Part shown: positions 1 through 64,000 of the stretch, in pieces
How positions within the stretch are numbered: position 1 is the stretch's first letter
Layout of the letters: every line of letters begins with the position of its first letter
Assembly: GCF_011751765.2 (NCBI RefSeq)
Contig: NZ_CP061169.1
Location: forward strand, 248,001-312,000
Length of the DNA: 64,000 nt
DNA from: Paramicrobacterium chengjingii
GTDB taxonomy: Bacteria; Actinomycetota; Actinomycetes; Actinomycetales; Microbacteriaceae
Direction of reading: 5' to 3'
The notes under the pieces: model-generated
What the model saw: only the letters and a program-made list of their open reading frames with translations
Databases searched by the model: none
Told to the model about the DNA's origin: nothing
Program-made: the position numbers and the translations under genes

Positions 1-228
1 GCGCTCGCGAAGTGTTCCGATGCTTGTCACGAGAAACATCACGATGAACGGGAACAGCGCGAGCATTGCGGGGCCGATGTCGGCGAAGACGGGCGTTTCG
101 TCAAAGATCCACGCGACGAGTCCGATGAGCAGGCTCGGCACGACGAGCAGCAGCACGATGGTGCGGGGATCGTGGCGAATCTGCATCAGCACCCGCCCCG
201 CGGTGGCGAGGGTGCGCATCGGGTTCAT
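1..228 (-). CDS. ABC-2 type transporter permease, N-terminal part (cut by window edge)
   Basis: The first 76 residues of an integral membrane protein, running off the left edge. It opens MNPMRTLATAGRVLMQIRHD, then a hydrophobic segment (TIVLLLVVPSLLIGLVAWIF) and the start of a second one. This is the usual N-terminus of an ABC-2 exporter permease. Its ATG overlaps the TGA of the ATPase gene (ATGA, 225-228), so the two are translationally coupled. The exported substrate cannot be told from this fragment. Confidence 0.8.
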   Translation of the reverse strand, partial: MNPMRTLATAGRVLMQIRHDPRTIVLLLVVPSLLIGLVAWIFDETPVFADIGPAMLALFPFIVMFLVTSIGTLRER

Positions 229-1013
229 TGCGCGCCTCCCGCGTGGCGGCCATGGCGACGAAGAGTGGATGCCGCAGCACGCTGCGAGGCGGCATTCGCA
301 CCCTTCTCGCTAGCTTCGATGACGCGCAGGAAAGCGTTCTCGGCGGTGTCTGCGCCGGTGCTCGAGAGCAGCTCTGTCGGTGTGGTGTCGCCGATGATGG
401 CACCTTCCCGCATGAGCAGCAGGCGGTCGCAGCGCGTCGCTTCGTCCATGACGTGACTCGAGACAAGCAACGTGGCGCCGTCGTCGGCGATGCGTCGGAA
501 GATGCCCCACAGGTCCGCGCGCAGCACGGGGTCGAGTCCGACGGTCGGCTCGTCGAGCACGAGAAGGTCGGGGGAGCCCAGCATGGCGGCAGCGAGTGAG
601 ACGCGATTGGCCTGGCCTCCTGAGAGCGTGCGGGCGAGCTGGTCGCGCTGATCGCCGAGGTCGGTGCGTTCAATGACGCGATCGATATCGGATGCCGTGG
701 CGCCCTGCACGCGCGCGAAGTACGTCAGATTCTGACGCACCGTGAGGTCGTCGTAGATGCTCGCCTGTTGTGTCATGTAGCCGACGCGACGTCGCAGCGA
801 TGCCGAGCCGGCGCGCTCGCCGAGCACGGTGATCTCGCCACCGTGCACGATCTGCACACCGACGATGGTGCGCATGAGCGTCGTCTTGCCGCTCCCGCTC
901 GGGCCGAGCAGTCCGATGATCGCGCCGCGCGGCACCGTGAGGTCGAGGCCGTTGATGACGGTGGCGCGACCGCGACGGACAGTCAGCCCGCGTATCTCGA
1001 TCGCATTATTCAT
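225..1013 (-). CDS. ABC transporter ATP-binding protein, exporter type
   Basis: A 262-residue ATPase that would power the coupled ABC-2 permease. Visible motifs are Walker A (GLLGPSGSGKTT), signature LSGGQANR, Walker B (LLVLDEPTVGLD) and the H-loop SSHVMDEA. An upstream TTG at 1052 is open, but that TTGACA is better read as a -35 element. I therefore chose the ATG at 1013, giving MNNAIEIRGLTVRRG. There is no usable Shine-Dalgarno within 10 nt, which fits a near-leaderless transcript. The TetR gene lies immediately upstream on the same strand, so control by that regulator is likely. Substrate unknown; drug or lipid export is typical of this subfamily. Confidence 0.88.
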   Translation of the reverse strand: MNNAIEIRGLTVRRGRATVINGLDLTVPRGAIIGLLGPSGSGKTTLMRTIVGVQIVHGGEITVLGERAGSASLRRRVGYMTQQASIYDDLTVRQNLTYFARVQGATASDIDRVIERTDLGDQRDQLARTLSGGQANRVSLAAAMLGSPDLLVLDEPTVGLDPVLRADLWGIFRRIADDGATLLVSSHVMDEATRCDRLLLMREGAIIGDTTPTELLSSTGADTAENAFLRVIEASEKGANAASQRAAASTLRRHGRHAGGAQ

Positions 1014-1025
1014 CACACGATGAAT
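1008..1025. promoter_or_regulatory. Inverted repeat, candidate TetR operator
   Basis: A perfect dyad ATTCATC-ACAC-GATGAAT (7-base arms, 4-base centre) overlaps the end of the -10 element, the predicted transcription start and the ATPase start codon. Its place directly downstream of a TetR gene makes it the obvious operator for that protein. Binding there would block initiation. Confidence 0.6.
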
Positions 1026-1052
1026 TAAACGCTCCATTGCAGTCTCTGTCAA
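1024..1052 (-). promoter_or_regulatory. Sigma-70-type promoter for the ABC exporter, near-leaderless
   Basis: On the minus strand, TTGACA (1052-1047) is followed after exactly 17 bases by TTTAAT (1029-1024). Transcription would start about 7 bases further, around 1017, only a few bases before the ATG at 1013. The promoter lies between the TetR stop codon and the ATPase start, so the exporter can be transcribed separately from its regulator. Confidence 0.65.
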
Positions 1053-1063
1053 GCAAGCAGTGG

Positions 1064-1690
1064 CTACGCGGGGCCGTCGAGATGCAGCTGCACCGCGGGG
1101 GCCACGCGCGCGATCACCACGTCAACCGGAAGCGACGCGAGAGGATCGGCCCCCACGACATGTCGCATGATGAGGACCCCGGCGATTTGCGTGAGCACCA
1201 GTTCGGCGCGCACCGTGGCCTCAGGTTCAGGGATTCCGGATTCTTCGAGCTTCGTGGCAATGGCGCTCATCAGCTCGCGCACCAGAAACTGCCTGATCAG
1301 CCCGCCCGCTGCGGATCCGCTGACCGCGGAGCGCAGCACGGTGATTCCAATAGGTTTCACCTTCGAGTCTTCCCACGCTGTGAGCACCGTGTTCACGAGC
1401 GATTCGCCCAGGCGCTCGAGTGGGGCATCAAGCGCCCGCTTCACAATGCGGTCCGGGCGGACGGGCAGCTTCACGACGTCAGCGAACAGCGCTGCCTTCG
1501 TGTCGAAGTAGTGGTGCACCAGAGCGGAGTCGACACCGGCACGGCGCGCGATTGATCGGACGGATGCTGCCTCGTATCCCTTTTCAGAGAACTCTGCGGC
1601 TGCAGCATCCGCGATCTGCGCACGCGTGTCGCCGCGCAGATCCTTGCGCGGTCGCCCTCGCCGGCGGGGCTTCGACGGTGACTCTGCCAC
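1064..1690 (-). CDS. TetR/AcrR family transcriptional regulator
   Basis: A 208-residue repressor. A basic N-terminus (KPRRRGRPRKD) precedes the TetR helix-turn-helix at about residues 15-60, with the diagnostic SVRSIARRAGVDSALVHHYF. The C-terminal part is the all-helical ligand domain. The frame is open further upstream, but homology begins here; GTG at 1690 or TTG at 1696 are the plausible starts and neither has a strong ribosome site. It precedes the ABC exporter on the same strand and probably controls it through the dyad at 1008-1025. The ligand is unknown. Confidence 0.85.
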   Translation of the reverse strand: MAESPSKPRRRGRPRKDLRGDTRAQIADAAAAEFSEKGYEAASVRSIARRAGVDSALVHHYFDTKAALFADVVKLPVRPDRIVKRALDAPLERLGESLVNTVLTAWEDSKVKPIGITVLRSAVSGSAAGGLIRQFLVRELMSAIATKLEESGIPEPEATVRAELVLTQIAGVLIMRHVVGADPLASLPVDVVIARVAPAVQLHLDGPA

Positions 1691-1944
1691 ACTCAACAGC
1701 CTACGCGTCGACGCGCCCGACGCATCCGACGCGCGCACGCGCCGCGGACAGGTCCGAGCACCCGCATGTGACAGATTTGCGGGCCGGGCACGACGAACAC
1801 ACAGCGCAGTGAGTTGTAGGGCGTCGACAATGCGCGCGCCGTCAGGGCGGCAGCATCCGGTCATCTCGCGACAACGGGTGGAAGCACACAGCCGTGCGGC
1901 ATAGGCTCGCACCGTAACCGGCCGCGACGCTTGGGAGGATGGCA

Positions 1945-2703
1945 ATGACGCTTGACGGTACTTCGGCACTCGTAACGGGAGGGGCGTCTGGCCTGGGCAA
2001 CGCGACGGCGCGTCGGCTGTCTGCACGGGGCATTCACGTGGTGATCGTCGACCTCGAATCGTCGAAGGGCGCTGAGGCGGCAGAAGCGATCGGCGGCGAG
2101 TTCGTCGCGGCCGACGTCACGAACCCCGAGCAGATTCAGAAGGCAGTGGATGCCGCGACGGCCCACGGCCCGCTGCGTACCGTTGTCAACTGCGCCGGCA
2201 TCGCCCCGCCAGCCAAGGTGCTCGGCAAGAACGGGCCGCTTGAGCTCGATGCCTTCGCGAAGATCATTGGCGTCAACCTCATCGGCACGTTCAACGTGAT
2301 TCGGCTCGCGGCCGCAGCAATGGCGCAGACGGAGGCAGACGACGACGGCTCGCGCGGCGTGATCGTGAGCACGGCGTCGGTCGCCGCGTTCGATGGGCAG
2401 ATCGGACAGCCGGCATATGCCGCATCGAAGGGCGGAGTGCATTCGATGACGCTGCCGATTGCGCGTGAACTCGCCCGCTACGGCATCCGCGTGATGACGA
2501 TTGCTCCGGGCATCATGGAAACCCCGATGCTCGCCGGACTGCCGCAGCCCGCGCAGGACTCGCTCGGCGAGCAAGTGCCGTTTCCGTCACGCCTCGGGCG
2601 GCCCGCCGAGTACGCGCGACTTGTCGAGCACATCGTCGACAACGGCTATCTCAACGGCGAGACCATTCGCCTTGACGGGGCCATTCGCATGGCCCCCAAA
2701 TAA
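1945..2703 (+). CDS. SDR family dehydrogenase, 3-hydroxyacyl-CoA dehydrogenase type
   Basis: A 252-residue short-chain dehydrogenase. It has the NAD-binding TGGASGLG near the N-terminus, the NCAG motif, and the catalytic YAASKGG. Overall it resembles the type II 3-hydroxyacyl-CoA dehydrogenase (HSD10-like) group, which oxidises 3-hydroxyacyl-CoA in beta-oxidation or branched-chain degradation. An ATG at 1939 abuts the GGGAGG ribosome site with no spacing; the ATG at 1945 is 6 bases from it and is preferred. The enoyl-CoA hydratase follows 9 bases after the stop, so the two genes form an operon with consecutive catabolic steps. Confidence 0.85.
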
Positions 2704-2712
2704 AGGAGACCG

Positions 2713-3513
2713 ATGTCTGACAGCATCCTGTTTGAGGTGGACGGCGGCATCGCCCACGTCACTCTCAACCGACCAACGCGCCTCAACGCGATCAATGACG
2801 AGGCGGCGTATCGCTGGCGCGACGTGGCAACCGAGATCGCCGAACGCGATGACATCGTCGCCGTGCTGCTCGACGCTTCAGGCCCAGCATTCTGTGCGGG
2901 AGGAGACGTCGCGGCGATGGCTGGCTTTGCCGAGGGTGGCAGCATGATCGAGACGCTCGCCCACGCGATTCACGCCGGGCACCAGACGTTTGCCGCGATG
3001 CCGAAACCCATCGTCGCCGCCGTTCAGGGCGCAGTCGCGGGCGGCGGCCTCGGGTTCATGCTCACCGCCGACTACATCGTTGCCGGCACGGCAGCGAGCT
3101 TCGCCTCGAAGTACGCAGACATCGGCCTCACTCCTGATTGTGGAGTGAGCACATTGCTGCCCGAGGCTATTGGCACGCGCCGCGCCCTCGAGTTGACGCT
3201 CATGTCTCGCCGGCTCTCTGCGGACGAAGCGCTCGACTGGGGCCTCGTGAACGAGGTGATATCGGATGCCGCGCTGGCACCGCGCGCCCGAGAGATCGCC
3301 GAGTCGTGGGGGACGGGTGCGGCTGCAGCGTTCGGGCAGGCGAAGCGTCTTGTGCGCGCTGAGTCCGACTACGCGGCGGCGCTTGACGACGAGGCTCGCA
3401 CGATCGGAGCTGCGTTCGACACACCGGACGCAGCAGCGCGCATCGCAGCGTTTGCCGCCCGTTCGTCGCGTCGAGCGACGGCATCCGCTTCCCCTGAATC
3501 ACTCGAGAACTAA
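2713..3513 (+). CDS. Enoyl-CoA hydratase/isomerase family protein
   Basis: A 266-residue crotonase-fold enzyme. The N-terminal GIAHVTLNRPTRLNAIND and the oxyanion-hole segments FCAGGDVAAM and AVQGAVAGGGLGFMLTADY are clear. It would hydrate trans-2-enoyl-CoA or isomerise a related acyl-CoA; exact substrate cannot be assigned. A good ribosome site (AAAGGAG) lies 5 bases before the ATG. It follows the 3-hydroxyacyl-CoA dehydrogenase closely, which supports a fatty-acid or branched-chain acyl-CoA role. Confidence 0.85.
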   Translation: MSDSILFEVDGGIAHVTLNRPTRLNAINDEAAYRWRDVATEIAERDDIVAVLLDASGPAFCAGGDVAAMAGFAEGGSMIETLAHAIHAGHQTFAAMPKPIVAAVQGAVAGGGLGFMLTADYIVAGTAASFASKYADIGLTPDCGVSTLLPEAIGTRRALELTLMSRRLSADEALDWGLVNEVISDAALAPRAREIAESWGTGAAAAFGQAKRLVRAESDYAAALDDEARTIGAAFDTPDAAARIAAFAARSSRRATASASPESLEN

Positions 3514-3534
3514 CTCTGCCGCCCAGGAGGCACA

Positions 3535-4362
3535 ATGACTGACACCCTTGCTGGCAAGACCGTTCTGATGTCGGGCGGCAGCCGCGGCATCGGCCTCGCG
3601 ATTGCCCTGCGAGCTGCCCGCGATGGTGCGAACATCGCGCTGCTCGCGAAGACCGACACCCCGCACCCGAAGCTGGAGGGCACAGTGCATACGGCCGCCG
3701 AGCAGATTCGGGATGCCGGAGGGCAGGCGATCGCCGTTGTCGGTGATGTGCGCAACGACGACGACATCGTGCGTGCGGTCACCGAGACGGTGGGCGAGTT
3801 TGGGGGAGTCGACATTGTCGTCAACAACGCGAGCGTGCTCAACCTCGCCCGCACTCTCGACCTTCAGCCCAAGCACTACGACCTCATGCAAGATGTCAAT
3901 GTGCGCGGCACGTTTATGCTCTCGCGCGCGGCGCTGCCCCATCTCAAGGAGGCGGCGAACCCGCATATTCTCTCGCTCAGCCCGCCCATCAACCTCGACC
4001 CGAAGTGGCTCGGAGCGCACACCGGGTACACCATGGCAAAGTACGGCATGAGCATGGCGACGCTCGGCATGGCCGCCGAGTTCGCGCGCGAGGGCGTCGC
4101 CGCCAACACGCTCTGGCCGCGCACCACCATCAAGACTGCGGCGGTCGGCAACATTCTCGGCGGCGAGAAGATGATCGCCCGCAGCCGAACACCGCAGATC
4201 TACGCGGATGCCGCATACGAGGTGCTGCTGAAGCCCGCGCGCGAGTACACGGCACAGTCACTGATCGTCGAGGAGGTGCTCGCAGAAGCCGGCGTCACCG
4301 ACCTGTCGCAGTACTCTCCCGGCGTCGACGAATCAGAGCTGTTCCCCGACATCTTCCTCTGA
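3535..4362 (+). CDS. SDR family oxidoreductase, HSDL2-like
   Basis: A 275-residue short-chain dehydrogenase with SGGSRGIG cofactor loop, VNNAS motif and YTMAKYG catalytic pair. The insert LLAKTDTPHPKLEGTVHTAA after the second strand is typical of the HSDL2-like group, often annotated as acting on lipid-derived or terpenoid alcohols. A ribosome site (AGGAGG) precedes the ATG. It is third in the run after the dehydrogenase and hydratase and probably shares their transcript. Confidence 0.82.
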   Translation: MTDTLAGKTVLMSGGSRGIGLAIALRAARDGANIALLAKTDTPHPKLEGTVHTAAEQIRDAGGQAIAVVGDVRNDDDIVRAVTETVGEFGGVDIVVNNASVLNLARTLDLQPKHYDLMQDVNVRGTFMLSRAALPHLKEAANPHILSLSPPINLDPKWLGAHTGYTMAKYGMSMATLGMAAEFAREGVAANTLWPRTTIKTAAVGNILGGEKMIARSRTPQIYADAAYEVLLKPAREYTAQSLIVEEVLAEAGVTDLSQYSPGVDESELFPDIFL

Positions 4363-4411
4363 GCCGCCGTGGTCCGCGGGGCTGAGATACCGTGGGCGTT
4401 GGAGGCAGCAC

Positions 4412-6379
4412 ATGGGCACAGTTGTAGTAGACGTTGTCGTTCTCGGCGCGATCACCGTGGTGTTCATGTTCGTGCTTTCGGCATTCGCCACCCGAATTCT
4501 CGATGTTCGCATCGGCATCATCAGGCTCGGCATCGCCGGCATACTGGGCCTCGGCGCACAGATCGGGTTCGAGTCGCAGTTCGTCTGGGGCAACGCGAAT
4601 TACACGCCGGCGCTCATTCCTCTGCAAGTCGGCATCGTCTTTTTCGTCGCAATCGCGTTTCTGGTGATCGCCGAGCTGATCGTTCCCGCAGGCACGGTTC
4701 CGCGACCCGACCAATGGTGGCCCGCCATCGTGGGCGGCGCCCAGCGCAGCAGGCGCTACACCGAGATCTCACGCATCGCCCTGCGCAGCGGTCTTCTGCC
4801 GTTCAGGCCCAACCTCGACAGTTCGCTGACGGGACACAATGAGAGGATGCGGCAGGCAGCCGCCCTGCGCGTTGCCCTCGAAAGCGCCGGCGGCGCATTC
4901 GTCAAGTTCGGCCAGATGCTTTCCACACGCGGCGACCTGCTTCCCGCAGAGTTCCTTGATGAGCTCAGCGCCCTGCAGCAATCGGTTCTGCCCGCGGAGT
5001 GGGACGACGTTCGGCAGCTTCTCGAGGCGGAGTGGGGGGCGCCTCTTGAGCAGGTCGTCGAATCGTTCGAGGCCGAGCCGCTTGCCTCGGCATCCATTGG
5101 CCAGGTTCATCGCGCCCGGTTGAGAGACGGGCGCGATGTGGCTGTGAAGGTGCAGCGGCCGGGCGTCATGCCGCTTATCGAGCGCGACATCGACATCGCC
5201 GTCAGGCTGGCCACCAAGCTTGAACGCACGGCAGCCTGGGCACGTGACATGGGGATGCTGTCTGTCGCCCGGGACTTCTCGACGAGTCTGCAGAGCGAGC
5301 TGGACTATCGCATCGAGGCGAGCAACATGTCGGCGATGCGCATCACCCAACGGAAGCATCCCACAGACGAACGCGTTGGTGTGCCCGAGCACATGCCCGA
5401 ACTCTGCACGGGCAAGGTGCTCGTGATGGAGCTCATCAATGGTGACACCCTCAGCACCCCGCAGGCGCGCGATGCGCGGTCTGACGTTCGGCGACAGCGG
5501 CTCGCCAGCAGGCTTTTGCGGTCGACGCTCGTGCAGATCATCGACGACGGTGTGTTTCACTCCGACCTTCACCCCGGCAACATCGTGCTCACTCCGAACG
5601 ATGACATCGTGCTGCTCGACTACGGGCTTGTCGGGCGGCTCGACTCGTTCATGCGCGCGCAGATCGGTGCCGTGCTCTTCGCGTTCTACCGCGGTGACTC
5701 GCAGGCTTTCACCGACGCGCTTCTCGGCTTCGTTGATATGCCCGACGACATCGACGAACCTGCTCTTCGCCGCAAGATCGGTGCATTCGTTGCGACGCGC
5801 CTGGGCCCGGGAGCAACGCTCGACGTGGGTGTGTTCAACGAGATGGTTCAGCTGCTGACGGTGAGCCGCATCGCCGTTCCGCTGGAGCTGGCGTCGGCGT
5901 TTCGCGCTGTCGCCACCCTTGAGGGAACACTTCGGGTGCTCACTCCATCGTTTGATCTGCTCACCGAGGCGAGCGACTACGCGCGTGAACGCATCGACGC
6001 GGGGTTCTCTCCCCAGGCAGCGTTCACAAATGTCAAGAGCGAACTCGAATCGATGCTCCCTATGCTGCGCCGACTGCCCGCGCGCGTCGACAAGGTGAGC
6101 GGTGACCTCGCCGATGGACGGCTCACCGTCAACATCCGACTTTTCGCCGACAAGCGCGAACGCCGCCTTGTCACCAACCTCGTCAATCTCGCGGCAGTCA
6201 CCTTCCTCGCAGGAGCCCTCGGCATGATGGCGGTCATTCTGCTCGTCACCGAGGCCGGGCCGCGCATCACCGAGACTCTCACCCTGTTTCAGATCTTCGG
6301 CTACCTGCTCGTCGTGCTCGCCGGACTGCTGACGCTGCGTGTGGTGTTCGACGCGTTTCGCATCAGGCGCCGTGAATAG
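4412..6379 (+). CDS. ABC1/AarF/UbiB family atypical kinase, membrane-anchored
   Basis: A 655-residue protein. Three hydrophobic segments lie in the first ~100 residues, the ABC1 kinase core occupies about 130-480, and two more membrane segments end the protein. Family hallmarks are visible: FVKFGQMLSTRGDLLP, the Ala-rich loop ASASIGQVHRA, the lysine in VAVKVQRPGV, the catalytic DLHPGNIVL and metal-binding LLDYGL. Family members are ATPases/kinases linked to isoprenoid quinone metabolism. In an organism using menaquinone the precise role is unknown. Confidence 0.88.
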   Translation: MGTVVVDVVVLGAITVVFMFVLSAFATRILDVRIGIIRLGIAGILGLGAQIGFESQFVWGNANYTPALIPLQVGIVFFVAIAFLVIAELIVPAGTVPRPDQWWPAIVGGAQRSRRYTEISRIALRSGLLPFRPNLDSSLTGHNERMRQAAALRVALESAGGAFVKFGQMLSTRGDLLPAEFLDELSALQQSVLPAEWDDVRQLLEAEWGAPLEQVVESFEAEPLASASIGQVHRARLRDGRDVAVKVQRPGVMPLIERDIDIAVRLATKLERTAAWARDMGMLSVARDFSTSLQSELDYRIEASNMSAMRITQRKHPTDERVGVPEHMPELCTGKVLVMELINGDTLSTPQARDARSDVRRQRLASRLLRSTLVQIIDDGVFHSDLHPGNIVLTPNDDIVLLDYGLVGRLDSFMRAQIGAVLFAFYRGDSQAFTDALLGFVDMPDDIDEPALRRKIGAFVATRLGPGATLDVGVFNEMVQLLTVSRIAVPLELASAFRAVATLEGTLRVLTPSFDLLTEASDYARERIDAGFSPQAAFTNVKSELESMLPMLRRLPARVDKVSGDLADGRLTVNIRLFADKRERRLVTNLVNLAAVTFLAGALGMMAVILLVTEAGPRITETLTLFQIFGYLLVVLAGLLTLRVVFDAFRIRRRE

Positions 6380-6489
6380 GTGCGTGCTCGCCGTTCATCT
6401 GGCGATTATGGAGCTATAGCCGCCGGATAACCGCCGAAATCGACACATGAATCTGAACCGGACGACCGGGCGCGCGGTAGCGTGAGGGC

Positions 6490-7506
6490 ATGAGCGATGA
6501 ACCCCAGGTGCGTGCTCGCGTTCAGAACGGTGTCGGGCATCTCACCCTCAACAGGCCGCGCGCGATCAATGCATTGACACATCGCATGATTATCAGCATC
6601 CGCGACGCGCTTGGTCAGTGGCGAACAGACTCCCGTGTGCACTCGGTGCTGCTCGACGGGGCGGGAGACCGGGGTTTGTGCGCGGGCGGCGACATTCGCG
6701 GGCTGCGCGAGAACGTTCTCGACGATCGCCCCAACGACACGCGTGACTTCTGGCGCGACGAGTACACGCTGTGCGCTGTCATCGCGAACTACCCCAAGCC
6801 CTACACAGTCCTGATGGACGGTGTCACGATGGGCGGCGGTGTCGGCGTTGCGTCGCACGGCAGCATCCGGGTTGTGACGGAACGCTCGAAGATCGCGATG
6901 CCTGAGACGCGCATCGGCCTCGCACCGGACATCGGCGGAACATGGCTTCTGTCGCGTGCGCCGGGCGAGATCGGCACGTATCTCGGTCTGAACGCCGCGA
7001 CCATGTCGGGCGCGGATGCCGTCTGGTGCGGCTTTGCGGATCACCTCGTGCCGAGTACCAGCCTGCCCATGCTGCGTGATGCGCTGCTTGCGGGCGAAGA
7101 ACCGACTGCGGCAGTCGCGCGTCTCGAGGTAGACCCGGGGCCAGCGCCGTTGGCGGCAGAGCAGCGGTGGATCGACGCCTGTTACAGCGCTGAGACGGTT
7201 CCCGAGATCATCGATCGGCTGGTGGCCGCGGGCACGGATGCCGCCCGCGCGGCGTTGTCGGAGCTCGCCGAGCTGTGTCCAACGAGTCTCGTGGCAACTC
7301 TTATGGGGGTGCGTCGCTCGGGGCAGCGCGACCAACTAGGCGACGTACTCGATCAGGAGTACCGCACATCGTCGTGGTTGCTTGACCGCCCCGACCTCGT
7401 GGAGGGCATTCGTGCGCGGGTCGTCGACAAAGATAATGCGCCGCGGTGGAATCCAGCCACGCTTGCCGAGGTCGACGTCGCCGAGGTCGAGCGCGTGATC
7501 GCCTGA
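6490..7506 (+). CDS. 3-hydroxyisobutyryl-CoA hydrolase-like enoyl-CoA hydratase family protein
   Basis: A 338-residue crotonase-superfamily enzyme, longer than ordinary hydratases and matching the HIBYL-CoA hydrolase group. Features are GHLTLNRPRAINALTHRM, LCAGGDIRGL, MDGVTMGGGVGVASHG and PETRIGLAPDIGG, the last carrying the acidic residue region used for thioester hydrolysis. The known reaction is 3-hydroxyisobutyryl-CoA to 3-hydroxyisobutyrate in valine breakdown. It stands 110 bases after the UbiB-like gene and ends head-on to the glycosylase gene. Confidence 0.83.
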   Translation: MSDEPQVRARVQNGVGHLTLNRPRAINALTHRMIISIRDALGQWRTDSRVHSVLLDGAGDRGLCAGGDIRGLRENVLDDRPNDTRDFWRDEYTLCAVIANYPKPYTVLMDGVTMGGGVGVASHGSIRVVTERSKIAMPETRIGLAPDIGGTWLLSRAPGEIGTYLGLNAATMSGADAVWCGFADHLVPSTSLPMLRDALLAGEEPTAAVARLEVDPGPAPLAAEQRWIDACYSAETVPEIIDRLVAAGTDAARAALSELAELCPTSLVATLMGVRRSGQRDQLGDVLDQEYRTSSWLLDRPDLVEGIRARVVDKDNAPRWNPATLAEVDVAEVERVIA

Positions 7507-7532
7507 TCACCGTGCGCACGATCCTCAACGGG

Positions 7533-8411
7533 TCATTTCAGCAGGCGCGACAGCACCCGATCGGCGAGCACTTTGCCGCCGGTCTGACACGTGGGGCAGT
7601 ACTGGAATGTGGAGTCAGAGAAGATCACCTGCCGCACGGTGTCTCCGCAGACCGGGCAGGCCTCGCCAAACCGGCCATGCACCTGCAAATGCGCCTTCTT
7701 CTCGCGCTTGAGGTCTGCGGCCGCGAGGCCATCGGCTCGGGCAACGGCTTCGTTGAGTGTCAGCTGGAGCGCGTCATAGAGCCGCGCCGCGTCGTCGGCA
7801 TCCATGTCTGCTGGTTTGAACGGCGACATGCGCGCAGCGTGCAGAATCTCATCGGAGTAGGCGTTTCCAATTCCTGCGATCAGCGATTGATTCCGCAGAA
7901 CGCCTTTGATCTGCGACCGGCCGGCTGTCGCAAGAATCTTCTGGAATACATCGAGCGTGAACGCGGCGTCGAGAGGATCGGGGCCGAGGCGCGCGATGCC
8001 GGGAACATCGACCGGATCGGATACGGCGTAGATCGCGAGGCTCTTCTTCGTTCCCGCCTCGGTGATGTCGAGCCCCGATCCAGCCTGCACACCCTCGTCT
8101 CCCGAGAGCATGAGCCGCGCGGCAAGCGGGCCTCTGCCGGGGCGGGCTGAGGTTTTTGGGGCAGAATCGCGCCATCTGATCCATCCGGCGCGAGCGAGAT
8201 GGAGGATCAGGTGATTTGGCCCAACGCTCAGATCGAGGAACTTCCCGTGCCGTGTGACGTCGTCGACAGTGCGACCGTCAAACGTTGACAGCGGGATGCT
8301 GACGGTTTTCAGTGCTGAGATGGCCGACACATCAAGCCGCTCGATAATGTGGCCGCCGATCCTCCGCTTGAGGTCGCCGGCGAGCGCGTGAACCTCGGGC
8401 AACTCGGGCAC
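7533..8411 (-). CDS. Fpg/Nei family DNA glycosylase
   Basis: A 292-residue bifunctional base-excision glycosylase/AP lyase. A GTG start places Pro directly after the initiator (PELPEV), so Pro2 becomes the N-terminal nucleophile with Glu3 as catalytic acid. The lysine in RHGKFL and the Asn in IAGIGNAYSDEIL are present. The C-terminus holds a zinc finger, CPVC...CPTC. The zinc-finger loop reads SDSTFQYC, apparently without the arginine used by classical MutM, so substrate range may be closer to Nei-type enzymes. It is divergent from the PIG-L gene. Confidence 0.87.
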   Translation of the reverse strand: MPELPEVHALAGDLKRRIGGHIIERLDVSAISALKTVSIPLSTFDGRTVDDVTRHGKFLDLSVGPNHLILHLARAGWIRWRDSAPKTSARPGRGPLAARLMLSGDEGVQAGSGLDITEAGTKKSLAIYAVSDPVDVPGIARLGPDPLDAAFTLDVFQKILATAGRSQIKGVLRNQSLIAGIGNAYSDEILHAARMSPFKPADMDADDAARLYDALQLTLNEAVARADGLAAADLKREKKAHLQVHGRFGEACPVCGDTVRQVIFSDSTFQYCPTCQTGGKVLADRVLSRLLK

Positions 8412-8518
8412 GACACCAGTATGCGTCAGCCCACCGACATCGCGCATCCCGTGTAGGCCGCGGAAAGGCTCACGTTCTGGTCTCGACAATCGCCGTGCTC
8501 GACGTCTACCGTAAAGAC

Positions 8519-9244
8519 ATGGATGGCGATTCCGATCTCACTCCATTGCCCGACGGCTGGCAGCGCGCACTCGTGATCATGGCGCATCCAGATGATCCCG
8601 AGTACGGCGTCGGTGCTGCCGTTGCGACGTGGACGGCCGCGGGCAAGGACGTGCGCTACGTTCTCGGCACGCGTGGCGAGGCGGGTATCGCAGGGATGCA
8701 GCCCGATGAGTCCGCGCGCGTTCGCGAGGCCGAGCAGCGCCGGGCGATCGCCCACGTCGGCGTGAGTGAACTCGAGTTTCTCGACCACCGCGACGGCACA
8801 ATCGAGTACTCATCCATCCTCCGACGCGACATCGCCGAGACCATTCGACGGCACAGGCCGGAGTTCGTGGTCACCATGAATTTCCACGAGACGTGGTTCC
8901 CCGGCGCGTGGAACAGCGCCGATCACCGTGCATTCGGCCTCGCAGTCATGGATGCCGTTTCAGACGCCGCCAACGAGTGGATCTTTCCCGACCTTTCAGA
9001 CGACGGTTTCGAACCGTGGGCAGGCGTGCATCACGTCGCGGTGAACAGCCCAACCGGAACTCACGCGGTCGAGGTCTCCGATGGGGTGGATGCCGCGATA
9101 GCGTCACTCGTCGAGCACGCACAGTACCTTGCCGCGCTCAGTGGCGACCCGATTCTCGATCAGGCGACCCGCCAGGTTCTCAGCGTTACGGGCGGCCCGG
9201 ATGCTTCGAAGCGCTACGTGCGCTTCGATCTCTACAACATGTAG
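8519..9244 (+). CDS. PIG-L family LmbE-like deacetylase
   Basis: A 241-residue zinc-dependent amidase/deacetylase with the AHPDDPEYG metal motif near the N-terminus and a conserved ADH (SADHRAFG) further on. This family includes MshB and Mca of mycothiol metabolism and various GlcNAc de-N-acetylases; which one applies cannot be told here. The frame is open to a GTG at 8495, but the ATG at 8519 fits family length better. Neither start has a strong ribosome site. Confidence 0.83.
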   Translation: MDGDSDLTPLPDGWQRALVIMAHPDDPEYGVGAAVATWTAAGKDVRYVLGTRGEAGIAGMQPDESARVREAEQRRAIAHVGVSELEFLDHRDGTIEYSSILRRDIAETIRRHRPEFVVTMNFHETWFPGAWNSADHRAFGLAVMDAVSDAANEWIFPDLSDDGFEPWAGVHHVAVNSPTGTHAVEVSDGVDAAIASLVEHAQYLAALSGDPILDQATRQVLSVTGGPDASKRYVRFDLYNM

Positions 9245-9324
9245 CACATGTAGCGGAGTGATGCTGATTACGCACTCGGCCAGCATGAACGTCACACTCA
9301 TATTCTCTGCTTAAGCTGGCGGCC

Positions 9325-10827
9325 ATGGCTTCCGGAGATACCCCGACCTACACGACTTCATCTGATCTCTCCCCGCAGGGTGCCGACGCGTCGCACAAGC
9401 GGTCGTTCTTTGGTCAGCCGCGAGCGCTCGCTCACATCTTCGGAGTGGAAATGTGGGAGCGTTTCTCGTTCTACGGGATGCAGGGCATCCTCATCTACTA
9501 CCTGTACTTCTCCGTCGCTGACGGCGGCCTCGGGATGCCGCAGGCCGCTGCCGCCGGAATCGTGGGCGCTTACGGGGGCGGGGTCTATCTGTCGACCGTT
9601 CTCGGCGCCTGGCTCGCCGACCGAGTCTTCGGTTCGGAACGCGTCTTGTTCTCGAGCGCGATCATCATCGTGTGCGGTCACGTGGCGCTCGCGCTTCTGC
9701 CGGGGTTCGTCGGAGTGGGCATTGGACTGATTCTCGTTGCTCTCGGCAGCGGCGGCCTCAAGGCCAACGCGACAAGCGTGGTCGGCACGTTGTACTCTCA
9801 GGACGACACGCGTCGGGATGCCGGTTTCTCGCTTTTCTATCTCGGAATCAACCTCGGCTCGTTCGTCGGCCCGATCGTGACCGGGGCCCTGCAGTCGAGC
9901 GTCGGTTTCCACATCGGCTTCGGTGCGGCTGCCGTCGGCATGGTTCTCGGGCTCATCCAGTACTCGATCGGTCGTCGGGGCCTGCCAGCGAGCGCCCGCG
10001 AAGTGCCGAACCCGCTATCTGGCGCCGGGCGACTCACCTGGACCTTCATTGGTGTCGTCGCTGTCGCTGTCGTTGTCGGCCTATGCCTCACCGGTGTGAT
10101 CCGCGCCGACAATCTGCCGGGAATCGTGATCGCGGTGACGGTGCTTGCAGCGATCGCGTATTTCATCGTGCTGCTTACGAGCCGAAAGTTGGATGCTACG
10201 GAGCGACACCGCGTCTTCGCCTTCATCCCGCTCTTCCTCGCCTCGAGCGCGTTCTGGTCGCTATACCAACAGCAGTTCACCGTGATCCCGATCTACGCCG
10301 AGCAGCGCCTGGACCTCAACCTCTTCGGCTGGGCGATCCCGCCGACCTGGGTGCAGTCGATCAACCCGATCTTCATCATTCTGCTGTCCGGTGCGTTCGC
10401 GGCGCTGTGGACGAAGTGGGGCGCACGTCAGCCGTCGACGCCCGTCAAATTCGGTCTCGGCACAGCCGGTGTCGGTGTGGCGTTCTTGATCTTCCTCATT
10501 TGGTCTGGGGGAGAGGGGGCGACTACTCCGTTCTTCGCCATTGTTCTCATTCTCTTCGTATTCACGATTGCGGAGCTTCTTATCTCACCCGTCGGCCTCT
10601 CGGTGTCGACAAAGCTTGCGCCGCGCTCGATGCGGGCGCAGATGGTGGCGCTGTTCTTCCTCTCGATCGCTCTCGGCTCTGCTGTGTCGGGGCAGCTTGC
10701 GAGTCTGTACGAGTCGTTGCCCGAGGGAACGTACTTCAGCATCATCGGCGGCATCGCCATTGTGCTTGGCATCATTGTTGCGGCGATCTCGCCGTGGGTG
10801 CGGGGGCTCATGCGTGGCGTGCGCTGA
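9325..10827 (+). CDS. POT/PTR family proton-dependent oligopeptide transporter
   Basis: A 500-residue multi-pass membrane protein. The proton-peptide symporter signature GVEMWERFSFYGMQGILIYY is present near residue 40, carrying the ExxERxxYxG-type motif, and FYLGINLGSF follows. About 12-14 hydrophobic segments are visible, as expected for a di/tripeptide importer. It is a single gene ending in a strong stem-loop shared with the convergent mdh gene. Confidence 0.9.
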   Translation: MASGDTPTYTTSSDLSPQGADASHKRSFFGQPRALAHIFGVEMWERFSFYGMQGILIYYLYFSVADGGLGMPQAAAAGIVGAYGGGVYLSTVLGAWLADRVFGSERVLFSSAIIIVCGHVALALLPGFVGVGIGLILVALGSGGLKANATSVVGTLYSQDDTRRDAGFSLFYLGINLGSFVGPIVTGALQSSVGFHIGFGAAAVGMVLGLIQYSIGRRGLPASAREVPNPLSGAGRLTWTFIGVVAVAVVVGLCLTGVIRADNLPGIVIAVTVLAAIAYFIVLLTSRKLDATERHRVFAFIPLFLASSAFWSLYQQQFTVIPIYAEQRLDLNLFGWAIPPTWVQSINPIFIILLSGAFAALWTKWGARQPSTPVKFGLGTAGVGVAFLIFLIWSGGEGATTPFFAIVLILFVFTIAELLISPVGLSVSTKLAPRSMRAQMVALFFLSIALGSAVSGQLASLYESLPEGTYFSIIGGIAIVLGIIVAAISPWVRGLMRGVR

Positions 10828-10853
10828 CAGTGCACCGATCACGTTCTGTATGC

Positions 10854-10897
10854 CTGCGGACGTACTGGGCCGCCGCGGCGTGACAGTACGACCGCAG
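10854..10897. terminator. Stem-loop between convergent genes, U-tract-less terminator candidate
   Basis: The arms CTGCGGACGTACTG (10854-10867) and CAGTACGACCGCAG (10884-10897) pair at 13 of 14 positions around a 16-base GC-rich loop. The hairpin lies between the stops of the transporter (10827) and malate dehydrogenase (10928). It has no run of T on either side, so if it terminates it does so in the U-less manner often proposed for actinobacteria. Confidence 0.55.
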
Positions 10898-10927
10898 ATG
10901 TCAAAACAAGAGGCGTGACCCCGACGC

Positions 10928-11971
<1,044 letters not shown>

Positions 11972-12124
11972 CTACGGGCATGATCCGACCTGTGCCAGGT
12001 GGCTCCTTTGGCGTGCGAAGACACTGGTCCCAGGAGTAGTGGTTCACATTTTCGGCAAAGGAGATCAGCACGATCGGGAGCGGACTCGCCAAAGTCGCTG
12101 CGGGCTGACCGAGCCGCAGCAGCG

Positions 12125-12985
12125 TCAGAAGCTTTCGCGCCAGTCTCTGATGACACGGACCGCGTCGTCGAGGTGGGACTCCAAGATGAAGTGCCCACTT
12201 TCAATCAGCTCGATGCGAGCATCGGGGGAGTCTCGGAGGAATGCCGTGGCTCCGGCTGCACCGAAGATTTCGTCATTCTTGCCCCAGATGGCGAGAACAG
12301 GAACCCCGGAGCTGCGTAGCCACTTCTGAACGTCAGCGTACATCGGGCGGTTTGTCGCATAGTCGCCGAACAGGGTCAGCTGAGCGCGATCGACTCCGGG
12401 GCGCTCCAGAAGTGCAATGTCGTGCTCCCACGCATCCGGGTCGACGGTGGATGCATCTGGCACTCCGTGCGTGTACTGCCACTCGACGGCCTCTCGTCCG
12501 AGAGCCGGACGGAGGGCCGCCTCGTTTTCTGCGGAGGCATCAGCGGCGTATGCCCAGATGGGTGCCCAGAACTCGGGCACGAACCCTTCTTCATACGCGT
12601 TGCCGTTCTGCGAGATCACTCCCTCGACGGATTCAGGGCTGGCCAGCGCGAGGCGCCAACCAATCGGAGCACCGTAGTCGTGCACGTACATCGTGTACGT
12701 GGAGACTTCAAGCTGCGACAACAATTTCTGCGTGACATCGGCGAGTGAATCGAATGAGTACTCGAAGTCATCGGCAGAGGGTGCTGACGAACACCCAAAA
12801 CCGATGTGATCCGGCGCGATCACCCGGTAGCGGTCCGCAAGGGCAGGAATGAGGTGCCGGAACATGTGCGAGCTCGTGGGGTAGCCGTGCAGCAACAAAA
12901 GAACGGGTGCGTCGTGGGGCCCGGCTTCACGATAGAAGACCTGCAAACCATCGATGGACGCTGTGCGGTGGTGAACGACAGGCAT
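12125..12985 (-). CDS. Alpha/beta hydrolase, epoxide hydrolase/haloalkane dehalogenase-like
   Basis: A 286-residue alpha/beta-fold hydrolase. LLLHGYPTSS carries the oxyanion-hole HG, and the nucleophile elbow reads HDYGAPIG, so the nucleophile is Asp, as in epoxide hydrolases and haloalkane dehalogenases rather than Ser esterases. The catalytic His is in ESGHFILESH near the C-terminus. The ATG has a strong ribosome site (AAGGAG, 6 bases). It is divergent from a CGNR zinc-finger gene across a short AT-rich interval, suggesting that the latter may control it. Confidence 0.85.
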   Translation of the reverse strand: MPVVHHRTASIDGLQVFYREAGPHDAPVLLLLHGYPTSSHMFRHLIPALADRYRVIAPDHIGFGCSSAPSADDFEYSFDSLADVTQKLLSQLEVSTYTMYVHDYGAPIGWRLALASPESVEGVISQNGNAYEEGFVPEFWAPIWAYAADASAENEAALRPALGREAVEWQYTHGVPDASTVDPDAWEHDIALLERPGVDRAQLTLFGDYATNRPMYADVQKWLRSSGVPVLAIWGKNDEIFGAAGATAFLRDSPDARIELIESGHFILESHLDDAVRVIRDWRESF

Positions 12986-12999
12986 TACTAACTCCTTAA

Positions 13000-13018
13000 A
13001 CTAGATTAACTGGTTAGT
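13000..13018. promoter_or_regulatory. AT-rich dyad in a divergent promoter region
   Basis: The 68-base interval between the hydrolase and the CGNR gene is much more AT-rich than its surroundings. It contains TAACTGGTTA (13007-13016), a 4-base-arm dyad, inside a longer imperfect repeat with ACTA at both ends. An additional ACTAAC (12987-12992) pairs with GTTAGT (13013-13018). It could be the operator of the divergent regulator, but the symmetry is modest. Confidence 0.35.
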
Positions 13019-13059
13019 CACACGTTAGCATAGAAGGGAAACGATGCCGAAGGGTGCAC

Positions 13060-13554
13060 ATGGTTCACGACGAAGATCTTTTGCTTGCTGTGCTGAACAG
13101 TGCCCCTGTCGTCGACGGCACTCAGACTGACGCCCTGCAGGGCGCGGGGGGCAGTGAGCTTGTCGAACGATTCGGCGGTACGGGTTCCGCAGAGGAGATG
13201 TTCTGTGTGCGGCAGGTTCGCGATCTCCTCCACGAAGTGATTCGCGATGGCGCGGACGTCACCGAGCTCACCTCCATCGTGAGCAGCGCAGCGCTCACAC
13301 CCCAGGTGACCGCCACCGGAATTGCGTGGGAGCTGCAGGCGCCGCCCGATGAAAGGCTCGCCATTCGCGCCGCACTTGCGTGGTCAGACGTGATTCAGAA
13401 ACTACCTGGCCGCCTACGTGCCTGCGCGAACACCGAATGCAACCTGTTCCTCATTGACCACAGTCGCCCCGGCTCCGCCCGGTGGTGCTCGATGGCCACC
13501 TGCGGAAACAGAATGAAGGCGCGTAGTCACGCACGGCGGCAGCGCACGGCATAG
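13060..13554 (+). CDS. CGNR zinc-finger / ABATE-type protein
   Basis: A 164-residue protein. The N-terminal two thirds resemble the ABATE domain, and the C-terminus is a CGNR zinc finger: CANTECNLFLIDHS then RWCSMATCGNRMKARSHARR, with four cysteines. Such proteins are considered probable transcription factors of stress or catabolic genes. A GTG at 13054 is also open; the ATG at 13060 is 6 bases from GAAGGG. Divergent from the epoxide-hydrolase-like gene, which is the likely target. Confidence 0.82.
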   Translation: MVHDEDLLLAVLNSAPVVDGTQTDALQGAGGSELVERFGGTGSAEEMFCVRQVRDLLHEVIRDGADVTELTSIVSSAALTPQVTATGIAWELQAPPDERLAIRAALAWSDVIQKLPGRLRACANTECNLFLIDHSRPGSARWCSMATCGNRMKARSHARRQRTA

Positions 13555-13594
13555 ATGCTCTCTGTGCCGACGCACGCATCGACGAAAGTCGGGC

Positions 13595-13608
13595 CAGTGT
13601 ATACACTG
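13595..13608. promoter_or_regulatory. Palindromic operator 1, GntR/FCD type
   Basis: CAGTGTATACACTG is a perfect 14-base palindrome upstream of the GntR gene. Together with the near-identical site at 13658-13671 it gives the shared pattern CArTGTATACAyTG, typical of sites bound by FCD-type GntR dimers. Its centre is 63 bases from that of the second site. Confidence 0.7.
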
Positions 13609-13657
13609 AAAGAAGTACGAGAGAGTTACCTGCGCTTTCACGCGACGAGTTTCTCAG

Positions 13658-13671
13658 CAATGTATACATTG
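13658..13671. promoter_or_regulatory. Palindromic operator 2, GntR/FCD type
   Basis: CAATGTATACATTG is a perfect 14-base palindrome ending 9 bases before the ribosome site (GGGAGGGGGA) of the GntR gene. It should overlap the promoter or early transcript of the gntR-prpDBC operon, so binding would give autorepression and repression of the methylcitrate genes. Confidence 0.72.
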
Positions 13672-13691
13672 AAGGATGTTGGGAGGGGGAT

Positions 13692-14348
13692 ATGCGCGCC
13701 AGCGACACGGTGTACCGGGCGCTCCGCGAGGAAATTCTCGACGGCACGATCCCACCGGGAACGACACTCACCGAGGTGGAGCAGTCCACACGACTCGGCT
13801 ACTCGCGCACCCCGGTGCGGGAAGCCCTTGGAAGGCTGACTGCCGACGGACTCGTTGCGGCAGCATCCGCCCGCGCTCTAGTCGTGACCGACGTCGCAGA
13901 CGACGACATCACAGCGCTCTACGAACTGCGTGAAGCACTCGAGGTGACCGCCGCGCAGCTTGCCGCGGCCCGGCGCGACGTGCGCGAATTCGCCGACCTG
14001 CACGAGCAATTCACGCATGCGGCCGAGCTCGTCGACGGCGGGGAACACGAACTGCAGCGCTACTACGACCTCGTGACCGAGCTGGATGCCGCGATCGACA
14101 TCGCCGTGGGCAACAGCTATCTCGAGCAGGCTCTGCGCAGCGTGCGATTGCACTCCGCTCGAGTGCGCCGCAGCGCACGGAGAAACCCCGAGCGACTGCG
14201 TCAGGCGGCATCCGAACACCTCTTGATCTGCCAGGCGATTCGCGACGGCGACGCCGCGCTCGCCGGTCATGCCACTCACGTGCACCTCCGTCTCAGTCGC
14301 GCCAACGCGCTCGCCGCCCCGCCGAATGCGGTGCAGACAGCATCCTGA
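13692..14348 (+). CDS. GntR family (FadR/FCD) regulator of the methylcitrate operon
   Basis: A 218-residue regulator. The winged helix is at about 5-70 ([20 protein letters not shown]) and the helical FCD ligand domain at about 80-205. Its TGA overlaps the first ATG of the prpD frame. It heads the prpDBC genes and has two palindromes upstream, so it most likely senses a propionate-derived acid (for example methylcitrate) and controls this operon. The ligand is inference from context. Confidence 0.87.
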
Positions 14349-14365
14349 TGAAAGGGAACCATCCC

Positions 14366-15889
14366 ATGAAGACCCACAACCTGCGCACTCACAGAAGCGA
14401 CGAGAACCTCGAGCGCACGAGCCAGCTTGCCTGGGCGATCGCCGAGGTCGCCGCAGACGATGTCGAGGTGAGCGACGACGTCAGCGAGATGGTGATCAAC
14501 CGTGTGATCGACAACGCGGCAGTCGCCGCAGCATCCGTCACCCGTGCCCCCGTAGCCGCCGCTCGCGCCCAGGCGCTGACGCACCCGGTGTCGGTGAACG
14601 GTGATGGCTCGACGGTGTTCGGGCGTGAGCCGTCGCGCCGCGTCAGCCCCGAGTGGGCGGCGTGGGCGAACGGCGTTGCCGTGCGCGAACTGGACTTCCA
14701 CGACACATTTCTCTCAGCCGAGTACTCTCACCCGGGGGACAACATTCCCGCGATGGTTGCCGTCGGCCAGCACGTGGGCAGCACGGGGCGCGACGTCGTG
14801 CGGGGTATCGCAACGGGCTACGAGATTCAGATCGACCTGGTGAAGGCGATCAGCCTGCACAAGCACAAGATCGACCATGTCGCGCACCTCGGTCCCTCGG
14901 CTGCAGCGGGGCTCGGCACGATGCTGCACCTCGACCCCGAGGTGATCTTTCAAGCGATCGGACAGGCGCTGCACACCACGACAGCCACCCGGCAGTCGCG
15001 CAAGGGGCAGATCTCAACGTGGAAGGCGCACGCCCCGGCTTTCGCGGGGAAGATGGCCGTTGAGTCCGTCGACCGGGCAATGCGCGGCCAGACGTCGCCC
15101 GAACCCATTTGGGAGGGTGAAGATGGCGTGATCGCCTGGCTGCTCGACGGGCCGGAAGCGTCATATGACGTGTCGCTGCCCGAGCGAGGCGAAGCCAAAC
15201 GGGCGATTCTCGACAGTTACACGAAGGAGCACTCCGCGGAGTACCAGGCGCAGGCCTGGATCGACCTTGCCCGAAAGCTGCACAACGAGCACCCGGAGCT
15301 GCTGGCGCCCGGCGCGATTCGCAGCGTCGTCATCCACACATCGCACCACACGCACTTCGTGATCGGCTCGGGTGCCAATGACCCGCAGAAGTACGACCCG
15401 AGCGCATCGCGCGAGACCCTCGACCACTCGATTCCGTACATTTTCGCCGTCGCGCTGCAAGACGGTGAGTGGCACCACGTGCGCTCCTACGCCCCCGAGC
15501 GGGCAGGCCGCCCCGACACTGTCGAGCTCTGGAAACGGATCACCACCGAGGAAGATCCCGAATGGACGCGTCGCTACCACTCGCTCGACCCGAAAGAGAA
15601 GGCGTTCGGCGGACGCGTCACGATCACGCTCACAGACGGCAGCGTCATCACCGATGAGATCGCCGTCGCCGATGCCCACCCGCTCGGAGCGAGACCGTTT
15701 GCCCGGGCGAACTACATCGAGAAGTTCCGCTCGCTCGCGGAGCCCGTAGTCACGGTAGACGAGATCGAGCGCTTTCTCGACGTTGCGCAGCGTCTTCCCG
15801 AGCTCGAGCCGCACGAGCTGGCAGATCTCACGTTCACCGTCGAACCCGGCGTGCTCGCCTCGGTGCCGACAACGAAGGGACTCTTCTAA
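14366..15889 (+). CDS. prpD: 2-methylcitrate dehydratase, MmgE/PrpD family
   Basis: A 507-residue dehydratase that converts 2-methylcitrate to 2-methylaconitate in propionyl-CoA catabolism. The MmgE/PrpD fold spans almost the whole protein; [17 protein letters not shown] and the His-rich [18 protein letters not shown] are recognisable family stretches. An ATG at 14348 overlaps the gntR stop, but the AAAGGG at 14350-14355 serves the ATG at 14366 with about 9 bases spacing. The stop overlaps prpB (TAATG). Confidence 0.92.
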
Positions 15890-16788
15890 TGCTCTACTCG
15901 CAAATGGATGCCGGTGCCAAGCGTCGCGCGTTTCGAAAGCGCCTCGCGACGGGGGAGCTGCTGCGCTTCCCCGGTGCGTTCAACCCGCTGAGCGCCCGAC
16001 TGATCGAGCGCAAGGGCTTCGACGGAGTCTATATCTCGGGCGCAGTGCTGAGCGCCGACCTCGGTCTGCCGGACATCGGGCTGACGACGCTTACCGAGGT
16101 AGCGACCCGCGCAGGTCAGATCGCGCGCATGACCGAGCTGCCCGCGATCGTCGACGCCGACACCGGCTTCGGCGAGCCGATGAACGTCGCCCGCACCATT
16201 CAGGAGCTCGAGAATGCCGGCTTGTCGGGAACGCACATCGAAGATCAGGTCAACCCCAAGCGCTGCGGTCACCTCGACGGCAAGCAGGTCGTCGACGAGT
16301 CGACGGCGCTGAAGCGCATCCGGGCAGCGGTCGATGCCCGCCGTGACCCGAACTTCCTCATCATGGCGCGCACCGACATTCGGGCCGTTGGCGGGCTCGA
16401 CGCCGCGAAAGACCGCGCGAAGAAGCTCGTGGATGCTGGCGCAGACGCGATCTTCCCCGAGGCAATGCGCTCGCTCGACGAGTTCGACGCCGTGCGCAGC
16501 GCCGTCGACGTGCCGGTGCTGGCGAACATGACCGAGTTCGGCAAGAGCGAGCTGTTCACAACCGAGCAGCTCGCGAGCGTTGGAATCAACATCGTGATCT
16601 GGCCCGTTTCGCTTCTGCGCATGGCCATGGGCGCAGCATCCCGTGCCCTTGACACGCTGAACGACGAGGGCTCGCTCACGACACAGCTCGATGCAATGCA
16701 GCACCGCGCCGATCTCTACGACCTCATCGACTACGAGTCGTATAACCACTTCGACAGCTCGGTGTTCAACTTCGCAGTCGAAAAGTAA
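15889..16788 (+). CDS. prpB: 2-methylisocitrate lyase
   Basis: A 299-residue lyase of the ICL/PEP mutase superfamily cleaving 2-methylisocitrate to pyruvate and succinate. The Mg-binding VDADTGFG and the active-site loop NPKRCGHLDGK are visible; the KRCGH form matches PrpB. The start codon overlaps the prpD stop, and GAAGGG lies about 9 bases upstream. A second in-frame ATG at 15904 lacks a ribosome site. Confidence 0.93.
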   Translation: MLYSQMDAGAKRRAFRKRLATGELLRFPGAFNPLSARLIERKGFDGVYISGAVLSADLGLPDIGLTTLTEVATRAGQIARMTELPAIVDADTGFGEPMNVARTIQELENAGLSGTHIEDQVNPKRCGHLDGKQVVDESTALKRIRAAVDARRDPNFLIMARTDIRAVGGLDAAKDRAKKLVDAGADAIFPEAMRSLDEFDAVRSAVDVPVLANMTEFGKSELFTTEQLASVGINIVIWPVSLLRMAMGAASRALDTLNDEGSLTTQLDAMQHRADLYDLIDYESYNHFDSSVFNFAVEK

Positions 16789-16838
16789 CCCCATCTCGAC
16801 GTAGAGTGCACACGTCACACCTGACGCAAAGGAGCATG

Positions 16839-17951
16839 ATGACCGACACCGACATCAAAAAGGGCCTCGCCGGGGTCGTCGCGGACTACACCGCGATTTC
16901 GAAGGTGAACCCTGAGACGAACTCGCTGCTCTATCGCGGATACCCCGTGCAAGAGCTCGCGGAGTCGTGCAGCTTCGAGCAGGTTGCGTACCTGTTGTGG
17001 AACGGAGAGCTCCCGAGTGACGACGAGCTTGCCGAGTTTGAGAAGGTGGAGCGCGACCAGCGGGCGCTCGAGAGCAACGTGAAGCAGGCGATCGACCTGC
17101 TGCCGACGACGTGCCACCCGATGGACGTGATCCGCACAGCTGTGAGCGTCATCGGCGCGAACGATGAGTCGGCCGAAGACAATTCCATTGAGGCCAACCG
17201 GCAGAAGGCGGTGCGGCTGTACGCCAAGCTGCCTGCGATTGTCGCGTACGATCAGCGACGTCGTCGAGGCGAAGATGCCGTTGAACCCCGCGATGACCTC
17301 GGATACTCGGCAAACTTTCTCTGGATGACGTTCGGCGAAGAGCCGGACCAGGTCGTCGAGCACGCGTTCACCGTGTCGATGATCCTCTACGCGGAGCACT
17401 CGTTCAACGCGTCGACGTTCACGGCGCGCGTTGTGACATCGACTCTCGCCGACCTGTATTCGGCCGTCACCGCTGCCGTGGGTGCGTTGAAGGGTGCCCT
17501 GCACGGCGGCGCGAACGAGGCCGTGATGCATGCGCTTGACGAGATCAAGACGGCGGATGCTGCCGAGCAGTGGCTCGACGACGCACTCGGCGAGAAGCGT
17601 AAGATCATGGGCTTTGGACACCGTGTGTATAAGAATGGCGACTCGCGCGTGCCGAGCATGAAGAAGGCACTCGACTCCCTCGCTGAACACTACGATCGGC
17701 AGGACATGCTCGATCTGTATGAGGCGCTCGAGAGAGCGATGGGTGACCGCAAGAACATCAAGCCGAACCTCGACTACCCGTCTGGCCCGGCCTATAACCT
17801 GATGGGATTCGACACGCAGACGTTCACACCGCTGTTTGTTGCAGCACGCATCACCGGGTGGACGGCGCACATCGCTGAGCAGCTGGCGAGCAATTCGCTC
17901 ATCCGGCCGCTGTCTGAGTACAACGGTCCGGACGAGCGCCACGTCGGGTAG
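16839..17951 (+). CDS. prpC: 2-methylcitrate synthase
   Basis: A 370-residue citrate synthase-fold enzyme condensing propionyl-CoA with oxaloacetate. It starts GLAGVVADYTAISKVNPETN, the short form typical of methylcitrate synthases, and carries EHSFNASTFTARV, LHGGANEAV and GFGHRVYKNGDSR with the active-site histidines. Two adjacent ATG codons (16836, 16839) follow AAAGGAG; the second has better spacing. With PrpD and PrpB it completes the methylcitrate cycle here. Confidence 0.9.
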   Translation: MTDTDIKKGLAGVVADYTAISKVNPETNSLLYRGYPVQELAESCSFEQVAYLLWNGELPSDDELAEFEKVERDQRALESNVKQAIDLLPTTCHPMDVIRTAVSVIGANDESAEDNSIEANRQKAVRLYAKLPAIVAYDQRRRRGEDAVEPRDDLGYSANFLWMTFGEEPDQVVEHAFTVSMILYAEHSFNASTFTARVVTSTLADLYSAVTAAVGALKGALHGGANEAVMHALDEIKTADAAEQWLDDALGEKRKIMGFGHRVYKNGDSRVPSMKKALDSLAEHYDRQDMLDLYEALERAMGDRKNIKPNLDYPSGPAYNLMGFDTQTFTPLFVAARITGWTAHIAEQLASNSLIRPLSEYNGPDERHVG

Positions 17952-17984
17952 CGGCCAGCTCCAGGAGCGGCTGTCAGTTCGTCG

Positions 17985-18335
17985 TCAAACCGCCGGCTTG
18001 TAGAGCGCGAACGGAGTGCCCTGATCGTCGGTGCACTCGATCCAGCGGCCGTGGGCTGACGCATCGCCCCCTGGTTCGTCTGCCGTTCCACCCAGAGCCC
18101 GGATCCGCTCAATCGCAGCATCCACGTCGTCGGGTTGGAATGCGAGCAGATTGGGGGAGCGAGCCCCGGATTCTCCACGCGGCCCAATGCCGCCCATGGG
18201 ATCTGACCCGAGAACGTGGTAACCGCCCGCGCTCCCGGGCTCACTGAACGTCCAGTCGAAAACGTCGCCATAGAACGCGGCGGCCTTTTCCAGGTCGACG
18301 ACATTCAGCACCCAGTACGAGAGTTGTGACGCCAT
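17985..18335 (-). CDS. VOC (glyoxalase/bleomycin resistance) family protein
   Basis: A 116-residue single-domain VOC protein beginning SQLSYWVLNVVDLEKAAAFY and ending WIECTDDQGTPFALYKP. The fold binds a metal and small substrates in lyases, dioxygenases or binding proteins; no specific role is evident. AGGTGA precedes the ATG. A short hairpin-like dyad lies just upstream. Confidence 0.82.
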   Translation of the reverse strand: MASQLSYWVLNVVDLEKAAAFYGDVFDWTFSEPGSAGGYHVLGSDPMGGIGPRGESGARSPNLLAFQPDDVDAAIERIRALGGTADEPGGDASAHGRWIECTDDQGTPFALYKPAV

Positions 18336-18346
18336 GATTCACCTCC

Positions 18347-18362
18347 GTGTGCGTATGCACAC
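18347..18362. promoter_or_regulatory. Short perfect dyad before the VOC gene
   Basis: GTGTGC-GTAT-GCACAC (6-base arms) lies immediately upstream of the ribosome site of the VOC gene. It may be an operator or a 5' leader hairpin; no regulator is adjacent to support either. Confidence 0.35.
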
Positions 18363-18389
18363 AGAATACTCCCGTGGCGTGGGTCTGCT

Positions 18390-19625
18390 TCAGCTCGGCC
18401 AGTGCACATGCGTGTCTCGACGTTGATGCGCGAGCCGTGCGCGTTCGACGAGGTCATGGAGCGGCACGCGACCTCGGTAGCCGGCAGCGACGTCGGTGAC
18501 AGTCACGGTGCCATCAGCAATCTCGTCGTCCCCAATGACAGTAAACACAGAATCGCGGCGGTCGCGTGCATCGCGAATGCGCGCACCGAGAGAACCGTCA
18601 TATGCGACGCGAGCGCGCAGGCCCGCTGATGCCGCCGAATCAGCGAGTGCTCGGGCCGCAAGGTCGTGACGATCAGATATCGGAATCACGGCGAGTTGCA
18701 TCGGCGCAATCCAGAACGGCAGGCGCCCCTTGTGATGTTCGAGGAGCGCGGCGGTGACGCGTTCCATGGATCCGACGGTCCCTCGATGGATCATCACGAC
18801 TCGGCTGTCTTCGCCACGGTCATCGACGAAGGTGAGGTCGAACCGTTCAGGCTGATTGAAGTCCAATTGCACGGTGGCGATGGTCTCTTCGTGGCCGGCG
18901 TCGTTCCGGAACTGCAGATCGAGTTTCGGGCCGTAAAACGCTGCCTCGCCCGGTGCTTCGACGAGAACAGCGCCGCGTGAGGCGAGCACCCGGGTGGCGC
19001 CCTCACGAAGAGCATTCTGGGCATCGTTCCACTGCTCGGCGGTGCCGAGCCAGGCATCCGAGTCATCTCGGAGTGAGAGGCGAATGTCATCCACGGGAAG
19101 CCCGAGAATCGCCTGCGCCTCAAGCGCGGCTCGAAGTGCGCGTGCCACTTCGTCCGCCACCTGATCCGGGCGGCAGAACACATGGGTGTCGTCCAAATGG
19201 ATCTCACGCACCCGGGTGAGGCCTGAGACGACGCCGGAGCGTTCGGCACGGAACATCGATGCGAGCTCGTTGAGGCGAAGGGGAAGTTCACGGTACGAAT
19301 GGCGTTCGGCGGCGTAGATGAGCGCATGATGTGGGCAGTTCGCCGGACGCAGCATCACGTCGTCGCCTCCCAGTCTCATCGGGGGGAACATGTCGTCGGC
19401 GAACTTGGCGAGATGCCCTGATCGTTCGAAGAGCTCTCGCTTCCCCAAGACCGGCGAGTGGACCCCGATGCAGCCATCGTTGCGCGCAAGATCCGCGGCC
19501 AGCTTTTGCAGTTCGGAGCGAATGGCGGAGCCCGCGGGTAGCCAGAGGGGAAGTCCCGAGCCCGCAAGGGGGCTCGTCGAGTAAAGCTTCATAGTGCGAT
19601 TGAGATCGCGGTGATCGACGTCCAT
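18390..19625 (-). CDS. thrS: Threonyl-tRNA synthetase paralogue lacking TGS and editing domains
   Basis: A 411-residue class II synthetase, against about 640 for a usual bacterial ThrRS. It starts at the catalytic domain (DHRDLNRTMKLY) and has no N-terminal TGS or N2 editing domain. Motif 2 is present (MFRAERSGVVSGLTRVREIH), and the three Thr-selecting zinc ligands are conserved: Cys in ANCPHHALIY, His in LDDTHVFC, His in VMIHRGTVGSMERV. The anticodon-binding domain follows (PMQLAVIPISDRHD to the end). Strong ribosome site (GGAGG, 7 bases). It is preceded by a Thr-codon leader peptide and an intrinsic terminator, so expression should rise when charged tRNA-Thr is scarce. Probably a second, resistant or stress-induced ThrRS; a full-length copy is not in this window. 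Confidence 0.88.
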   Translation of the reverse strand: MDVDHRDLNRTMKLYSTSPLAGSGLPLWLPAGSAIRSELQKLAADLARNDGCIGVHSPVLGKRELFERSGHLAKFADDMFPPMRLGGDDVMLRPANCPHHALIYAAERHSYRELPLRLNELASMFRAERSGVVSGLTRVREIHLDDTHVFCRPDQVADEVARALRAALEAQAILGLPVDDIRLSLRDDSDAWLGTAEQWNDAQNALREGATRVLASRGAVLVEAPGEAAFYGPKLDLQFRNDAGHEETIATVQLDFNQPERFDLTFVDDRGEDSRVVMIHRGTVGSMERVTAALLEHHKGRLPFWIAPMQLAVIPISDRHDLAARALADSAASAGLRARVAYDGSLGARIRDARDRRDSVFTVIGDDEIADGTVTVTDVAAGYRGRVPLHDLVERARLAHQRRDTHVHWPS

Positions 19626-19668
19626 CTGTTGTACCTCCAGTAATGAGGGAGAACATCCGGGGTGCAAC

Positions 19669-19696
19669 AAAAAGCCCCGGAGTTGAACTCCGGGGC
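19669..19696 (-). terminator. Intrinsic terminator in the thrS leader (attenuator)
   Basis: On the minus strand, GCCCCGGAGTT pairs perfectly with AACTCCGGGGC around a 1-base centre (in practice 9-10 pairs and a small loop), followed directly by TTTTT. It lies 44 bases before the ThrRS start codon and after the leader-peptide stop. The 5' arm can alternatively pair through CCGGAG (19688-19693) with CTCCGG in the leader ORF (19732-19737), which would dismantle the terminator. Confidence 0.85.
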
Positions 19697-19715
19697 GAAT
19701 ATGACTCTGCAGATG

Positions 19716-19790
19716 TCAGAGGCCAGCGGCGCCGGAGCACACCGGCGTCGTCGTGACCTGAATCTGAAACTGCTGCACGGGTAGAAGCAT
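19716..19790 (-). CDS. Threonine leader peptide controlling the thrS paralogue
   Basis: A 24-codon ORF: it begins MLLPVQQFQIQV, then has three consecutive Thr codons ACG (13-15), and ends with a Pro-Val-Cys-Ser-Gly-rich tail before TGA. A stop codon lies upstream in frame, so the ATG at 19790 is the first usable start; its ribosome site is weak. GCCGG right after the Thr codons can pair with CCGGC in the leader (arms 19742-19746 and 19731-19735). Stalling at the Thr codons would cover the first arm and free the second to form an antiterminator. This is the classical ribosome-mediated attenuation layout. It starts 9 bases after the WYL gene, with which it may be cotranscribed. Confidence 0.8.
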   Translation of the reverse strand: MLLPVQQFQIQVTTTPVCSGAAGL

Positions 19791-19798
19791 ATACCCGC

Positions 19799-20770
19799 TT
19801 ACGCTTCAGCGTCGAGAGCGGCTGCGGAGAACTGCTCGGCCTGTTGGCGCAAACGGTGAAGCAGTTCGGGTGGCCCGTCGACGGTATAGGGCAGATGAGA
19901 TGGTATCCAGGTAAGTCCCGAAACGAGGGCATCGATGCTCTCGGCTTCGACAGGCAGAATCGTCACGTTCTCACCGGAGGCGACTGCGTCGCGCGCCCAC
20001 CACCCCAGCTCACGGGAGACAATGTCAAGGGGTGCGGAGATGCGCAGTGTTGTCGAGAGCGACGTCGATCTGAAGCGCACCGAGTCGCGCACGAGCTGCT
20101 CCGACTCACGGTCGTCGAGCGGCCGCGGATCGAATCGAACGCGCGTCAGAAACAGATTGGCTATGCGGTCGACGCGGAAGGTGCGCCAGGCGTCGCGATC
20201 GCGATCCCAGGCGAGCAGATACCACCGCCGCGCGAGAGGGACGAGACGGTGAGGTTCGGCTGATCGGGCGGATGCACGGCCAGCGGCATCCGTGTACTCG
20301 AATCGAACGCGCTCGCTGTCACGGCAGCACAGGGCAAGCAGACCGAGAAGCTCGGCAGCGACAGGAGGACCCTGCTCTGGTGACGTCGTGGCGTGCGATT
20401 GCAGCGCCTCGACCCGTCGTCGCAGCGTGGCGGGAAGCACCTGCTCGATCTTTGCGAGTGCGCTCACCGTTGTGTGTTCGGCGCCCCGAAGCCCGGCGGT
20501 TGCCTGCGAACGAAGTCCGATAGCGATCGCCACGCCCTCATCGTCGCTCAGCAGCAGAGGCGGCAGTCCGGTTCCGGCCTCGAGACGGTAGCCGCCGACG
20601 GCCCCGCGCGTCGCGTCGATGCCGTACCCGAGTTCTCTGAGGCGCTCGACATCGCGACGAAGTGTGCGCCCGCTCACCTTGAGTCGTTCTGCGAGCTCGC
20701 GTGCAGACCAGTGGCGGTGACTCTGCAGCAGCGAGAGCAGATCGAGCGTTCGTGACGTTGTTTCGGCCAT
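19799..20770 (-). CDS. WYL domain transcriptional regulator, YafY/PafC-like
   Basis: A 323-residue regulator. The N-terminal helix-turn-helix is ELAERLKVSGRTLRRDVERL, followed by the GYRLEAG wing; the central WYL domain contains HRLVPLARRWYLLAWDRDRD; a WCX extension ends the protein. WYL proteins sense small ligands or nucleic-acid signals and often control neighbouring genes. It is divergent from the DrrA-like ABC exporter with a dyad between them, and is followed closely by the thrS leader. Confidence 0.87.
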   Translation of the reverse strand: MAETTSRTLDLLSLLQSHRHWSARELAERLKVSGRTLRRDVERLRELGYGIDATRGAVGGYRLEAGTGLPPLLLSDDEGVAIAIGLRSQATAGLRGAEHTTVSALAKIEQVLPATLRRRVEALQSHATTSPEQGPPVAAELLGLLALCCRDSERVRFEYTDAAGRASARSAEPHRLVPLARRWYLLAWDRDRDAWRTFRVDRIANLFLTRVRFDPRPLDDRESEQLVRDSVRFRSTSLSTTLRISAPLDIVSRELGWWARDAVASGENVTILPVEAESIDALVSGLTWIPSHLPYTVDGPPELLHRLRQQAEQFSAAALDAEA

Positions 20771-20791
20771 ATCTCCATTGTCATATTAATA

Positions 20792-20808
20792 AGGACAGAA
20801 AGTGTCCT
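20792..20808. promoter_or_regulatory. Dyad operator between WYL regulator and ABC exporter
   Basis: AGGACA-GAAAG-TGTCCT (6-base arms, 5-base centre) lies in the 60-base AT-rich divergent interval, 22 bases from each start codon. TTGTCA and TATTAAT upstream of it could be promoter parts. The position suits one regulator acting on both genes, most simply the WYL protein. Confidence 0.5.
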
Positions 20809-20830
20809 ATATGAATTGCACGATGGGTTC

Positions 20831-21832
20831 ATGAGCACAGAAACCATGATCACCGCACGTGGCCTCCGAAAGACATTCCCCGCGAAAGGTGGCCCCGTCG
20901 AGGCCGTTCGCGGCGTCAACCTCGACGTTGAAGCGGGTGAACTCGTCGCATTTCTCGGCCCGAACGGAGCAGGCAAGTCCACGACGCTTCGCATGCTGAC
21001 GACTCTGCTTCCACCCAGCGCGGGTGAGGCTGAGGTCGCCGGCCACTCCATCGCACGAGAGCCGGGGGAGGTGCGTCGCCGAATCGGCTACATCGGTCAG
21101 CGCTCCTCGGCATCAAATAGTCAACGCGTGCGTGATGAGCTGCGCAGTCAGGGCGCGTTCTACGGGCTCGGCCGTCGCGAGACCCGTGCTCGTGCAGACG
21201 AACTGCTTGAATCGCTTGAGCTCGCGGCCGTCGCTACACGGCAGGTACAGTCGCTCTCCGGCGGTCAACGTCGACGGCTCGACATTGCCCTCGGGCTCAT
21301 CCATGCACCTGCCCTGCTGTTCCTCGACGAGCCGTCAACTGGACTTGACCCGCACAGCAGGGCGAACCTCTGGCAACACATCCTTGAGCTGCGCGCCCGC
21401 ACAGGCACCACCATCTTCTTGACGACCCACTACCTCGACGAAGCAGACCAACTTGCCGAGCGCGTCATGGTCATGGACCATGGCGAGATCATCGCCGATG
21501 GAACGGCAACCTCGCTCAAGCATGGTCTTGCTGGCGACACGGTGACCCTCGGGTTCGAAACCGACGAGGATGCTCACGCGGCTGCAGCTCAGATCGGCGG
21601 CGAGGCCTCGGGGCAGACCGTCACGCTCGCCAGCGACGCGGGAGAACGGGCGGTGCCTCAGGCCGTGAGGCAGCTGGATGCCGCGGGCCTGCGCGCCGTC
21701 AGCGCCGAGTACCGTCGCCCGACGCTCGACGACGTCTTTCTCGCACTCACCGGGCGGAGCCTGCGTGAAGAAGGAGCGTCTCACCACCCGATTCCGGATG
21801 CCGTCGAGCATCCGGTCGTAACGACCCCGTGA
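20831..21832 (+). CDS. ABC transporter ATP-binding protein, DrrA-like drug exporter family
   Basis: A 333-residue ATPase of the daunorubicin-resistance type. Walker A FLGPNGAGKSTTLRML, signature LSGGQRRRLD, Walker B LLFLDEPSTGLD and TTHYLDEADQLAERV are all present. The C-terminal ~100 residues form the DrrA-type extension ending near DDVFLALTGRSL. ATG at 20831 is chosen over the GTG/ATG-like starts just upstream because it begins at family homology; the ribosome site is weak. The permease follows after 35 bases. Confidence 0.88.
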   Translation: MSTETMITARGLRKTFPAKGGPVEAVRGVNLDVEAGELVAFLGPNGAGKSTTLRMLTTLLPPSAGEAEVAGHSIAREPGEVRRRIGYIGQRSSASNSQRVRDELRSQGAFYGLGRRETRARADELLESLELAAVATRQVQSLSGGQRRRLDIALGLIHAPALLFLDEPSTGLDPHSRANLWQHILELRARTGTTIFLTTHYLDEADQLAERVMVMDHGEIIADGTATSLKHGLAGDTVTLGFETDEDAHAAAAQIGGEASGQTVTLASDAGERAVPQAVRQLDAAGLRAVSAEYRRPTLDDVFLALTGRSLREEGASHHPIPDAVEHPVVTTP

Positions 21833-21867
21833 AACCACACAACGTTCTGTCCACCAGAGGAGACATC

Positions 21868-22668
21868 ATGACCACCACCATTTCCACCACAGATGAGATC
21901 ATCGTCCCGAGGCCGACGGGTTTCGTCAGAGACGTCGCAAGTGTTGTGACGCGTGAACTCCGCCCGACGCTGCGCGACCCGTTCAGCCTCATCTTCAGTC
22001 TCGTTCAGCCGCTCTTCTTTCTTGGGCTCTTTGGCCCGCTGCTGGTCGCGACAACCGATGCTCCTGTCGGAGCTACCCTGCAATGGTTCGTTCCCGGAAT
22101 TCTCGTCATGGTCGCTTTGTTCGGCACCGGATCCACGGGATCGAATCTGCTCGACGACATCATGGTCGGGTCCCACGAGCGCACTCTCGTCGCTCCGCTC
22201 TCCCGCAGTGCGCTGCTCGTCGGGCGGGCGCTCAAGGAGGTGGTTCCGCTCATGGCGCAGGGACTCATTGTCGTCCTCGTCGCCGTGCCATTCGGATTCA
22301 GCATCAGCATTCCTGGCCTCGTCGTGGGCCTGCTCGTGCTGGCGCTCTTCGGCATCGGATTCGGAGCGCTGAGTTACAGTCTCGCGCTCGCCGTCGTGGG
22401 CCGCGAGTGGATGTTCTGGCTCGTGCACCAGACAGTGCTGTTTCCGCTGCTCATCCTCTCGGGCATGCTGCTGCCGATCGACGACGGTCCGGGGTGGATG
22501 AAGGTCGCCGCAGCAATCAACCCGATCGGCTACGTCGTCGAGGCAGAGCGCGCTCTCTTCGCTGGCGATCTTGCCTCATCTGCGGTTCTCGGCGGACTCA
22601 TTGCAGCATCAGCGATCACCGTCGTCGGACTGGTCATCGGAACGAGGGGGATGCGTCGCGCTCGGTGA
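21868..22668 (+). CDS. ABC-2 type permease, DrrB-like
   Basis: A 266-residue six-segment membrane protein with the DrrB-style start VVTRELRPTLRDPFSLIFSL and the conserved LFGPLL turn. It would form the export channel with the preceding DrrA-like ATPase. A GTG at 21829 overlaps the ATPase stop, but GAGGAG five bases before the ATG at 21868 decides the start. The pump may confer tolerance to an amphiphilic drug; substrate unknown. Confidence 0.87.
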   Translation: MTTTISTTDEIIVPRPTGFVRDVASVVTRELRPTLRDPFSLIFSLVQPLFFLGLFGPLLVATTDAPVGATLQWFVPGILVMVALFGTGSTGSNLLDDIMVGSHERTLVAPLSRSALLVGRALKEVVPLMAQGLIVVLVAVPFGFSISIPGLVVGLLVLALFGIGFGALSYSLALAVVGREWMFWLVHQTVLFPLLILSGMLLPIDDGPGWMKVAAAINPIGYVVEAERALFAGDLASSAVLGGLIAASAITVVGLVIGTRGMRRAR

Positions 22669-22692
22669 TCTGCTGGGGTTGCGGTCCGGCGA

Positions 22693-22863
22693 TCAGTCGC
22701 CGGACTTCTTCCCGGAACGCGAGACGACAACGATTGAGACGACGATGGCTGCAAGGCCGAGGATGGTCAGCAGAAGGCTGATGGCCCAGCTAAGGTGCGC
22801 GATCGGCGCTGATCCGAGCTGGCCGAACGCCGAGGCCGGAACGCTCGCGCCATTCGACCGCAA
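22693..22863 (-). CDS. Small single-pass membrane protein (hypothetical)
   Basis: About 56 residues from a tentative TTG at 22863 that has GGGAG just upstream. A hydrophobic helix HLSWAISLLLTILGLAAIVV is followed by a basic tail (SRSGKKSGD), giving an N-out, C-in single-pass topology. The frame is open further upstream across the end of the VOC gene, so the true start is unsure. No family recognised. Confidence 0.45.
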   Translation of the reverse strand: MRSNGASVPASAFGQLGSAPIAHLSWAISLLLTILGLAAIVVSIVVVSRSGKKSGD

Positions 22864-22894
22864 TCTCCCAGATGATGCTCCGGATGCCGCGTGG

Positions 22895-23245
22895 TTACGC
22901 TCTGTTCGAGAGCACGCAGAACTCGTTGCCTTCCGGGTCGAGCAGCACAACCCACGGCTCGTCTCCCGTCTGCCCGACATCAGCGCGGCGGGCGCCCAAC
23001 GACAGCAGCCGCTCTACTTCTGCCTGCTGATCGTCCGGGCGGAAGTCTGGGTGCACCCGGTTCTTCACCTGCTTTGCACCGCTGTCATTGCCGAACAGGA
23101 TGCCGGGCAGCCTGTCTGCACTCGGGCGAATCTCGACGCCGTCTGCATCGTCGACGATAACCCAGCCGAGCGCTTCTGCCCACCAACGCCCGAGCGACTG
23201 CGGGTCTTGCGAATCCACAATGATCTGTTCCCATTCCAAGGCCAT
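22895..23245 (-). CDS. VOC (glyoxalase-like) family protein
   Basis: A 116-residue VOC-fold protein starting MALEWEQIIVDSQDPQSLGR and ending EPWVVLLDPEGNEFCVL, the usual glyoxalase-like-domain form of actinobacteria. The frame extends upstream, but residues before this ATG show no homology-like pattern. An unusual cluster of inverted repeats lies upstream of its start. Role unknown. Confidence 0.82.
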   Translation of the reverse strand: MALEWEQIIVDSQDPQSLGRWWAEALGWVIVDDADGVEIRPSADRLPGILFGNDSGAKQVKNRVHPDFRPDDQQAEVERLLSLGARRADVGQTGDEPWVVLLDPEGNEFCVLSNRA

Positions 23246-23266
23246 CTGCCCAGGATAGATGACGCG

Positions 23267-23330
23267 CGCGCTACAGATTAGGAACTGCGCTACAGAAACT
23301 TCTGTAGCGCACAACCGGAACTGTAGCGCG
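23267..23330. repeat. Nested inverted repeats, four copies of GCGCTACAG
   Basis: Two forward copies (CGCGCTACAG 23267-23276; TGCGCTACAGAA 23286-23297) face two reverse copies (TTCTGTAGCGCA 23300-23311; CTGTAGCGCG 23321-23330). The inner pair makes a perfect 12-base-arm dyad with a 2-base centre; the outer pair is a perfect 10-base dyad around it. It lies just upstream of the VOC gene and could be a multi-site operator or a cruciform-forming element. Confidence 0.7.
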
Positions 23331-23543
23331 TCCATCGGGAGGGACAAAGGTGCGTGCGAGCGAGGGACATGACGAGCGTGTGAGTGACAGTGCTGAGATG
23401 AACAGGCGAATGGGGGCAGAGGGGAGCAGTGGCCCGTGTGCATTGTGGGCAGAGGCACGTCGGCGCGCGATGGCAGTGCGGCGTGTTGTCGAACGCCGAC
23501 AGTCGGGCGACGGTGACACGAAGCATCCGGATAGCCTCACGTC
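23331..23543. other. Intergenic stretch without recognisable gene
   Basis: About 210 bases between the repeat cluster and the thioesterase start. Short frames exist on both strands but none has convincing composition or a ribosome site. I see no RNA gene or terminator. Confidence 0.5.
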
Positions 23544-24107
23544 ATGCACATGATTCTGCGTACGATGCTCGTCCTGACGCGCGCACGCCGCGCGCTTCGA
23601 CACCGTGGGCCCTCCGACCCTTATTCGGTCAGCCGCCTGAGCCTGAGGGTGCTGCCGACAGATCTCGACATTTTGAAACACGTCAACAACGGCGTCTACT
23701 TCTCGCTCTTCGACCTCGGACGGTTCGACCTTCTCATGCGCAGCGGTATGTGGACGACGTTTAGCGAGCGCGGCTGGTATCCCGTTGTCGCGAGCGAGAC
23801 CATCACTTTCCGCAAGTCGCTGACGCTCTGGCAGCGGTTCACCGTCGAGACGCGCATTCTCGGCTTCGACGATCGTGCGTTCTACCTGGAACATCGTGCG
23901 GTCGTGAAGGGCGAGGTGTACACGCGGGCGTTCATTCGCGCGCGCTTCCTCAAGAAATCCGGGGGCACGGTATCGGTCGATGAACTCCTCGACGCGATCG
24001 GTCATGACAGCTCGCGGGATCTGACCGTGCCCGAGTGGCTCGTCCAGTGGGGCACGGATGCTGCACTGCCGTCAACGCGACAGTCAGCGCCGAGTACCTG
24101 GCATTGA
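23544..24107 (+). CDS. Acyl-CoA thioesterase-like hotdog protein
   Basis: A 187-residue hotdog-fold protein of the acyl-CoA/ACP thioesterase type. PTDLDILKHVNNGVYFSLFD is the typical DxDxxxHVNN helix start, followed by SETITFRKSLTLWQRFTVET. It would hydrolyse an acyl thioester; substrate unknown. An alternative initiator is the ATG at 23550. It ends 24 bases from the convergent FAD oxidase gene. Confidence 0.8.
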   Translation: MHMILRTMLVLTRARRALRHRGPSDPYSVSRLSLRVLPTDLDILKHVNNGVYFSLFDLGRFDLLMRSGMWTTFSERGWYPVVASETITFRKSLTLWQRFTVETRILGFDDRAFYLEHRAVVKGEVYTRAFIRARFLKKSGGTVSVDELLDAIGHDSSRDLTVPEWLVQWGTDAALPSTRQSAPSTWH

Positions 24108-24130
24108 CCTCGCGCCTCGACCTCGAGAGA

Positions 24131-25495
24131 TCACCGGATTCCCACGATGCGTCCCTCCGGGTTTACCCGCTCACGGATGGCGCTCAATCGAGCCGCGTCC
24201 TGTGGAGTCCACGCGCGAGTTGCAACGTCGTCGCGCGACACCTCGCCGAGGAAGTTCACCGGAGTCTGAGGCGCCATCCACGGTGAAGCCTCAGCGACGA
24301 ACGGTGCAATTGAGTCAGAGAACACCGCATCCAGTGGCTCCGGTGAGATTCCGAGCACGCTGAAGAGAAACTCACCGTCGCGGCCGCCGGCCGCCGATTC
24401 CGGCACGTCGCGGTGAGTTCCCACGTGACGAAGTTCCACGATCGTAAGTGGTGTCTCGCCGTGGGCACCGAACGTTGAGATGAGCTTCTCGAGAAAGCCG
24501 TCGTCAAGCGTCGTCACCGAGTGTGCCATCGACCACGCATGCATGGGCGACGGGTCTTCTGGGTCGTTGTGGATGCGGCCCATTTCGGCGAGCGGCATAG
24601 GGCCGATCTCGTCGACCATCGCGGGAGCTGCCTGCCTCAGGGGTGCGACGATGCCCTCTGCGTCTGACGCCGGTGCTGGAACAGCGACACGGATGCTGAG
24701 AACCGTTGTTCCGCGCATCGGAGCGGGAATCTGCGGAACATCGGGAAAGCGCATGATCGCCGCAGAGCTCGTCACCGTGTCGGGAACGTCGCGGGCCCAG
24801 CGCGACCACGCGCGCAGTACCTCGTCAATATGCTCCGCTGCGAATGTCATGCTGCCGGCGTACAGCGCGGGGATCTTGGCAAGCTCGACAGTTATCTCGG
24901 TCACGACGCCAAAGCCGGATTTGCCGCCCCGAAGTGCCCAGAATAGGTCGGGATTTTCGGTTTCGGATGCTGTCACGAGCTCGCCCTCGCCCGTGACGAT
25001 CCGAACACGTCGCACCCAGTCAGAGCCGAAGCCGTGGCTGCGGGCGAGTGGCCCGAGGCCGCCGCCGAGCAGAAAGCCGACAACGCCGACTCCGGGTGCG
25101 GACCCCGTGATGGGCGCGAGATTGTGTGGCGCTGCGGCATCGGCGACGGTACGCCAGCGCAAACCCGCGCCGATCGTCGCGGTGCGGGCCTCAGCATCGA
25201 TGTGCAATGCATCGAGCCGCCGTGTGGTGATGAGCATGCCGCCGTCAATGACGTGGGGCGTGCCGTGCCCGGTCGCCTGAATGTGGATCGCGAGGTCGTG
25301 CTCGCGCGCGAAGCGCACGGCCTCGACAACGTCTGCTTCGGACGCCGCACCGACGATGATGTCGGGGGAATGGTCGAGATAGAGAAACTGACCGCGTGCT
25401 TCGTCGGCCAACTGTGGATCGTCGTTCAGCAGAACCGGCCCTGTGACGCGTTCGGCGAGCGCAGCGGCATCCTGAACAAAATGAGGAGTCGTCAT
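24131..25495 (-). CDS. FAD-binding oxidoreductase, BBE/6-hydroxynicotine oxidase-like
   Basis: A 454-residue flavoprotein with a PCMH-type FAD domain: ATGHGTPHVIDGGMLITTRR and SAPGVGVVGFLLGGGLGPLA. The C-terminal berberine-bridge segment (LGEVSRDDVATRAW) is present. Such enzymes oxidise alcohols, sugars or amines with O2. The ATG at 25495 has no ribosome site; upstream a GACA and TACGCT (7 bases before the ATG) could form a leaderless promoter. The physiological substrate is unknown. Confidence 0.83.
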   Translation of the reverse strand: MTTPHFVQDAAALAERVTGPVLLNDDPQLADEARGQFLYLDHSPDIIVGAASEADVVEAVRFAREHDLAIHIQATGHGTPHVIDGGMLITTRRLDALHIDAEARTATIGAGLRWRTVADAAAPHNLAPITGSAPGVGVVGFLLGGGLGPLARSHGFGSDWVRRVRIVTGEGELVTASETENPDLFWALRGGKSGFGVVTEITVELAKIPALYAGSMTFAAEHIDEVLRAWSRWARDVPDTVTSSAAIMRFPDVPQIPAPMRGTTVLSIRVAVPAPASDAEGIVAPLRQAAPAMVDEIGPMPLAEMGRIHNDPEDPSPMHAWSMAHSVTTLDDGFLEKLISTFGAHGETPLTIVELRHVGTHRDVPESAAGGRDGEFLFSVLGISPEPLDAVFSDSIAPFVAEASPWMAPQTPVNFLGEVSRDDVATRAWTPQDAARLSAIRERVNPEGRIVGIR

Positions 25496-25614
25496 GAGTG
25501 AGAGCGTAGGGGTGGGTACCGACATTGTCGTGGATGCTCAGGAAATCCGAAGAAGTGAATGGGGCCCCTCGCCTACTCCGGGCCACTGTCGGAGGCAGCA
25601 CATAGGGTGCTTGC

Positions 25615-26631
25615 ATGACGTTCGTACAGCAGGGAATCGGTAAGGCTCTCGAGATTCCTCCTGTCGCACTGCGCACCGTGGCCGAGGCGCTCGGTGACGC
25701 ACCCGACAACGGCCGCGGTGACGAGCGTTGCGTGTCGACGGTGTATCGACCGCGGCATCCGCTCGATCTGCGGGAAGTTCTCTCACCGCTTGCGCGGGGC
25801 GGAGACGGGCCCGGTTTTCGCCGCATGTCGGACGGCGCATGGGCGACGTTCCGTGCGCCAGACGGGCCCGTGACACTACGCATCTCAGCTCACGGCGAGG
25901 AGGTGCACGCGACGGCGTGGGGCGCCGGTGCCGCCTGGGCCATCGACGGGTTGCCCGAGCTGCTCGGCGATTCTGACGACTGGAGCGATCTCGACGTGTC
26001 GGCGAGCCCGCTGCTCACCGAGGTTCTGCGTCGAAACCCGGGCATCCGGCTCAGCCGAAACAGACGTGTCTTCGAAATGCTCGTGCCCTCGATCATCGAG
26101 CAGAAGGTGACGTGCACCGAGGCATGGAGATCGTGGCGGCTGCTCGTGCGCCGCCATGGAACGCCCGCGCCCGGGCCGGCACCGGATGGCATGTGGGTGG
26201 CACCGGATGCTTCAGGCTGGCGCCACATCCCGAGCTGGGAATGGCACGCGGTCGGCGTGGGGCCGCAGCGTGCGCAAGCCGTCGTGCGCGCGAGTCGCGT
26301 CGCCGACGCTCTCGAGCGCACGATCGCAGAACCACCGGAGAGAGCATCCTCGCGCCTTCAGAGCCTGCCGGGCGTCGGTGCATGGACGGCCGCCGAAGTG
26401 ACGGCACGCTCACACGGCGACCCGGATGCCGTCAGCGTCGGCGACTTCCACCTCGCCGCTTCGGTGGGCACCGCCATCGTCGGCGAGCCCGTCGACGACG
26501 ACGCGATGCTCGAACTGCTTGAGCCGTGGTCGGGGCAGCGCCAGAGGGTGCTGCGGCTCGTCGCGCTCAGCGGCATCCGAAAACCTCGGCGTGGCCCGCG
26601 CATCACGCGCCAAGACCACCGCTGGCACTGA
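25615..26631 (+). CDS. DNA-3-methyladenine glycosylase, AlkA-like HhH-GPD family
   Basis: A 338-residue base-excision glycosylase. The N-terminal part is the AlkA-like domain, and the helix-hairpin-helix LPGVGAWTAAEV is followed by GDPDAVSVGDFHL with the catalytic Asp. There is no 4Fe-4S cluster motif at the C-terminus. It would remove alkylated purines. It ends head-on to the NYN protein gene. Confidence 0.86.
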   Translation: MTFVQQGIGKALEIPPVALRTVAEALGDAPDNGRGDERCVSTVYRPRHPLDLREVLSPLARGGDGPGFRRMSDGAWATFRAPDGPVTLRISAHGEEVHATAWGAGAAWAIDGLPELLGDSDDWSDLDVSASPLLTEVLRRNPGIRLSRNRRVFEMLVPSIIEQKVTCTEAWRSWRLLVRRHGTPAPGPAPDGMWVAPDASGWRHIPSWEWHAVGVGPQRAQAVVRASRVADALERTIAEPPERASSRLQSLPGVGAWTAAEVTARSHGDPDAVSVGDFHLAASVGTAIVGEPVDDDAMLELLEPWSGQRQRVLRLVALSGIRKPRRGPRITRQDHRWH

Positions 26632-26646
26632 ATGCCGGCACAGTTC

Positions 26647-27555
26647 TCAGCGTTCACGCAGGCGAACGAGGCGTTCGTGGCCGCTTTCTTCGAGCTCGGT
26701 CATGCTGTCGCGTGACTTCAGGAAGTCGTTGAACGACCGGTAGCCGAGCGCCTTCTCGCTGAACGAAGGGTCCATGCGGCGCATGTGAGTCTTCACCGCA
26801 GACGTGTGCAACCACTCGTCCGAACCGCTCTTGTCGTGCCCGAGTCGCAGCGCCCGCTCGAGCAGTGCGGTCGCGGCATCCTGATCGTCTGGGTCGCTCG
26901 ACTCGTCAGAGCCGGTCTCAGGGTGGTCGTCGGGCTCCGCCGCCTTCGCCTTGCGGGCTGTCTTTGTCTTTGCCTGAACTGGCTCCACCCGGGCTACCCC
27001 GGAGAGCGACTCGTACGACTCGAACTCGTCGCACGCCGCCGCCAGCGACTTCGCGGTCGAACCGGCCACGCCCACGCCGACCACATAGCGCCCGAGTCGC
27101 TTGCACCGTTGCGCGAGAGGCACGTAGTCGGAATCGCCGCCCACGATCACGACGTGCGTGAGATCGGGCAGCCGGAACATGTCTTCAACGGCATCGACGG
27201 CAAGCCTGATGTCTGCACCGTTCTTAGCGTATGCGGCGGCAGGGAAGAGCTGCACGAGATCGACAGCACGCGCGACAAGCTGCGATCTGTATTCCGCGTT
27301 GACGCGCAGTGACCAGTCAGCGTAGGCGCGCGTCAGTACGAGCGTGCCAAAGGATGCCGCGAAGTCGATGATCGCGCCAACCTCGATCATCGCCTGGTTC
27401 AGCCGTTCGATGACGACCGGGTCGTCGGGGTTGTCGGTGATTTTCTGACGATCTTTCCCATAGGAGTTGCGGCCGTGCACGCGGTCGTACCAGGAGATGA
27501 CGATGTTGTCGAAATCGAGATAGACGGCGACGCGGGGATCCTGAGCCTCAACCAT
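26647..27555 (-). CDS. NYN domain (PIN-like RNase) protein with C-terminal OST-HTH domain
   Basis: A 302-residue protein. The NYN/LabA domain (about 10-180) holds the acidic metal-site residues: VYLDFDNIV, NGADIRLAVDAVEDM and VIVGGDSDYVPLAQRCKRLG. A charged, disordered linker (~190-235) leads to an OST-HTH/LOTUS-type domain near the C-terminus (HTSAVKTHMRRMDPSFSEKA). Family knowledge suggests an RNA-directed endonuclease; LOTUS domains bind RNA. It is a single gene with no adjacent partner. Confidence 0.83.
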   Translation of the reverse strand: MVEAQDPRVAVYLDFDNIVISWYDRVHGRNSYGKDRQKITDNPDDPVVIERLNQAMIEVGAIIDFAASFGTLVLTRAYADWSLRVNAEYRSQLVARAVDLVQLFPAAAYAKNGADIRLAVDAVEDMFRLPDLTHVVIVGGDSDYVPLAQRCKRLGRYVVGVGVAGSTAKSLAAACDEFESYESLSGVARVEPVQAKTKTARKAKAAEPDDHPETGSDESSDPDDQDAATALLERALRLGHDKSGSDEWLHTSAVKTHMRRMDPSFSEKALGYRSFNDFLKSRDSMTELEESGHERLVRLRER

Positions 27556-27617
27556 GGTGCTCCTCTGCGGGTTAGTGCCTGCTGCCGTTCAGTCTCGCAC
27601 GGTTCTCAGGGAGAGCG

Positions 27618-27923
27618 TCAGTAGTCGTTCGCAGCTACGGCCTCGGACTCGCCAGGGTGGAACCGTCGCAGGTGCACATGGCGGGCGAAGCGAATGAGCG
27701 GTCGGATCAGCATCTCGACGCTGCCGATGACGAAGAGCCAGGTCGCCGCGTAGCTCGTCGCCTCAGAGAAGAAGAGGAAACTGCCCACGATGAACCAGAG
27801 ACCGATCAGGATGTCGTTGACGATGCTGAGCGTCTCGTATCGCTTGCGGATGACGAGTTCTTCCGGCCCCAGATGAATCACTAGGGCTCCCCGTGCGCCG
27901 CCTGCAGCCGTGGCGTCTGACAT
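27618..27923 (-). CDS. YrhK domain membrane protein
   Basis: A 101-residue protein with the YrhK segment RKRYETLSIVNDILIGLWF, two transmembrane helices and a charged C-terminus (HVHLRRFHPGESEA). GGAAGGAG precedes the ATG at 27923. YrhK proteins are uncharacterised. The frame extends upstream without homology. Confidence 0.78.
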   Translation of the reverse strand: MSDATAAGGARGALVIHLGPEELVIRKRYETLSIVNDILIGLWFIVGSFLFFSEATSYAATWLFVIGSVEMLIRPLIRFARHVHLRRFHPGESEAVAANDY

Positions 27924-28055
27924 CGTGCTCCTTCCTCGCGCGGGACACGCGAGCCGCCGGGTGCGGCACGGGCGTGCGCCCTGCACGCTTCACATTCTTT
28001 CGCTCATGCGTCCCATATGCTCGCCGGGACTTCGTAGAGTGAGCGTTTGGGAGGC

Positions 28056-28100
28056 ATGAACAGCAAACAGCGTCGACGTCTGGAATTGTTGAGAGTGTGA
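28056..28100 (+). CDS. Possible short upstream ORF coupled to the MFS gene
   Basis: A 14-codon ORF, MNSKQRRRLELLRV, whose TGA overlaps the GTG start of the MFS gene (GTGA). It includes three consecutive Arg codons. GGGAGG lies upstream but only one base from the ATG, which is poor spacing, so translation is uncertain. The MFS gene itself has no good ribosome site, which favours coupling. Confidence 0.35.
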   Translation: MNSKQRRRLELLRV

Positions 28101-29296
28101 GTTCTGAATCGGTCGCCCCGCGCAAACCGCGCCTCGGACGCGACGTCTACGTTCTGGGCGTCGTTGCGTTCTTCGTGATGGTGGGCTTCGGCGTCGTCGT
28201 GCCCGTGCTTCCCGTGTTCGTGCGCAGTTTCGACGTCGGCTATCTCGAAGTGGGTGCCGTCGTATCGGCATTCGCATTCATGCGCTTGATCGCGAGTCCG
28301 TTCTGCGGGTGGCTGATCAAGCGCGGTGGCGAACGCACGATTCTCGCGATCGGCATCGGGATCGTCGCCGTGTCGAGTGCGCTCGTCGGCGTTGCCCAGA
28401 CCTACGTCGAGGTGCTGGTGCTGCGCGGCGCGGGCGGCATCGGCTCTGCCATGTTCTCGGTATCGGCAATGACGCTGCTGCTTGGCTCGACGCCGCTGTC
28501 GCTCCGTGGTCGCGCCGTTGGCTTTTACCAGGGCGGCTTCTTGATTGGCGGAATGGCGGGCCCTGCGCTCGGTGGGCTGCTCGCTCTCGTCTCTCTGCGC
28601 GCCCCGTTCTTCTTCTATGCCGGAACGCTCGCGATCGCGGGACTGGTTGGGCTGTTCATGCTGCATCGCACCGAGACAACCGAAACCGGGGCGAACGCCA
28701 TTGTGAAGCCCTTTCGTGAGGTCGTGCGCGACGTGCGCTATCAGGCAGCGTGCCTGGCTAACTTCACACAGGGTTGGGCGGGTCTCGGAGTGCGCAGCGC
28801 CCTCGTGCCCGTGCTTGTGGTGGAGGTGCTGCACCACGACCCGGCCTGGACAGGCATCGCCTTCGCCATTGCTGCCGTCGTGCAGACGCTGACTCTTGCA
28901 CCGGCAGGCACATTCGTCGACAAAGTGGGGCGTCGCCCGGCGATCATCGGAGCATACGCGCTCGCGGCGGCGTCGCTCGTCGTGATGCCGTTCGTCGGCG
29001 ATCTGTGGATGCTCGTCGTGCTGCTCGCGCTGTATGGCGTGGCGTCGGCGTTCACCGGCACCGCGCCCGCGGCATCCGTTGGTGATGCTGCGGGAGCTCG
29101 CAGCGGAACTCCCGTCGCCGTGTTCTCGATGTTCTCAGACCTCGGTGCGATCATCGGTCCGCTTGCCGCGGGGCTTCTCGTCGACACGATCTCATATGGC
29201 GCCGCGTTTGGTGTCGCGGCAGCTCTGCTGCTGGCAGCATCCATTTATGCGTTCAGGATGCCGCGAGGCTTCCGAGCGTCTCAGACGCCGTCCTGA
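28097..29296 (+). CDS. MFS transporter, drug efflux type
   Basis: A 399-residue 12-segment major facilitator. The first helix reads VLGVVAFFVMVGFGVVVPVL, followed by the conserved loop between helices 2 and 3 (CGWLIKRGGER) and a second-half repeat at DKVGRRPAI. The GxxxGPxxGG-type helix-5 motif (GMAGPALGGLLA) marks the proton antiporter (drug efflux) group. GTG start overlaps the stop of a short upstream ORF. Confidence 0.85.
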   Translation: MSSESVAPRKPRLGRDVYVLGVVAFFVMVGFGVVVPVLPVFVRSFDVGYLEVGAVVSAFAFMRLIASPFCGWLIKRGGERTILAIGIGIVAVSSALVGVAQTYVEVLVLRGAGGIGSAMFSVSAMTLLLGSTPLSLRGRAVGFYQGGFLIGGMAGPALGGLLALVSLRAPFFFYAGTLAIAGLVGLFMLHRTETTETGANAIVKPFREVVRDVRYQAACLANFTQGWAGLGVRSALVPVLVVEVLHHDPAWTGIAFAIAAVVQTLTLAPAGTFVDKVGRRPAIIGAYALAAASLVVMPFVGDLWMLVVLLALYGVASAFTGTAPAASVGDAAGARSGTPVAVFSMFSDLGAIIGPLAAGLLVDTISYGAAFGVAAALLLAASIYAFRMPRGFRASQTPS

Positions 29297-29341
29297 TCTC
29301 CGGGAGTCGTGCGCGTCGGTGGTCTATGCGACCATTCCGTT

Positions 29342-29914
29342 ATGGCTATCGACGTGCTGCCAGCCACGAACTTCGACGACGTTGCCACGCTTGTCGGTCC
29401 CAAGAGGCCGGACGCCAACGTGTGCTTCTGTCTGAGCTATCGCCTTCAGGCGAAGGAGCACAACCAACTGCATGGCGCCGCTCGGGGCGAGCGTGTCAGA
29501 CAGCTGTGTGCCGAGACACCGCCGCCCGGCGTGATCGCCTATGAGAACGACGAGCCAGTCGCGTGGGCAGGCGTCCACCCACGCGCGGACACGAGCTTTG
29601 CCCGCAACCGAAAGATTCCACACGTCGACGATCTCGACGTGTGGAGCATCTGGTGCATGAGGGTGCGGCCCGGGCACCGCAAGCAGGGCCTTGTACACCC
29701 GCTGCTCGCGGGTGCCGTCGCGTTCGCGCGCGAGAACGGAGCGCCCGCTGTTGAGGGGTACCCGGTCGACAACGGCGTGAAGAAGGTCGACCTGACCATG
29801 GCCTACGTCGGCACCCGCGCCACATTCGAGAAGGCGGGATTCGTGAAGGCCGCAGATACGACATCGGTGCTCAACGGTTTTCCCCGCGTTCTCATGAGGC
29901 TTGACCTTCGGTGA
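29342..29914 (+). CDS. GNAT family N-acetyltransferase
   Basis: A 190-residue acetyltransferase-like protein. The acetyl-CoA pyrophosphate loop is in MRVRPGHRKQGLVHPLL, and the C-terminal half reads FEKAGFVKAADTTSVLNGFP, a common GNAT ending. Substrate unknown. Start ATG 29342 is chosen over an upstream GTG in the same frame because the family begins here. Confidence 0.78.
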   Translation: MAIDVLPATNFDDVATLVGPKRPDANVCFCLSYRLQAKEHNQLHGAARGERVRQLCAETPPPGVIAYENDEPVAWAGVHPRADTSFARNRKIPHVDDLDVWSIWCMRVRPGHRKQGLVHPLLAGAVAFARENGAPAVEGYPVDNGVKKVDLTMAYVGTRATFEKAGFVKAADTTSVLNGFPRVLMRLDLR

Positions 29915-29935
29915 TGCCGATGGCCGGCCGCTTGG

Positions 29936-30784
29936 TCAGATGAGACGGCCGACCACGTCGAAGAGGTCGAGCGCAAGCACGGCGTCGCGAGCCAGGAGAA
30001 AACCGACGATGCCGACGATCCACGCGGTGGAGCTCGCCGCGTGTTTGGTGACCCAGTCGTTGACGCGCTGCAGCAGCGGCTCGATGGCGCGGTGCGCGAA
30101 GATACGCGCGCCCAAGAGGATGAGCGCGGGAAGCACCATCACGAGACAGTAGCCCAAAATGAGCCCCGCCGAGCCCGGCCACCCCGCACCGGATGCTGAG
30201 ATCAGACCGATGCCTGCGAGGTAGGGGAGCATCGACGCCACTTCGATGACGGCGGCGGTAAGCGCGAGCATCATGAGCGGCGCAACTGTACCGGTGCGTT
30301 CTGCGGTGACCGTGCCAGAACCTGCTCCTGATGATGGTGACGTCGCGTCGGCGGTCGTGGCCTCTGTCACACCCATCGCCCGGGCGCGCCAACGCGCAAG
30401 GCGACCCGGCTCGCTGGGCTCGGATTCAGCCGTCCCGTTCTTCTTTTTCGTTCCGGTATCCATGGTGAAGCTAAGAATGAGCATTCCCGCGCCCAGCAGA
30501 AGCTGCAGCCATCGCGCGAGGGGAGACGCCAGGGCGGCTGAGATTGCGTCGGTGAAGTAGGTTGCCCCGAGGGCGATCATGATGCCGACTGCCGCGTAGA
30601 AAGCCGTGATCGTCGCCAGGTAGATGAGCACGCGTCCGGGTCGAAGCCGCCCGGGGGCAAGCAGAAGCCAGACCGGAATGAGGAGAGTGCCGAAGCTCGT
30701 CGAATCGATGAGCGCGAGAATTGCGAGCACGCCGAGGAGAGCCGGGCCATGCAGCACGGCGCCGGTGACGAAATCGATGTCCAT
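29936..30784 (-). CDS. GAP family (Sap-like) membrane protein
   Basis: A 282-residue protein with six membrane segments around a charged cytoplasmic loop of about 60 residues (KKKNGTAESEPSEPGRL region). The first helices (LLGVLAILALIDSTSFGTLL) match the GAP/Sap family, to which the mycobacterial sulfolipid/peptidoglycolipid-addressing proteins belong. It probably helps move a cell-envelope lipid. Start not certain: ATG 30784 or 30793. Confidence 0.78.
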   Translation of the reverse strand: MDIDFVTGAVLHGPALLGVLAILALIDSTSFGTLLIPVWLLLAPGRLRPGRVLIYLATITAFYAAVGIMIALGATYFTDAISAALASPLARWLQLLLGAGMLILSFTMDTGTKKKNGTAESEPSEPGRLARWRARAMGVTEATTADATSPSSGAGSGTVTAERTGTVAPLMMLALTAAVIEVASMLPYLAGIGLISASGAGWPGSAGLILGYCLVMVLPALILLGARIFAHRAIEPLLQRVNDWVTKHAASSTAWIVGIVGFLLARDAVLALDLFDVVGRLI

Positions 30785-30913
30785 GGGTACCATCGTCGCG
30801 AGCAAGGGTGAGGTGCGTCGTCGGGCAAAGGAGTGATATTGCGCAGCACTCCCACATCCGCGTACATCCTTCGACCGACGTGCAGTAACGCTCGGTGTGC
30901 TGAAATAGGCGTC

Positions 30914-32191
30914 ATGGCCACTATTACCCGCGTCGCGAGCCGGGCCGTCACATGGGCGCGCGCGCGGCCGGGCCTGATGCACTGGGGTGGAACCGCACTG
31001 TTCGCGGCGGCGTGCACCGTGCTCGTCGTGGCGGGCAACGTCGGCGTCGTCGTCGTCGATCGCGAGCTGGGTCGAGCGGTGTTCGCCGTGCCTGTCGCAA
31101 TGGCTGTGCTTGGCAACGCGCTGAGGCGCAGGGCACCCGGAGTCGCCCTCGTTCTGAGTCTCATGGCGGTGGGCTTCGATCTGGCGTTGGGAGGGTCGAA
31201 CGCCCTGATCCTATACGTCATGGACGGGCTCTACTCGGCATCGTGCTACGGGCGCCGCGGCGTTCGCCGTGCGACGTACGGTGTTGCCGTTGCCGGGGTG
31301 GCCATGGTGACAGTCGGCCCGATGGCGCAGGGACTGAATGCCGTGGTGCTCGGGGCCCTGCAAGGTATTGCGATCTTCGGAACGCCGATCTGGTGGGGTG
31401 CGAATGTGAGGCAGCGCAACGAGATCGCCGAACTCGGTGACGAGCGTCTCGCCCTCGAGCGCGAGCGCGGCGATGACCTTCGTCGCATTGCGGAGCTGCA
31501 GCGCGACGAGGCTGTGCGTGACGAGCGGTCGCGCATGGCAAGCGAACTGCACGACGTCGTCGCATCACGTCTCTCTGCCATCGCCCTCAATTCTGCGGCG
31601 GGTCTCACGGTGCCCACCACCGGCGACACCGATGCTGCATGGCGGGGCATCGCCGAACGCCAACGCGCCGTGCTCGAGACTGTTCGAGAGTCGAGCATTG
31701 GCGCACTTCACGACATGCGCTCGCTCATCACTGTGCTTCGGGCGGGCGATGAACCGCTCGCTGCTGCCTCCGTCGATACGTCGCTTGCAGGGCTTGAACG
31801 ACTCGTGCGCGATGCCGAGTCGGCATCCGAGATCTCGGTTTCGCTGTCACTGCCTGACTCGGCCTCGTATGACGCCATCGGCGATCCGGTGCGCCAGGCC
31901 ATTACGCGCATCTGCGGCGAGATCATCGCCAACGCGGTGAAACACGCACCCGGTAGTGTGCTCGACCTGCTCATCGACATTGGTGGCGTCGTACGTATTG
32001 TCGCGCGCAACACGATGCCGCATGCCGGCGCGGATGCTGCGGTGCCGAGTGCCGGAATCGGCATCCGCGTAATGCGCGAGCGGGCCGAGGCCTTCGGCGG
32101 TGAGCTGGAGTCGTCAGCAGACGACAGCGGATGCTGGCGCGTCGATGCGCGCATCCCGGTGCAGTCCTCCACAACGGGGGCGACACCATGA
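30914..32191 (+). CDS. Two-component sensor histidine kinase, NarL/DesK-type
   Basis: A 425-residue kinase. An N-terminal set of about five to six transmembrane segments (1-150) is followed by a dimerisation/phospho-acceptor helix of the HisKA_3 kind (ERSRMASELHDVVASRLSAI, the His in ELHD) and a HATPase domain with ICGEIIANAVKHA and AGIGIRVMRERAEAFGG. The signal is not evident. Its TGA overlaps the response regulator ATG, so the pair is coupled. Confidence 0.88.
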   Translation: MATITRVASRAVTWARARPGLMHWGGTALFAAACTVLVVAGNVGVVVVDRELGRAVFAVPVAMAVLGNALRRRAPGVALVLSLMAVGFDLALGGSNALILYVMDGLYSASCYGRRGVRRATYGVAVAGVAMVTVGPMAQGLNAVVLGALQGIAIFGTPIWWGANVRQRNEIAELGDERLALERERGDDLRRIAELQRDEAVRDERSRMASELHDVVASRLSAIALNSAAGLTVPTTGDTDAAWRGIAERQRAVLETVRESSIGALHDMRSLITVLRAGDEPLAAASVDTSLAGLERLVRDAESASEISVSLSLPDSASYDAIGDPVRQAITRICGEIIANAVKHAPGSVLDLLIDIGGVVRIVARNTMPHAGADAAVPSAGIGIRVMRERAEAFGGELESSADDSGCWRVDARIPVQSSTTGATP

Positions 32192-32904
32192 GGGGCATTC
32201 GCGTGCTGCTCGCCGACGATCACGCGGCGATTCGGCTGGGGTTGCGCACCATGCTCGAGAATGCCGGCATCGTCGTCGTCGGTGAAGCGAGCAACGGCGA
32301 CGAGGCGGTGACGCTCGTCGCAGAGCTCGCGCCCGACGTCGTGCTTATGGACATTCGGATGCCGGGTCGAGACGGCATCAGCGCAACGCGCCAGATCACG
32401 CGCGAGGCGCTCGCCGATGTGCTCGTGCTGACGACATTCGACATCGATGAGTTTGTCTTCGAGGCCATGCGTGCCGGCGCTGCCGGCTTCTTGCTGAAGA
32501 CTGTCGAGCCCGATGCGCTTGTCGCGGCCATCCGGCACGTGGCCGCGGGCGACGGGGTCATCGCCCCCCAGGTCACCCGCCGCCTCCTCGCGGCGTTCGC
32601 CGGGGAGGCCGGCCGCGGCACCGCGGGAGGGGCTTTGAGCGCTACCGAAACGCGTCACAACGCAGGGGTGCAGACGCCGTCAACTGTGCGCGATGACGCT
32701 GGGCGCGGAGTCCACGAGCTCACCGCGCGTGAACGTGACGTTCTCGCGGCGCTCGGTCGCGGACTGTCAAACCAGCAGATCGCCGCCGAGCTCTTCATCT
32801 CAGAAGCGACAGCGAAGACCCACGTCTCGCGTGTGCTGCGCAAGCTGGGCTGCACGTCGCGCATGCAAGCGGCGATCGTTGCACGCGAGAGCGGGCTCGC
32901 GTAG
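32188..32904 (+). CDS. LuxR/NarL family response regulator
   Basis: A 238-residue regulator. The receiver domain holds LLADDHAAIR and the phosphorylated Asp in VVLMDIRMPG; the LuxR helix-turn-helix is LTARERDVLAALGRGLSNQQ and on to KTHVSRVLRKLG. The linker of about 40 residues is longer than usual. ATG overlaps the kinase stop (ATGA). Targets are probably nearby exporters or envelope genes, but none is identified. Confidence 0.9.
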   Translation: MRGIRVLLADDHAAIRLGLRTMLENAGIVVVGEASNGDEAVTLVAELAPDVVLMDIRMPGRDGISATRQITREALADVLVLTTFDIDEFVFEAMRAGAAGFLLKTVEPDALVAAIRHVAAGDGVIAPQVTRRLLAAFAGEAGRGTAGGALSATETRHNAGVQTPSTVRDDAGRGVHELTARERDVLAALGRGLSNQQIAAELFISEATAKTHVSRVLRKLGCTSRMQAAIVARESGLA

Positions 32905-32917
32905 CGGACTAGCGCGC

Positions 32918-33874
32918 TCAGTCTTCGCCGCGCACCACGATCGACTCGGTGTCTACGGCAGCATCCGCCCGATAGACATCGGGCTCGAAGTAGAGCACGC
33001 GTGCGGCGGGGACTGCCTCGCGCACGCGGCCCTCGATCGCATCAATGCCTGACGCGACGGTCTCGAGCGTCGCCGATCGCCCGAAGCCCAGCTTCGCAGC
33101 GACGAGCAGTTCATCCGGCCCAAGGTAGAGAGTCTTGATGTGGATGAGCTTCTCGATCTCACCATCCGCTTCAACGGCAGACACGATGCGCGCGTAGTCC
33201 TCGGTTGTTGCACCCTCGCCGACAAGGAGGCTCTTCGTCTCAATTCCAAGCACGACCGCGACGAGAACGAGCAGGGTTCCAATAAAGAGAGTTCCGATCG
33301 CATCGAAGACCGGATTTCCGGTGATCGCTGTGAGTCCGACTCCGAACAGTGCAAACACGAGGCCCAGAAGCGCCGCGACGTCTTCGAGCAGCACAACCGG
33401 AAGCTCCGGCGCTTTCGCCCGACGCACGAACTGCACCCATGACCGGTCGCCGCGCACGGAGTTGGACTCTTTCACCGCGGTGCGCAGCGAATAGCTCTCG
33501 AGCGCGATCGCGACAACGAGCACCAGAATCGGAAGCCACCACATGGTGAGCTCGTGCGGATGCTGCAGCTTGTTGATTCCCTCGTAAATCGAGAACACGC
33601 CGCCGACGCTGAACAGAATGATGGCGACGACGAACGCGTACACGTATCGTTCGCGCCCATAGCCGAATGGATGCTCGCGGTCGGCGGCCTTGCGAGCCTG
33701 GTGGCCGCCGAGAAGCAGAAGCAGCTGGTTGCCGGAGTCCGCGAGCGAGTGCACGCCCTCGGCGAGCATGGAGGCCGAGCCTGAGAATGCCCACGCAACA
33801 AACTTGGTGACAGCAATCCCGAGGTTCGCCGAGAACGCCGCGATGATCGCTTTGTTTCCGCCTGATGCGCTCAT
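32918..33874 (-). CDS. Cation diffusion facilitator family transporter
   Basis: A 318-residue CDF exporter with six membrane helices. The metal site motif HSLADSGNQ (HxxxD, helix 2) is present, helix 5 holds EDVAALLG, and the C-terminal cytoplasmic domain runs from about 215. It would export Zn, Fe, Mn or similar ions by proton exchange. The position-2 acidic pattern does not settle the ion. Single gene, convergent with the response regulator. Confidence 0.87.
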   Translation of the reverse strand: MSASGGNKAIIAAFSANLGIAVTKFVAWAFSGSASMLAEGVHSLADSGNQLLLLLGGHQARKAADREHPFGYGRERYVYAFVVAIILFSVGGVFSIYEGINKLQHPHELTMWWLPILVLVVAIALESYSLRTAVKESNSVRGDRSWVQFVRRAKAPELPVVLLEDVAALLGLVFALFGVGLTAITGNPVFDAIGTLFIGTLLVLVAVVLGIETKSLLVGEGATTEDYARIVSAVEADGEIEKLIHIKTLYLGPDELLVAAKLGFGRSATLETVASGIDAIEGRVREAVPAARVLYFEPDVYRADAAVDTESIVVRGED

Positions 33875-33918
33875 GATGCTCCTCGTTTCGGTAGCACGAT
33901 CTTACCGGCAGCGCGTGG

Positions 33919-34854
33919 TCAGGCGACGGCGATAGCGATCTGTTCACGAAGCGGATGCTGGCTGTCGACGTCGAGCAGTGCGGCGACGCCGTCGATCGGC
34001 TCAGCATGCAATGGCGGCTGCACGGCACCGCCGAGCCCTTTCTCATGCAGAGCCTCTTCGAGGTGCGTGCGGAAGAACTCTGACTTTGTGGGCAGTGAGC
34101 CCACCGCGCTGACGCGTGTGGGTTGGCCCTGCGTCCATCCCGCCCGAACGAGCGCGGACCGCGCGGAGTGCGCCAGTTCGGCTGCGGCGTCGCGCACAAT
34201 GTGCGTTGCGACCCCGTCGCCCGCGCGGGCGGCGTCGACGGTCGTGCGGCAGAAGGACGCGATGCGCGAGACGCGACGTGGGTCGGACTGCAGCACCATG
34301 TAGAGCTCATCGAGACTGCCGAACGTCTGCTCTGCCTGCTCGGTCAGCACTGTCGTCGCGCCTCTGCCGTCAAAAGCGCGCATCACGGCGCTGAGGCCCT
34401 CGCGACCCACCCAGTACCCGCTGCCGGCGTCGCCGATGAGGTTCCCCCAGCCGTCGACTTTCGCAACGCCGACGTGCGTGACCGCGAGCACGACGACGCC
34501 CGTTCCGACGGCGAGCATGACGCCTGGCTCAGTGTTGTTGGCGGCGAGGTAGCCGCTGACCGAATCGTGCGCGACGGCAACGCGGTGAACGCCGAGATGC
34601 TGGATTGCGCTGATGAACCGTTCGGGTGTCGTCGCCGCGGGTGTGAGGCCAGACACTCCGACGGCGACCTCGGCACATGTGGCGTCGTGTGCTTCAGCGA
34701 AGGAGAGCACTTCGTCTGCCATCTGGTCGAGAACGGGTCTGTCGGTGAGAACGCCGGGGGCGGATGCTGTCAGTTCGCGCCCCGCATCTGTGATCCCGCG
34801 CAGGCGAACACCTGATTGTCCGCCATCGAGACTGAGTCGAGTGATGTGAGTCAT
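33919..34854 (-). CDS. BadF/BadG/BcrA-type ATPase, N-acetylglucosamine kinase-like
   Basis: A 311-residue sugar-kinase-fold ATPase. Phosphate loops are LSLDGGQSGVRLRG and GTGVVVLAV, and GWGNLIGDAGSGYWVGREGL is the typical GlcNAc kinase stretch. It would phosphorylate GlcNAc or a related amino sugar. A remnant of another sugar-kinase-fold gene lies immediately upstream on the same strand. Confidence 0.85.
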   Translation of the reverse strand: MTHITRLSLDGGQSGVRLRGITDAGRELTASAPGVLTDRPVLDQMADEVLSFAEAHDATCAEVAVGVSGLTPAATTPERFISAIQHLGVHRVAVAHDSVSGYLAANNTEPGVMLAVGTGVVVLAVTHVGVAKVDGWGNLIGDAGSGYWVGREGLSAVMRAFDGRGATTVLTEQAEQTFGSLDELYMVLQSDPRRVSRIASFCRTTVDAARAGDGVATHIVRDAAAELAHSARSALVRAGWTQGQPTRVSAVGSLPTKSEFFRTHLEEALHEKGLGGAVQPPLHAEPIDGVAALLDVDSQHPLREQIAIAVA

Positions 34855-34867
34855 GTGAGCTTTCGTG

Positions 34868-35125
34868 TCAGGCGAGCGTAATGGAGGCGAGAGAGCGGGG
34901 AGAGAGCGTGTCCTGAAGCACGAGTGTCGCGGCACCGAGAGCTGCCGCGTCGGTTCCGTTCACCGACATGCGCACGTCGACGCGTTGAACAGCGCGCGCA
35001 AAGGCCCGCTCATCGAAACGTCCACAACCGGTCAGGCCATCGCCTGTGAAGAGAATCGTCACCATGGCAGGCAGACTAGCGCAGGTGGGGCGTAGCTGTT
35101 CGCTCGTCAATCGATGGTGTGTCAC
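34868..35125 (-). pseudogene. Possible ROK/sugar-kinase-fold gene remnant
   Basis: An 85-codon frame whose last ~50 residues (NGTDAAALGAATLVLQDTLS) look like the C-terminal helix of ROK-family regulators. The rest of such a ~380-residue protein is missing: the region upstream is the LysR gene. It could start at a GTG that overlaps the LysR stop (GTGA), but no ribosome site is seen. A decayed remnant is the simplest reading; a short expressed ORF is possible. Confidence 0.5.
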
Positions 35126-35991
35126 GCGTGCTCACGGTAGAGGTCGGCAAGCAGTGCGACTGCGGCGTGGGTGCCCGGGTGCGGGTCACGCATGCGCCAG
35201 ATGAGGTTCACCGCAACCGGGTCCGTTCCGCGTAACGGGCGGTAGACGATGCCATCGCGCCGGTACTGGGTTGCCGTCGCCTGCGTGGTGACTCCGACGC
35301 AGCGGCCTGTGACGATGGCGGCGAGCCAATCGTCGACGTCGTGAATGTATTCAGTCTGGGGACAATCGTCGTCCGGCCACAGATCGATGGTCGTCGTACC
35401 CGTGCGCGGATCGATGACGAGCGTGCGAGTCGTGATCTCTTCGAGGCGGATGCTGCGACGCGCAGCCCAGGCATCATCGGATGCGAGTGCAACATACCGA
35501 GGCTCATACCCGACGAGGGCGTGAGCAAAGCGGGTCGTGTCGACCGGCGTGCGCAGGATCGCGAGGTCGCAGAGGCCCTCCGCGAGTCCCGCCGTCGGCG
35601 TATTGTGGCGGATCAAGTGCAGCTCGATGTCGGGATACCGATCGTGCCAACGTCGTTGGAACTCGGAGGTGTGGCGACCGAGTGCCGACCAGGTGTGCCC
35701 GATCTGAAGCCGACTCTGCCCCGTGGCCGCCACGTGTACGATCTCGTCGGCCTCCGCCAGCATGTGGCGGGCATGCGCCAGGATCTGGATGCCTACGGCG
35801 GTCGGGGAGACCGTTCGACTCGTTCGGTGAAGTACCTTCGTCCCGAGCAGCTGTTCGAGCGCGATCAGCGTGCGCGAGACCGTGGCTTGCGATAGGCGCA
35901 ACTCGATGGCGGCATCCGTAAAGCTCCCGCAATCGACGATAGCGACCAGGCACCGCAGGTGCCGGAGTTCGAGCTGGGAAGCGGCATCCAT
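35122..35991 (-). CDS. LysR family transcriptional regulator
   Basis: A 289-residue regulator. The helix-turn-helix is at 8-66 (AIVDCGSFTDAAIELRLSQA then SRTLIALEQLLG), followed by the substrate-binding domain with two alpha/beta lobes. Divergent from the EamA transporter with a T-N11-A site between them, so it most likely controls that exporter in response to its substrate. Confidence 0.88.
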   Translation of the reverse strand: MDAASQLELRHLRCLVAIVDCGSFTDAAIELRLSQATVSRTLIALEQLLGTKVLHRTSRTVSPTAVGIQILAHARHMLAEADEIVHVAATGQSRLQIGHTWSALGRHTSEFQRRWHDRYPDIELHLIRHNTPTAGLAEGLCDLAILRTPVDTTRFAHALVGYEPRYVALASDDAWAARRSIRLEEITTRTLVIDPRTGTTTIDLWPDDDCPQTEYIHDVDDWLAAIVTGRCVGVTTQATATQYRRDGIVYRPLRGTDPVAVNLIWRMRDPHPGTHAAVALLADLYREHA

Positions 35992-36016
35992 ACGCTCAGT
36001 GTATAGACCCTCACGA

Positions 36017-36035
36017 GTATGCATTATGCGTATAC
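36017..36035. promoter_or_regulatory. LysR-type T-N11-A site
   Basis: GTAT-N11-ATAC fills the 68-base divergent gap between the LysR gene and the transporter, with an inner GCATTATGC dyad. This is the classical LysR recognition layout and is the likely site for control of both genes. Confidence 0.55.
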
Positions 36036-36059
36036 AAGGCAGCGGCCCATAGTCAGAGC

Positions 36060-36980
36060 ATGGCACTTGAGCGCGGCAACCGTGTGGGGCAGGCCGATCA
36101 GGCCGATGGTTCGGACCACGTACCCACCTCACGGCGGGCCGGCATTGCGCTGATGCTGGGCAGCGCGCTTTCGAACCAGTCCGGGGCGTCGCTCGCCGCG
36201 CTGGCGTTTCCTGTCATGGGGCCGACAGGCGTCGTGGCTGTGCGCCAGTGGGTAGCCGCCATCGTATTGCTCGTTGTCGGGCGGCCACGTCTGCGCGCGT
36301 TCACCGCAGCACAGTGGCGGCCGATTCTCGCACTCGCCATCGTGTTCGCCACGATGAATCTGTCACTGTACCTCGCGATCGACCGCATCGGGCTCGGTCT
36401 CGCCGTGACTCTCGAGTTTCTCGGTCCGCTTGCCGTGGCCATGGCATCCTCCCGGCGCCGACGCGATGTGCTGTGTGCGCTTGTGGCTGCAGCTGCGGTG
36501 GGCGTACTCACTCGACCACAGCCCAGCACTGACTACACCGGAATCGGATTCGCCTTGCTCGCGGCGGTGTGCTGGGCAAGCTACATCCTGCTCAATCGCA
36601 GCGTTGGGGCGCGCGTGCCCGGGCTGCAGGACACCGCTGCTGCGGCGGCAGTCTCGGGGCTGATCTATCTCCCTGTGGGATGTGTCGCCCTCTGGCTCAA
36701 CCCGCCGACGCTCGGGATGATGATGTGTGCCCTGGCCGCGGGTGTATTGTCGTCCGCCGTTCCATTTCTCGCCGACCTTTTCGCTCTGCGACGTGTTCCT
36801 GCCCGGTTTTTCGGCATCTTCATGAGCATCAACCCGGTCTTCGCGTCTATGATCGGCATGCTGGTTCTCGATCAGCGGCTCGATGTGGCGTCGTGGCTGG
36901 CCATCATCACCATTGTCGCGGCGAACACGGTCTCGGCATCGGGGCCTTCACGGCCACATGTCCAGACAGTAAAGAAGTAG
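36060..36980 (+). CDS. EamA/DMT family transporter, RhtA-like
   Basis: A 306-residue ten-segment drug/metabolite transporter. Two EamA halves are visible (about 30-160 and 170-300), with AALAFPVMGPTGVVAVRQWV typical of the RhtA threonine/homoserine exporter group. Substrate likely an amino acid or related metabolite. The divergent LysR gene is its probable regulator. Confidence 0.85.
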   Translation: MALERGNRVGQADQADGSDHVPTSRRAGIALMLGSALSNQSGASLAALAFPVMGPTGVVAVRQWVAAIVLLVVGRPRLRAFTAAQWRPILALAIVFATMNLSLYLAIDRIGLGLAVTLEFLGPLAVAMASSRRRRDVLCALVAAAAVGVLTRPQPSTDYTGIGFALLAAVCWASYILLNRSVGARVPGLQDTAAAAAVSGLIYLPVGCVALWLNPPTLGMMMCALAAGVLSSAVPFLADLFALRRVPARFFGIFMSINPVFASMIGMLVLDQRLDVASWLAIITIVAANTVSASGPSRPHVQTVKK

Positions 36981-37174
36981 CGAGTTGGCCATGGGATGCG
37001 TGATCGGGTTTCGTTTTGGCGTTGAGAACTTTCTGTCTGTGGCGAAGCGATGCTTCGAGATGTAGCGTGGGCGTGTTTTTACGTGGCATCATCGCGATCT
37101 GGTTGATCGGATGCTTGTCGCGTACGCGAAGGTTGATGAGCTGATTCTCGTCACGGTGCTGTGAGGGAGAGCGG

Positions 37175-37543
37175 GTGCGCAAGGCGAGCGAGGAGACTTT
37201 TGGGCAGCGGTGGGTTCGTCGTTGGGTACGCGCGCAGTTTCGCGGCGGCGAGAGACCGGCTCCGACACCGGAGGTGCCAGGGCTGAACGTCAACACGCTG
37301 AACGATTATCTTGCGTCGGGTCCGTCTGCGCGCTGGGCCGAACGGTGGTTCTGGCTTGCCGCGTTCGTCATCGTTGTCGTCGCCAGCGTGCTCTCCATTG
37401 GGCTTGGGGTGTCTGACCCGGCGGAGTACTGGGGAGCCGCTGTCTTCGGCATTGCCCTCCTGCTCTGCGCGTTCAGGATTCTGGCGGGAGTGCGGTGTCT
37501 CTTTCGCAACCGGAAGCGTCAGCGGCGACAGTCGCGCCGCTGA
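37175..37543 (+). CDS. Hypothetical membrane protein, two transmembrane segments
   Basis: A 122-residue protein with GTG start. A basic N-terminus (RWVRRWVRAQFRGG) precedes helices WLAAFVIVVVASVLSIGLGV and AAVFGIALLLCAFRILAGV and a very basic tail. No family recognised. The preceding ~190 bases (36981-37174) are somewhat less GC-rich and hold only a short hairpin (CGAAGC/GCTTCG). Confidence 0.6.
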   Translation: MRKASEETFGQRWVRRWVRAQFRGGERPAPTPEVPGLNVNTLNDYLASGPSARWAERWFWLAAFVIVVVASVLSIGLGVSDPAEYWGAAVFGIALLLCAFRILAGVRCLFRNRKRQRRQSRR

Positions 37544-37548
37544 CGGCA

Positions 37549-39450
37549 TCAGGCCTTCATTCTGAAGTCATAGCGCTCCGGCAGCGGCTCGCTGGGCACA
37601 ACGCTCTCCCAGAGATCCGACACGGCTTCATCACCCTCGCGCAGGTTCGCCACGTCGATGCCCTCTCGCAGCATCCGTCCCGCCTCGTCGTCGCGTCCCA
37701 GCAGATGCAGCGCCTTCGCACGCAAGAACCGCACGCGGCCGAGCTCACGCACCTCGGGCCCTGCGGCCTTAATGACTCGAAGGGCGCTGGTCGGCAGGCC
37801 GGCATCGAGCAGAACGCTCGCTGCCTCGATCGTGAGCGCGCGTTGGGCGGCGGGCCGCGCGTTGGTCACCGCCGAGAGATAGTCGTTTGCCGCCCGCGCC
37901 GCCCTGCCCGTCTCAGCCCGAAGCCTCGCCCGACCGCGCAGCGCTGGCAAGCTCGGCGAAAGCGCGTACGAGGCAGCGTAGAACGCGCCGGCCCGCTCGA
38001 CGTCGCCGCGCGCGTGTGCCATTGTTCCCAGATGCATCGTGGTCTGCCACGTGCGCGGCATCGCCTCGAGAAGCTTCTCCCAGCTCTCACCGCGCACGTA
38101 TGACCCGACGATCTCGCGTGTGCTCGCCTCGGGCAACGCCCCCGTCTCCAACAACTTGAGCCACGGTCGGGTCTCGGCCGTTGTGACGATGAAGGGGGTG
38201 CCAGAATCGGCGAGCGGCGGTTCGCCACATCGTTCCCGTCGCGCCTGCTCGAGAGCTCCCCATCCGCTTCCCGAGGCAATCAGCTCACCCGGCTCCACGT
38301 CGGACAGCGCCCGGGCTGCGGCGAGAGCCTCGTCGGCATCGGCGGCAGGCCAGAGTTGCTCGACGCGCGCAGCTGCGGCAACAGCATCCGGATTGCCACG
38401 AACCGACCCCAGCGCAATATTGCCGTACGCCTCAACCCAGTCCCAGCTTTCGCCCGCGGGCATCACGAGGTGTTCAAACTGCGTACGCGCCAGCCCCGAC
38501 TGTATCTCTGCGTAGCGCCTGCCATCGGGAGTCAGCCAGCGCTGCCACCGATGCCCGCCGGCACCCTCACCCCAGCAAAACAGCTTGCGCCCTTGCAGCC
38601 GATCGGTGGAGAGCATCGCCAGCCCATCGCCATGCTCGTCGGCCGCAGCGACCCACGGCCGCTTACCGGGCACCGGGTCGAAGAAATAGTCGGCGGCGTA
38701 CGGGGCGCGCGCTGGCGCGAGAACGTCGTCTGTCACTTCGACGCTCGAGATCGCCCCGTCGTAGCCCGTGGCGACAGACGTCGAGCTTGGTGTGACGATG
38801 CGCGTCTGATCGGTCTGCGGCACTGCCGCGTTTGTCCACCAGTACATGGGCACGTCGCGGCCCGACGTATTGCGAATGCGCACGTAGGCCAACAGAACGG
38901 GGGACCCGGCGGGCAGCCGCAGGTCGACGTGGAACACTGTCTCGCGCAGCCTGTCGAATTCCCACATGCGCAGGATGCTGTCATCCGCCGTATCGACGAT
39001 CGCGGCGTGCAGTGGGCTCGCCGTCGACGGCGAATGCCCGCGCGTGCCGATATTCCACTCGATCCCTCCGGCGAACCAGGCGTCGCGCAACGCCAGGTTC
39101 GCGTATTGCACTGCCGAATTCTCGTGCAGCAGCATGGCGTCGCGGTCCAGGTCGCGAATCGACCAGATACGGCCACCCAGCTGGGGCATCACACGAACGC
39201 GCAAGTGCTCGTTCTCGAGCACGACAGATCGAAACTCGGTGGGAACCCGGTCGCGCTCGTACGCATCCTGCATTGTGTAGGGAAAGAGATTGCGCACACC
39301 GCCGATCCCCATGCCCGCGGCAATTTCCTCGGGCAGCTCTCCGCTCACGGCATATGGCGGCTCGGACGCGTCCGACACCACGGCGAGCGGATTCGGCGAA
39401 CCGAGGTCGGCGGCGGGGAGGGTGATCGTCTCGACACGAATGTCGGTCAT
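37549..39450 (-). CDS. DUF5107 domain protein with C-terminal TPR-like repeats
   Basis: A 633-residue protein. The N-terminal half (about 40-330) is the DUF5107 beta-rich domain resembling galactose mutarotase/lyase folds (LRVRVMPQLGGRIWSIRD, YVRIRNTSGRDVPMYWWTN). The C-terminal half is helical with tetratricopeptide-like repeats (LGTMAHARGDVERAGAFYAA). Probably acts on or binds a carbohydrate; no enzyme activity can be assigned. The start ATG at 39450 matches the domain start; longer readings upstream are unlikely. Confidence 0.78.
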   Translation of the reverse strand: MTDIRVETITLPAADLGSPNPLAVVSDASEPPYAVSGELPEEIAAGMGIGGVRNLFPYTMQDAYERDRVPTEFRSVVLENEHLRVRVMPQLGGRIWSIRDLDRDAMLLHENSAVQYANLALRDAWFAGGIEWNIGTRGHSPSTASPLHAAIVDTADDSILRMWEFDRLRETVFHVDLRLPAGSPVLLAYVRIRNTSGRDVPMYWWTNAAVPQTDQTRIVTPSSTSVATGYDGAISSVEVTDDVLAPARAPYAADYFFDPVPGKRPWVAAADEHGDGLAMLSTDRLQGRKLFCWGEGAGGHRWQRWLTPDGRRYAEIQSGLARTQFEHLVMPAGESWDWVEAYGNIALGSVRGNPDAVAAAARVEQLWPAADADEALAAARALSDVEPGELIASGSGWGALEQARRERCGEPPLADSGTPFIVTTAETRPWLKLLETGALPEASTREIVGSYVRGESWEKLLEAMPRTWQTTMHLGTMAHARGDVERAGAFYAASYALSPSLPALRGRARLRAETGRAARAANDYLSAVTNARPAAQRALTIEAASVLLDAGLPTSALRVIKAAGPEVRELGRVRFLRAKALHLLGRDDEAGRMLREGIDVANLREGDEAVSDLWESVVPSEPLPERYDFRMKA

Positions 39451-39520
39451 GGCGGCATCCTCTCTGATGCATCGGCGTTCTCTCGATGGTAGCCGCAGAC
39501 AGCGCTCGTAAGATGGACGC

Positions 39521-40363
39521 ATGAGTGAGACGACACTTCCTGCCATTGCCATTCTCGGTGCCGGGTCGATGGGCGGCGCGATCCTCTCGGGTCTCGTGCA
39601 GCCAAGCGTGCACGTCGACGGAGGCATTCGGGTCACCAACCGAACGTCAGAGAAGGCCGACGCCCTCGCGGAGCTCGACGGGGTGACCTCCTACGCGCTT
39701 GAGAAGACTCCGGATGCTCAGGGGCGCGCGCTCGCGGGCGCCAAGGTGGTGATCATCGGCGTGAAGCCGCACATGGTTCCCGATCTGCTGCGTGACATCG
39801 CCGACGACCTCGAGCCAGGGAGCATCGTTGTCAGCGTGGCCGCTGGAGTGACCGTAGAGACATTCGAAAGCCTGCTGCCCGAGAGCGTGTCGGTGATCCG
39901 CGCAATGCCCAACACCCCGTCGCACGTGGGCAAGGGCGTCACGGGTCTCGCGCCGGGTACGCGATCGAGTGATGACGATCTTGCCCTCGCCCGCGCCGTC
40001 TTCGAGACCGTCGGCCAGGTGGTTGAGGTGCCCGAGAGTCAGATCGACGCGCTGTCCACCATTTCTGGTTCTGGTCCTGCTTACGTGTTCTATCTCATCG
40101 AGGAGCTCACGCGCGCGGCGGTCGACAAGGGATTCACCCCCGAGCAGGCGGCAACGCTCGTCAACGGCACCTTCGCCGGGGCGACCGAGCTGCTCATGCA
40201 GTCGGACAAGACGCCAGAGCAACTGCGCATAGCGGTGACGAGCCCCAAGGGCACAACCGAACAGGCGCTGAATGTACTGCAGCAGGCCGGGTTCGCCGAC
40301 ACATTCACTCGGGCGACGGATGCTGCACTCACGCGTTCGCATGAGCTTGCAGCTGGCTCGTGA
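39521..40363 (+). CDS. proC: Pyrroline-5-carboxylate reductase
   Basis: A 280-residue enzyme making proline from pyrroline-5-carboxylate with NAD(P)H. LGAGSMGGAILSGL is the cofactor loop, VIRAMPNTPSHVGKG and the signature SGSGPAYVFYLIEELTRAAV are diagnostic. Its stop overlaps the next start (GTGA). Confidence 0.95.
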   Translation: MSETTLPAIAILGAGSMGGAILSGLVQPSVHVDGGIRVTNRTSEKADALAELDGVTSYALEKTPDAQGRALAGAKVVIIGVKPHMVPDLLRDIADDLEPGSIVVSVAAGVTVETFESLLPESVSVIRAMPNTPSHVGKGVTGLAPGTRSSDDDLALARAVFETVGQVVEVPESQIDALSTISGSGPAYVFYLIEELTRAAVDKGFTPEQAATLVNGTFAGATELLMQSDKTPEQLRIAVTSPKGTTEQALNVLQQAGFADTFTRATDAALTRSHELAAGS

Positions 40364-40815
40364 CGCGATTCGGTCCGCTCGAGGCGCGTGACGGACGTGT
40401 GGCGATCGGCGACGCGGGTGCGCACCATGTTCGGCTGACCGAGGCGGGCATTGTTGTGCGCCGACATGGCGAGGAGGCTCGTCACCTCGGGTGGGACGTG
40501 ATCGAATCCGCGACCTTCGACGTGCGCACGACGAAGTTTCGCTGGCCCGGCACAGTCACGACCGTGCTGATGGGAGCGCTCGGCCTGATCTTTCACGACT
40601 GGGGTATCGGTGAACAGGACTACGATGCCACTCTCGATGTTCGACTCAGCGACGGCGATGACGTTCACATCGACATCACGCGGCACCACGTCGGTCGCTA
40701 TTGGGTGAAACCGGTTCGCGCGACGCAGGCGCTTCTTCATCGCCTGAGCGACGACCCAGAATCCCGGATGCTGTTGCGCGAACCTGAGCGCCTCCTTCAG
40801 ATGCTCCGCATGTGA
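40360..40815 (+). CDS. Hypothetical protein downstream of proC
   Basis: A 151-residue protein translationally coupled to proC through a GTGA overlap. One weak hydrophobic stretch (TVTTVLMGALGLIF) sits in a charged, largely soluble sequence. No family recognised; the coupling suggests it is expressed with proC. Confidence 0.65.
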   Translation: MTRFGPLEARDGRVAIGDAGAHHVRLTEAGIVVRRHGEEARHLGWDVIESATFDVRTTKFRWPGTVTTVLMGALGLIFHDWGIGEQDYDATLDVRLSDGDDVHIDITRHHVGRYWVKPVRATQALLHRLSDDPESRMLLREPERLLQMLRM

Positions 40816-40868
40816 ACCGGCTGTTCGCTGTCCTCTTGTCGAGGCGCGAGCAGAACACTCCGCGGAGG

Positions 40869-41537
40869 TCAGCCCAGCGAAGAGAAACGCTCGATGTCCC
40901 CGGAAGACCCCGACACGATGATCAGATCGTGGTCTGTGACGACAGTGTCAGCCGTTGCGTAGGTGAACGGCTTGCCCGGAGACTTCACGCCGACGACAGT
41001 GACGTGATGCTTGGTGCGCACACCAGACTCCGTGAGGTTCTTTCCGCGGATCGGCTTCGGCGGGTACATCTTCACAAGAACGAAGTCGTCGTCGAACTGG
41101 ATGAAATCCAGCATCCGCCCATTCACCAGGTGCGCGACACGTTCTCCCGCTTCGGCTTCGGGGTAGATCACGTGGTTCGCGCCAACGCGGGTGAGAATCT
41201 TGCCATGCGATTGAGACACTGCCTTGGCCCAGATCTGCGGAATCTTGAGGTCAACGAGGTTCGCCGTGATCAGCACAGATGCCTCGATCGATGAACCGAC
41301 GGCGACGACGGCGACCGAGAAGTCGCCGGCACCGATCTGCTTGAGAGCCTCAATGTTGCGAGCATCCGCCTGAACAGTGTGGGTGATGCGATCGGACCAC
41401 TTCTGCACGAGTCCCTCGTCGCCGTCGATCGCGAGAACCTCGCGGTCGAGCCGGTCGAGCTCGCCAGCGCAGGCGGCGCCGAAGCGGCCAAGCCCGATGA
41501 TCAGGACCGGCGCGTCGTGTTTGATGCGGTCAACCAA
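40869..41537 (-). CDS. ktrA: Potassium channel gating subunit, TrkA/KtrA-like (RCK domain)
   Basis: A 222-residue cytosolic RCK protein. TrkA-N domain with LIIGLGRFGAACAGEL (GxGxxG) binds nucleotide; TrkA-C follows from about 140. It gates the membrane KtrB subunit encoded just upstream; the genes overlap by 8 bases. Confidence 0.88.
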   Translation of the reverse strand: MVDRIKHDAPVLIIGLGRFGAACAGELDRLDREVLAIDGDEGLVQKWSDRITHTVQADARNIEALKQIGAGDFSVAVVAVGSSIEASVLITANLVDLKIPQIWAKAVSQSHGKILTRVGANHVIYPEAEAGERVAHLVNGRMLDFIQFDDDFVLVKMYPPKPIRGKNLTESGVRTKHHVTVVGVKSPGKPFTYATADTVVTDHDLIIVSGSSGDIERFSSLG

Positions 41538-42969
41538 CGATGGGCCTCTCTTCTGGGTGGCGGTACAGGCGTCCGTTGCTTGTGGAGGCGACAGCTGCAG
41601 CCAAGGTCACTGTACCAACGCGACCCATAAACATCGTCAGGGCGAGCACGTATTTTCCTGCATCCGGAAGCTCGTCTGTGAGACCTGTCGAGAGCCCGAC
41701 GGTGCCGAAGCCGGAGATCACGTCGAACAGCACACGGTCAAGCGGTTCGTGTGTGATCTGCATGAGCAGAATGCACGACACGGCGACGATCGTCGCTGCC
41801 CAGAAGAACACCGAGATAGCGACGCGGATCACGTCGCTTGGAACGCGGCGACCGAATGCCGAAATCTCCTGGCGTCCACGAGCTTCGGCGAATGCGGCGA
41901 GAACGAGAACGGCAAGTGTCGTCACCTTGATGCCGCCAGCTGTCGATGCGGAACCGCCTCCGACAAACATGAGCATGTCGAGCACGAGGTGGCTCGACCC
42001 GTTGAGTTCCGAAATGTCGATGGTGGAGAAGCCGCCTGACCGGGCCATCATTGAGAGAAAGAGCGACTGAAAAACAGTGTCTCCCGCGTTCATCGTGCCG
42101 AACGTCTTCGGGTTGTTGAACTCGAGAGCGACGATGCCGACTGCGCCGACGACAAGCAGAATTACCGTCGTTGCGAGAGTGAGCTTCACATGCAGCGACC
42201 ACTGCCGCGGGCGGGTGAGGTGGCGTTTGAGGGCGAAGATGACGGGGAACCCGATGGAGCCGAGAAACACTCCGACGAGCAGGATGCCGAGAAACCACGT
42301 GTCGTTTCCGAAACGTTCAAGCCCGAGCTCGTTGGGTGTGAACCCGGTGTTCGTGAACGCCATAGCCGAGTAATAGATGCTGTGCAGTGCAGCTTCGCCC
42401 GCAGCAATGCCGTCGAGGAGCATGCGTGCGAAGAGCAGCACGGCGAGCCCCGCCTCAATGACGAGAAGACTGACGACAACGGTGAGCAGAAGGCTACCGA
42501 TATCTCCGAGTCGCACGGCCTGGCCCTCGGCCACGGGGCCGTGATGCACGCGAAGCGGATTGCTGTCGGAAGCGGCAACGAGTTTGGCTCTCAGTCCAAG
42601 CCGCCTGGAGATCACCATTCCGAGGATCGACGCGAGAGTCAGTACCCCGACGGCTCCGATCTGTACGCCGAGCACCACGAGAATGTCGCCAAACAACGAC
42701 CAGTGGGTTGCCATATTCACTGTGGACAGGCCCGTCACGCAAATCGTCGACATTGCGGTGAAGAACGCATCGGCCAGAGGAGTCCACGTGCGGCTCGCCG
42801 AAGCGGCGGGAAGGCTGAAAAGAAACGTGAAGAGCACGATGAGCGAACCGAACACCAGAATGGCAAATCGTGAGGGAGAGCGCGTGGTGAAGTCGTTCAC
42901 TGTCTCTCGCAGGCGACCGAGCGCGGTGCGGGAAAGCGGTGACGCAGAAGCGCGGCGTCTGCGTGCCAT
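41530..42969 (-). CDS. ktrB: Potassium uptake channel subunit, TrkH/KtrB-like
   Basis: A 479-residue membrane protein with the fourfold M1-P-M2 arrangement of Trk/Ktr channels. P-loop regions are visible (AMSTICVTGLSTVNM, AMAFTNTGFTPNELG, ARSGGFSTIDISELN, ISGFGTVGLSTGLT). Shared operon with the RCK subunit. Confidence 0.88.
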   Translation of the reverse strand: MARRRRASASPLSRTALGRLRETVNDFTTRSPSRFAILVFGSLIVLFTFLFSLPAASASRTWTPLADAFFTAMSTICVTGLSTVNMATHWSLFGDILVVLGVQIGAVGVLTLASILGMVISRRLGLRAKLVAASDSNPLRVHHGPVAEGQAVRLGDIGSLLLTVVVSLLVIEAGLAVLLFARMLLDGIAAGEAALHSIYYSAMAFTNTGFTPNELGLERFGNDTWFLGILLVGVFLGSIGFPVIFALKRHLTRPRQWSLHVKLTLATTVILLVVGAVGIVALEFNNPKTFGTMNAGDTVFQSLFLSMMARSGGFSTIDISELNGSSHLVLDMLMFVGGGSASTAGGIKVTTLAVLVLAAFAEARGRQEISAFGRRVPSDVIRVAISVFFWAATIVAVSCILLMQITHEPLDRVLFDVISGFGTVGLSTGLTDELPDAGKYVLALTMFMGRVGTVTLAAAVASTSNGRLYRHPEERPIVG

Positions 42970-43041
42970 GAAACCTCACTAGGACTCGGGTCTATACGCC
43001 TCGCAATGGTACTCCGCCGCGGGACTCACTAACCTTGATGC

Positions 43042-43488
43042 ATGGCCGACATCTTTGACGTTATCGCAGACGGAACGAGACGTGACATCTTGCGCGTGCT
43101 TCTCGACCGTCATTCTCCCGACGACAGCGGCGTTGCGCGTGGTACGAGCGTTTCAGAAATTGTGGCGCAACTGGGTCTCAGCCAGCCGACCGTCTCGAAG
43201 CACCTGAAGGTGTTGCGCGAGGCCGGACTCGTCGAGGTGCGTGAAGAAGGCCAGCACCGCTACTACTCGCTGGACAGCGAGCCGCTCGAGGCAATCGAAG
43301 ACTGGCTCATCCCGTTTCTCAGCGTCGACTTCACCGAACAGGATCTCAAACGGGAGATCGAGGCCCATCTGCCGGAGCAGGCACGACAGGTCGCCGACGC
43401 AATCGGTCATGTGGCTGCGGGCACCCGCAAACGCGTGTCCAGCGCCGTGACTGCCATGGGTAAGCGTTTCGGTCGATCCGGAGAGTAG
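43042..43488 (+). CDS. ArsR family helix-turn-helix regulator
   Basis: A 148-residue winged-helix protein with VIADGTRRDILRVLL and SVSEIVAQLGLSQPTVSKHL as the recognition helices. A C-terminal extension of about 55 residues is longer than usual. No metal-binding cysteine cluster, so metal sensing is unlikely. It precedes the ABC exporter by 110 bases. Confidence 0.82.
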   Translation: MADIFDVIADGTRRDILRVLLDRHSPDDSGVARGTSVSEIVAQLGLSQPTVSKHLKVLREAGLVEVREEGQHRYYSLDSEPLEAIEDWLIPFLSVDFTEQDLKREIEAHLPEQARQVADAIGHVAAGTRKRVSSAVTAMGKRFGRSGE

Positions 43489-43548
43489 CTGTCTCGTGGC
43501 GACCTGATCCGCCGAGTCGTTCTTTGCCGTGTTCACTTCGACGAGAAG

Positions 43549-43568
43549 ATGTAGTATGAGTGCTACAT
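43549..43568. promoter_or_regulatory. Dyad upstream of the ABC exporter operon
   Basis: ATGTAG-N8-CTACAT (6-base arms) lies 30 bases before the ATPase start. It may overlap a promoter (TTCACT 43532, 17 bases, TATGAG 43555). Candidate operator for the ArsR-type or XRE-type protein nearby. Confidence 0.4.
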
Positions 43569-43597
43569 TTTGTACGTGAACTCGGATGGAGTGACGG

Positions 43598-44518
43598 GTG
43601 GAATCATCACAGGCATCATCACGCACGCCGATCATCTCAGTATCTGATCTGCGGATGAGCTACGGGGAAAAGAGGGTGCTCGATGGCCTTCAGCTCGACA
43701 TCTACGAAGAAGAGATCGTGGCCATGCTGGGGCCGAATGGGGCAGGCAAGAGCACGACAATTGAAATTCTTGAAGGATTCCGCACGCCTTCATCTGGTCG
43801 TGTTTCTGTCTTGGGCAGTGACCCCGTGCACGGTGACGATGGCTGGCGGTCCCAGATCGGCATGGTTCTGCAGGCTTCCACTGACCACGGTAAATGGCGT
43901 CCACGCCAGCTGTTGACGCATCTGTCTGATTTCTATCGACCGTACGTCGACCCGTGGTCTGTCGACGAGCTGCTCGACATGGTTGGCCTTGGGGAACAGC
44001 ACAACCAGAAGCTGCAGACGCTTTCGGGTGGGCAGCGACGCCGTCTCGATGTGGCACTGGCGATCATCGGGAAACCATCCCTGCTGTTTCTTGACGAACC
44101 GACGACGGGGTTCGACCCGCGCGCTCGCCGAGACTTTCACGACCTTATCCATCGACTGAGCGACATGGAAGGCATTACGATCATGCTGACGACGCACGAT
44201 CTTGCTGAAGCCGAGGCGTTGGCCAGCCGCATCGTCATTCTTGCCGGCGGTCGGATCATTGCAGATGGCACCCCATTTGAACTTACGAGCGCCGTGTCGC
44301 GAACCGCGGAGATCAGCTGGCGCGAGAACGGGCAGCAGCAACTTCATGTCGCAGAAGACTCAACACAGTTCGTGCGTGAGCTGCTGGCGCATGATGACGA
44401 CGTGACCGATCTTCAGATTCGGCGCGCAACACTTGAAGACGCGTACTTGTCGCTCGTCGAGGAGTTCGAGGGCGGCGGCACGATCGAGGCGACGGCATTC
44501 GAGGAGGTCACGCGATGA
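43598..44518 (+). CDS. ABC transporter ATP-binding protein
   Basis: A 306-residue exporter ATPase. Walker A MLGPNGAGKSTTIEIL, signature LSGGQRRRLD, Walker B LLFLDEPTTGFD and LTTHDLAEAEALASR are present. GTG start with GGAG upstream. The C-terminal tail carries the regulatory extension. Start codon of the permease overlaps its stop (ATGA). Confidence 0.87.
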   Translation: MESSQASSRTPIISVSDLRMSYGEKRVLDGLQLDIYEEEIVAMLGPNGAGKSTTIEILEGFRTPSSGRVSVLGSDPVHGDDGWRSQIGMVLQASTDHGKWRPRQLLTHLSDFYRPYVDPWSVDELLDMVGLGEQHNQKLQTLSGGQRRRLDVALAIIGKPSLLFLDEPTTGFDPRARRDFHDLIHRLSDMEGITIMLTTHDLAEAEALASRIVILAGGRIIADGTPFELTSAVSRTAEISWRENGQQQLHVAEDSTQFVRELLAHDDDVTDLQIRRATLEDAYLSLVEEFEGGGTIEATAFEEVTR

Positions 44519-45399
44519 CGACAGTAATGAGGCGAACGCCTCGGTTCAATCCGACGGTCAACACCTACAGGGCCGGCCTGCGGCGCGGGCTCATATCGGC
44601 TCGCATTCAACTGACCACTCCGAGTGAGATCGTCGGCACTGTCGTGATGATGGGGCTGATGGTGGTGGCGCTGGTCTTTTTGTCACAGGGCACCTTCGCC
44701 AGCGCATCTGTTGACCTGGGGGCGATGGGTCTCCCCGGCGTCATCGCGATGGGCGTGTTGTTCAGCGGTGTGATGGGTATCGTCGGAGTTCTGTCCATGG
44801 ATCGCACGAATGGCACTCTCCTTCGTTCCAAATCCGTCCCGGGTGGAACAACGGGCTATCTCGTCGGAGAGATCACGGCAAACCTCATCTCCACGGTGGT
44901 CTCCGCACTTCTCATGCTGATTGTGGGTCTGCTGCTCTTCGACGGCCTGGAATTCGCGTCGCCCCTGCGCTGGCTGCTGTTCGCATCAGTGCTCGTGCTT
45001 GGCTTGATCTCGACCCTCGCGATCGGCGCGGTTCTCGGAGCACTCGTCTCTAACCCGAAGTTCATGGGGTTTGTGATGATGCCCGTCATGGTGCTTGTGG
45101 GCATCTCTGGAATTTTCTACCCGATCGTGGCTCTGCCGGGCTGGCTGCAGGGAATCGCGCAGGCGTTCCCGCTGTACTGGTACGGCCTCGGGCTGCGGGC
45201 CTCGCTGCTGCCGGATGCGATGTCTGCCGTCGAGATTTCGGGGTCGTGGCGGCTGGAATGGGTGTTCATTGTTCTGGCAGTCTGGGCGGCGGTGTGTCTC
45301 TCGCTTGCACCGAAACTTCTGGGTCGCATGGCGCGCAGAGAGTCGGGATCGACACTTGCCGCACGGCGCCGGGACGTACAGCAACAGTGGGGGGTGTAG
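44515..45399 (+). CDS. ABC-2 type transporter permease
   Basis: A 294-residue membrane protein with six hydrophobic segments, among them IVGTVVMMGLMVVALVFLS and a later MMPVMVLVGISGIFYPIV. It forms the transmembrane part of the exporter with the preceding ATPase. The next gene is a small XRE-type regulator 6 bases on. Confidence 0.85.
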   Translation: MTTVMRRTPRFNPTVNTYRAGLRRGLISARIQLTTPSEIVGTVVMMGLMVVALVFLSQGTFASASVDLGAMGLPGVIAMGVLFSGVMGIVGVLSMDRTNGTLLRSKSVPGGTTGYLVGEITANLISTVVSALLMLIVGLLLFDGLEFASPLRWLLFASVLVLGLISTLAIGAVLGALVSNPKFMGFVMMPVMVLVGISGIFYPIVALPGWLQGIAQAFPLYWYGLGLRASLLPDAMSAVEISGSWRLEWVFIVLAVWAAVCLSLAPKLLGRMARRESGSTLAARRRDVQQQWGV

Positions 45400-45405
45400 C
45401 CGAGC

Positions 45406-45627
45406 GTGGCCGATACGGTTCATAACCGCATCGCGATGCTTCGCGCCGAGCGTCGGGTCTCACGCCGAGCGCTTGCCGAGGCTCTGGGAGTTCACTACCA
45501 GACCATTGGCTACCTTGAGCGCGGCGAGTACAGCCCCAGCCTGTATCTCGCTTTGAAGATCGCCGCGTATTTTGAAGTTCCCGTCGAGGTTTTGTTCTCG
45601 CTTGAGGAGTTTGGCCGGATCGGGTGA
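45406..45627 (+). CDS. Small XRE family regulator
   Basis: A 73-residue Cro/CI-type helix-turn-helix protein (RRALAEALGVHYQTIGYLER) that is nearly all DNA-binding domain, in the style of YgzD-like proteins that accompany ABC exporters in many Gram-positives. GTG start close behind the permease, so it belongs to the exporter operon and may autoregulate it. Confidence 0.85.
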   Translation: MADTVHNRIAMLRAERRVSRRALAEALGVHYQTIGYLERGEYSPSLYLALKIAAYFEVPVEVLFSLEEFGRIG

Positions 45628-45764
45628 CGCAGCCCCACGGGTGACGATGCGGTGCCTGAACAGAGTGAAGAAGCCGCGACGGGCAGCTCTTTCTCGACAT
45701 GGGCTCCTGTTTCACAGTAATGTTGGTGGGAAGCATGTGACTGACGTGACGAAAGGAGATCCGC

Positions 45765-45959
45765 GTGGCCAACGAATTTGAGGATGTGCGGTTCCTCACC
45801 GTCGCCGAAGTCGCCGACATGATGCGAGTCTCCAAAATGACCGTTTACCGCATGGTTCACGCGGGAGAACTGCCCGCGATTCGTTTCGGGCGCTCATTCC
45901 GCGTGCCCGAGTCGGCCATCGCCAGTGCGATCACTCAGAACGTCGCAGATTCGGCGTGA
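45765..45959 (+). CDS. bldC: BldC-like MerR-type DNA-binding protein
   Basis: A 64-residue single-domain excisionase/MerR-type regulator. LTVAEVADMMRVSKMTVYRM and HAGELPAIRFGRSFRVPE match BldC of actinobacteria, a developmental regulator in streptomycetes and a general regulator elsewhere. AAAGGAG precedes the GTG start. Its neighbour, the bS22-like gene, is a common actinobacterial pairing. Confidence 0.9.
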   Translation: MANEFEDVRFLTVAEVADMMRVSKMTVYRMVHAGELPAIRFGRSFRVPESAIASAITQNVADSA

Positions 45960-46009
45960 CATCCGCGTGTCGTAAATTCGGGTAAACTAGTCCGAGGCCT
46001 TTTTATGCC

Positions 46010-46028
46010 GGCCGCGGCACGCGCGGCC
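46010..46028 (+). promoter_or_regulatory. Leader hairpin before the bS22-like gene
   Basis: GGCCGCG-gcacg-CGCGGCC (7-base arms) lies 26 bases before the start codon of the bS22-like gene. It may be a translational control or mRNA-stability element; no T-run follows, so termination is unlikely. Confidence 0.35.
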
Positions 46029-46054
46029 AGACCCAATACTTTTGTGAGGTTTTC

Positions 46055-46153
46055 GTGGGTTCAGTTATCAAGAAGCGTCGCAAGCGCATGGCGAAGAAGA
46101 AGCACCGCAAACTACTTCGCAAGACGCGCCACCAGCGCCGCAACAAGAAGTAG
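46055..46153 (+). CDS. bS22-like 30S ribosomal protein (AURKAIP1/COX24 family)
   Basis: A 32-residue, extremely basic protein from a GTG start: MGSVIKKRRKRMAKKKHRKL and on to RRNKK. It matches the small bS22 protein found on the actinobacterial small ribosomal subunit. It is too short for most gene finders. It lies after bldC and ends at a strong intrinsic terminator. Confidence 0.9.
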   Translation: MGSVIKKRRKRMAKKKHRKLLRKTRHQRRNKK

Positions 46154-46167
46154 CCTTCTCGGCTGCA

Positions 46168-46201
46168 CAAAAACGCCAGGGTCCCGGCCCTGGCGTTTTT
46201 T
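46168..46201 (+). terminator. Intrinsic terminator after the bS22-like gene
   Basis: The stem CGCCAGGG/CCCTGGCG with a 6-base loop is flanked by an A-run and followed by six T, so it can terminate in both directions. It directly follows the bS22-like stop and is one of only two clear U-tract terminators seen. Confidence 0.9.
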
Positions 46202-46255
46202 GGCGTGCATGGATGCTGTCGCCATCGCACGGTCTGCCCGCAGTAGTCTGGGACT

Positions 46256-46516
46256 ATGACACACACCGTCACGCTCATCGGCAAGCCGGGGTGCCACCTG
46301 TGCGATGACGCACGCGCCGCAATCGAGCGTGTGCTCGCACAGCTGCCGCAGACAGCATCCGTGACTCTTGACGAGGCGTCGATTCTCGACGATGACGTGC
46401 TCTATCAGCGGTACTGGGAGCAGATCCCTGTCGTTCTCGTCGACGGTGAACAGCACACGTTCTGGCGGGTCGACGAGCAACGACTCGCGATTGCGCTCAC
46501 GGGACACGACGTCTGA
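46256..46516 (+). CDS. Glutaredoxin-like protein (DUF836 type)
   Basis: An 86-residue thioredoxin-fold protein. The N-terminal CxxC is GKPGCHLCDDARAA and the cis-Pro is in WEQIPVVLVDG. The two cysteines suggest a redox function; the partner is unknown. Followed after 9 bases by the Dabb-domain gene. Confidence 0.85.
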   Translation: MTHTVTLIGKPGCHLCDDARAAIERVLAQLPQTASVTLDEASILDDDVLYQRYWEQIPVVLVDGEQHTFWRVDEQRLAIALTGHDV

Positions 46517-46525
46517 AAGGACACC

Positions 46526-46828
46526 ATGGCCATCAAGCACATTGTGATGTGGACGTTCGCCGGAGACGACGCCGTGGCGAGAGACGAAGCCGCGCGCGAG
46601 ATCGCCACGCGACTCGAGGCGCTTGTCGATCGCATTCCCGGCATCCAGTCGATTGATGTGAAGCGCAATGCGGCGTTCGACGACGTCAACTACGACCTTG
46701 CACTCGTCTCAGTGCACGACGATGTCGCCGCGCTCAAGGCGTACCAGGTGCATCCAGAGCACGCCGCGATCGCGTCGTACATTCGTACGGTCGTCGCTCA
46801 GCGAGCATCCATCGACCTCGACGTGTAA
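46526..46828 (+). CDS. Dabb domain (stress-responsive alpha/beta barrel) protein
   Basis: A 100-residue ferredoxin-like dimeric alpha/beta barrel protein: IKHIVMWTFAGDD at the start and the conserved VHPEHAAIASYI. These proteins are small, widespread and of uncertain function. Ends 3 bases from the aspS stop (convergent). Confidence 0.82.
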   Translation: MAIKHIVMWTFAGDDAVARDEAAREIATRLEALVDRIPGIQSIDVKRNAAFDDVNYDLALVSVHDDVAALKAYQVHPEHAAIASYIRTVVAQRASIDLDV

Positions 46829-46831
46829 CGG

Positions 46832-48616
46832 CTACTCGGCGTCGCGTTCTTTGGGCTTCGCGTCGACGCCGGCATCTTTGCGCTGCTGCGCGGTGATGGG
46901 GGCCGGTGCCTGCGTGAGCGGGTCGAACCCGTTGCCTGTCTTGGGGAAGGCGATGACCTCGCGAATCGAGTCGGAGCCCGTGAGCAGGGCCACGATGCGG
47001 TCCCAGCCTAAGGCGATCCCACCGTGGGGAGGGGCGCCGAAGGCGAATGCGTCGAGCAGGAAGCCGAATTTCGTGCGCGCCTGCTCCTCGTCGAGGCCCA
47101 TGAGTGCGAACACGCGCTCCTGAACGTCTCGCTGATGGATGCGGATGGACCCGCCGCCCAGCTCATTGCCGTTGCAGACGATGTCGTACGCGTACGACAT
47201 CGCGTTCTCGGGGTCGGTGTCGAACGTGTCGAGAAACTCCGGCTTCGGCGACGTGAATGCGTGGTGCACTGCCGTCCAACGACCGCTTCCCACAGCAACA
47301 TCTCCCGAGGCCACGGCATCCTCTGCCGGCTCGAACATGGGAGCGTCGACAACCCAGACGAACGCCCATTCGCTCTCGTCGATGAGGCCAGCGGCCTCGC
47401 CGACCTCAAGACGGGCAGCACCGAGAAGTGCACGTGAGTCACGAACGGAACCGGCCGCGAAGAAGATCGCGTCTCCGGGCTTCGCGCCGACAGCATCCGC
47501 GAGCCCGTCGCGCTCAGCGTCGCTGAGGTTCTTGGCGACGGGGCCGCCGAGCGTTCCGTCGTCTGCGATCGTGACATACGCGAGGCCCTTTGCCCCACGG
47601 CCGCGCGCCCACTCCTGCCAGGCATCGAAGCCACGGCGCGGAGTCGAGGCGCCGCCGGGGAAGACGATTGCGCCCACGTAGGGGTTTTGGAAGACGCGGA
47701 ATGCCGTGTCGGCGAAGTACTCGCTGAGCTCCGTGATCTCGAGGCCGAAGCGAAGGTCGGGCTTGTCGCTGCCGTACTTCTCCATTGCCTCGGCATACGT
47801 CATGCGAGGGATCGGCGTGGGGATCGTGTGGCCGATGAGCGACCAGACCGCCGAGACGATTTTTTCGCCGATGGCGATGATGTCTTCCTGGTCGACGAAG
47901 CTCATCTCCACGTCAAGCTGGGTGAACTCCGGCTGGCGGTCGGCGCGAAAGTCTTCGTCACGGTAGCAGCGGGCGATCTGGTAGTAGCGTTCCATGCCCG
48001 CCACCATGAGCAGCTGCTTGAAGAGCTGCGGTGACTGGGGCAGGGCGTACCACGACCCGGGGTTCAGGCGAGCAGGCACGACGAAGTCTCGAGCGCCCTC
48101 GGGCGTTGAGCGCGTAAGCGTCGGCGTTTCGATCTCAACGAAGTCCAGTTCGTCGAGCACATCCCGCGCCGCCTTGTTTGCCTTGGAGCGCAGGCGAAGC
48201 GCGCGCGCCGGCTCGGGACGACGCAGGTCGAGGTAGCGGTGCTTCAGCCGGGCTTCCTCGCCGATCGTCTCGGTGCCGTCGAGCGCCGTCGACACCTGGA
48301 ACGGCAGAGCCGCTGACTCGCCCAGCACGGTGACGGTTTCGGCGATCACCTCGATCTGGCCCGTCGAGAGGTTGTCGTTGGCGTTGCCCTCCGGTCGCTT
48401 CTGCACGATGCCCGTCACCTGCAGCACAAACTCCGAGCGGAGGGGATGAGCCACCTCCTCATCGCGGATGACCACCTGGGCAATGCCGGATGCATCGCGC
48501 AGATCGATGAAGGCAACTCCACCGTGATCGCGGCGACGATCGACCCAACCGGCAAGAGTGACGGACTCGTCGAGCTGCTCGAGTCCGAGGGTTCCGGCGT
48601 TGTGAGTGCGAAGCAC
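46832..48616 (-). CDS. aspS: Aspartyl-tRNA synthetase
   Basis: A 594-residue class II enzyme. The OB-fold anticodon domain is first ([20 protein letters not shown]), then the class II core with motif 2 ([20 protein letters not shown]), the bacterial GAD insert, and motif 3 near the C-terminus ([13 protein letters not shown]). The His in DHGG, where discriminating E. coli AspRS has Leu, is a known marker of the non-discriminating type that also charges tRNA-Asn, in which case GatCAB would finish Asn-tRNA; this is inference. GTG start with AAAGGACC upstream. Confidence 0.95.
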
Positions 48617-48777
48617 AGAAAGGTCCTTTCCGCGTGTGAGGAGGGAGGATGCCGCGCAGAATCACAGCCCCTCCCGAGGCATTCGACAAGTCTACGTGCC
48701 CGCTCGCGCCGACGACGCCGCCAGCCCGTTCGGTTTCTCGGCAGATTCTTAGCTCTACAGAACGTAGACTAAGGGTC

Positions 48778-49413
48778 GTGGCTGCCTCCCAGATCCATCT
48801 CGTCCGCCATGGCGAGGTGCACAATCCCTCGCATGTTCTGTATGGACGCATCCCCGGATTCGGGTTGTCTGAACGCGGGCGGAGCATGGCGAAGGCCGCT
48901 GCAGACGAACTCGCAGAACACGAACGGCCCGTTTCTCGCGTCATCGCATCGCCGCTTCAGCGCACGCAGGAATCGGCGGCTCCCATCGCTTCGGCATTCG
49001 ATATGCCGATCGAGAACGACGCACGCTTGATCGAGCCGAGCAACTACTTCGAGGGAATGCGCATGAGCAGTGCGCTTCGCAACCCGCGCAATTGGTATGC
49101 GGTGCGCAACCCGCGCAAGCCGAGCTGGGGAGAACCCTTCGCCGACATCGCTGCGCGCATGCGCGAGGCAATCGCTGAGGCGTGGGAGACGACCGAGTCG
49201 GGCGACGTCGTGCTGGTGAGTCATCAGCTTCCGATTTGGATGGCCCATTCCAGCATCCTTGGCATTCCTCTTCACCATGACCCGCGCAAACGCCGCTGTT
49301 CCCTATCGAGCATCACGACGATTGAATACACGGGGAAGCGCTTTGCCGAGATCGGCTACTCCGAGCCAGCCCTTCTGCTGACAGCAGGCGCCGTCGACGT
49401 GGGTGCCGTATGA
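48778..49413 (+). CDS. Histidine phosphatase family protein (phosphoglycerate mutase-like)
   Basis: A 211-residue phosphatase: LVRHGEVHNPSH carries the phosphorylated His, then RTQESAAP and VLVSHQLPIWMAH the second. It begins the operon with the thioredoxin, CcdA and ResB genes, an arrangement conserved in actinobacteria (as in mycobacterial Rv0525-Rv0529). Role in cytochrome maturation is unclear. GTG start; the upstream frame continues but lacks homology. Confidence 0.86.
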   Translation: MAASQIHLVRHGEVHNPSHVLYGRIPGFGLSERGRSMAKAAADELAEHERPVSRVIASPLQRTQESAAPIASAFDMPIENDARLIEPSNYFEGMRMSSALRNPRNWYAVRNPRKPSWGEPFADIAARMREAIAEAWETTESGDVVLVSHQLPIWMAHSSILGIPLHHDPRKRRCSLSSITTIEYTGKRFAEIGYSEPALLLTAGAVDVGAV

Positions 49414-50018
49414 TCCGAAAACGACAGGCCGGGCGGATGCTGTCGGCAGCGGCCGCCGCGCTTGCCACGGTGCTTCTTGTCGCCGGCTGCTCCGAAGATC
49501 CCCTCGCCGAGCAGTACAAAGAAGGCAGCAGCAAAGGCTACATCGCGGGCGACGGCTCCGTGATGGAGATCGCTGAGTCCGATCGTGGCGAGCCCGTCGA
49601 GTTCGCGGGAACCACCGAGTCGGGCGACGAGATCTCGTCGAGTGACCTCGTCGGAGACGTCGTTGTCGTCAACTTCTGGTACGCATCGTGTGCCCCGTGC
49701 CGTGCAGAAGCCCCCATTCTTGACGAGGTGTACCAGAGCTTCGGCGATGATGGCGTTGCCTTCGTGGGCGTGAACCTGCGCGATCAGCCGGGCACTGCGG
49801 AGTCCTTCAACAAGACGTACGACATCGGCTACTCGTCGATCATCGACGTCAATACGGGAAGCGTGAAGCTCGCGTTCGCCGACACCGTTCCGCCGAACAG
49901 CGTTCCGACAACCATCGTTCTTGACAAGAAGGGTCGTGTCTCGGCCCGCATTCTCGGGGCTGTTCCCGACACGTCGATTCTGTCGACACTCGTCGAAGAC
50001 GCCGTCGCGGAGAAGTGA
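49410..50018 (+). CDS. TlpA/ResA-like thioredoxin lipoprotein
   Basis: A 202-residue secreted thioredoxin. The signal peptide ends in a lipobox (LLVAGCSE), so it is a membrane-anchored lipoprotein. The redox site is CAPC in NFWYASCAPCRAEAP. It would reduce apocytochrome c haem-binding cysteines outside the membrane, supplied with electrons by CcdA. ATG overlaps the phosphatase stop. Confidence 0.92.
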   Translation: MIRKRQAGRMLSAAAAALATVLLVAGCSEDPLAEQYKEGSSKGYIAGDGSVMEIAESDRGEPVEFAGTTESGDEISSSDLVGDVVVVNFWYASCAPCRAEAPILDEVYQSFGDDGVAFVGVNLRDQPGTAESFNKTYDIGYSSIIDVNTGSVKLAFADTVPPNSVPTTIVLDKKGRVSARILGAVPDTSILSTLVEDAVAEK

Positions 50019-50019
50019 C

Positions 50020-50772
50020 GTGAATCCCGGAGACATCGTCATCGGCGGGCAGCTGCTGCTCGCTATTCCGATCGCCGCACTTGCCGGGCTCGTGTCGTTC
50101 GCTTCGCCCTGCGTGCTGCCCCTCGTTCCCGGATACCTCGCCTACGTTGGGGGCGCCACAACCGCACAGCAGGGTGCATCCGCCCCGAAGCGAGACCGCG
50201 CGCGACTGATGATCGGCGTTGTTCTCTTCGTTGCCGGGTTCTCTGCCATCTTCACCGCTTACGGCTTCGCGTTCGGGGGCCTTGGCCGCTGGCTCGTCGC
50301 CTATGGGCCGCTCATCACACAGATTCTCGGCGCCATCGTCATTGTCATGGGGCTCATCTTCATCGGCCAGGTCACGTTTATGCAGCGAACGTTCCGACCC
50401 TCGTGGCAGCCCAAGACCGGGCTGTGGGGTGCGCCGCTGCTCGGCATCGTGTTCGGCATCGGCTGGGCACCCTGCGTCGGCCCGACGCTCGTCGCAATCC
50501 AGTCGCTCAGCTTCGGTTCGGCATCACCGTGGCGTGGAGCGCTTCTCAGTTTCGTGTACTGCCTCGGCCTCGGCATCCCGTTCGTCATCATGGCCCTTGG
50601 CGCGACATGGGCGACAAAGAGCGTGACGTTCCTTCGCAGCCACATTCGCGCCATCAACATCGTGGGCGGCATTCTGCTCATCGTCATCGGACTGCTCATG
50701 GTCACCGGAATCTGGACGTCCCTGATCAGCATGCTCGCGGGGGTGATGCCAAACTTTGTCCCGGCCATCTGA
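50020..50772 (+). CDS. ccdA: Cytochrome c biogenesis protein CcdA
   Basis: A 250-residue six-helix protein passing electrons from thioredoxin across the membrane. The two redox cysteines are in SFASPCVLPLVPGY and GWAPCVGPTL. The start GTG at 50020 is just after the thioredoxin stop; a longer reading overlaps that gene and is not used. ResB begins within its 3' end. Confidence 0.92.
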   Translation: MNPGDIVIGGQLLLAIPIAALAGLVSFASPCVLPLVPGYLAYVGGATTAQQGASAPKRDRARLMIGVVLFVAGFSAIFTAYGFAFGGLGRWLVAYGPLITQILGAIVIVMGLIFIGQVTFMQRTFRPSWQPKTGLWGAPLLGIVFGIGWAPCVGPTLVAIQSLSFGSASPWRGALLSFVYCLGLGIPFVIMALGATWATKSVTFLRSHIRAINIVGGILLIVIGLLMVTGIWTSLISMLAGVMPNFVPAI

Positions 50773-52435
50773 TTACACTGACGGGCACGACGCCCCCAAC
50801 GTCGAGCAGCCCGTGTCGCAGCCCAAGCTCGGCCCTCTGGGGTGGGCGCGCTGGATCTGGCGTCAACTCACGAGCATGCGTACAGCGCTTCTTCTTCTTC
50901 TTCTGCTCGCGATCGCGGCGATTCCCGGGTCACTCGTTCCACAGCGGTCAAGCGATCCCAATGGCGTCACTCAGTACTTCACCGAGCATCCTGATCTGGC
51001 GCCGGTGCTCGACAACATCCAGATGTTTGACGTGTTCACATCGGCGTGGTTCTCGGCCATCTACATCCTGCTTTTCACATCGCTCGTCGGCTGCGTCATT
51101 CCACGTGTCAAGCACCACATCGGTGCACTGCGCGCCAAGCCACCGCGCACGCCTGCACGCCTCAATCGTCTGGGCGACTTCAGCGAGGCGACGTATGGCG
51201 CAGGCGACGGTGTGGACTCGGATGCCGCGGCTGCGGTGTCGTCGGCACGCGACCTGCTGAAGAAATCCGGGTATCGGGTTGCTCTGTACGAGTCGCAGGC
51301 AACGCGCACCAGCCCCGCGAGCATCTCGGTGTCGGCCGAACGCGGCTACCTGCGCGAGACCGGCAACCTCATCTTTCATTCGGCGCTGCTTCTGATTCTG
51401 CTCGTCGTCGGCATCGGCGGGGGCTTCGGATATTCCGGGCAGCGGGTCGTCGTCGAGGGGCAGACGTTCGTCAATGTGCTCGGCGACTATGACTCGTTCA
51501 GCCCAGGTCGGTTCTTCGACCCAGCGCAACTCGCCCCGTACTCGCTGACGCTCGACGAATTTAACGTCGACTACGAGACGGAGAATATCAACGCCTACGG
51601 CCAGGCGATCGACTTTGAGGCGAACGTCACCGCGCGCACTCCGTCGGGGAGCGAAGACGATACGCCGATCAAGGTGAATGACCCACTGCGGTTCGAGGGG
51701 ACCGACGTCTATCTTCTGGGCAACGGCTACGCGCCGACTGTCACGGTGAAAGACCCCGAGGGCAACGTCGTCTTCACCGACTCGATTCCGTTTTTGCCGC
51801 AGGATCCGTCAACGCTCACGTCTGTTGGCGTCGTCAAGGTTCCCGACGGCCTCAAGAAGCAGCTCGGCATGGTCGGGTTCTTCTACCCCACCGCGTACCC
51901 TCTCGAGACCGGCGCCTACACCTCTACGTATCCCGGGCTCGAATACCCGCTGCTCACGCTCAACGTGTATTCGGGCGACCTCGGCATTGACGGAGGAGTT
52001 CCCAAATCGGTTTACGCACTCGATGTCGATGGAATGACTCCGCTCACCGGCGGCGATACCGGCGTCGAGTCCATCGAGCTTATGCCGGGCCAGAGCGCCG
52101 ACCTGCCGAACGGCATGGGAACGATCGAATTTGTCAACGAGAATCCGACAGGCCAGGGTTTCGAAGGCTCGGTTCACCGCTTCGCCTCCTTCGACATTCA
52201 CGACGACAAGACACAGCTCGGCGTTGCGATCGGGGCGGGGCTCGTACTGTTGGGCCTGCTCATCTCGCTCTTCGTGCCGCGCCGCCGCGTCTGGGTGAAG
52301 GCGTCAGACAACGATGACGGAACCGTGCGCATTGAGTACGCCGGGTTGGCGCGTGGCGAAGACCCAGGGCTTGCGGATGCTGTCGAGGCGATCGCCTACC
52401 GACATGGCACCGCGCTGGGAGTGGAGCGCGAATGA
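50756..52435 (+). CDS. resB: Cytochrome c biogenesis protein ResB
   Basis: A 559-residue ResB/Ccs1 protein. Its membrane helices (LLLLLLAIAAIPGSLVPQRS and later ones) frame a large extracytoplasmic loop of about 250 residues. It works with CcsB in haem delivery to apocytochrome c. TTG at 50756 overlaps ccdA and follows GGGGGTGA; GTG at 50813 is an alternative start. ATGA overlap with the next gene. Confidence 0.9.
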   Translation: MSRPSDYTDGHDAPNVEQPVSQPKLGPLGWARWIWRQLTSMRTALLLLLLLAIAAIPGSLVPQRSSDPNGVTQYFTEHPDLAPVLDNIQMFDVFTSAWFSAIYILLFTSLVGCVIPRVKHHIGALRAKPPRTPARLNRLGDFSEATYGAGDGVDSDAAAAVSSARDLLKKSGYRVALYESQATRTSPASISVSAERGYLRETGNLIFHSALLLILLVVGIGGGFGYSGQRVVVEGQTFVNVLGDYDSFSPGRFFDPAQLAPYSLTLDEFNVDYETENINAYGQAIDFEANVTARTPSGSEDDTPIKVNDPLRFEGTDVYLLGNGYAPTVTVKDPEGNVVFTDSIPFLPQDPSTLTSVGVVKVPDGLKKQLGMVGFFYPTAYPLETGAYTSTYPGLEYPLLTLNVYSGDLGIDGGVPKSVYALDVDGMTPLTGGDTGVESIELMPGQSADLPNGMGTIEFVNENPTGQGFEGSVHRFASFDIHDDKTQLGVAIGAGLVLLGLLISLFVPRRRVWVKASDNDDGTVRIEYAGLARGEDPGLADAVEAIAYRHGTALGVERE

Positions 52436-52809
52436 TCATCGCCGCTCTCGCCCTCGACGTCGTTCTGACGCTCATCTTCGCTCTCTCAGGGCGATCGAGC
52501 CATGCCGAGGCGCTTGACCCCGCCGGCATCGCCGGAACGTGGTGGCCGTTCCTCGTCGCCCTCGTCGTCGGCTGGATCGTCACGCTCGCGTGGCGCCGCC
52601 CGACGAGCGTCGTACGCACCGGCATCCCGCTCTGGATCATCACTGTTGCCGGCGGAATGCTGCTGCGTGCAGCATCCGGTCAAGGCACAGCACTGCCGTT
52701 CATCATCGTCGCCACCATCGTGCTCGGCCTCGCACTGGTCGGGTGGCGTCTCATCGCCCTGCTTGTGCGCACCGTTCGCGCCCGGAACGCGCGAGAATCG
52801 AAGGAGTAG
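52432..52809 (+). CDS. DUF3054 family membrane protein
   Basis: A 125-residue protein with four hydrophobic segments, matching the DUF3054 pattern (ALDVVLTLIFALSGRSSHAE, TWWPFLVALVVGWIVTLAW). Coupled to resB by an ATGA overlap and 9 bases before ccsB, so a role in the same process is likely. Function unknown. Confidence 0.83.
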   Translation: MIIAALALDVVLTLIFALSGRSSHAEALDPAGIAGTWWPFLVALVVGWIVTLAWRRPTSVVRTGIPLWIITVAGGMLLRAASGQGTALPFIIVATIVLGLALVGWRLIALLVRTVRARNARESKE

Positions 52810-52818
52810 CCTTACACC

Positions 52819-53823
52819 GTGGATCTCAACTCGTTCTCCCTGCTGGCCCTGTGGTCGGCCACAGCACTGTATGCGCTCGCGCTCATCGCGTTTGCGCTCG
52901 ATCTCGGCCGCCGAAGCGCCGAGGTGAGAGAAGCAGCGCATGCTGTCGACTCGGCCGCTGCGGCATCGGCGCAATCCGAGGCGACCGCGCAGGCGGGCGG
53001 CGGCGTCGCCGTCAAGACCCGGCCGGCGAAGCCGCGCAGCACGGAGCCCGCGGTGAGAGCACAGCGCTCGCCGTCGCTGCGATCCGCGATGGCGCTGATG
53101 GTGATGGGTTTCCTTCTGCATGTCGCCGCCGATGTGACGCGCGGCATTGCCGCGGAGCGTGTGCCGTGGGCAAACCTGTACGAGTTTGTCATGACGGGCA
53201 CGATGCTTGTCGTCGCCGTGTTCCTCGTTGTGAACATCAAGGTCGATCTGCGCTATCTCGGCACGTTCATCTCGCTGCTCGTGGTGTCGCTGCTGTGCAT
53301 GGGAACCATCAACTTCTATGTCGAGGTGGCTCCGCTCCCTCCGGCTCTGCAGTCGGCGTGGCTCGTGATTCACGTGTTCCTCGCGACGACGGCGATGGGC
53401 TTTCTTGCGCTCGGCTGTGCGCTGAGCGTGCTGCAGCTGATCCAGGCGCGCACCGAGGCGAGGCGTGCTTCGCTTGGTGAGCTGAAGCTCAAGTTCATGG
53501 CGACGTTCCCGTCGGCGCAGCGGCTTGAGAATCTCGCGTACCGCACGATCATCGTGGGCTTCGTCCTGTGGACGTTCACGCTCATCGCCGGCTCGATCTG
53601 GGCAGAGGCCGCGTGGGGCCGCTACTGGGGCTGGGACACCAAGGAAGTCTGGACCTTCATCGTCTGGGTGATCTATGCCGGGTTCGTGCATGCGCGAGCG
53701 ACGAAGGGCTGGCGCGGTGGTCGTGCTGCTTGGTTGGCGATCATCGGCTTTGCGACGGTGATCTTCAACTTCACCGTGGTGAACATCTTCTTCAACGGCC
53801 TGCACAGCTACTCGGGGTTGTAA
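52819..53823 (+). CDS. ccsB: Cytochrome c biogenesis protein CcsB (CcsA/ResC family)
   Basis: A 334-residue haem-handling membrane protein. The WWD-type motif is WGWDTKEVWTFIVWV near residue 270, with conserved His residues around it. Together with ResB it carries haem out and attaches it to apocytochrome c. GTG start; last gene of the ccd-res-ccs set. Confidence 0.93.
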   Translation: MDLNSFSLLALWSATALYALALIAFALDLGRRSAEVREAAHAVDSAAAASAQSEATAQAGGGVAVKTRPAKPRSTEPAVRAQRSPSLRSAMALMVMGFLLHVAADVTRGIAAERVPWANLYEFVMTGTMLVVAVFLVVNIKVDLRYLGTFISLLVVSLLCMGTINFYVEVAPLPPALQSAWLVIHVFLATTAMGFLALGCALSVLQLIQARTEARRASLGELKLKFMATFPSAQRLENLAYRTIIVGFVLWTFTLIAGSIWAEAAWGRYWGWDTKEVWTFIVWVIYAGFVHARATKGWRGGRAAWLAIIGFATVIFNFTVVNIFFNGLHSYSGL

Positions 53824-53902
53824 GCCGCGAGCCTACCGGCCGTGGACTGCCTCCGCTCTGTGAGCCGTCACGCACGCAAACCCTATGAATGAGCTGTGAT
53901 AG

Positions 53903-53928
53903 CGTTGTGAAGATTTTGTGTCACAACG
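53903..53928. promoter_or_regulatory. Dyad upstream of the large lipoprotein gene
   Basis: CGTTGTGA-N10-TCACAACG has perfect 8-base arms, and an overlapping second dyad (TGTGTC/GACACA, 53917-53937) shares its right half. Located 37-62 bases before the lipoprotein start, where a regulator or leader structure could act. Confidence 0.4.
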
Positions 53929-53964
53929 TGGGACACAGCGAAGATTCCGTGGGGGGAACCAGGG

Positions 53965-55932
53965 TTGAGTAGTGCAATTGCGCAGTCGCGTCATGACGGG
54001 GAAACGGGCGTTGCGAGGTGGAAGCGCGGAGTCATAGCGCTGATGGCGCTCACGGTGGCATTCATTCTCACCGCGTGTGGAGCCGTTGTTGACACCACAC
54101 TTGTGATCAAAGCCGATGGCAGCGGATCCCGCGCGATATCCGCGACTGTCGAAGCAGACGACCTTGAGAAGGTCGATGGCGGAGCTGCTGCCATCGACAA
54201 GGCCATCACCGAGAACATCCCCGAAGGAATGGAGTACGGGGGTCAAAAAGCGGGCAGTGACGGTGCAGCCGTCTACTCGTTCACCATCGAATTCGATTCG
54301 CAAAGTGACTACGAAGAGAAGGTCATCGGCATTCTCGGGGCGGGTGGAGTCACAGACATTGAGACCGAGATCGAGATTGTCGTCGCCGACTCGGTGTTCC
54401 GCGAAGGCGTGAGCGTGAACGAAAACTTCACGTCTCAGGATCTTCTGCAATGGCTCGTCGAGGCCATGGTGAAGTCGGGAATCGTCGACGACGATGACAA
54501 GGACGATCTCACGGAGATCGGGAAGACCGTTGTCGAGGTCGACGGAGTCGGACACGACTCATCGGCGAAAATTGAGTACTCGGACATCGCCGATTACGGC
54601 ATCCGGGATCTGAATGTCACGACTGACGGAATCGGCACAGGCGCCTACGAACGCACGATCTCATATGACCTGTCGCGTGAGACGTACTCCCGTGACACCG
54701 ACGCCTACGACGAGTTCTTCACGAAGGCGACGCCAAAAGGCGGCACCTTGACCGAGCCGGACGAAGCGTCAACCGTCTGGACGATCTCTTTCTCAGCAAA
54801 AGACGAGAAGCAGCTGATCGACTACACGAACACGGCGCTGAACTCTGAATCGACGGACTTTGCCGTGTCGAGCGAGACCGACGCTGATGATCCGACGATG
54901 TTCCACACGTCAGTGATCGACTTTGTCGACTGTGGGCAGATCTGCAATGAGGACGCCGAAGTCTCGTCGAACCTGGTCCTGCCGAAGGGCTGGCAGGGTG
55001 ACAACGGGGGCGCAGGAGAAGACGGTTGGTCGATGCCCATCAGCCATGACCCGGTTGTCTTCGACCACCGCGTGCAGTTCGAGTCGGTTGTTGCGGCAGC
55101 ATCCGTAGCTCCTTCAGGGGAGAACACGCTCACCATCGACTACGTTCTGAGCGTCGAGAATGCGGACCTCGTCGGATCGGCGATGCAAGAATTCCTCGAG
55201 CCTGCATCAACGGTCGCGGACCTCAGTGTCGACGCGGGTAAGAAGGCAGTCACCTACACGATCACGGTTGTCGGTGAGGATGCCGCTGAGACAAACAGCC
55301 GACTGGACGAGTACCTGCCCGGGTCGCAGTACAGTGTCGTCGAGTCGGACTCGTCACTGTTTACGCGGTCGTATTCGGTGAACATGATCATCGCTTTGCC
55401 CCGTGACCTGCTGAGCGGTGGCGTCGCGGATGGGATCACGTACCGTGTTGACCTTCCCGGTGGTGCGAGCGTTGCCGATAGCTCCGAGCTGCCCAAGGGC
55501 GCCAAGATCGCCGGCAACGTCGTGGCTGTGTCTGAAGACTCCCCGAGCTCGCCTGAGTTCCGTGTTGACGCGAGTAGTCCGAACATCGGAGGCATCATCA
55601 CGCTCGGTGTGATTGTGCTGTTCGTACTGCTGATCATTGCAGCCGTGGTTTTCTTGGTGATTCGGCAGAAGAAGAAGGCGGCTGCAGCAGGCCCGAACGG
55701 CGGACTCTTCAGCTACGACGGAGACCAGACGGGGAACCCCGACGCGTCTGCGGCAGGAACGCCGTCGCCCGATGCCGTGCCGCCTGCTTCGCCGACGTCG
55801 GCTGGCGAGCCGCTGGCGCAGACCGCGGTGCTCGACGAATCGGCGACGGAGCAGCTTCCAGAGCCGTCTTCTGAGTCGCCGACGGAGGTGCTGCCTCCGC
55901 GGCCACCGCTTCCGCCGAACTCGCAGCAGTAG
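53965..55932 (+). CDS. Large lipoprotein with C-terminal membrane anchor
   Basis: A 655-residue protein with TTG start and GGGGGA upstream. The N-terminal signal peptide ends at a lipobox (ILTACGA; Cys38). The ~500-residue extracellular part appears to contain at least two repeated beta-rich units (DTTLVIKADGSGSRAI and TLTIDYVLSVENADL), a style seen in LppM-like proteins, but I cannot assign the family firmly. A transmembrane helix (ITLGVIVLFVLLIIAAVVFL) precedes a cytoplasmic Pro-rich tail. Likely a cell-envelope protein of unknown role. Confidence 0.75.
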   Translation: MSSAIAQSRHDGETGVARWKRGVIALMALTVAFILTACGAVVDTTLVIKADGSGSRAISATVEADDLEKVDGGAAAIDKAITENIPEGMEYGGQKAGSDGAAVYSFTIEFDSQSDYEEKVIGILGAGGVTDIETEIEIVVADSVFREGVSVNENFTSQDLLQWLVEAMVKSGIVDDDDKDDLTEIGKTVVEVDGVGHDSSAKIEYSDIADYGIRDLNVTTDGIGTGAYERTISYDLSRETYSRDTDAYDEFFTKATPKGGTLTEPDEASTVWTISFSAKDEKQLIDYTNTALNSESTDFAVSSETDADDPTMFHTSVIDFVDCGQICNEDAEVSSNLVLPKGWQGDNGGAGEDGWSMPISHDPVVFDHRVQFESVVAAASVAPSGENTLTIDYVLSVENADLVGSAMQEFLEPASTVADLSVDAGKKAVTYTITVVGEDAAETNSRLDEYLPGSQYSVVESDSSLFTRSYSVNMIIALPRDLLSGGVADGITYRVDLPGGASVADSSELPKGAKIAGNVVAVSEDSPSSPEFRVDASSPNIGGIITLGVIVLFVLLIIAAVVFLVIRQKKKAAAAGPNGGLFSYDGDQTGNPDASAAGTPSPDAVPPASPTSAGEPLAQTAVLDESATEQLPEPSSESPTEVLPPRPPLPPNSQQ

Positions 55933-55958
55933 AACGCGGCATCGGCCCGTAACCGCCG

Positions 55959-56939
55959 CTACAGCAGGGCGTAACAGCGGCGGATGCGGTCACGCCACCA
56001 CTCGTCACGTTCGGGTGGCGCGGCGTAATCGCGCAGCATCCGCTCTGAGACGTCGACGCGGCGCACATCGATGGCGCCGTTGCGTGCCACAAGCGGCTTG
56101 TCAGTGACGTCGGCGGCGAGCAGAGAGGCTGTGCCGAGCCCGCAGTCGTAGGGCAATTCGGGCACGGCTGCGGCCAGGTGTGCGCCGAGCGCGAGACCGA
56201 CCGATGTGTCGAGGGCACTCGAAACGGTGACCGGCAGTCCGGCAACGCGCACGATGTCGAGCGCACGGGTGATGCCGCCGAGTGGCTGTGCTTTGACGAT
56301 GAGCAGGTCGGCGGCGTTCGCCGTGGCAACCTCGAGAGGATCGCTCGCTTTGCGCACGCTCTCGTCTGCGGCAATCGGAATGCCCATGTACTTCACGCGT
56401 TTGCGCACGTCGGCTAGCTCATCGACAGTGGCGCACGGCTGTTCGACGTACTCGATGTCGCACTCGGAAAGTGTGCGGATGGCGTGCTCGGCCTCGTCGA
56501 CATTCCAGCCGCCGTTCGCGTCGAGGCGCACGCGGCCCTCTGGCCCCATCAGGCGGCGCACCTCGGCGACACGTGCGACGTCGTCATCGAGGCTCTGACC
56601 CTGTTCGGCGACCTTCACCTTCACGGTGCGGCAGCCGTCGTAGCGTGCCAGCACGGTCTCGACCTGCGCCACCTCGACAGCCGGCATCGTTGCATTCACA
56701 CGGATGCTGTCGCGGAAGAGCTGTGGAAGCTCGCCCCAGCCGAACTCAATGCCTGCCCGCAGCCACGTCGCCGCCTCGGCATCCTGGTACTCAGTGAACG
56801 GCGAGAACTCGGTGGCGCCCTCGGGGCCGATGAAGATCACGGCCTCGCGCTGTGTGATTCCGCGGAACTGCGTTGTCAATGGCAGCGAGACAACGTGCGC
56901 CGTGGCAAGCAGTTCGTCGAGTGGCGGCAGCGAATCCAT
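55959..56939 (-). CDS. menC: o-Succinylbenzoate synthase
   Basis: A 326-residue enolase-superfamily enzyme dehydrating SHCHC to o-succinylbenzoate in menaquinone synthesis. Catalytic Lys in VKVKVAE, metal ligands in RLDANGGW, EYVEQPC and AADESV, second Lys in LIVKAQPLGG. Start chosen at the ATG giving MDSLPPLDELL. Divergent from menB. Confidence 0.92.
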   Translation of the reverse strand: MDSLPPLDELLATAHVVSLPLTTQFRGITQREAVIFIGPEGATEFSPFTEYQDAEAATWLRAGIEFGWGELPQLFRDSIRVNATMPAVEVAQVETVLARYDGCRTVKVKVAEQGQSLDDDVARVAEVRRLMGPEGRVRLDANGGWNVDEAEHAIRTLSECDIEYVEQPCATVDELADVRKRVKYMGIPIAADESVRKASDPLEVATANAADLLIVKAQPLGGITRALDIVRVAGLPVTVSSALDTSVGLALGAHLAAAVPELPYDCGLGTASLLAADVTDKPLVARNGAIDVRRVDVSERMLRDYAAPPERDEWWRDRIRRCYALL

Positions 56940-57089
56940 GCACCCATTCTGCTCTCTGCCCGCGAGAAGTACACGCATTCGGAGCCCGCGCTGCCGATGC
57001 GGCGTGTCGTCGCCCGACACGCCCCACATGAACTGGTCTCTCCGAATTACGGGGCACCCTGGCTGGTGGCTGACAACTACGATTGACGC

Positions 57090-57992
57090 ATGACGGTGTC
57101 TGAGATCTTCGACGAAACGCAGTGGCAGACGGTTGAGGGCTTCGAGCAGCTCACCGACATCACCTATCACCACACGCACGACGGCCGCGTGGCACGCGTC
57201 GCGTTCGACCGCCCTGACGTGCGCAACGCTTTTCGTCCGCATACAGTCGACGAGCTGTACCGGGCGCTGGATCACGCGCGCACCACGTCGACGGTCGGCG
57301 TCGTGCTGCTCACAGGCAACGGCCCGAGCGCCAAAGACGGTGGCTGGGCGTTCTGCTCGGGCGGCGACCAACGCATCCGCGGCCGCGACGGCTACAAGTA
57401 CTCCGACGCCGACACGTCAGCGGGCATCGATCCGGCGCGCTCGGGCCGCCTGCACATCCTCGAAGTTCAACGGCTCATCCGCTTCATGCCCAAGGTAGTC
57501 ATCGCCGTCGTTCCCGGCTGGGCTGCCGGCGGCGGGCACTCGCTGCACGTTGTGTGCGATCTCACGCTCGCGAGCGACACAGCGAAATTCAAGCAGACGG
57601 ATGCCGATGTCGGCTCCTTCGACGCCGGCTACGGTTCCGCCTACTTCGCGCGCCAGATCGGCCAGAAGTTTGCCCGTGAGGTGTTCTTTCTTGCCGGAAC
57701 ATACACGGCCCAGCGTGCTTACGAGATGGGCGCCGTCAACGCTGTCGTTCCGCACGCTGACCTCGAAACCGAGGCGCTGCGGTGGGCACGGCGCATTCTC
57801 ACCAAGTCGCCGACGGCAATCCGGATGCTGAAGTTCGCGTTCAATGCAGTCGACGACGGTCTCGTGGGCCAGCAGGTCTTCGCGGGCGAGGCGACGCGCC
57901 TCGCCTATGGCACAGACGAGGCCGTCGAGGGGCGTGACTCGTTTCTCGAAAAGCGCGAACCCGACTGGTCGCCGTACCCCTGGCAGTACTGA
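57090..57992 (+). CDS. menB: 1,4-Dihydroxy-2-naphthoyl-CoA synthase
   Basis: A 300-residue crotonase-fold enzyme that cyclises o-succinylbenzoyl-CoA. Diagnostic stretches: FDRPDVRNAFRPHTVDEL, SGGDQRIRGRDGY, PGWAAGGGHSLHVVCDLTLA and TDADVGSFDAGYGSAYFAR. ATG start with little ribosome site. Followed by a long inverted repeat before menE. Confidence 0.95.
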   Translation: MTVSEIFDETQWQTVEGFEQLTDITYHHTHDGRVARVAFDRPDVRNAFRPHTVDELYRALDHARTTSTVGVVLLTGNGPSAKDGGWAFCSGGDQRIRGRDGYKYSDADTSAGIDPARSGRLHILEVQRLIRFMPKVVIAVVPGWAAGGGHSLHVVCDLTLASDTAKFKQTDADVGSFDAGYGSAYFARQIGQKFAREVFFLAGTYTAQRAYEMGAVNAVVPHADLETEALRWARRILTKSPTAIRMLKFAFNAVDDGLVGQQVFAGEATRLAYGTDEAVEGRDSFLEKREPDWSPYPWQY

Positions 57993-58026
57993 GCGGCAGA
58001 ACCGAGCGGCACGACGATCGCGGCGA

Positions 58027-58086
58027 ATCGGGAACCAACTTTTGCGATAATCCGGCACTGTTGGAGAGCAAAAGTTGGTCCCCGAT
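58027..58086. repeat. Long inverted repeat between menB and menE
   Basis: Two 19-base arms (58027-58045 and 58068-58086) match at 18 of 19 positions around a 22-base spacer; the arm core is ACCAACTTTTGC and GCAAAAGTTGGT. It fits a REP-like palindromic element or an RNA hairpin processing/termination point. It has no T-tract. Confidence 0.65.
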
Positions 58087-58124
58087 CGTGGTCGCTGGCC
58101 AGGCACGGGTCGTAGACTCGGGTC

Positions 58125-59297
58125 ATGACGCGCAGTCTCGTCGCTGTTTCAGCATCCGACCCGCTTGAGGTTATGAGCGCGCTGCGTAGCGCACTCGATC
58201 GGTCGGGTCCGGCGCTTCTGCCGGTTGCGGCCGAATCCACGCACGACGACACACCGCTCGCTGCCCACCACGGCTCAGAGCTGCACGAAGCTCCGCACGC
58301 GACTGCCGCCGTCATTCGCACCTCAGGGTCGACCGGTCTGCCCAAGAACATTGTGCTCAGTGCCGATGCGCTGCTGGCGTCAGCATCCGCCTCTGAGTCG
58401 GTCATGGGCGGGTCAGGGCAGTGGCTTCTCGCGCTCCCCGCGCACTACGTGGCCGGGCTGCAGGTGCTCGTGCGGTCGATCGCCGCCGAGACGACGCCTG
58501 TCGTGCTTGCTCCGGGGCGCTTCGACACGGCGGCATTCGTCGAAGCGAGCAAGCAGCTCACGGGCGACCTGCGCTTCACCTCGCTCGTTCCGGCACAGCT
58601 GATGCGACTGCTCGAGACGCGTGCGGGGGTGACGGCATTGCGCCGCTTCGACGGCATCCTGATCGGCGGCCAGGCGCTTCCCGAACCGATTCGGGATCGC
58701 GCGCAGCTGCTCGGCCTCCCGGTGTATCGCACCTACGGATCAAGCGAGACGTCCGGCGGCTGCGTCTACAACGGGCGACCGCTGCCCGGCGTTGAGATGA
58801 ACATCGTCGATGGTCAGGTGGAGCTGACGGGACCAACGCTGAGCGACGGCTACCTCGCCGATGACGGAACTTTCGACCACGCTCGCATGGAGGGAGTCTT
58901 CGTCGACCGCGACGGACGCCACTGGTATCGCACAGGCGACCTCGTCACCATCGACGACGGCGTGCTCACGGTGCTCGGCCGGGCGGACAACGTGATCGTC
59001 TCGGGCGGAGTTAACGTCAACCTCGACCGCGTTGAACGCATCGTGCACACCGTCGCCGGGCTTGAAGACGCCGTGGTCGTCGGTGCCGCAGACGACCGCT
59101 GGGGGCAGGTTCCCGTTGTCGTCACCGATGTTTCGGGCACCCGCCTCGACGAGGTTCAGGATGCTGTTTCGCAGCAGCTCGGCAAGCCCGCCCGCCCGAA
59201 CCGAATCGTCACGATTGCCGCTGTTCCTCGACTCACTTCGGGCAAGCCCGACCGACAGGCCGTCGCGCGTGCAATCGCGGAGCGCACGCTGCCATAG
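58125..59297 (+). CDS. menE: o-Succinylbenzoate-CoA ligase
   Basis: A 390-residue adenylate-forming ligase. ATP loop RTSGSTGLPKN, then YGSSETSGGCVYNG, YRTGDLV and the C-terminal SGKPDR lysine. At 390 residues it is shorter than typical 450-500 MenE, as is usual for actinobacterial MenE. Activates o-succinylbenzoate for MenB. Confidence 0.93.
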   Translation: MTRSLVAVSASDPLEVMSALRSALDRSGPALLPVAAESTHDDTPLAAHHGSELHEAPHATAAVIRTSGSTGLPKNIVLSADALLASASASESVMGGSGQWLLALPAHYVAGLQVLVRSIAAETTPVVLAPGRFDTAAFVEASKQLTGDLRFTSLVPAQLMRLLETRAGVTALRRFDGILIGGQALPEPIRDRAQLLGLPVYRTYGSSETSGGCVYNGRPLPGVEMNIVDGQVELTGPTLSDGYLADDGTFDHARMEGVFVDRDGRHWYRTGDLVTIDDGVLTVLGRADNVIVSGGVNVNLDRVERIVHTVAGLEDAVVVGAADDRWGQVPVVVTDVSGTRLDEVQDAVSQQLGKPARPNRIVTIAAVPRLTSGKPDRQAVARAIAERTLP

Positions 59298-59336
59298 CGA
59301 TCTTTAGTAAAGTTGCCGCGGAGCAGGAGGTCATTC

Positions 59337-60332
59337 GTGGCAGCACAGCGTAAGAGCACGTCGAAGGCACGGCAGGGCACAACGATGCCCGTCGCCCGAA
59401 AGGGCGGAGGCAGAAGCGGCAACCCGGCGGCGCGACCGCTGCAGCACATCAAACCGGCAACGGCGGGTGATTGGATCCGCGCCGCGCGCATTCCGACCTT
59501 GCCAATGTCGATCGCACCGGTGCTCGTGGGAACGGGCGCCGCGCGCATTGCGGGGGAACCGGGGGAGTTCCACTGGGTGCGGGCACTGCTCTGCCTCGGG
59601 GTCGCCATCGCCCTGCAGATCGGCGTCAACTTCGCCAACGACTATTCCGACGGCATCCGGGGAACCGATCGGCGTCGTGTCGGCCCGGGGCGCCTTGTCG
59701 GCTCAGGTAAAGCCAGCCCCCGCAGCGTTCTGACGGCAGCGCTCGTGTTCTTCGGACTCGCAGCGGTTGCCGGAGTGCTCATCACCGTTGCCACACAGCA
59801 GTGGTGGCTGATCGCCGTGGGGGCAGCCTGCATTCTCGCCGCGTGGTTCTACACAGGTGGGAAGCGCCCCTACGGGTATTACGCCCTCGGTGAGATCGTC
59901 GTGTTCATCTTCTTTGGGCTCGTCGCCACGCTCGGCACCATGTGGGTGCAGGTGGGCCAACTCAACCAGGAGGCGTGGTACGGCGCCGTCGGGGTGGGCC
60001 TGATCTCAATGAGCGCGATCCTCGTCAACAACCTGCGCGACCGCGAGTCAGACAAACTCTCGCGCAAGCACACCCTCTCGGTGCTGATCGGCGGACTCGC
60101 ATCGCGCATTCTCTTCGTCGTGTTGATGCTGGCACCTTTTGCGATCGCGGCGCTCGTCGCGCTGTTCTATTCGGGTATCTGGTACGCCGCAGCTGCGCTG
60201 CTCGCCGCACTTCCAGCGTGTCTCATCGTTGTCACGGCGCGCACGCCGAAAGAGCTGGTGCTCGCACTCAAGCTCGTGGGAGTCACGCAGCTGCTGTACG
60301 GCGTCGCGTTCTTCTTGGGCTACTCGTTCTAG
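59337..60332 (+). CDS. menA: 1,4-Dihydroxy-2-naphthoate polyprenyltransferase
   Basis: A 331-residue UbiA-family membrane enzyme that attaches the isoprenoid chain. Two acidic motifs are visible: NFANDYSDGIRGTD and NLRDRESDKLSRKH. Eight or nine hydrophobic segments. AGGAGG 6 bases before GTG 59337 decides the start, leaving a basic ~40-residue N-terminal extension. Confidence 0.93.
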   Translation: MAAQRKSTSKARQGTTMPVARKGGGRSGNPAARPLQHIKPATAGDWIRAARIPTLPMSIAPVLVGTGAARIAGEPGEFHWVRALLCLGVAIALQIGVNFANDYSDGIRGTDRRRVGPGRLVGSGKASPRSVLTAALVFFGLAAVAGVLITVATQQWWLIAVGAACILAAWFYTGGKRPYGYYALGEIVVFIFFGLVATLGTMWVQVGQLNQEAWYGAVGVGLISMSAILVNNLRDRESDKLSRKHTLSVLIGGLASRILFVVLMLAPFAIAALVALFYSGIWYAAAALLAALPACLIVVTARTPKELVLALKLVGVTQLLYGVAFFLGYSF

Positions 60333-60369
60333 AAGCAGCTTGCACGGCGCGGCCAGCGCGGCATCCGGG

Positions 60370-60780
60370 TCAGTCGAGGCGCTTGCCGAGCACGACGACG
60401 TCGGATCGGTCGTAACCGAGGCGGCCATAAAACGACAGAACGTCACTATTCTCGCTGCGCACCATGAGTTGAATTTTAGGGATGCCGCGGTCGCGGACCC
60501 AGTCTTCGCACGCGGACATCAGATGTGCGCCGAACCCGTGCCCCCGACTGCGCTCGGCGACGGCGAGAGAGTACACCCATCCGCGGTGGCCATCGTGACC
60601 CACCATGGCCGTCGCGACAATCCCGACGTCGTCGGTGACAGCGAGCACCGTTGAATCGGGCCCCCGCAGTGCGCGGCGGCAGTCCGCGATTGCGTCGTTC
60701 CAGGGGCGGGTGAGTCCCGCTTCGGTCCACAGTGAAACAGCATCCGGAATCTGCTTGTCAGTGAGAGGCGCGATGTTCAT
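60370..60780 (-). CDS. GNAT family acetyltransferase, YpeA-like
   Basis: A 136-residue compact N-acetyltransferase. Acetyl-CoA loop SRGHGFGAHLMSACEDW and C-terminal IQLMVRSENSDVLSFYGRLG are typical of YpeA/RimI-like proteins. Substrate unknown. It sits between menA and the rest of the men genes on the opposite strand. Confidence 0.87.
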   Translation of the reverse strand: MNIAPLTDKQIPDAVSLWTEAGLTRPWNDAIADCRRALRGPDSTVLAVTDDVGIVATAMVGHDGHRGWVYSLAVAERSRGHGFGAHLMSACEDWVRDRGIPKIQLMVRSENSDVLSFYGRLGYDRSDVVVLGKRLD

Positions 60781-60814
60781 CGCTCAATGCTAACCAGCAG
60801 TCGCTGGGCGCGGT

Positions 60815-61159
60815 TCAGCGCACGTCGTCGTCGCTGTGATGCGCGTCGTCGTGATTCTCGTGCGCGTCGGTGTGCTGCGCACTCGCGCTGTGCTCGACGA
60901 CGTCGTCTTCGGCCTCTTCGTCTGTCGGAGTCTCGTGTGGCTTGTCAGAATCCGCGCCCGTGCGCTTGTTATGAATCGCCACCGCAACCTGTTCGCGCGG
61001 GTGGCGAAGGAAGATCAGTGAGATCGCAAACCCGATGAGTGCCGCAACGATTGCCGAGAACCATTCGTTGAAGCCGAGCAACAGCAGAATCGCCAGGGGA
61101 ACGATGAACGTCAGAAGGCGAAGAACCGTGTAAGTGACGGCAGCGGGAATGCGTTTCAC
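60815..61159 (-). CDS. DUF4229 family membrane protein
   Basis: A 114-residue protein: two transmembrane segments (LRLLTFIVPLAILLLLGF and IVAALIGFAISLIFL) then an acidic, His-rich cytoplasmic tail (AHENHDDAHHSDDD). The His/Asp tail may bind metal, which is speculation. DUF4229 proteins are typical actinobacterial neighbours of men genes. Confidence 0.82.
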   Translation of the reverse strand: MKRIPAAVTYTVLRLLTFIVPLAILLLLGFNEWFSAIVAALIGFAISLIFLRHPREQVAVAIHNKRTGADSDKPHETPTDEEAEDDVVEHSASAQHTDAHENHDDAHHSDDDVR

Positions 61160-61246
61160 AAGAGAATTCTAGGTTGTTGCGGCTGTCTGAGCGCTGGATG
61201 CTGTCATGCCCAGTGCATTAACCGTCTGGGCAGATACCATTAGGGC

Positions 61247-61720
61247 ATGGCACGCCTGCTCTTCATTCTGATTCCGGTGATCGTGGCAATCACGATCTAC
61301 TCGGTTGTTGACTGCGCCATCATCGACAATCGGCGCGTCAGGGGTCTGTCGAAGCCGGTTTGGATCGTCGTGATCCTCGTGCTTCCGGTGATCGGCCTCG
61401 CGTTGTGGTACTTCATCGGCCGAGGCGGCCCCGACCTTGCGCGCGATGTGGCGCCAGACGACGACCCGTCGTTCATCGGCGGTCTGCAGACCGATAGCGT
61501 GCAAGACGACCGCATTCGTCAGCTTGAGGAAGAGCTTGCGGCGCTCGATGCCGAAGAAGAGATCATTCGACCGCGCGACGAGAAGAAGAAGCGGCAGGAT
61601 GCTGCTGAGGCAGACAAACGCAAGCGCGCCGAAGAGGCAGCAGACGGTGATCTGCCAGACGATGACGGACACCCCTCAGACCACGGCCACGGCACGGGGT
61701 CGAACAATACGGATGCCTGA
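61247..61720 (+). CDS. PLDc_N domain membrane protein
   Basis: A 157-residue protein with two membrane helices in the phospholipase D-nuclease N-terminal (PLDc_N) pattern: IYSVVDCAIIDNRRVRGLSK and LVLPVIGLALWYFIGR. A charged coiled-coil-like C-terminus follows (RIRQLEEELAALDAEEE). No catalytic HKD motif. Its end overlaps the menD start. Confidence 0.85.
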   Translation: MARLLFILIPVIVAITIYSVVDCAIIDNRRVRGLSKPVWIVVILVLPVIGLALWYFIGRGGPDLARDVAPDDDPSFIGGLQTDSVQDDRIRQLEEELAALDAEEEIIRPRDEKKKRQDAAEADKRKRAEEAADGDLPDDDGHPSDHGHGTGSNNTDA

Positions 61721-63677
61721 CGAGTCATCGTCGTCCGGCGAATCGTCGCGAGAATTCGGTGCTGATCCTGACGGCATCCGTCGTACCGATGCAGCGCCCG
61801 CAACGACGTACTCGACTGCGCTGCTGACCGGTCTCGCTGCCCGGGGTCTCAGTGACGTCGTCGTGTGCCCCGGCTCGAGGTCGCAGGCGCTTGCGCTCGC
61901 GGCCGCCGCTCTCGAGAAGGCGGGGCTGCTGCACGTGCATGTGCGCATCGACGAGCGTTCAGCGGCATTCTTCGCGCTCGGGCTCGGTGTGGAGACCGGT
62001 CGTGCGGCTGCCGTCGTGACGACGAGCGGTTCTGCCGTCGCTCATCTGCATCCGGCTGTACTCGAGGCGCATCACTCCGGGGTGCCACTGCTCGTGCTCA
62101 CGGCCGACCGGCCCACAGAGCTGCAGGGAATCCGCAGCAATCAGACGACTGTGCAACCGGGAATCTTCGGCGGTGCTGTGAGGTTTGAGCGCACCGTCGC
62201 CGCCCCGACTGGTAACACCAGCGAGACGGATCGCGCCGCGACTCTTGCGGCTCAAGCGTTGCGGGCTGCGAACGGCCGTGGCATCGCCGGGCCGGGTCCC
62301 GTGCATCTGAACATCGCCTTCCGTGAGCCGCTGTCGTCGGCGGTGACGGTGCCGCCAGCCGCCAACTCGTCGGGTTCTGCCTCCCCGTCACCCTCCGCGA
62401 CCCCCTCGGTCGCTGCCTCCCCGTTACCCCCGGGGACACTCGCCAAGAGTGGCGACGTTTTGTCCCCAAACCTCGCCCTTTTTGGCGGCGGTTCGGTTGC
62501 AGACGGAGCGGCTGACCGGGGTGGCGGCGCGGGTGAAGGCGACATTGCGGCACAGAGCACAGACGACACGGATGCCGTGGCGCAGCGACCGTATGTCAGC
62601 ACCCGATTCGAGCGACCGAGCGCGGTGCTCGACCCAGGGCCGCGCACCGTCGTGGTCGCTGGGCACGCCTCGGGCGCTGTGGCCGAAGAGCTCGCTCATG
62701 CCGGCTCATGGCCGCTCATCGCCGAGGTGACGAGCGGTGCACGTTTCGGGCGCAACCTGGTTGTGCCGTACCGCGAGCTGCTGAGCGACCCGCAGTTTGG
62801 CGGTCGCATCGAGCGTGTCGTCGTGTTCGGGCATCCAACGCTCAGCCGCGAAGTTCCGGCGCTACTGCAACGCGCCGAGGTCGAAGTGGTTGTCGTCGCA
62901 CCAACCGGCATCGAGGCGTACAACCCGGGGCGCCGAGCCCGCATCGTCGCCACAGCATCCGTTGCCGATGGCTCCGCCGATCGGCACTGGCTCGGTACGT
63001 GGGTCGTTGCCTCGCGCGCCCTCGTCGATGCGGCCGACCGTGACGCTGCCCCGTCGCTCGACGACGGCCACTCCCACGATCCGGCTGCGCGTGCTCGCTT
63101 CGCCCGAGCAGAGTTCGCCGCCGTGCGCGCGCCTATCGACCGGCGGATGCTGGTGGAGGAGCTCTGGCGCTCGACGTGGCCGCACGACCGCCTCGTGCTC
63201 GCAGCATCCCGCTTGATTCGCGTTGCCGACGCGTTTGTCGCCGGAAAGAAGATTCCTGTGCACGCGAATCGCGGCCTCGCGGGCATCGACGGCACCATTG
63301 CCACAGCCCACGGCATCGCGAGTGCGCAGCAGCGCGAGGGGATGCCCGGGGTCACCCGGGTGCTCGTGGGAGATCTCGCTCTGCTGCACGACGCCGGCTC
63401 GCTGCTTGGCGGGCACGACGAGCTGTGGCCGCGCCTGCAGGTTGTGGTGGGCAACGACGGCGGCGGAACGATCTTCGACGGACTCGAAGTGGCGCAGTCA
63501 TCGCAGCGCGACCTCTTTGATCGTGTGCAGTACACGCCGCACAACGTTGACCTGGCTGCGCTGTCGACGGCCTACGGCTGGCAGCACGTGCTCGCGACGA
63601 ATCGTGCCGAGCTCGACAAAGCGCTCACAACCCCGCGCGAGTCGCCCGTGATCATCGAGGTGCTGCTCGAGCGCTGA
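61713..63677 (+). CDS. menD: SEPHCHC synthase (MenD), with an internal low-complexity insertion
   Basis: About 654 residues against ~550 for most MenD. A ThDP-dependent enzyme joining isochorismate and 2-oxoglutarate. The catalytic Glu lies in RIDERSAAFFALG; CPGSRSQALALAAA and TADRPTELQGIRSNQTT are typical. Between the first and second domains is an insertion of roughly 70 residues (PPAANSSGSASPSPSATPSV and onward) rich in Ser, Pro and Gly. Starts at 61713 or 61662 are both possible; the former overlaps the upstream stop. Confidence 0.9.
   Translation: MPDESSSSGESSREFGADPDGIRRTDAAPATTYSTALLTGLAARGLSDVVVCPGSRSQALALAAAALEKAGLLHVHVRIDERSAAFFALGLGVETGRAAAVVTTSGSAVAHLHPAVLEAHHSGVPLLVLTADRPTELQGIRSNQTTVQPGIFGGAVRFERTVAAPTGNTSETDRAATLAAQALRAANGRGIAGPGPVHLNIAFREPLSSAVTVPPAANSSGSASPSPSATPSVAASPLPPGTLAKSGDVLSPNLALFGGGSVADGAADRGGGAGEGDIAAQSTDDTDAVAQRPYVSTRFERPSAVLDPGPRTVVVAGHASGAVAEELAHAGSWPLIAEVTSGARFGRNLVVPYRELLSDPQFGGRIERVVVFGHPTLSREVPALLQRAEVEVVVVAPTGIEAYNPGRRARIVATASVADGSADRHWLGTWVVASRALVDAADRDAAPSLDDGHSHDPAARARFARAEFAAVRAPIDRRMLVEELWRSTWPHDRLVLAASRLIRVADAFVAGKKIPVHANRGLAGIDGTIATAHGIASAQQREGMPGVTRVLVGDLALLHDAGSLLGGHDELWPRLQVVVGNDGGGTIFDGLEVAQSSQRDLFDRVQYTPHNVDLAALSTAYGWQHVLATNRAELDKALTTPRESPVIIEVLLER
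62441..62487. repeat. Imperfect palindrome within the menD insertion
   Basis: The arms begin CGCCAAGAGTGGCGACGTTT and, reading back, end CCTCGCCCTTTTTGGCG; about 17 of 22 positions pair, and the stretch is in frame with menD. The base composition (T-rich runs) differs from its surroundings, as if a palindromic element had been inserted in frame. Confidence 0.5.
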
Positions 63678-63697
63678 CGCGCGCCCGTGCCGACTCG

Positions 63698-64000
63698 TCA
63701 GCCTTCGAGAGCGTCGATCACCGGACGGAATTTGATGCGCGTTTCCATGAGCTCGTTCTCTGGCACTGATTCGCCAACGACGCCGCAGCCCGCGTACGCG
63801 GTGATGGCGCCGTCGTCGAGCTGTGCGCACCGCAGAGCGATCGCCCACTCTCCGTCACCGTCGGCGCCGACCCAGCCAACGGGCCCGGCATAGCGTCCTC
63901 GGTCAAACGGTTCGAGGTCGTCGATCATCGCGATGGCGTCGGGCGTCGGTGCGCCGGCGACTGCCGCGGTCGGGTGCAGCGCCGCGATCAAGTCAAGAGA
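63698..64000 (-). CDS. menF: Isochorismate synthase (MenF-like), C-terminal part
   Basis: The last ~100 residues of a chorismate-binding enzyme cut by the right edge: LHPTAAVAGAPTPDAIAMID contains the HPTxAVxGxP motif, and YAGCGVVGESVPENELMET the catalytic C-terminal helix of isochorismate synthases. Convergent with menD. It would supply the isochorismate used by MenD. Confidence 0.9.
   Translation of the reverse strand, partial: SLDLIAALHPTAAVAGAPTPDAIAMIDDLEPFDRGRYAGPVGWVGADGDGEWAIALRCAQLDDGAITAYAGCGVVGESVPENELMETRIKFRPVIDALEG

Follow-up and report, generated by a model that had tools for sequence, protein, structure and literature searches.

Classical attenuators, such as those of the trp, his and thr operons and of E. 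coli pheST, have arms that pair as 1:2, 2:3 and 3:4, with codons for the cognate amino acid at arm 1. The element described here has the same arm layout, but it is probably leaderless and its target is an extra synthetase copy. In Streptomyces, a 2005 survey placed attenuators before trpS and leuS; the part of the survey available to us gives none for threonine and reports no conserved structure for threonine operons (PMC1262725). These are likewise cases of leader-peptide control of an actinobacterial aminoacyl-tRNA synthetase (aaRS) gene, for other amino acids, as described in PMC1262725 and PMC8079986. For threonine itself, S. lividans thrL is a short ORF (MKRVRPFLETTPGFVPAR) before thrS SLIV_19410, leaderless by RNA-seq; in the sections of the source at hand, it is a single case with two Thr codons, termination is called unclear and no alternative arms are described (PMC8079986). 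The same sections give S. lividans metL, a metNIQ leader (MSTTSDRTPATEATTTPGARCMCRRMCAF), which likewise contains TTTPG. The Corynebacterium ilvB-II motif uORF, characterized as an RNA motif, likewise belongs to an attenuator from actinobacteria that has a leader ORF, but its codons are branched-chain ones and it serves a biosynthetic operon (PMC10272879). Anabaena thrS2 also encodes a second ThrRS that is made only under stress and is editing-impaired, but it is under zinc control by the Zur repressor, and its editing domain is present though degenerate (PMC4787780).

Judged from its sequence, the locus studied here very probably carries a ribosome-mediated transcription attenuator that senses tRNA-Thr charging and controls a second, shortened threonyl-tRNA synthetase (ThrRS). 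This reading was already that of the original prediction, and with some corrections it is supported by conserved Thr codons, conserved arms and linkage to thrS. The view that attenuation of an aaRS gene is unusual fared less well, given trpS and leuS (PMC1262725) and the S. lividans thrS leader (PMC8079986). Leader attenuation of aaRS genes was thus known beforehand, with trpS and leuS in print, and the S. lividans thrS leader fits the family. S. lividans thrL resembles leaders found in this analysis, e.g., MKRAQPFLTTTPDSVPAR (L104), and probably belongs with them when compared by peptide, the length class of its thrS set aside. What is new is that the three-arm layout is conserved, how it is distributed and what it targets: an additional, editing-free ThrRS that differs from the main enzyme at three borrelidin-contact positions. 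No further thrS leader appeared among the papers listed by our literature searches; Lopatovskaya et al. 2010, which reportedly deals with attenuation of aminoacyl-tRNA genes, may hold thrS predictions, and we do not claim priority.

Anatomy of the leader region

The stretch of DNA analyzed, hereafter the window, comprises 64,000 nt of Paramicrobacterium chengjingii (NZ_CP061169.1, 248,001-312,000), with the element and its gene on the minus strand. On this strand, the leader region follows a gene for a WYL-domain regulator, which stops at 19799, and precedes the short ThrRS gene (18390-19625, starting at ATG 19625), whose 411-aa product was assigned with Pfam, NCBIfam and alignment to S. aureus ThrRS (1nyq). 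Three adjacent plus-strand genes occupy 14348-17951. We take these to be prpD, prpB and prpC (2-methylcitrate dehydratase, methylisocitrate lyase and citrate/methylcitrate synthase).

The leader had been proposed as a 24-codon ORF. This ATG-to-TGA frame exists (19790-19716, minus strand, MLLPVQQFQIQVTTTPVCSGAAGL), but ATG 19790 was rejected as the start, since it falls within TATGCT (19786-19791), the -10-like hexamer of a predicted promoter, and since GTG 19778 of the window is the counterpart of the ATG at which the leader of a sister locus (L007, Microbacterium sp. MPKO10) starts. The leader therefore probably begins at GTG 19778 and ends at the same TGA after 20 codons (19716-19778, minus strand, VQQFQIQVTTTPVCSGAAGL). 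Among the 63 loci compared (see below), 58 leaders start with ATG and 5 with GTG. A TAnnnT box stands 6-8 nt ahead of the leader start in 63/63 loci, a count that is partly circular because starts were picked with the box in view. Farther upstream on the minus strand, a weak -35-like site recognized by sequence only, TCGACG (19810-19815, spacer of 18), matches TTGACA at 4 of 6 positions, and the best matches of relatives mostly reach 3-4 of 6. A Shine-Dalgarno (SD)-like motif precedes the leader start in just 3 of the 63 loci, whereas past the terminator 61 of the 63 have one ahead of a start codon. This scarcity, together with the leaderless state reported for S. lividans thrL, suggests that the leader mRNA is probably leaderless.

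All remaining elements of the predicted layout (leader ORF, arms and terminator) were found on the minus strand where they had been placed. Three consecutive ACG Thr codons occupy 19754-19746, and 2-3 Thr codons stand at this point in 63/63 loci. Hairpin 1:2 joins arm 1, CGCCGG (19747-19742), to arm 2, CCGGCG (19735-19730), in 6 bp at -11.0 kcal/mol, one base pair more than had been claimed; the helix is conserved, and every column of arm 1 is invariant in the alignment rows with a letter there (96 or 97/97). The alternative pairing of CTCCGG (19737-19732) with CCGGAG (19693-19688) was confirmed and extends through an adjoining G-U to a 7-bp antiterminator duplex of GCTCCGG (19738-19732, arm 2) with CCGGAGT (19693-19687, arm 3) at -12.2 kcal/mol. 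By conservation and predicted folds, arm 3 is also the 5' side of the terminator hairpin 3:4, GCCCCGGAG-TTCAA-CTCCGGGGC (19696-19674, -19.8 kcal/mol), which forms at least 7 hairpin pairs in 63/63 folds. Directly after it, also as predicted, comes a TTTTT tract (19673-19669), with 7 T in the 8 nt following the hairpin. A further 43 nt separate this tract from ThrRS ATG 19625, and the ThrRS gene's own ribosome binding site, GGAGG (19638-19634), falls outside the hairpins. The leader stop codon lies 11 nt beyond arm 2. Folding of the 127 nt from 19790 to 19664 beats 200/200 dinucleotide shuffles (z -3.9).

Searched against Rfam, the whole window yielded no family at gathering score. A T-box or another known riboswitch was considered and rejected on this ground, and the 10 weak Rfam matches in 19400-20000 include no T-box. 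The best match in that interval was anti-hemB (30.9 bits vs. a gathering score of 49.5), owing largely to the terminator hairpin.

The proposed switch and its alternative folds

We infer a leaderless start, translation, stalling, termination and a direction of control from the observed anatomy, conservation and thrS linkage, with uncharged tRNA-Thr as the presumed signal. Transcription would start at or beside the first leader codon. When Thr-tRNA is plentiful, the ribosome would pass ACG ACG ACG, reach the stop 11 nt past arm 2 and cover arm 2, leaving arm 3 to pair with arm 4, and RNA polymerase would halt in the T tract. When Thr-tRNA is short, the ribosome would stall on an ACG, covering arm 1 and freeing arm 2, which would then pair with arm 3, block the terminator and allow ThrRS to be made. 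A stalled ribosome covers ~12-14 nt beyond the first base of the codon on which it waits. Counting downstream from that base in the first ACG, arm 1 occupies 7-12 nt and the antiterminator portion of arm 2 starts at 16 nt, a spacing that suits stalling. As in other attenuators, the predicted arms 1:2, 2:3 and 3:4 are mutually exclusive, the leader ORF bears consecutive codons for the amino acid to which the regulated gene is dedicated, and a predicted intrinsic terminator precedes that gene.

The comparison covered 63 loci: the window plus 62 of 80 fetched loci, these 80 being the best among 412 loci coding for a relative. The 18 loci left out (L067-L078 and L080-L085) encode proteins of 35-43% identity, none titled as from an actinobacterium, and the covariance model described below finds no match upstream of the gene in any of them. 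Features of L025, L041 and L064 were assigned by hand. RNAalifold on a MAFFT alignment (A1) gave 10 pairs with little covariation and put the 3' arm of the terminator out of register; pair counts were taken from a model alignment (A4) of 100 rows, fitted to helices 1:2 and 3:4. Its three noise rows (L019 minus, L010 minus and the second L093 match) were retained in the cell counts for 1:2 and 3:4 and in the 2:3 shuffle test, and dropped for the 97-row counts and for tree mapping, which was also done without L101.

In this alignment, 99.8% of 1:2 cells and 99.6% of 3:4 cells are paired. For 2:3, to which the alignment was not fitted, 96.8% of cells are paired vs. 93.0% in shuffles and at most 80.2% in slid versions. 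Six 2:3 pairs are kept in 80 of the 97 rows, five in 11, four in 5 and three in 1. Cells with both sides changed number 40 vs. 17.8 in shuffles, whereas just 2 pairs have both sides changed, a value reached by 198/500 shuffles and hence no excess. At one 2:3 pair, 46 of the 97 rows have U-A and 38 have C-G, but on the ThrRS tree this change comes down to few events (5 in arm 2, 7 in arm 3 and 8 in arm 4), and independent pairs on that tree cannot reach significance for 2:3. The covariation of 2:3 is thus weak support, and a stronger claim was dropped after the shuffle test and tree mapping. The expectation that the arms would be conserved among relatives held for arms 1, 2 and 3 and for the hairpin, while independent covariation of 2:3 was not established.

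The two loop positions adjoining arm 2, just before it and unpaired in 1:2, hold a pyrimidine in 94/95 and 93/95 rows, and the arm 3 positions facing them hold a purine in 94/97 and 93/97. The information in loop columns 41-43 is 0.1-0.3 bits, and column 40 is A in 80/96 rows. In predicted folds without a mask, 1:2 forms in 59/63 loci and 3:4 in 63/63; the other four free folds fall short of 5 pairs in 1:2. When 14 nt from the first ACG are masked so that arm 1 is covered, 2:3 forms in 62/63 predicted folds; with the same mask and a shuffled GC-rich arm 3, 55% of folds still pair arm 2.

Leader codons and competing explanations

A short ORF with Thr codons directly before Pro precedes thrS in 63/63 loci, with three Thr codons in 60 and two in 3. 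A further 29 loci, fetched from the class-wide sample on the strength of the ThrRS protein alone (L122-L150), have a leader with three Thr codons in 29/29. The original prediction had called for a conserved Thr-codon ORF among relatives, and both sets bear it out; an absence of conserved Thr codons or arms had been named as grounds for abandoning the prediction, and in the sequences of relatives both are conserved. The leader stop lies -1 to +17 nt downstream of arm 2 in the 63 loci, apart from one at +33. Arm 2 stands in three frames relative to the Thr codons (42/19/2), and because its bases are kept while the frame shifts, the end of the peptide is free.

Could the region be conserved as RNA alone, with CGACGACGCCGG kept as part of a terminator or small RNA and the Thr reading a coincidence? 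Codons 2 and 3 would fit such a view, being ACG almost invariably (61/63 and 63/63), with codon 3 and Pro overlapping arm 1. An RNA signal also belongs to the attenuator reading: the codon after Pro begins with G in 62/63 loci regardless of residue (D 34, E 11, G 9, V 8; the exception is P), which is the base expected if it is part of arm 1. Codon 1, however, changes mostly synonymously: it is ACG in 45 loci, ACC in 11, ACT in 3 and ACA in 1, the other 3 loci carrying two Thr codons. Across the 97 rows, its first two bases are AC in 96, while its third is G in 78, C in 15, T in 3 and A in 1. We read this pattern as a peptide-coding signal. The ORF, moreover, stays open for 5-8 codons ahead of the Thr run in 63/63 loci, and we consider the RNA-only explanation quite improbable. 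A point against the attenuator reading is that codon 2 is ACG in 61/63 loci though hairpin 1:2 does not require ACG there; ACG makes up 45% of Thr codons in 41 long ORFs of the window; perhaps one tRNA-Thr isoacceptor is sensed.

In erm leaders, stalling is caused by the nascent peptide or an antibiotic, and here too the TTTP peptide, or a drug blocking it, might stall the ribosome. TTP in 63/63 leaders and TTTP in 60 would agree with this. Yet the flanking residues before the Thr run and after Pro diverge widely (the 63 loci encode 53 different peptides), arm 1 explains both Pro and the G behind it, and the regulated gene is that of the cognate synthetase, all of which makes such sensing highly improbable. 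A different proposal, itself compatible with Thr sensing, is that the switch works mainly through Rho-dependent termination or thrS translation rather than intrinsic termination. At least 3 T occur within 8 nt after the hairpin in 55/63 loci, but 8 of the 63 have at most 2, and no uridine-rich sequence was found for S. lividans thrL (PMC8079986). The window itself, with 7 T in those 8 nt and a thrS ribosome binding site clear of the hairpins, speaks against this proposal, which we hold to be improbable. We retain a ribosome-mediated transcription attenuator that reads Thr codons as the preferred explanation.

Linkage to an extra ThrRS and its possible use

The short ThrRS scores 397.7 bits against the NCBIfam thrS cut-off of 383.65. 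Pfam finds only the class II core and the anticodon-binding domain, and the alignment to S. aureus ThrRS matches residues 3-379 of the protein with 241-618, which leaves it without TGS and editing domains. A full-length ThrRS is also encoded in the same genome (C1:1722046-1724019). We checked 31 genomes for the full-length enzyme, 29 with the short gene (G000, G085, G016 and 26/60 others) and 2 without; one full-length ThrRS was found at E≤1e-150 in 31/31. The short ThrRS is therefore an extra copy in the 29 short-gene genomes checked. Within Microbacteriaceae, the family proposed for comparison, relatives proved rare (3/299 genomes at E≤1e-100, our own included), but they are common in other actinobacteria. 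Because of this rarity, and because the best relatives outside the genus (66-67% identity) belong to other actinobacterial families, the data suggest that the short thrS was gained horizontally.

A covariance model was built from 23 leaders, excluding the window and sister locus L007. In the 3.6-Mb genome of P. chengjingii, its single strong match is the window element (E 1.2e-11; next 0.054). In a class-wide sample of 394 genomes, 61 had a short thrS at E≤1e-88, and the element lay upstream of it in 59 of these, in the same orientation, with 28-263 nt between its end and the ThrRS match and with E up to 4.4e-3. In the two remaining genomes a contig end truncates the upstream region: the G579 match begins at base 55 of its contig, and G445 has only 109 nt upstream. 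Conversely, 41 of the 42 model matches at E≤1e-6 precede a thrS gene, with 38 at listed short thrS genes, one at an unlisted short thrS (G386) and two at full-length genes (G529 and G662). The other match (G522, L101) stands at a contig end, where a full element with leader MQRAANTTTPERVPAR is followed by a frame, MTVSSRLRGWRGGGEQ..., that is unlike ThrRS and is cut off. Weak matches are often false: 141/394 genomes have some match at E≤0.01, and 13 inspected at E 9e-6 to 3.5e-4 (L154-L162 and L164-L167) comprised 0 Thr leaders, 2 aromatic leaders and 11 other terminators.

In the two aromatic cases, L158 and L159 (G322 and G359), the leader contains Tyr-Tyr-Trp-Phe codons (L158 has MSCSAYYWFTDGASPVGSRRTR and L159 a close variant) and, together with a terminator, lies upstream of a gene. 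That gene resembles, we presume, DAHP synthase, and these leaders are probably an aromatic amino acid attenuator. Stop codons occur in two short ThrRS matches, with one TGA in L126 (G602) and one TGA plus one TAA in L131 (G426), possibly because the match overruns the gene end or the copy is decaying.

We also considered the element as a general feature of the main thrS and rejected this, as strong matches among 31 full-length loci occur only in G529 and G662; the other 29/31 have no match below E 0.1. In those two genomes, which have no short thrS at E≤1e-88, a TTTP leader precedes the full-length thrS (L152 in G529, L153/L191 in G662), which indicates that the switch can control a main ThrRS.

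Why a second ThrRS would be regulated in this way is a matter for tentative interpretation. One possibility, which we regard as doubtful, is that the editing-free extra ThrRS is an emergency enzyme replacing a blocked main ThrRS, e.g., under a borrelidin-type natural inhibitor. A drug-blocked main ThrRS would lead to uncharged tRNA-Thr, the switch would open and a tolerant replacement would be made; the short ThrRS would otherwise be kept low because it cannot edit Ser-tRNA-Thr. Borrelidin contacts have been listed, and 12 of them, including M411, Q460 and A592, are altered in resistant archaeal enzymes (PMC4389257). Placing contact positions (human numbering) by our own alignment, we compared 96 regulated rows, including full-length L153, with 30 main enzymes. 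Position M411 is A/S/G in 95/96 regulated rows vs. M in 30/30 main enzymes, Q460 is L in 95/96 vs. Q in 30/30, and A592 is G/S in 94/96 vs. A in 30/30. At S386, G387, H388, H391, Y392, F539, Y540, D564, Q566 and L567, the two sets are alike or both variable; L567 (E. coli L489, a known resistance site) was dropped as a weak mark of the paralogue, as Q occurs there in 92/96 regulated rows but also in 13/30 main enzymes. C413, H464 and H590, which we take to be the zinc ligands, are kept in 126/126 regulated and main rows. S. aureus ThrRS shares L at Q460 and G at A592 yet keeps M at M411, and part of the paralogue differences could therefore stem from ancestry. With ObaO there is precedent for a second ThrRS that confers immunity (PMC11252418). 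The ObaO-type change at G463 was looked for and is absent, the window protein retaining YGPK.

Through this analysis, what had been a single remark on a Streptomyces thrS leader becomes a defined RNA element across actinobacteria, which the model finds at nearly every sampled short thrS. This suggests that the second ThrRS copy comes into use only under a shortage of Thr-tRNA, and the question of why many actinobacteria retain a second, proofreading-free ThrRS becomes directly testable.
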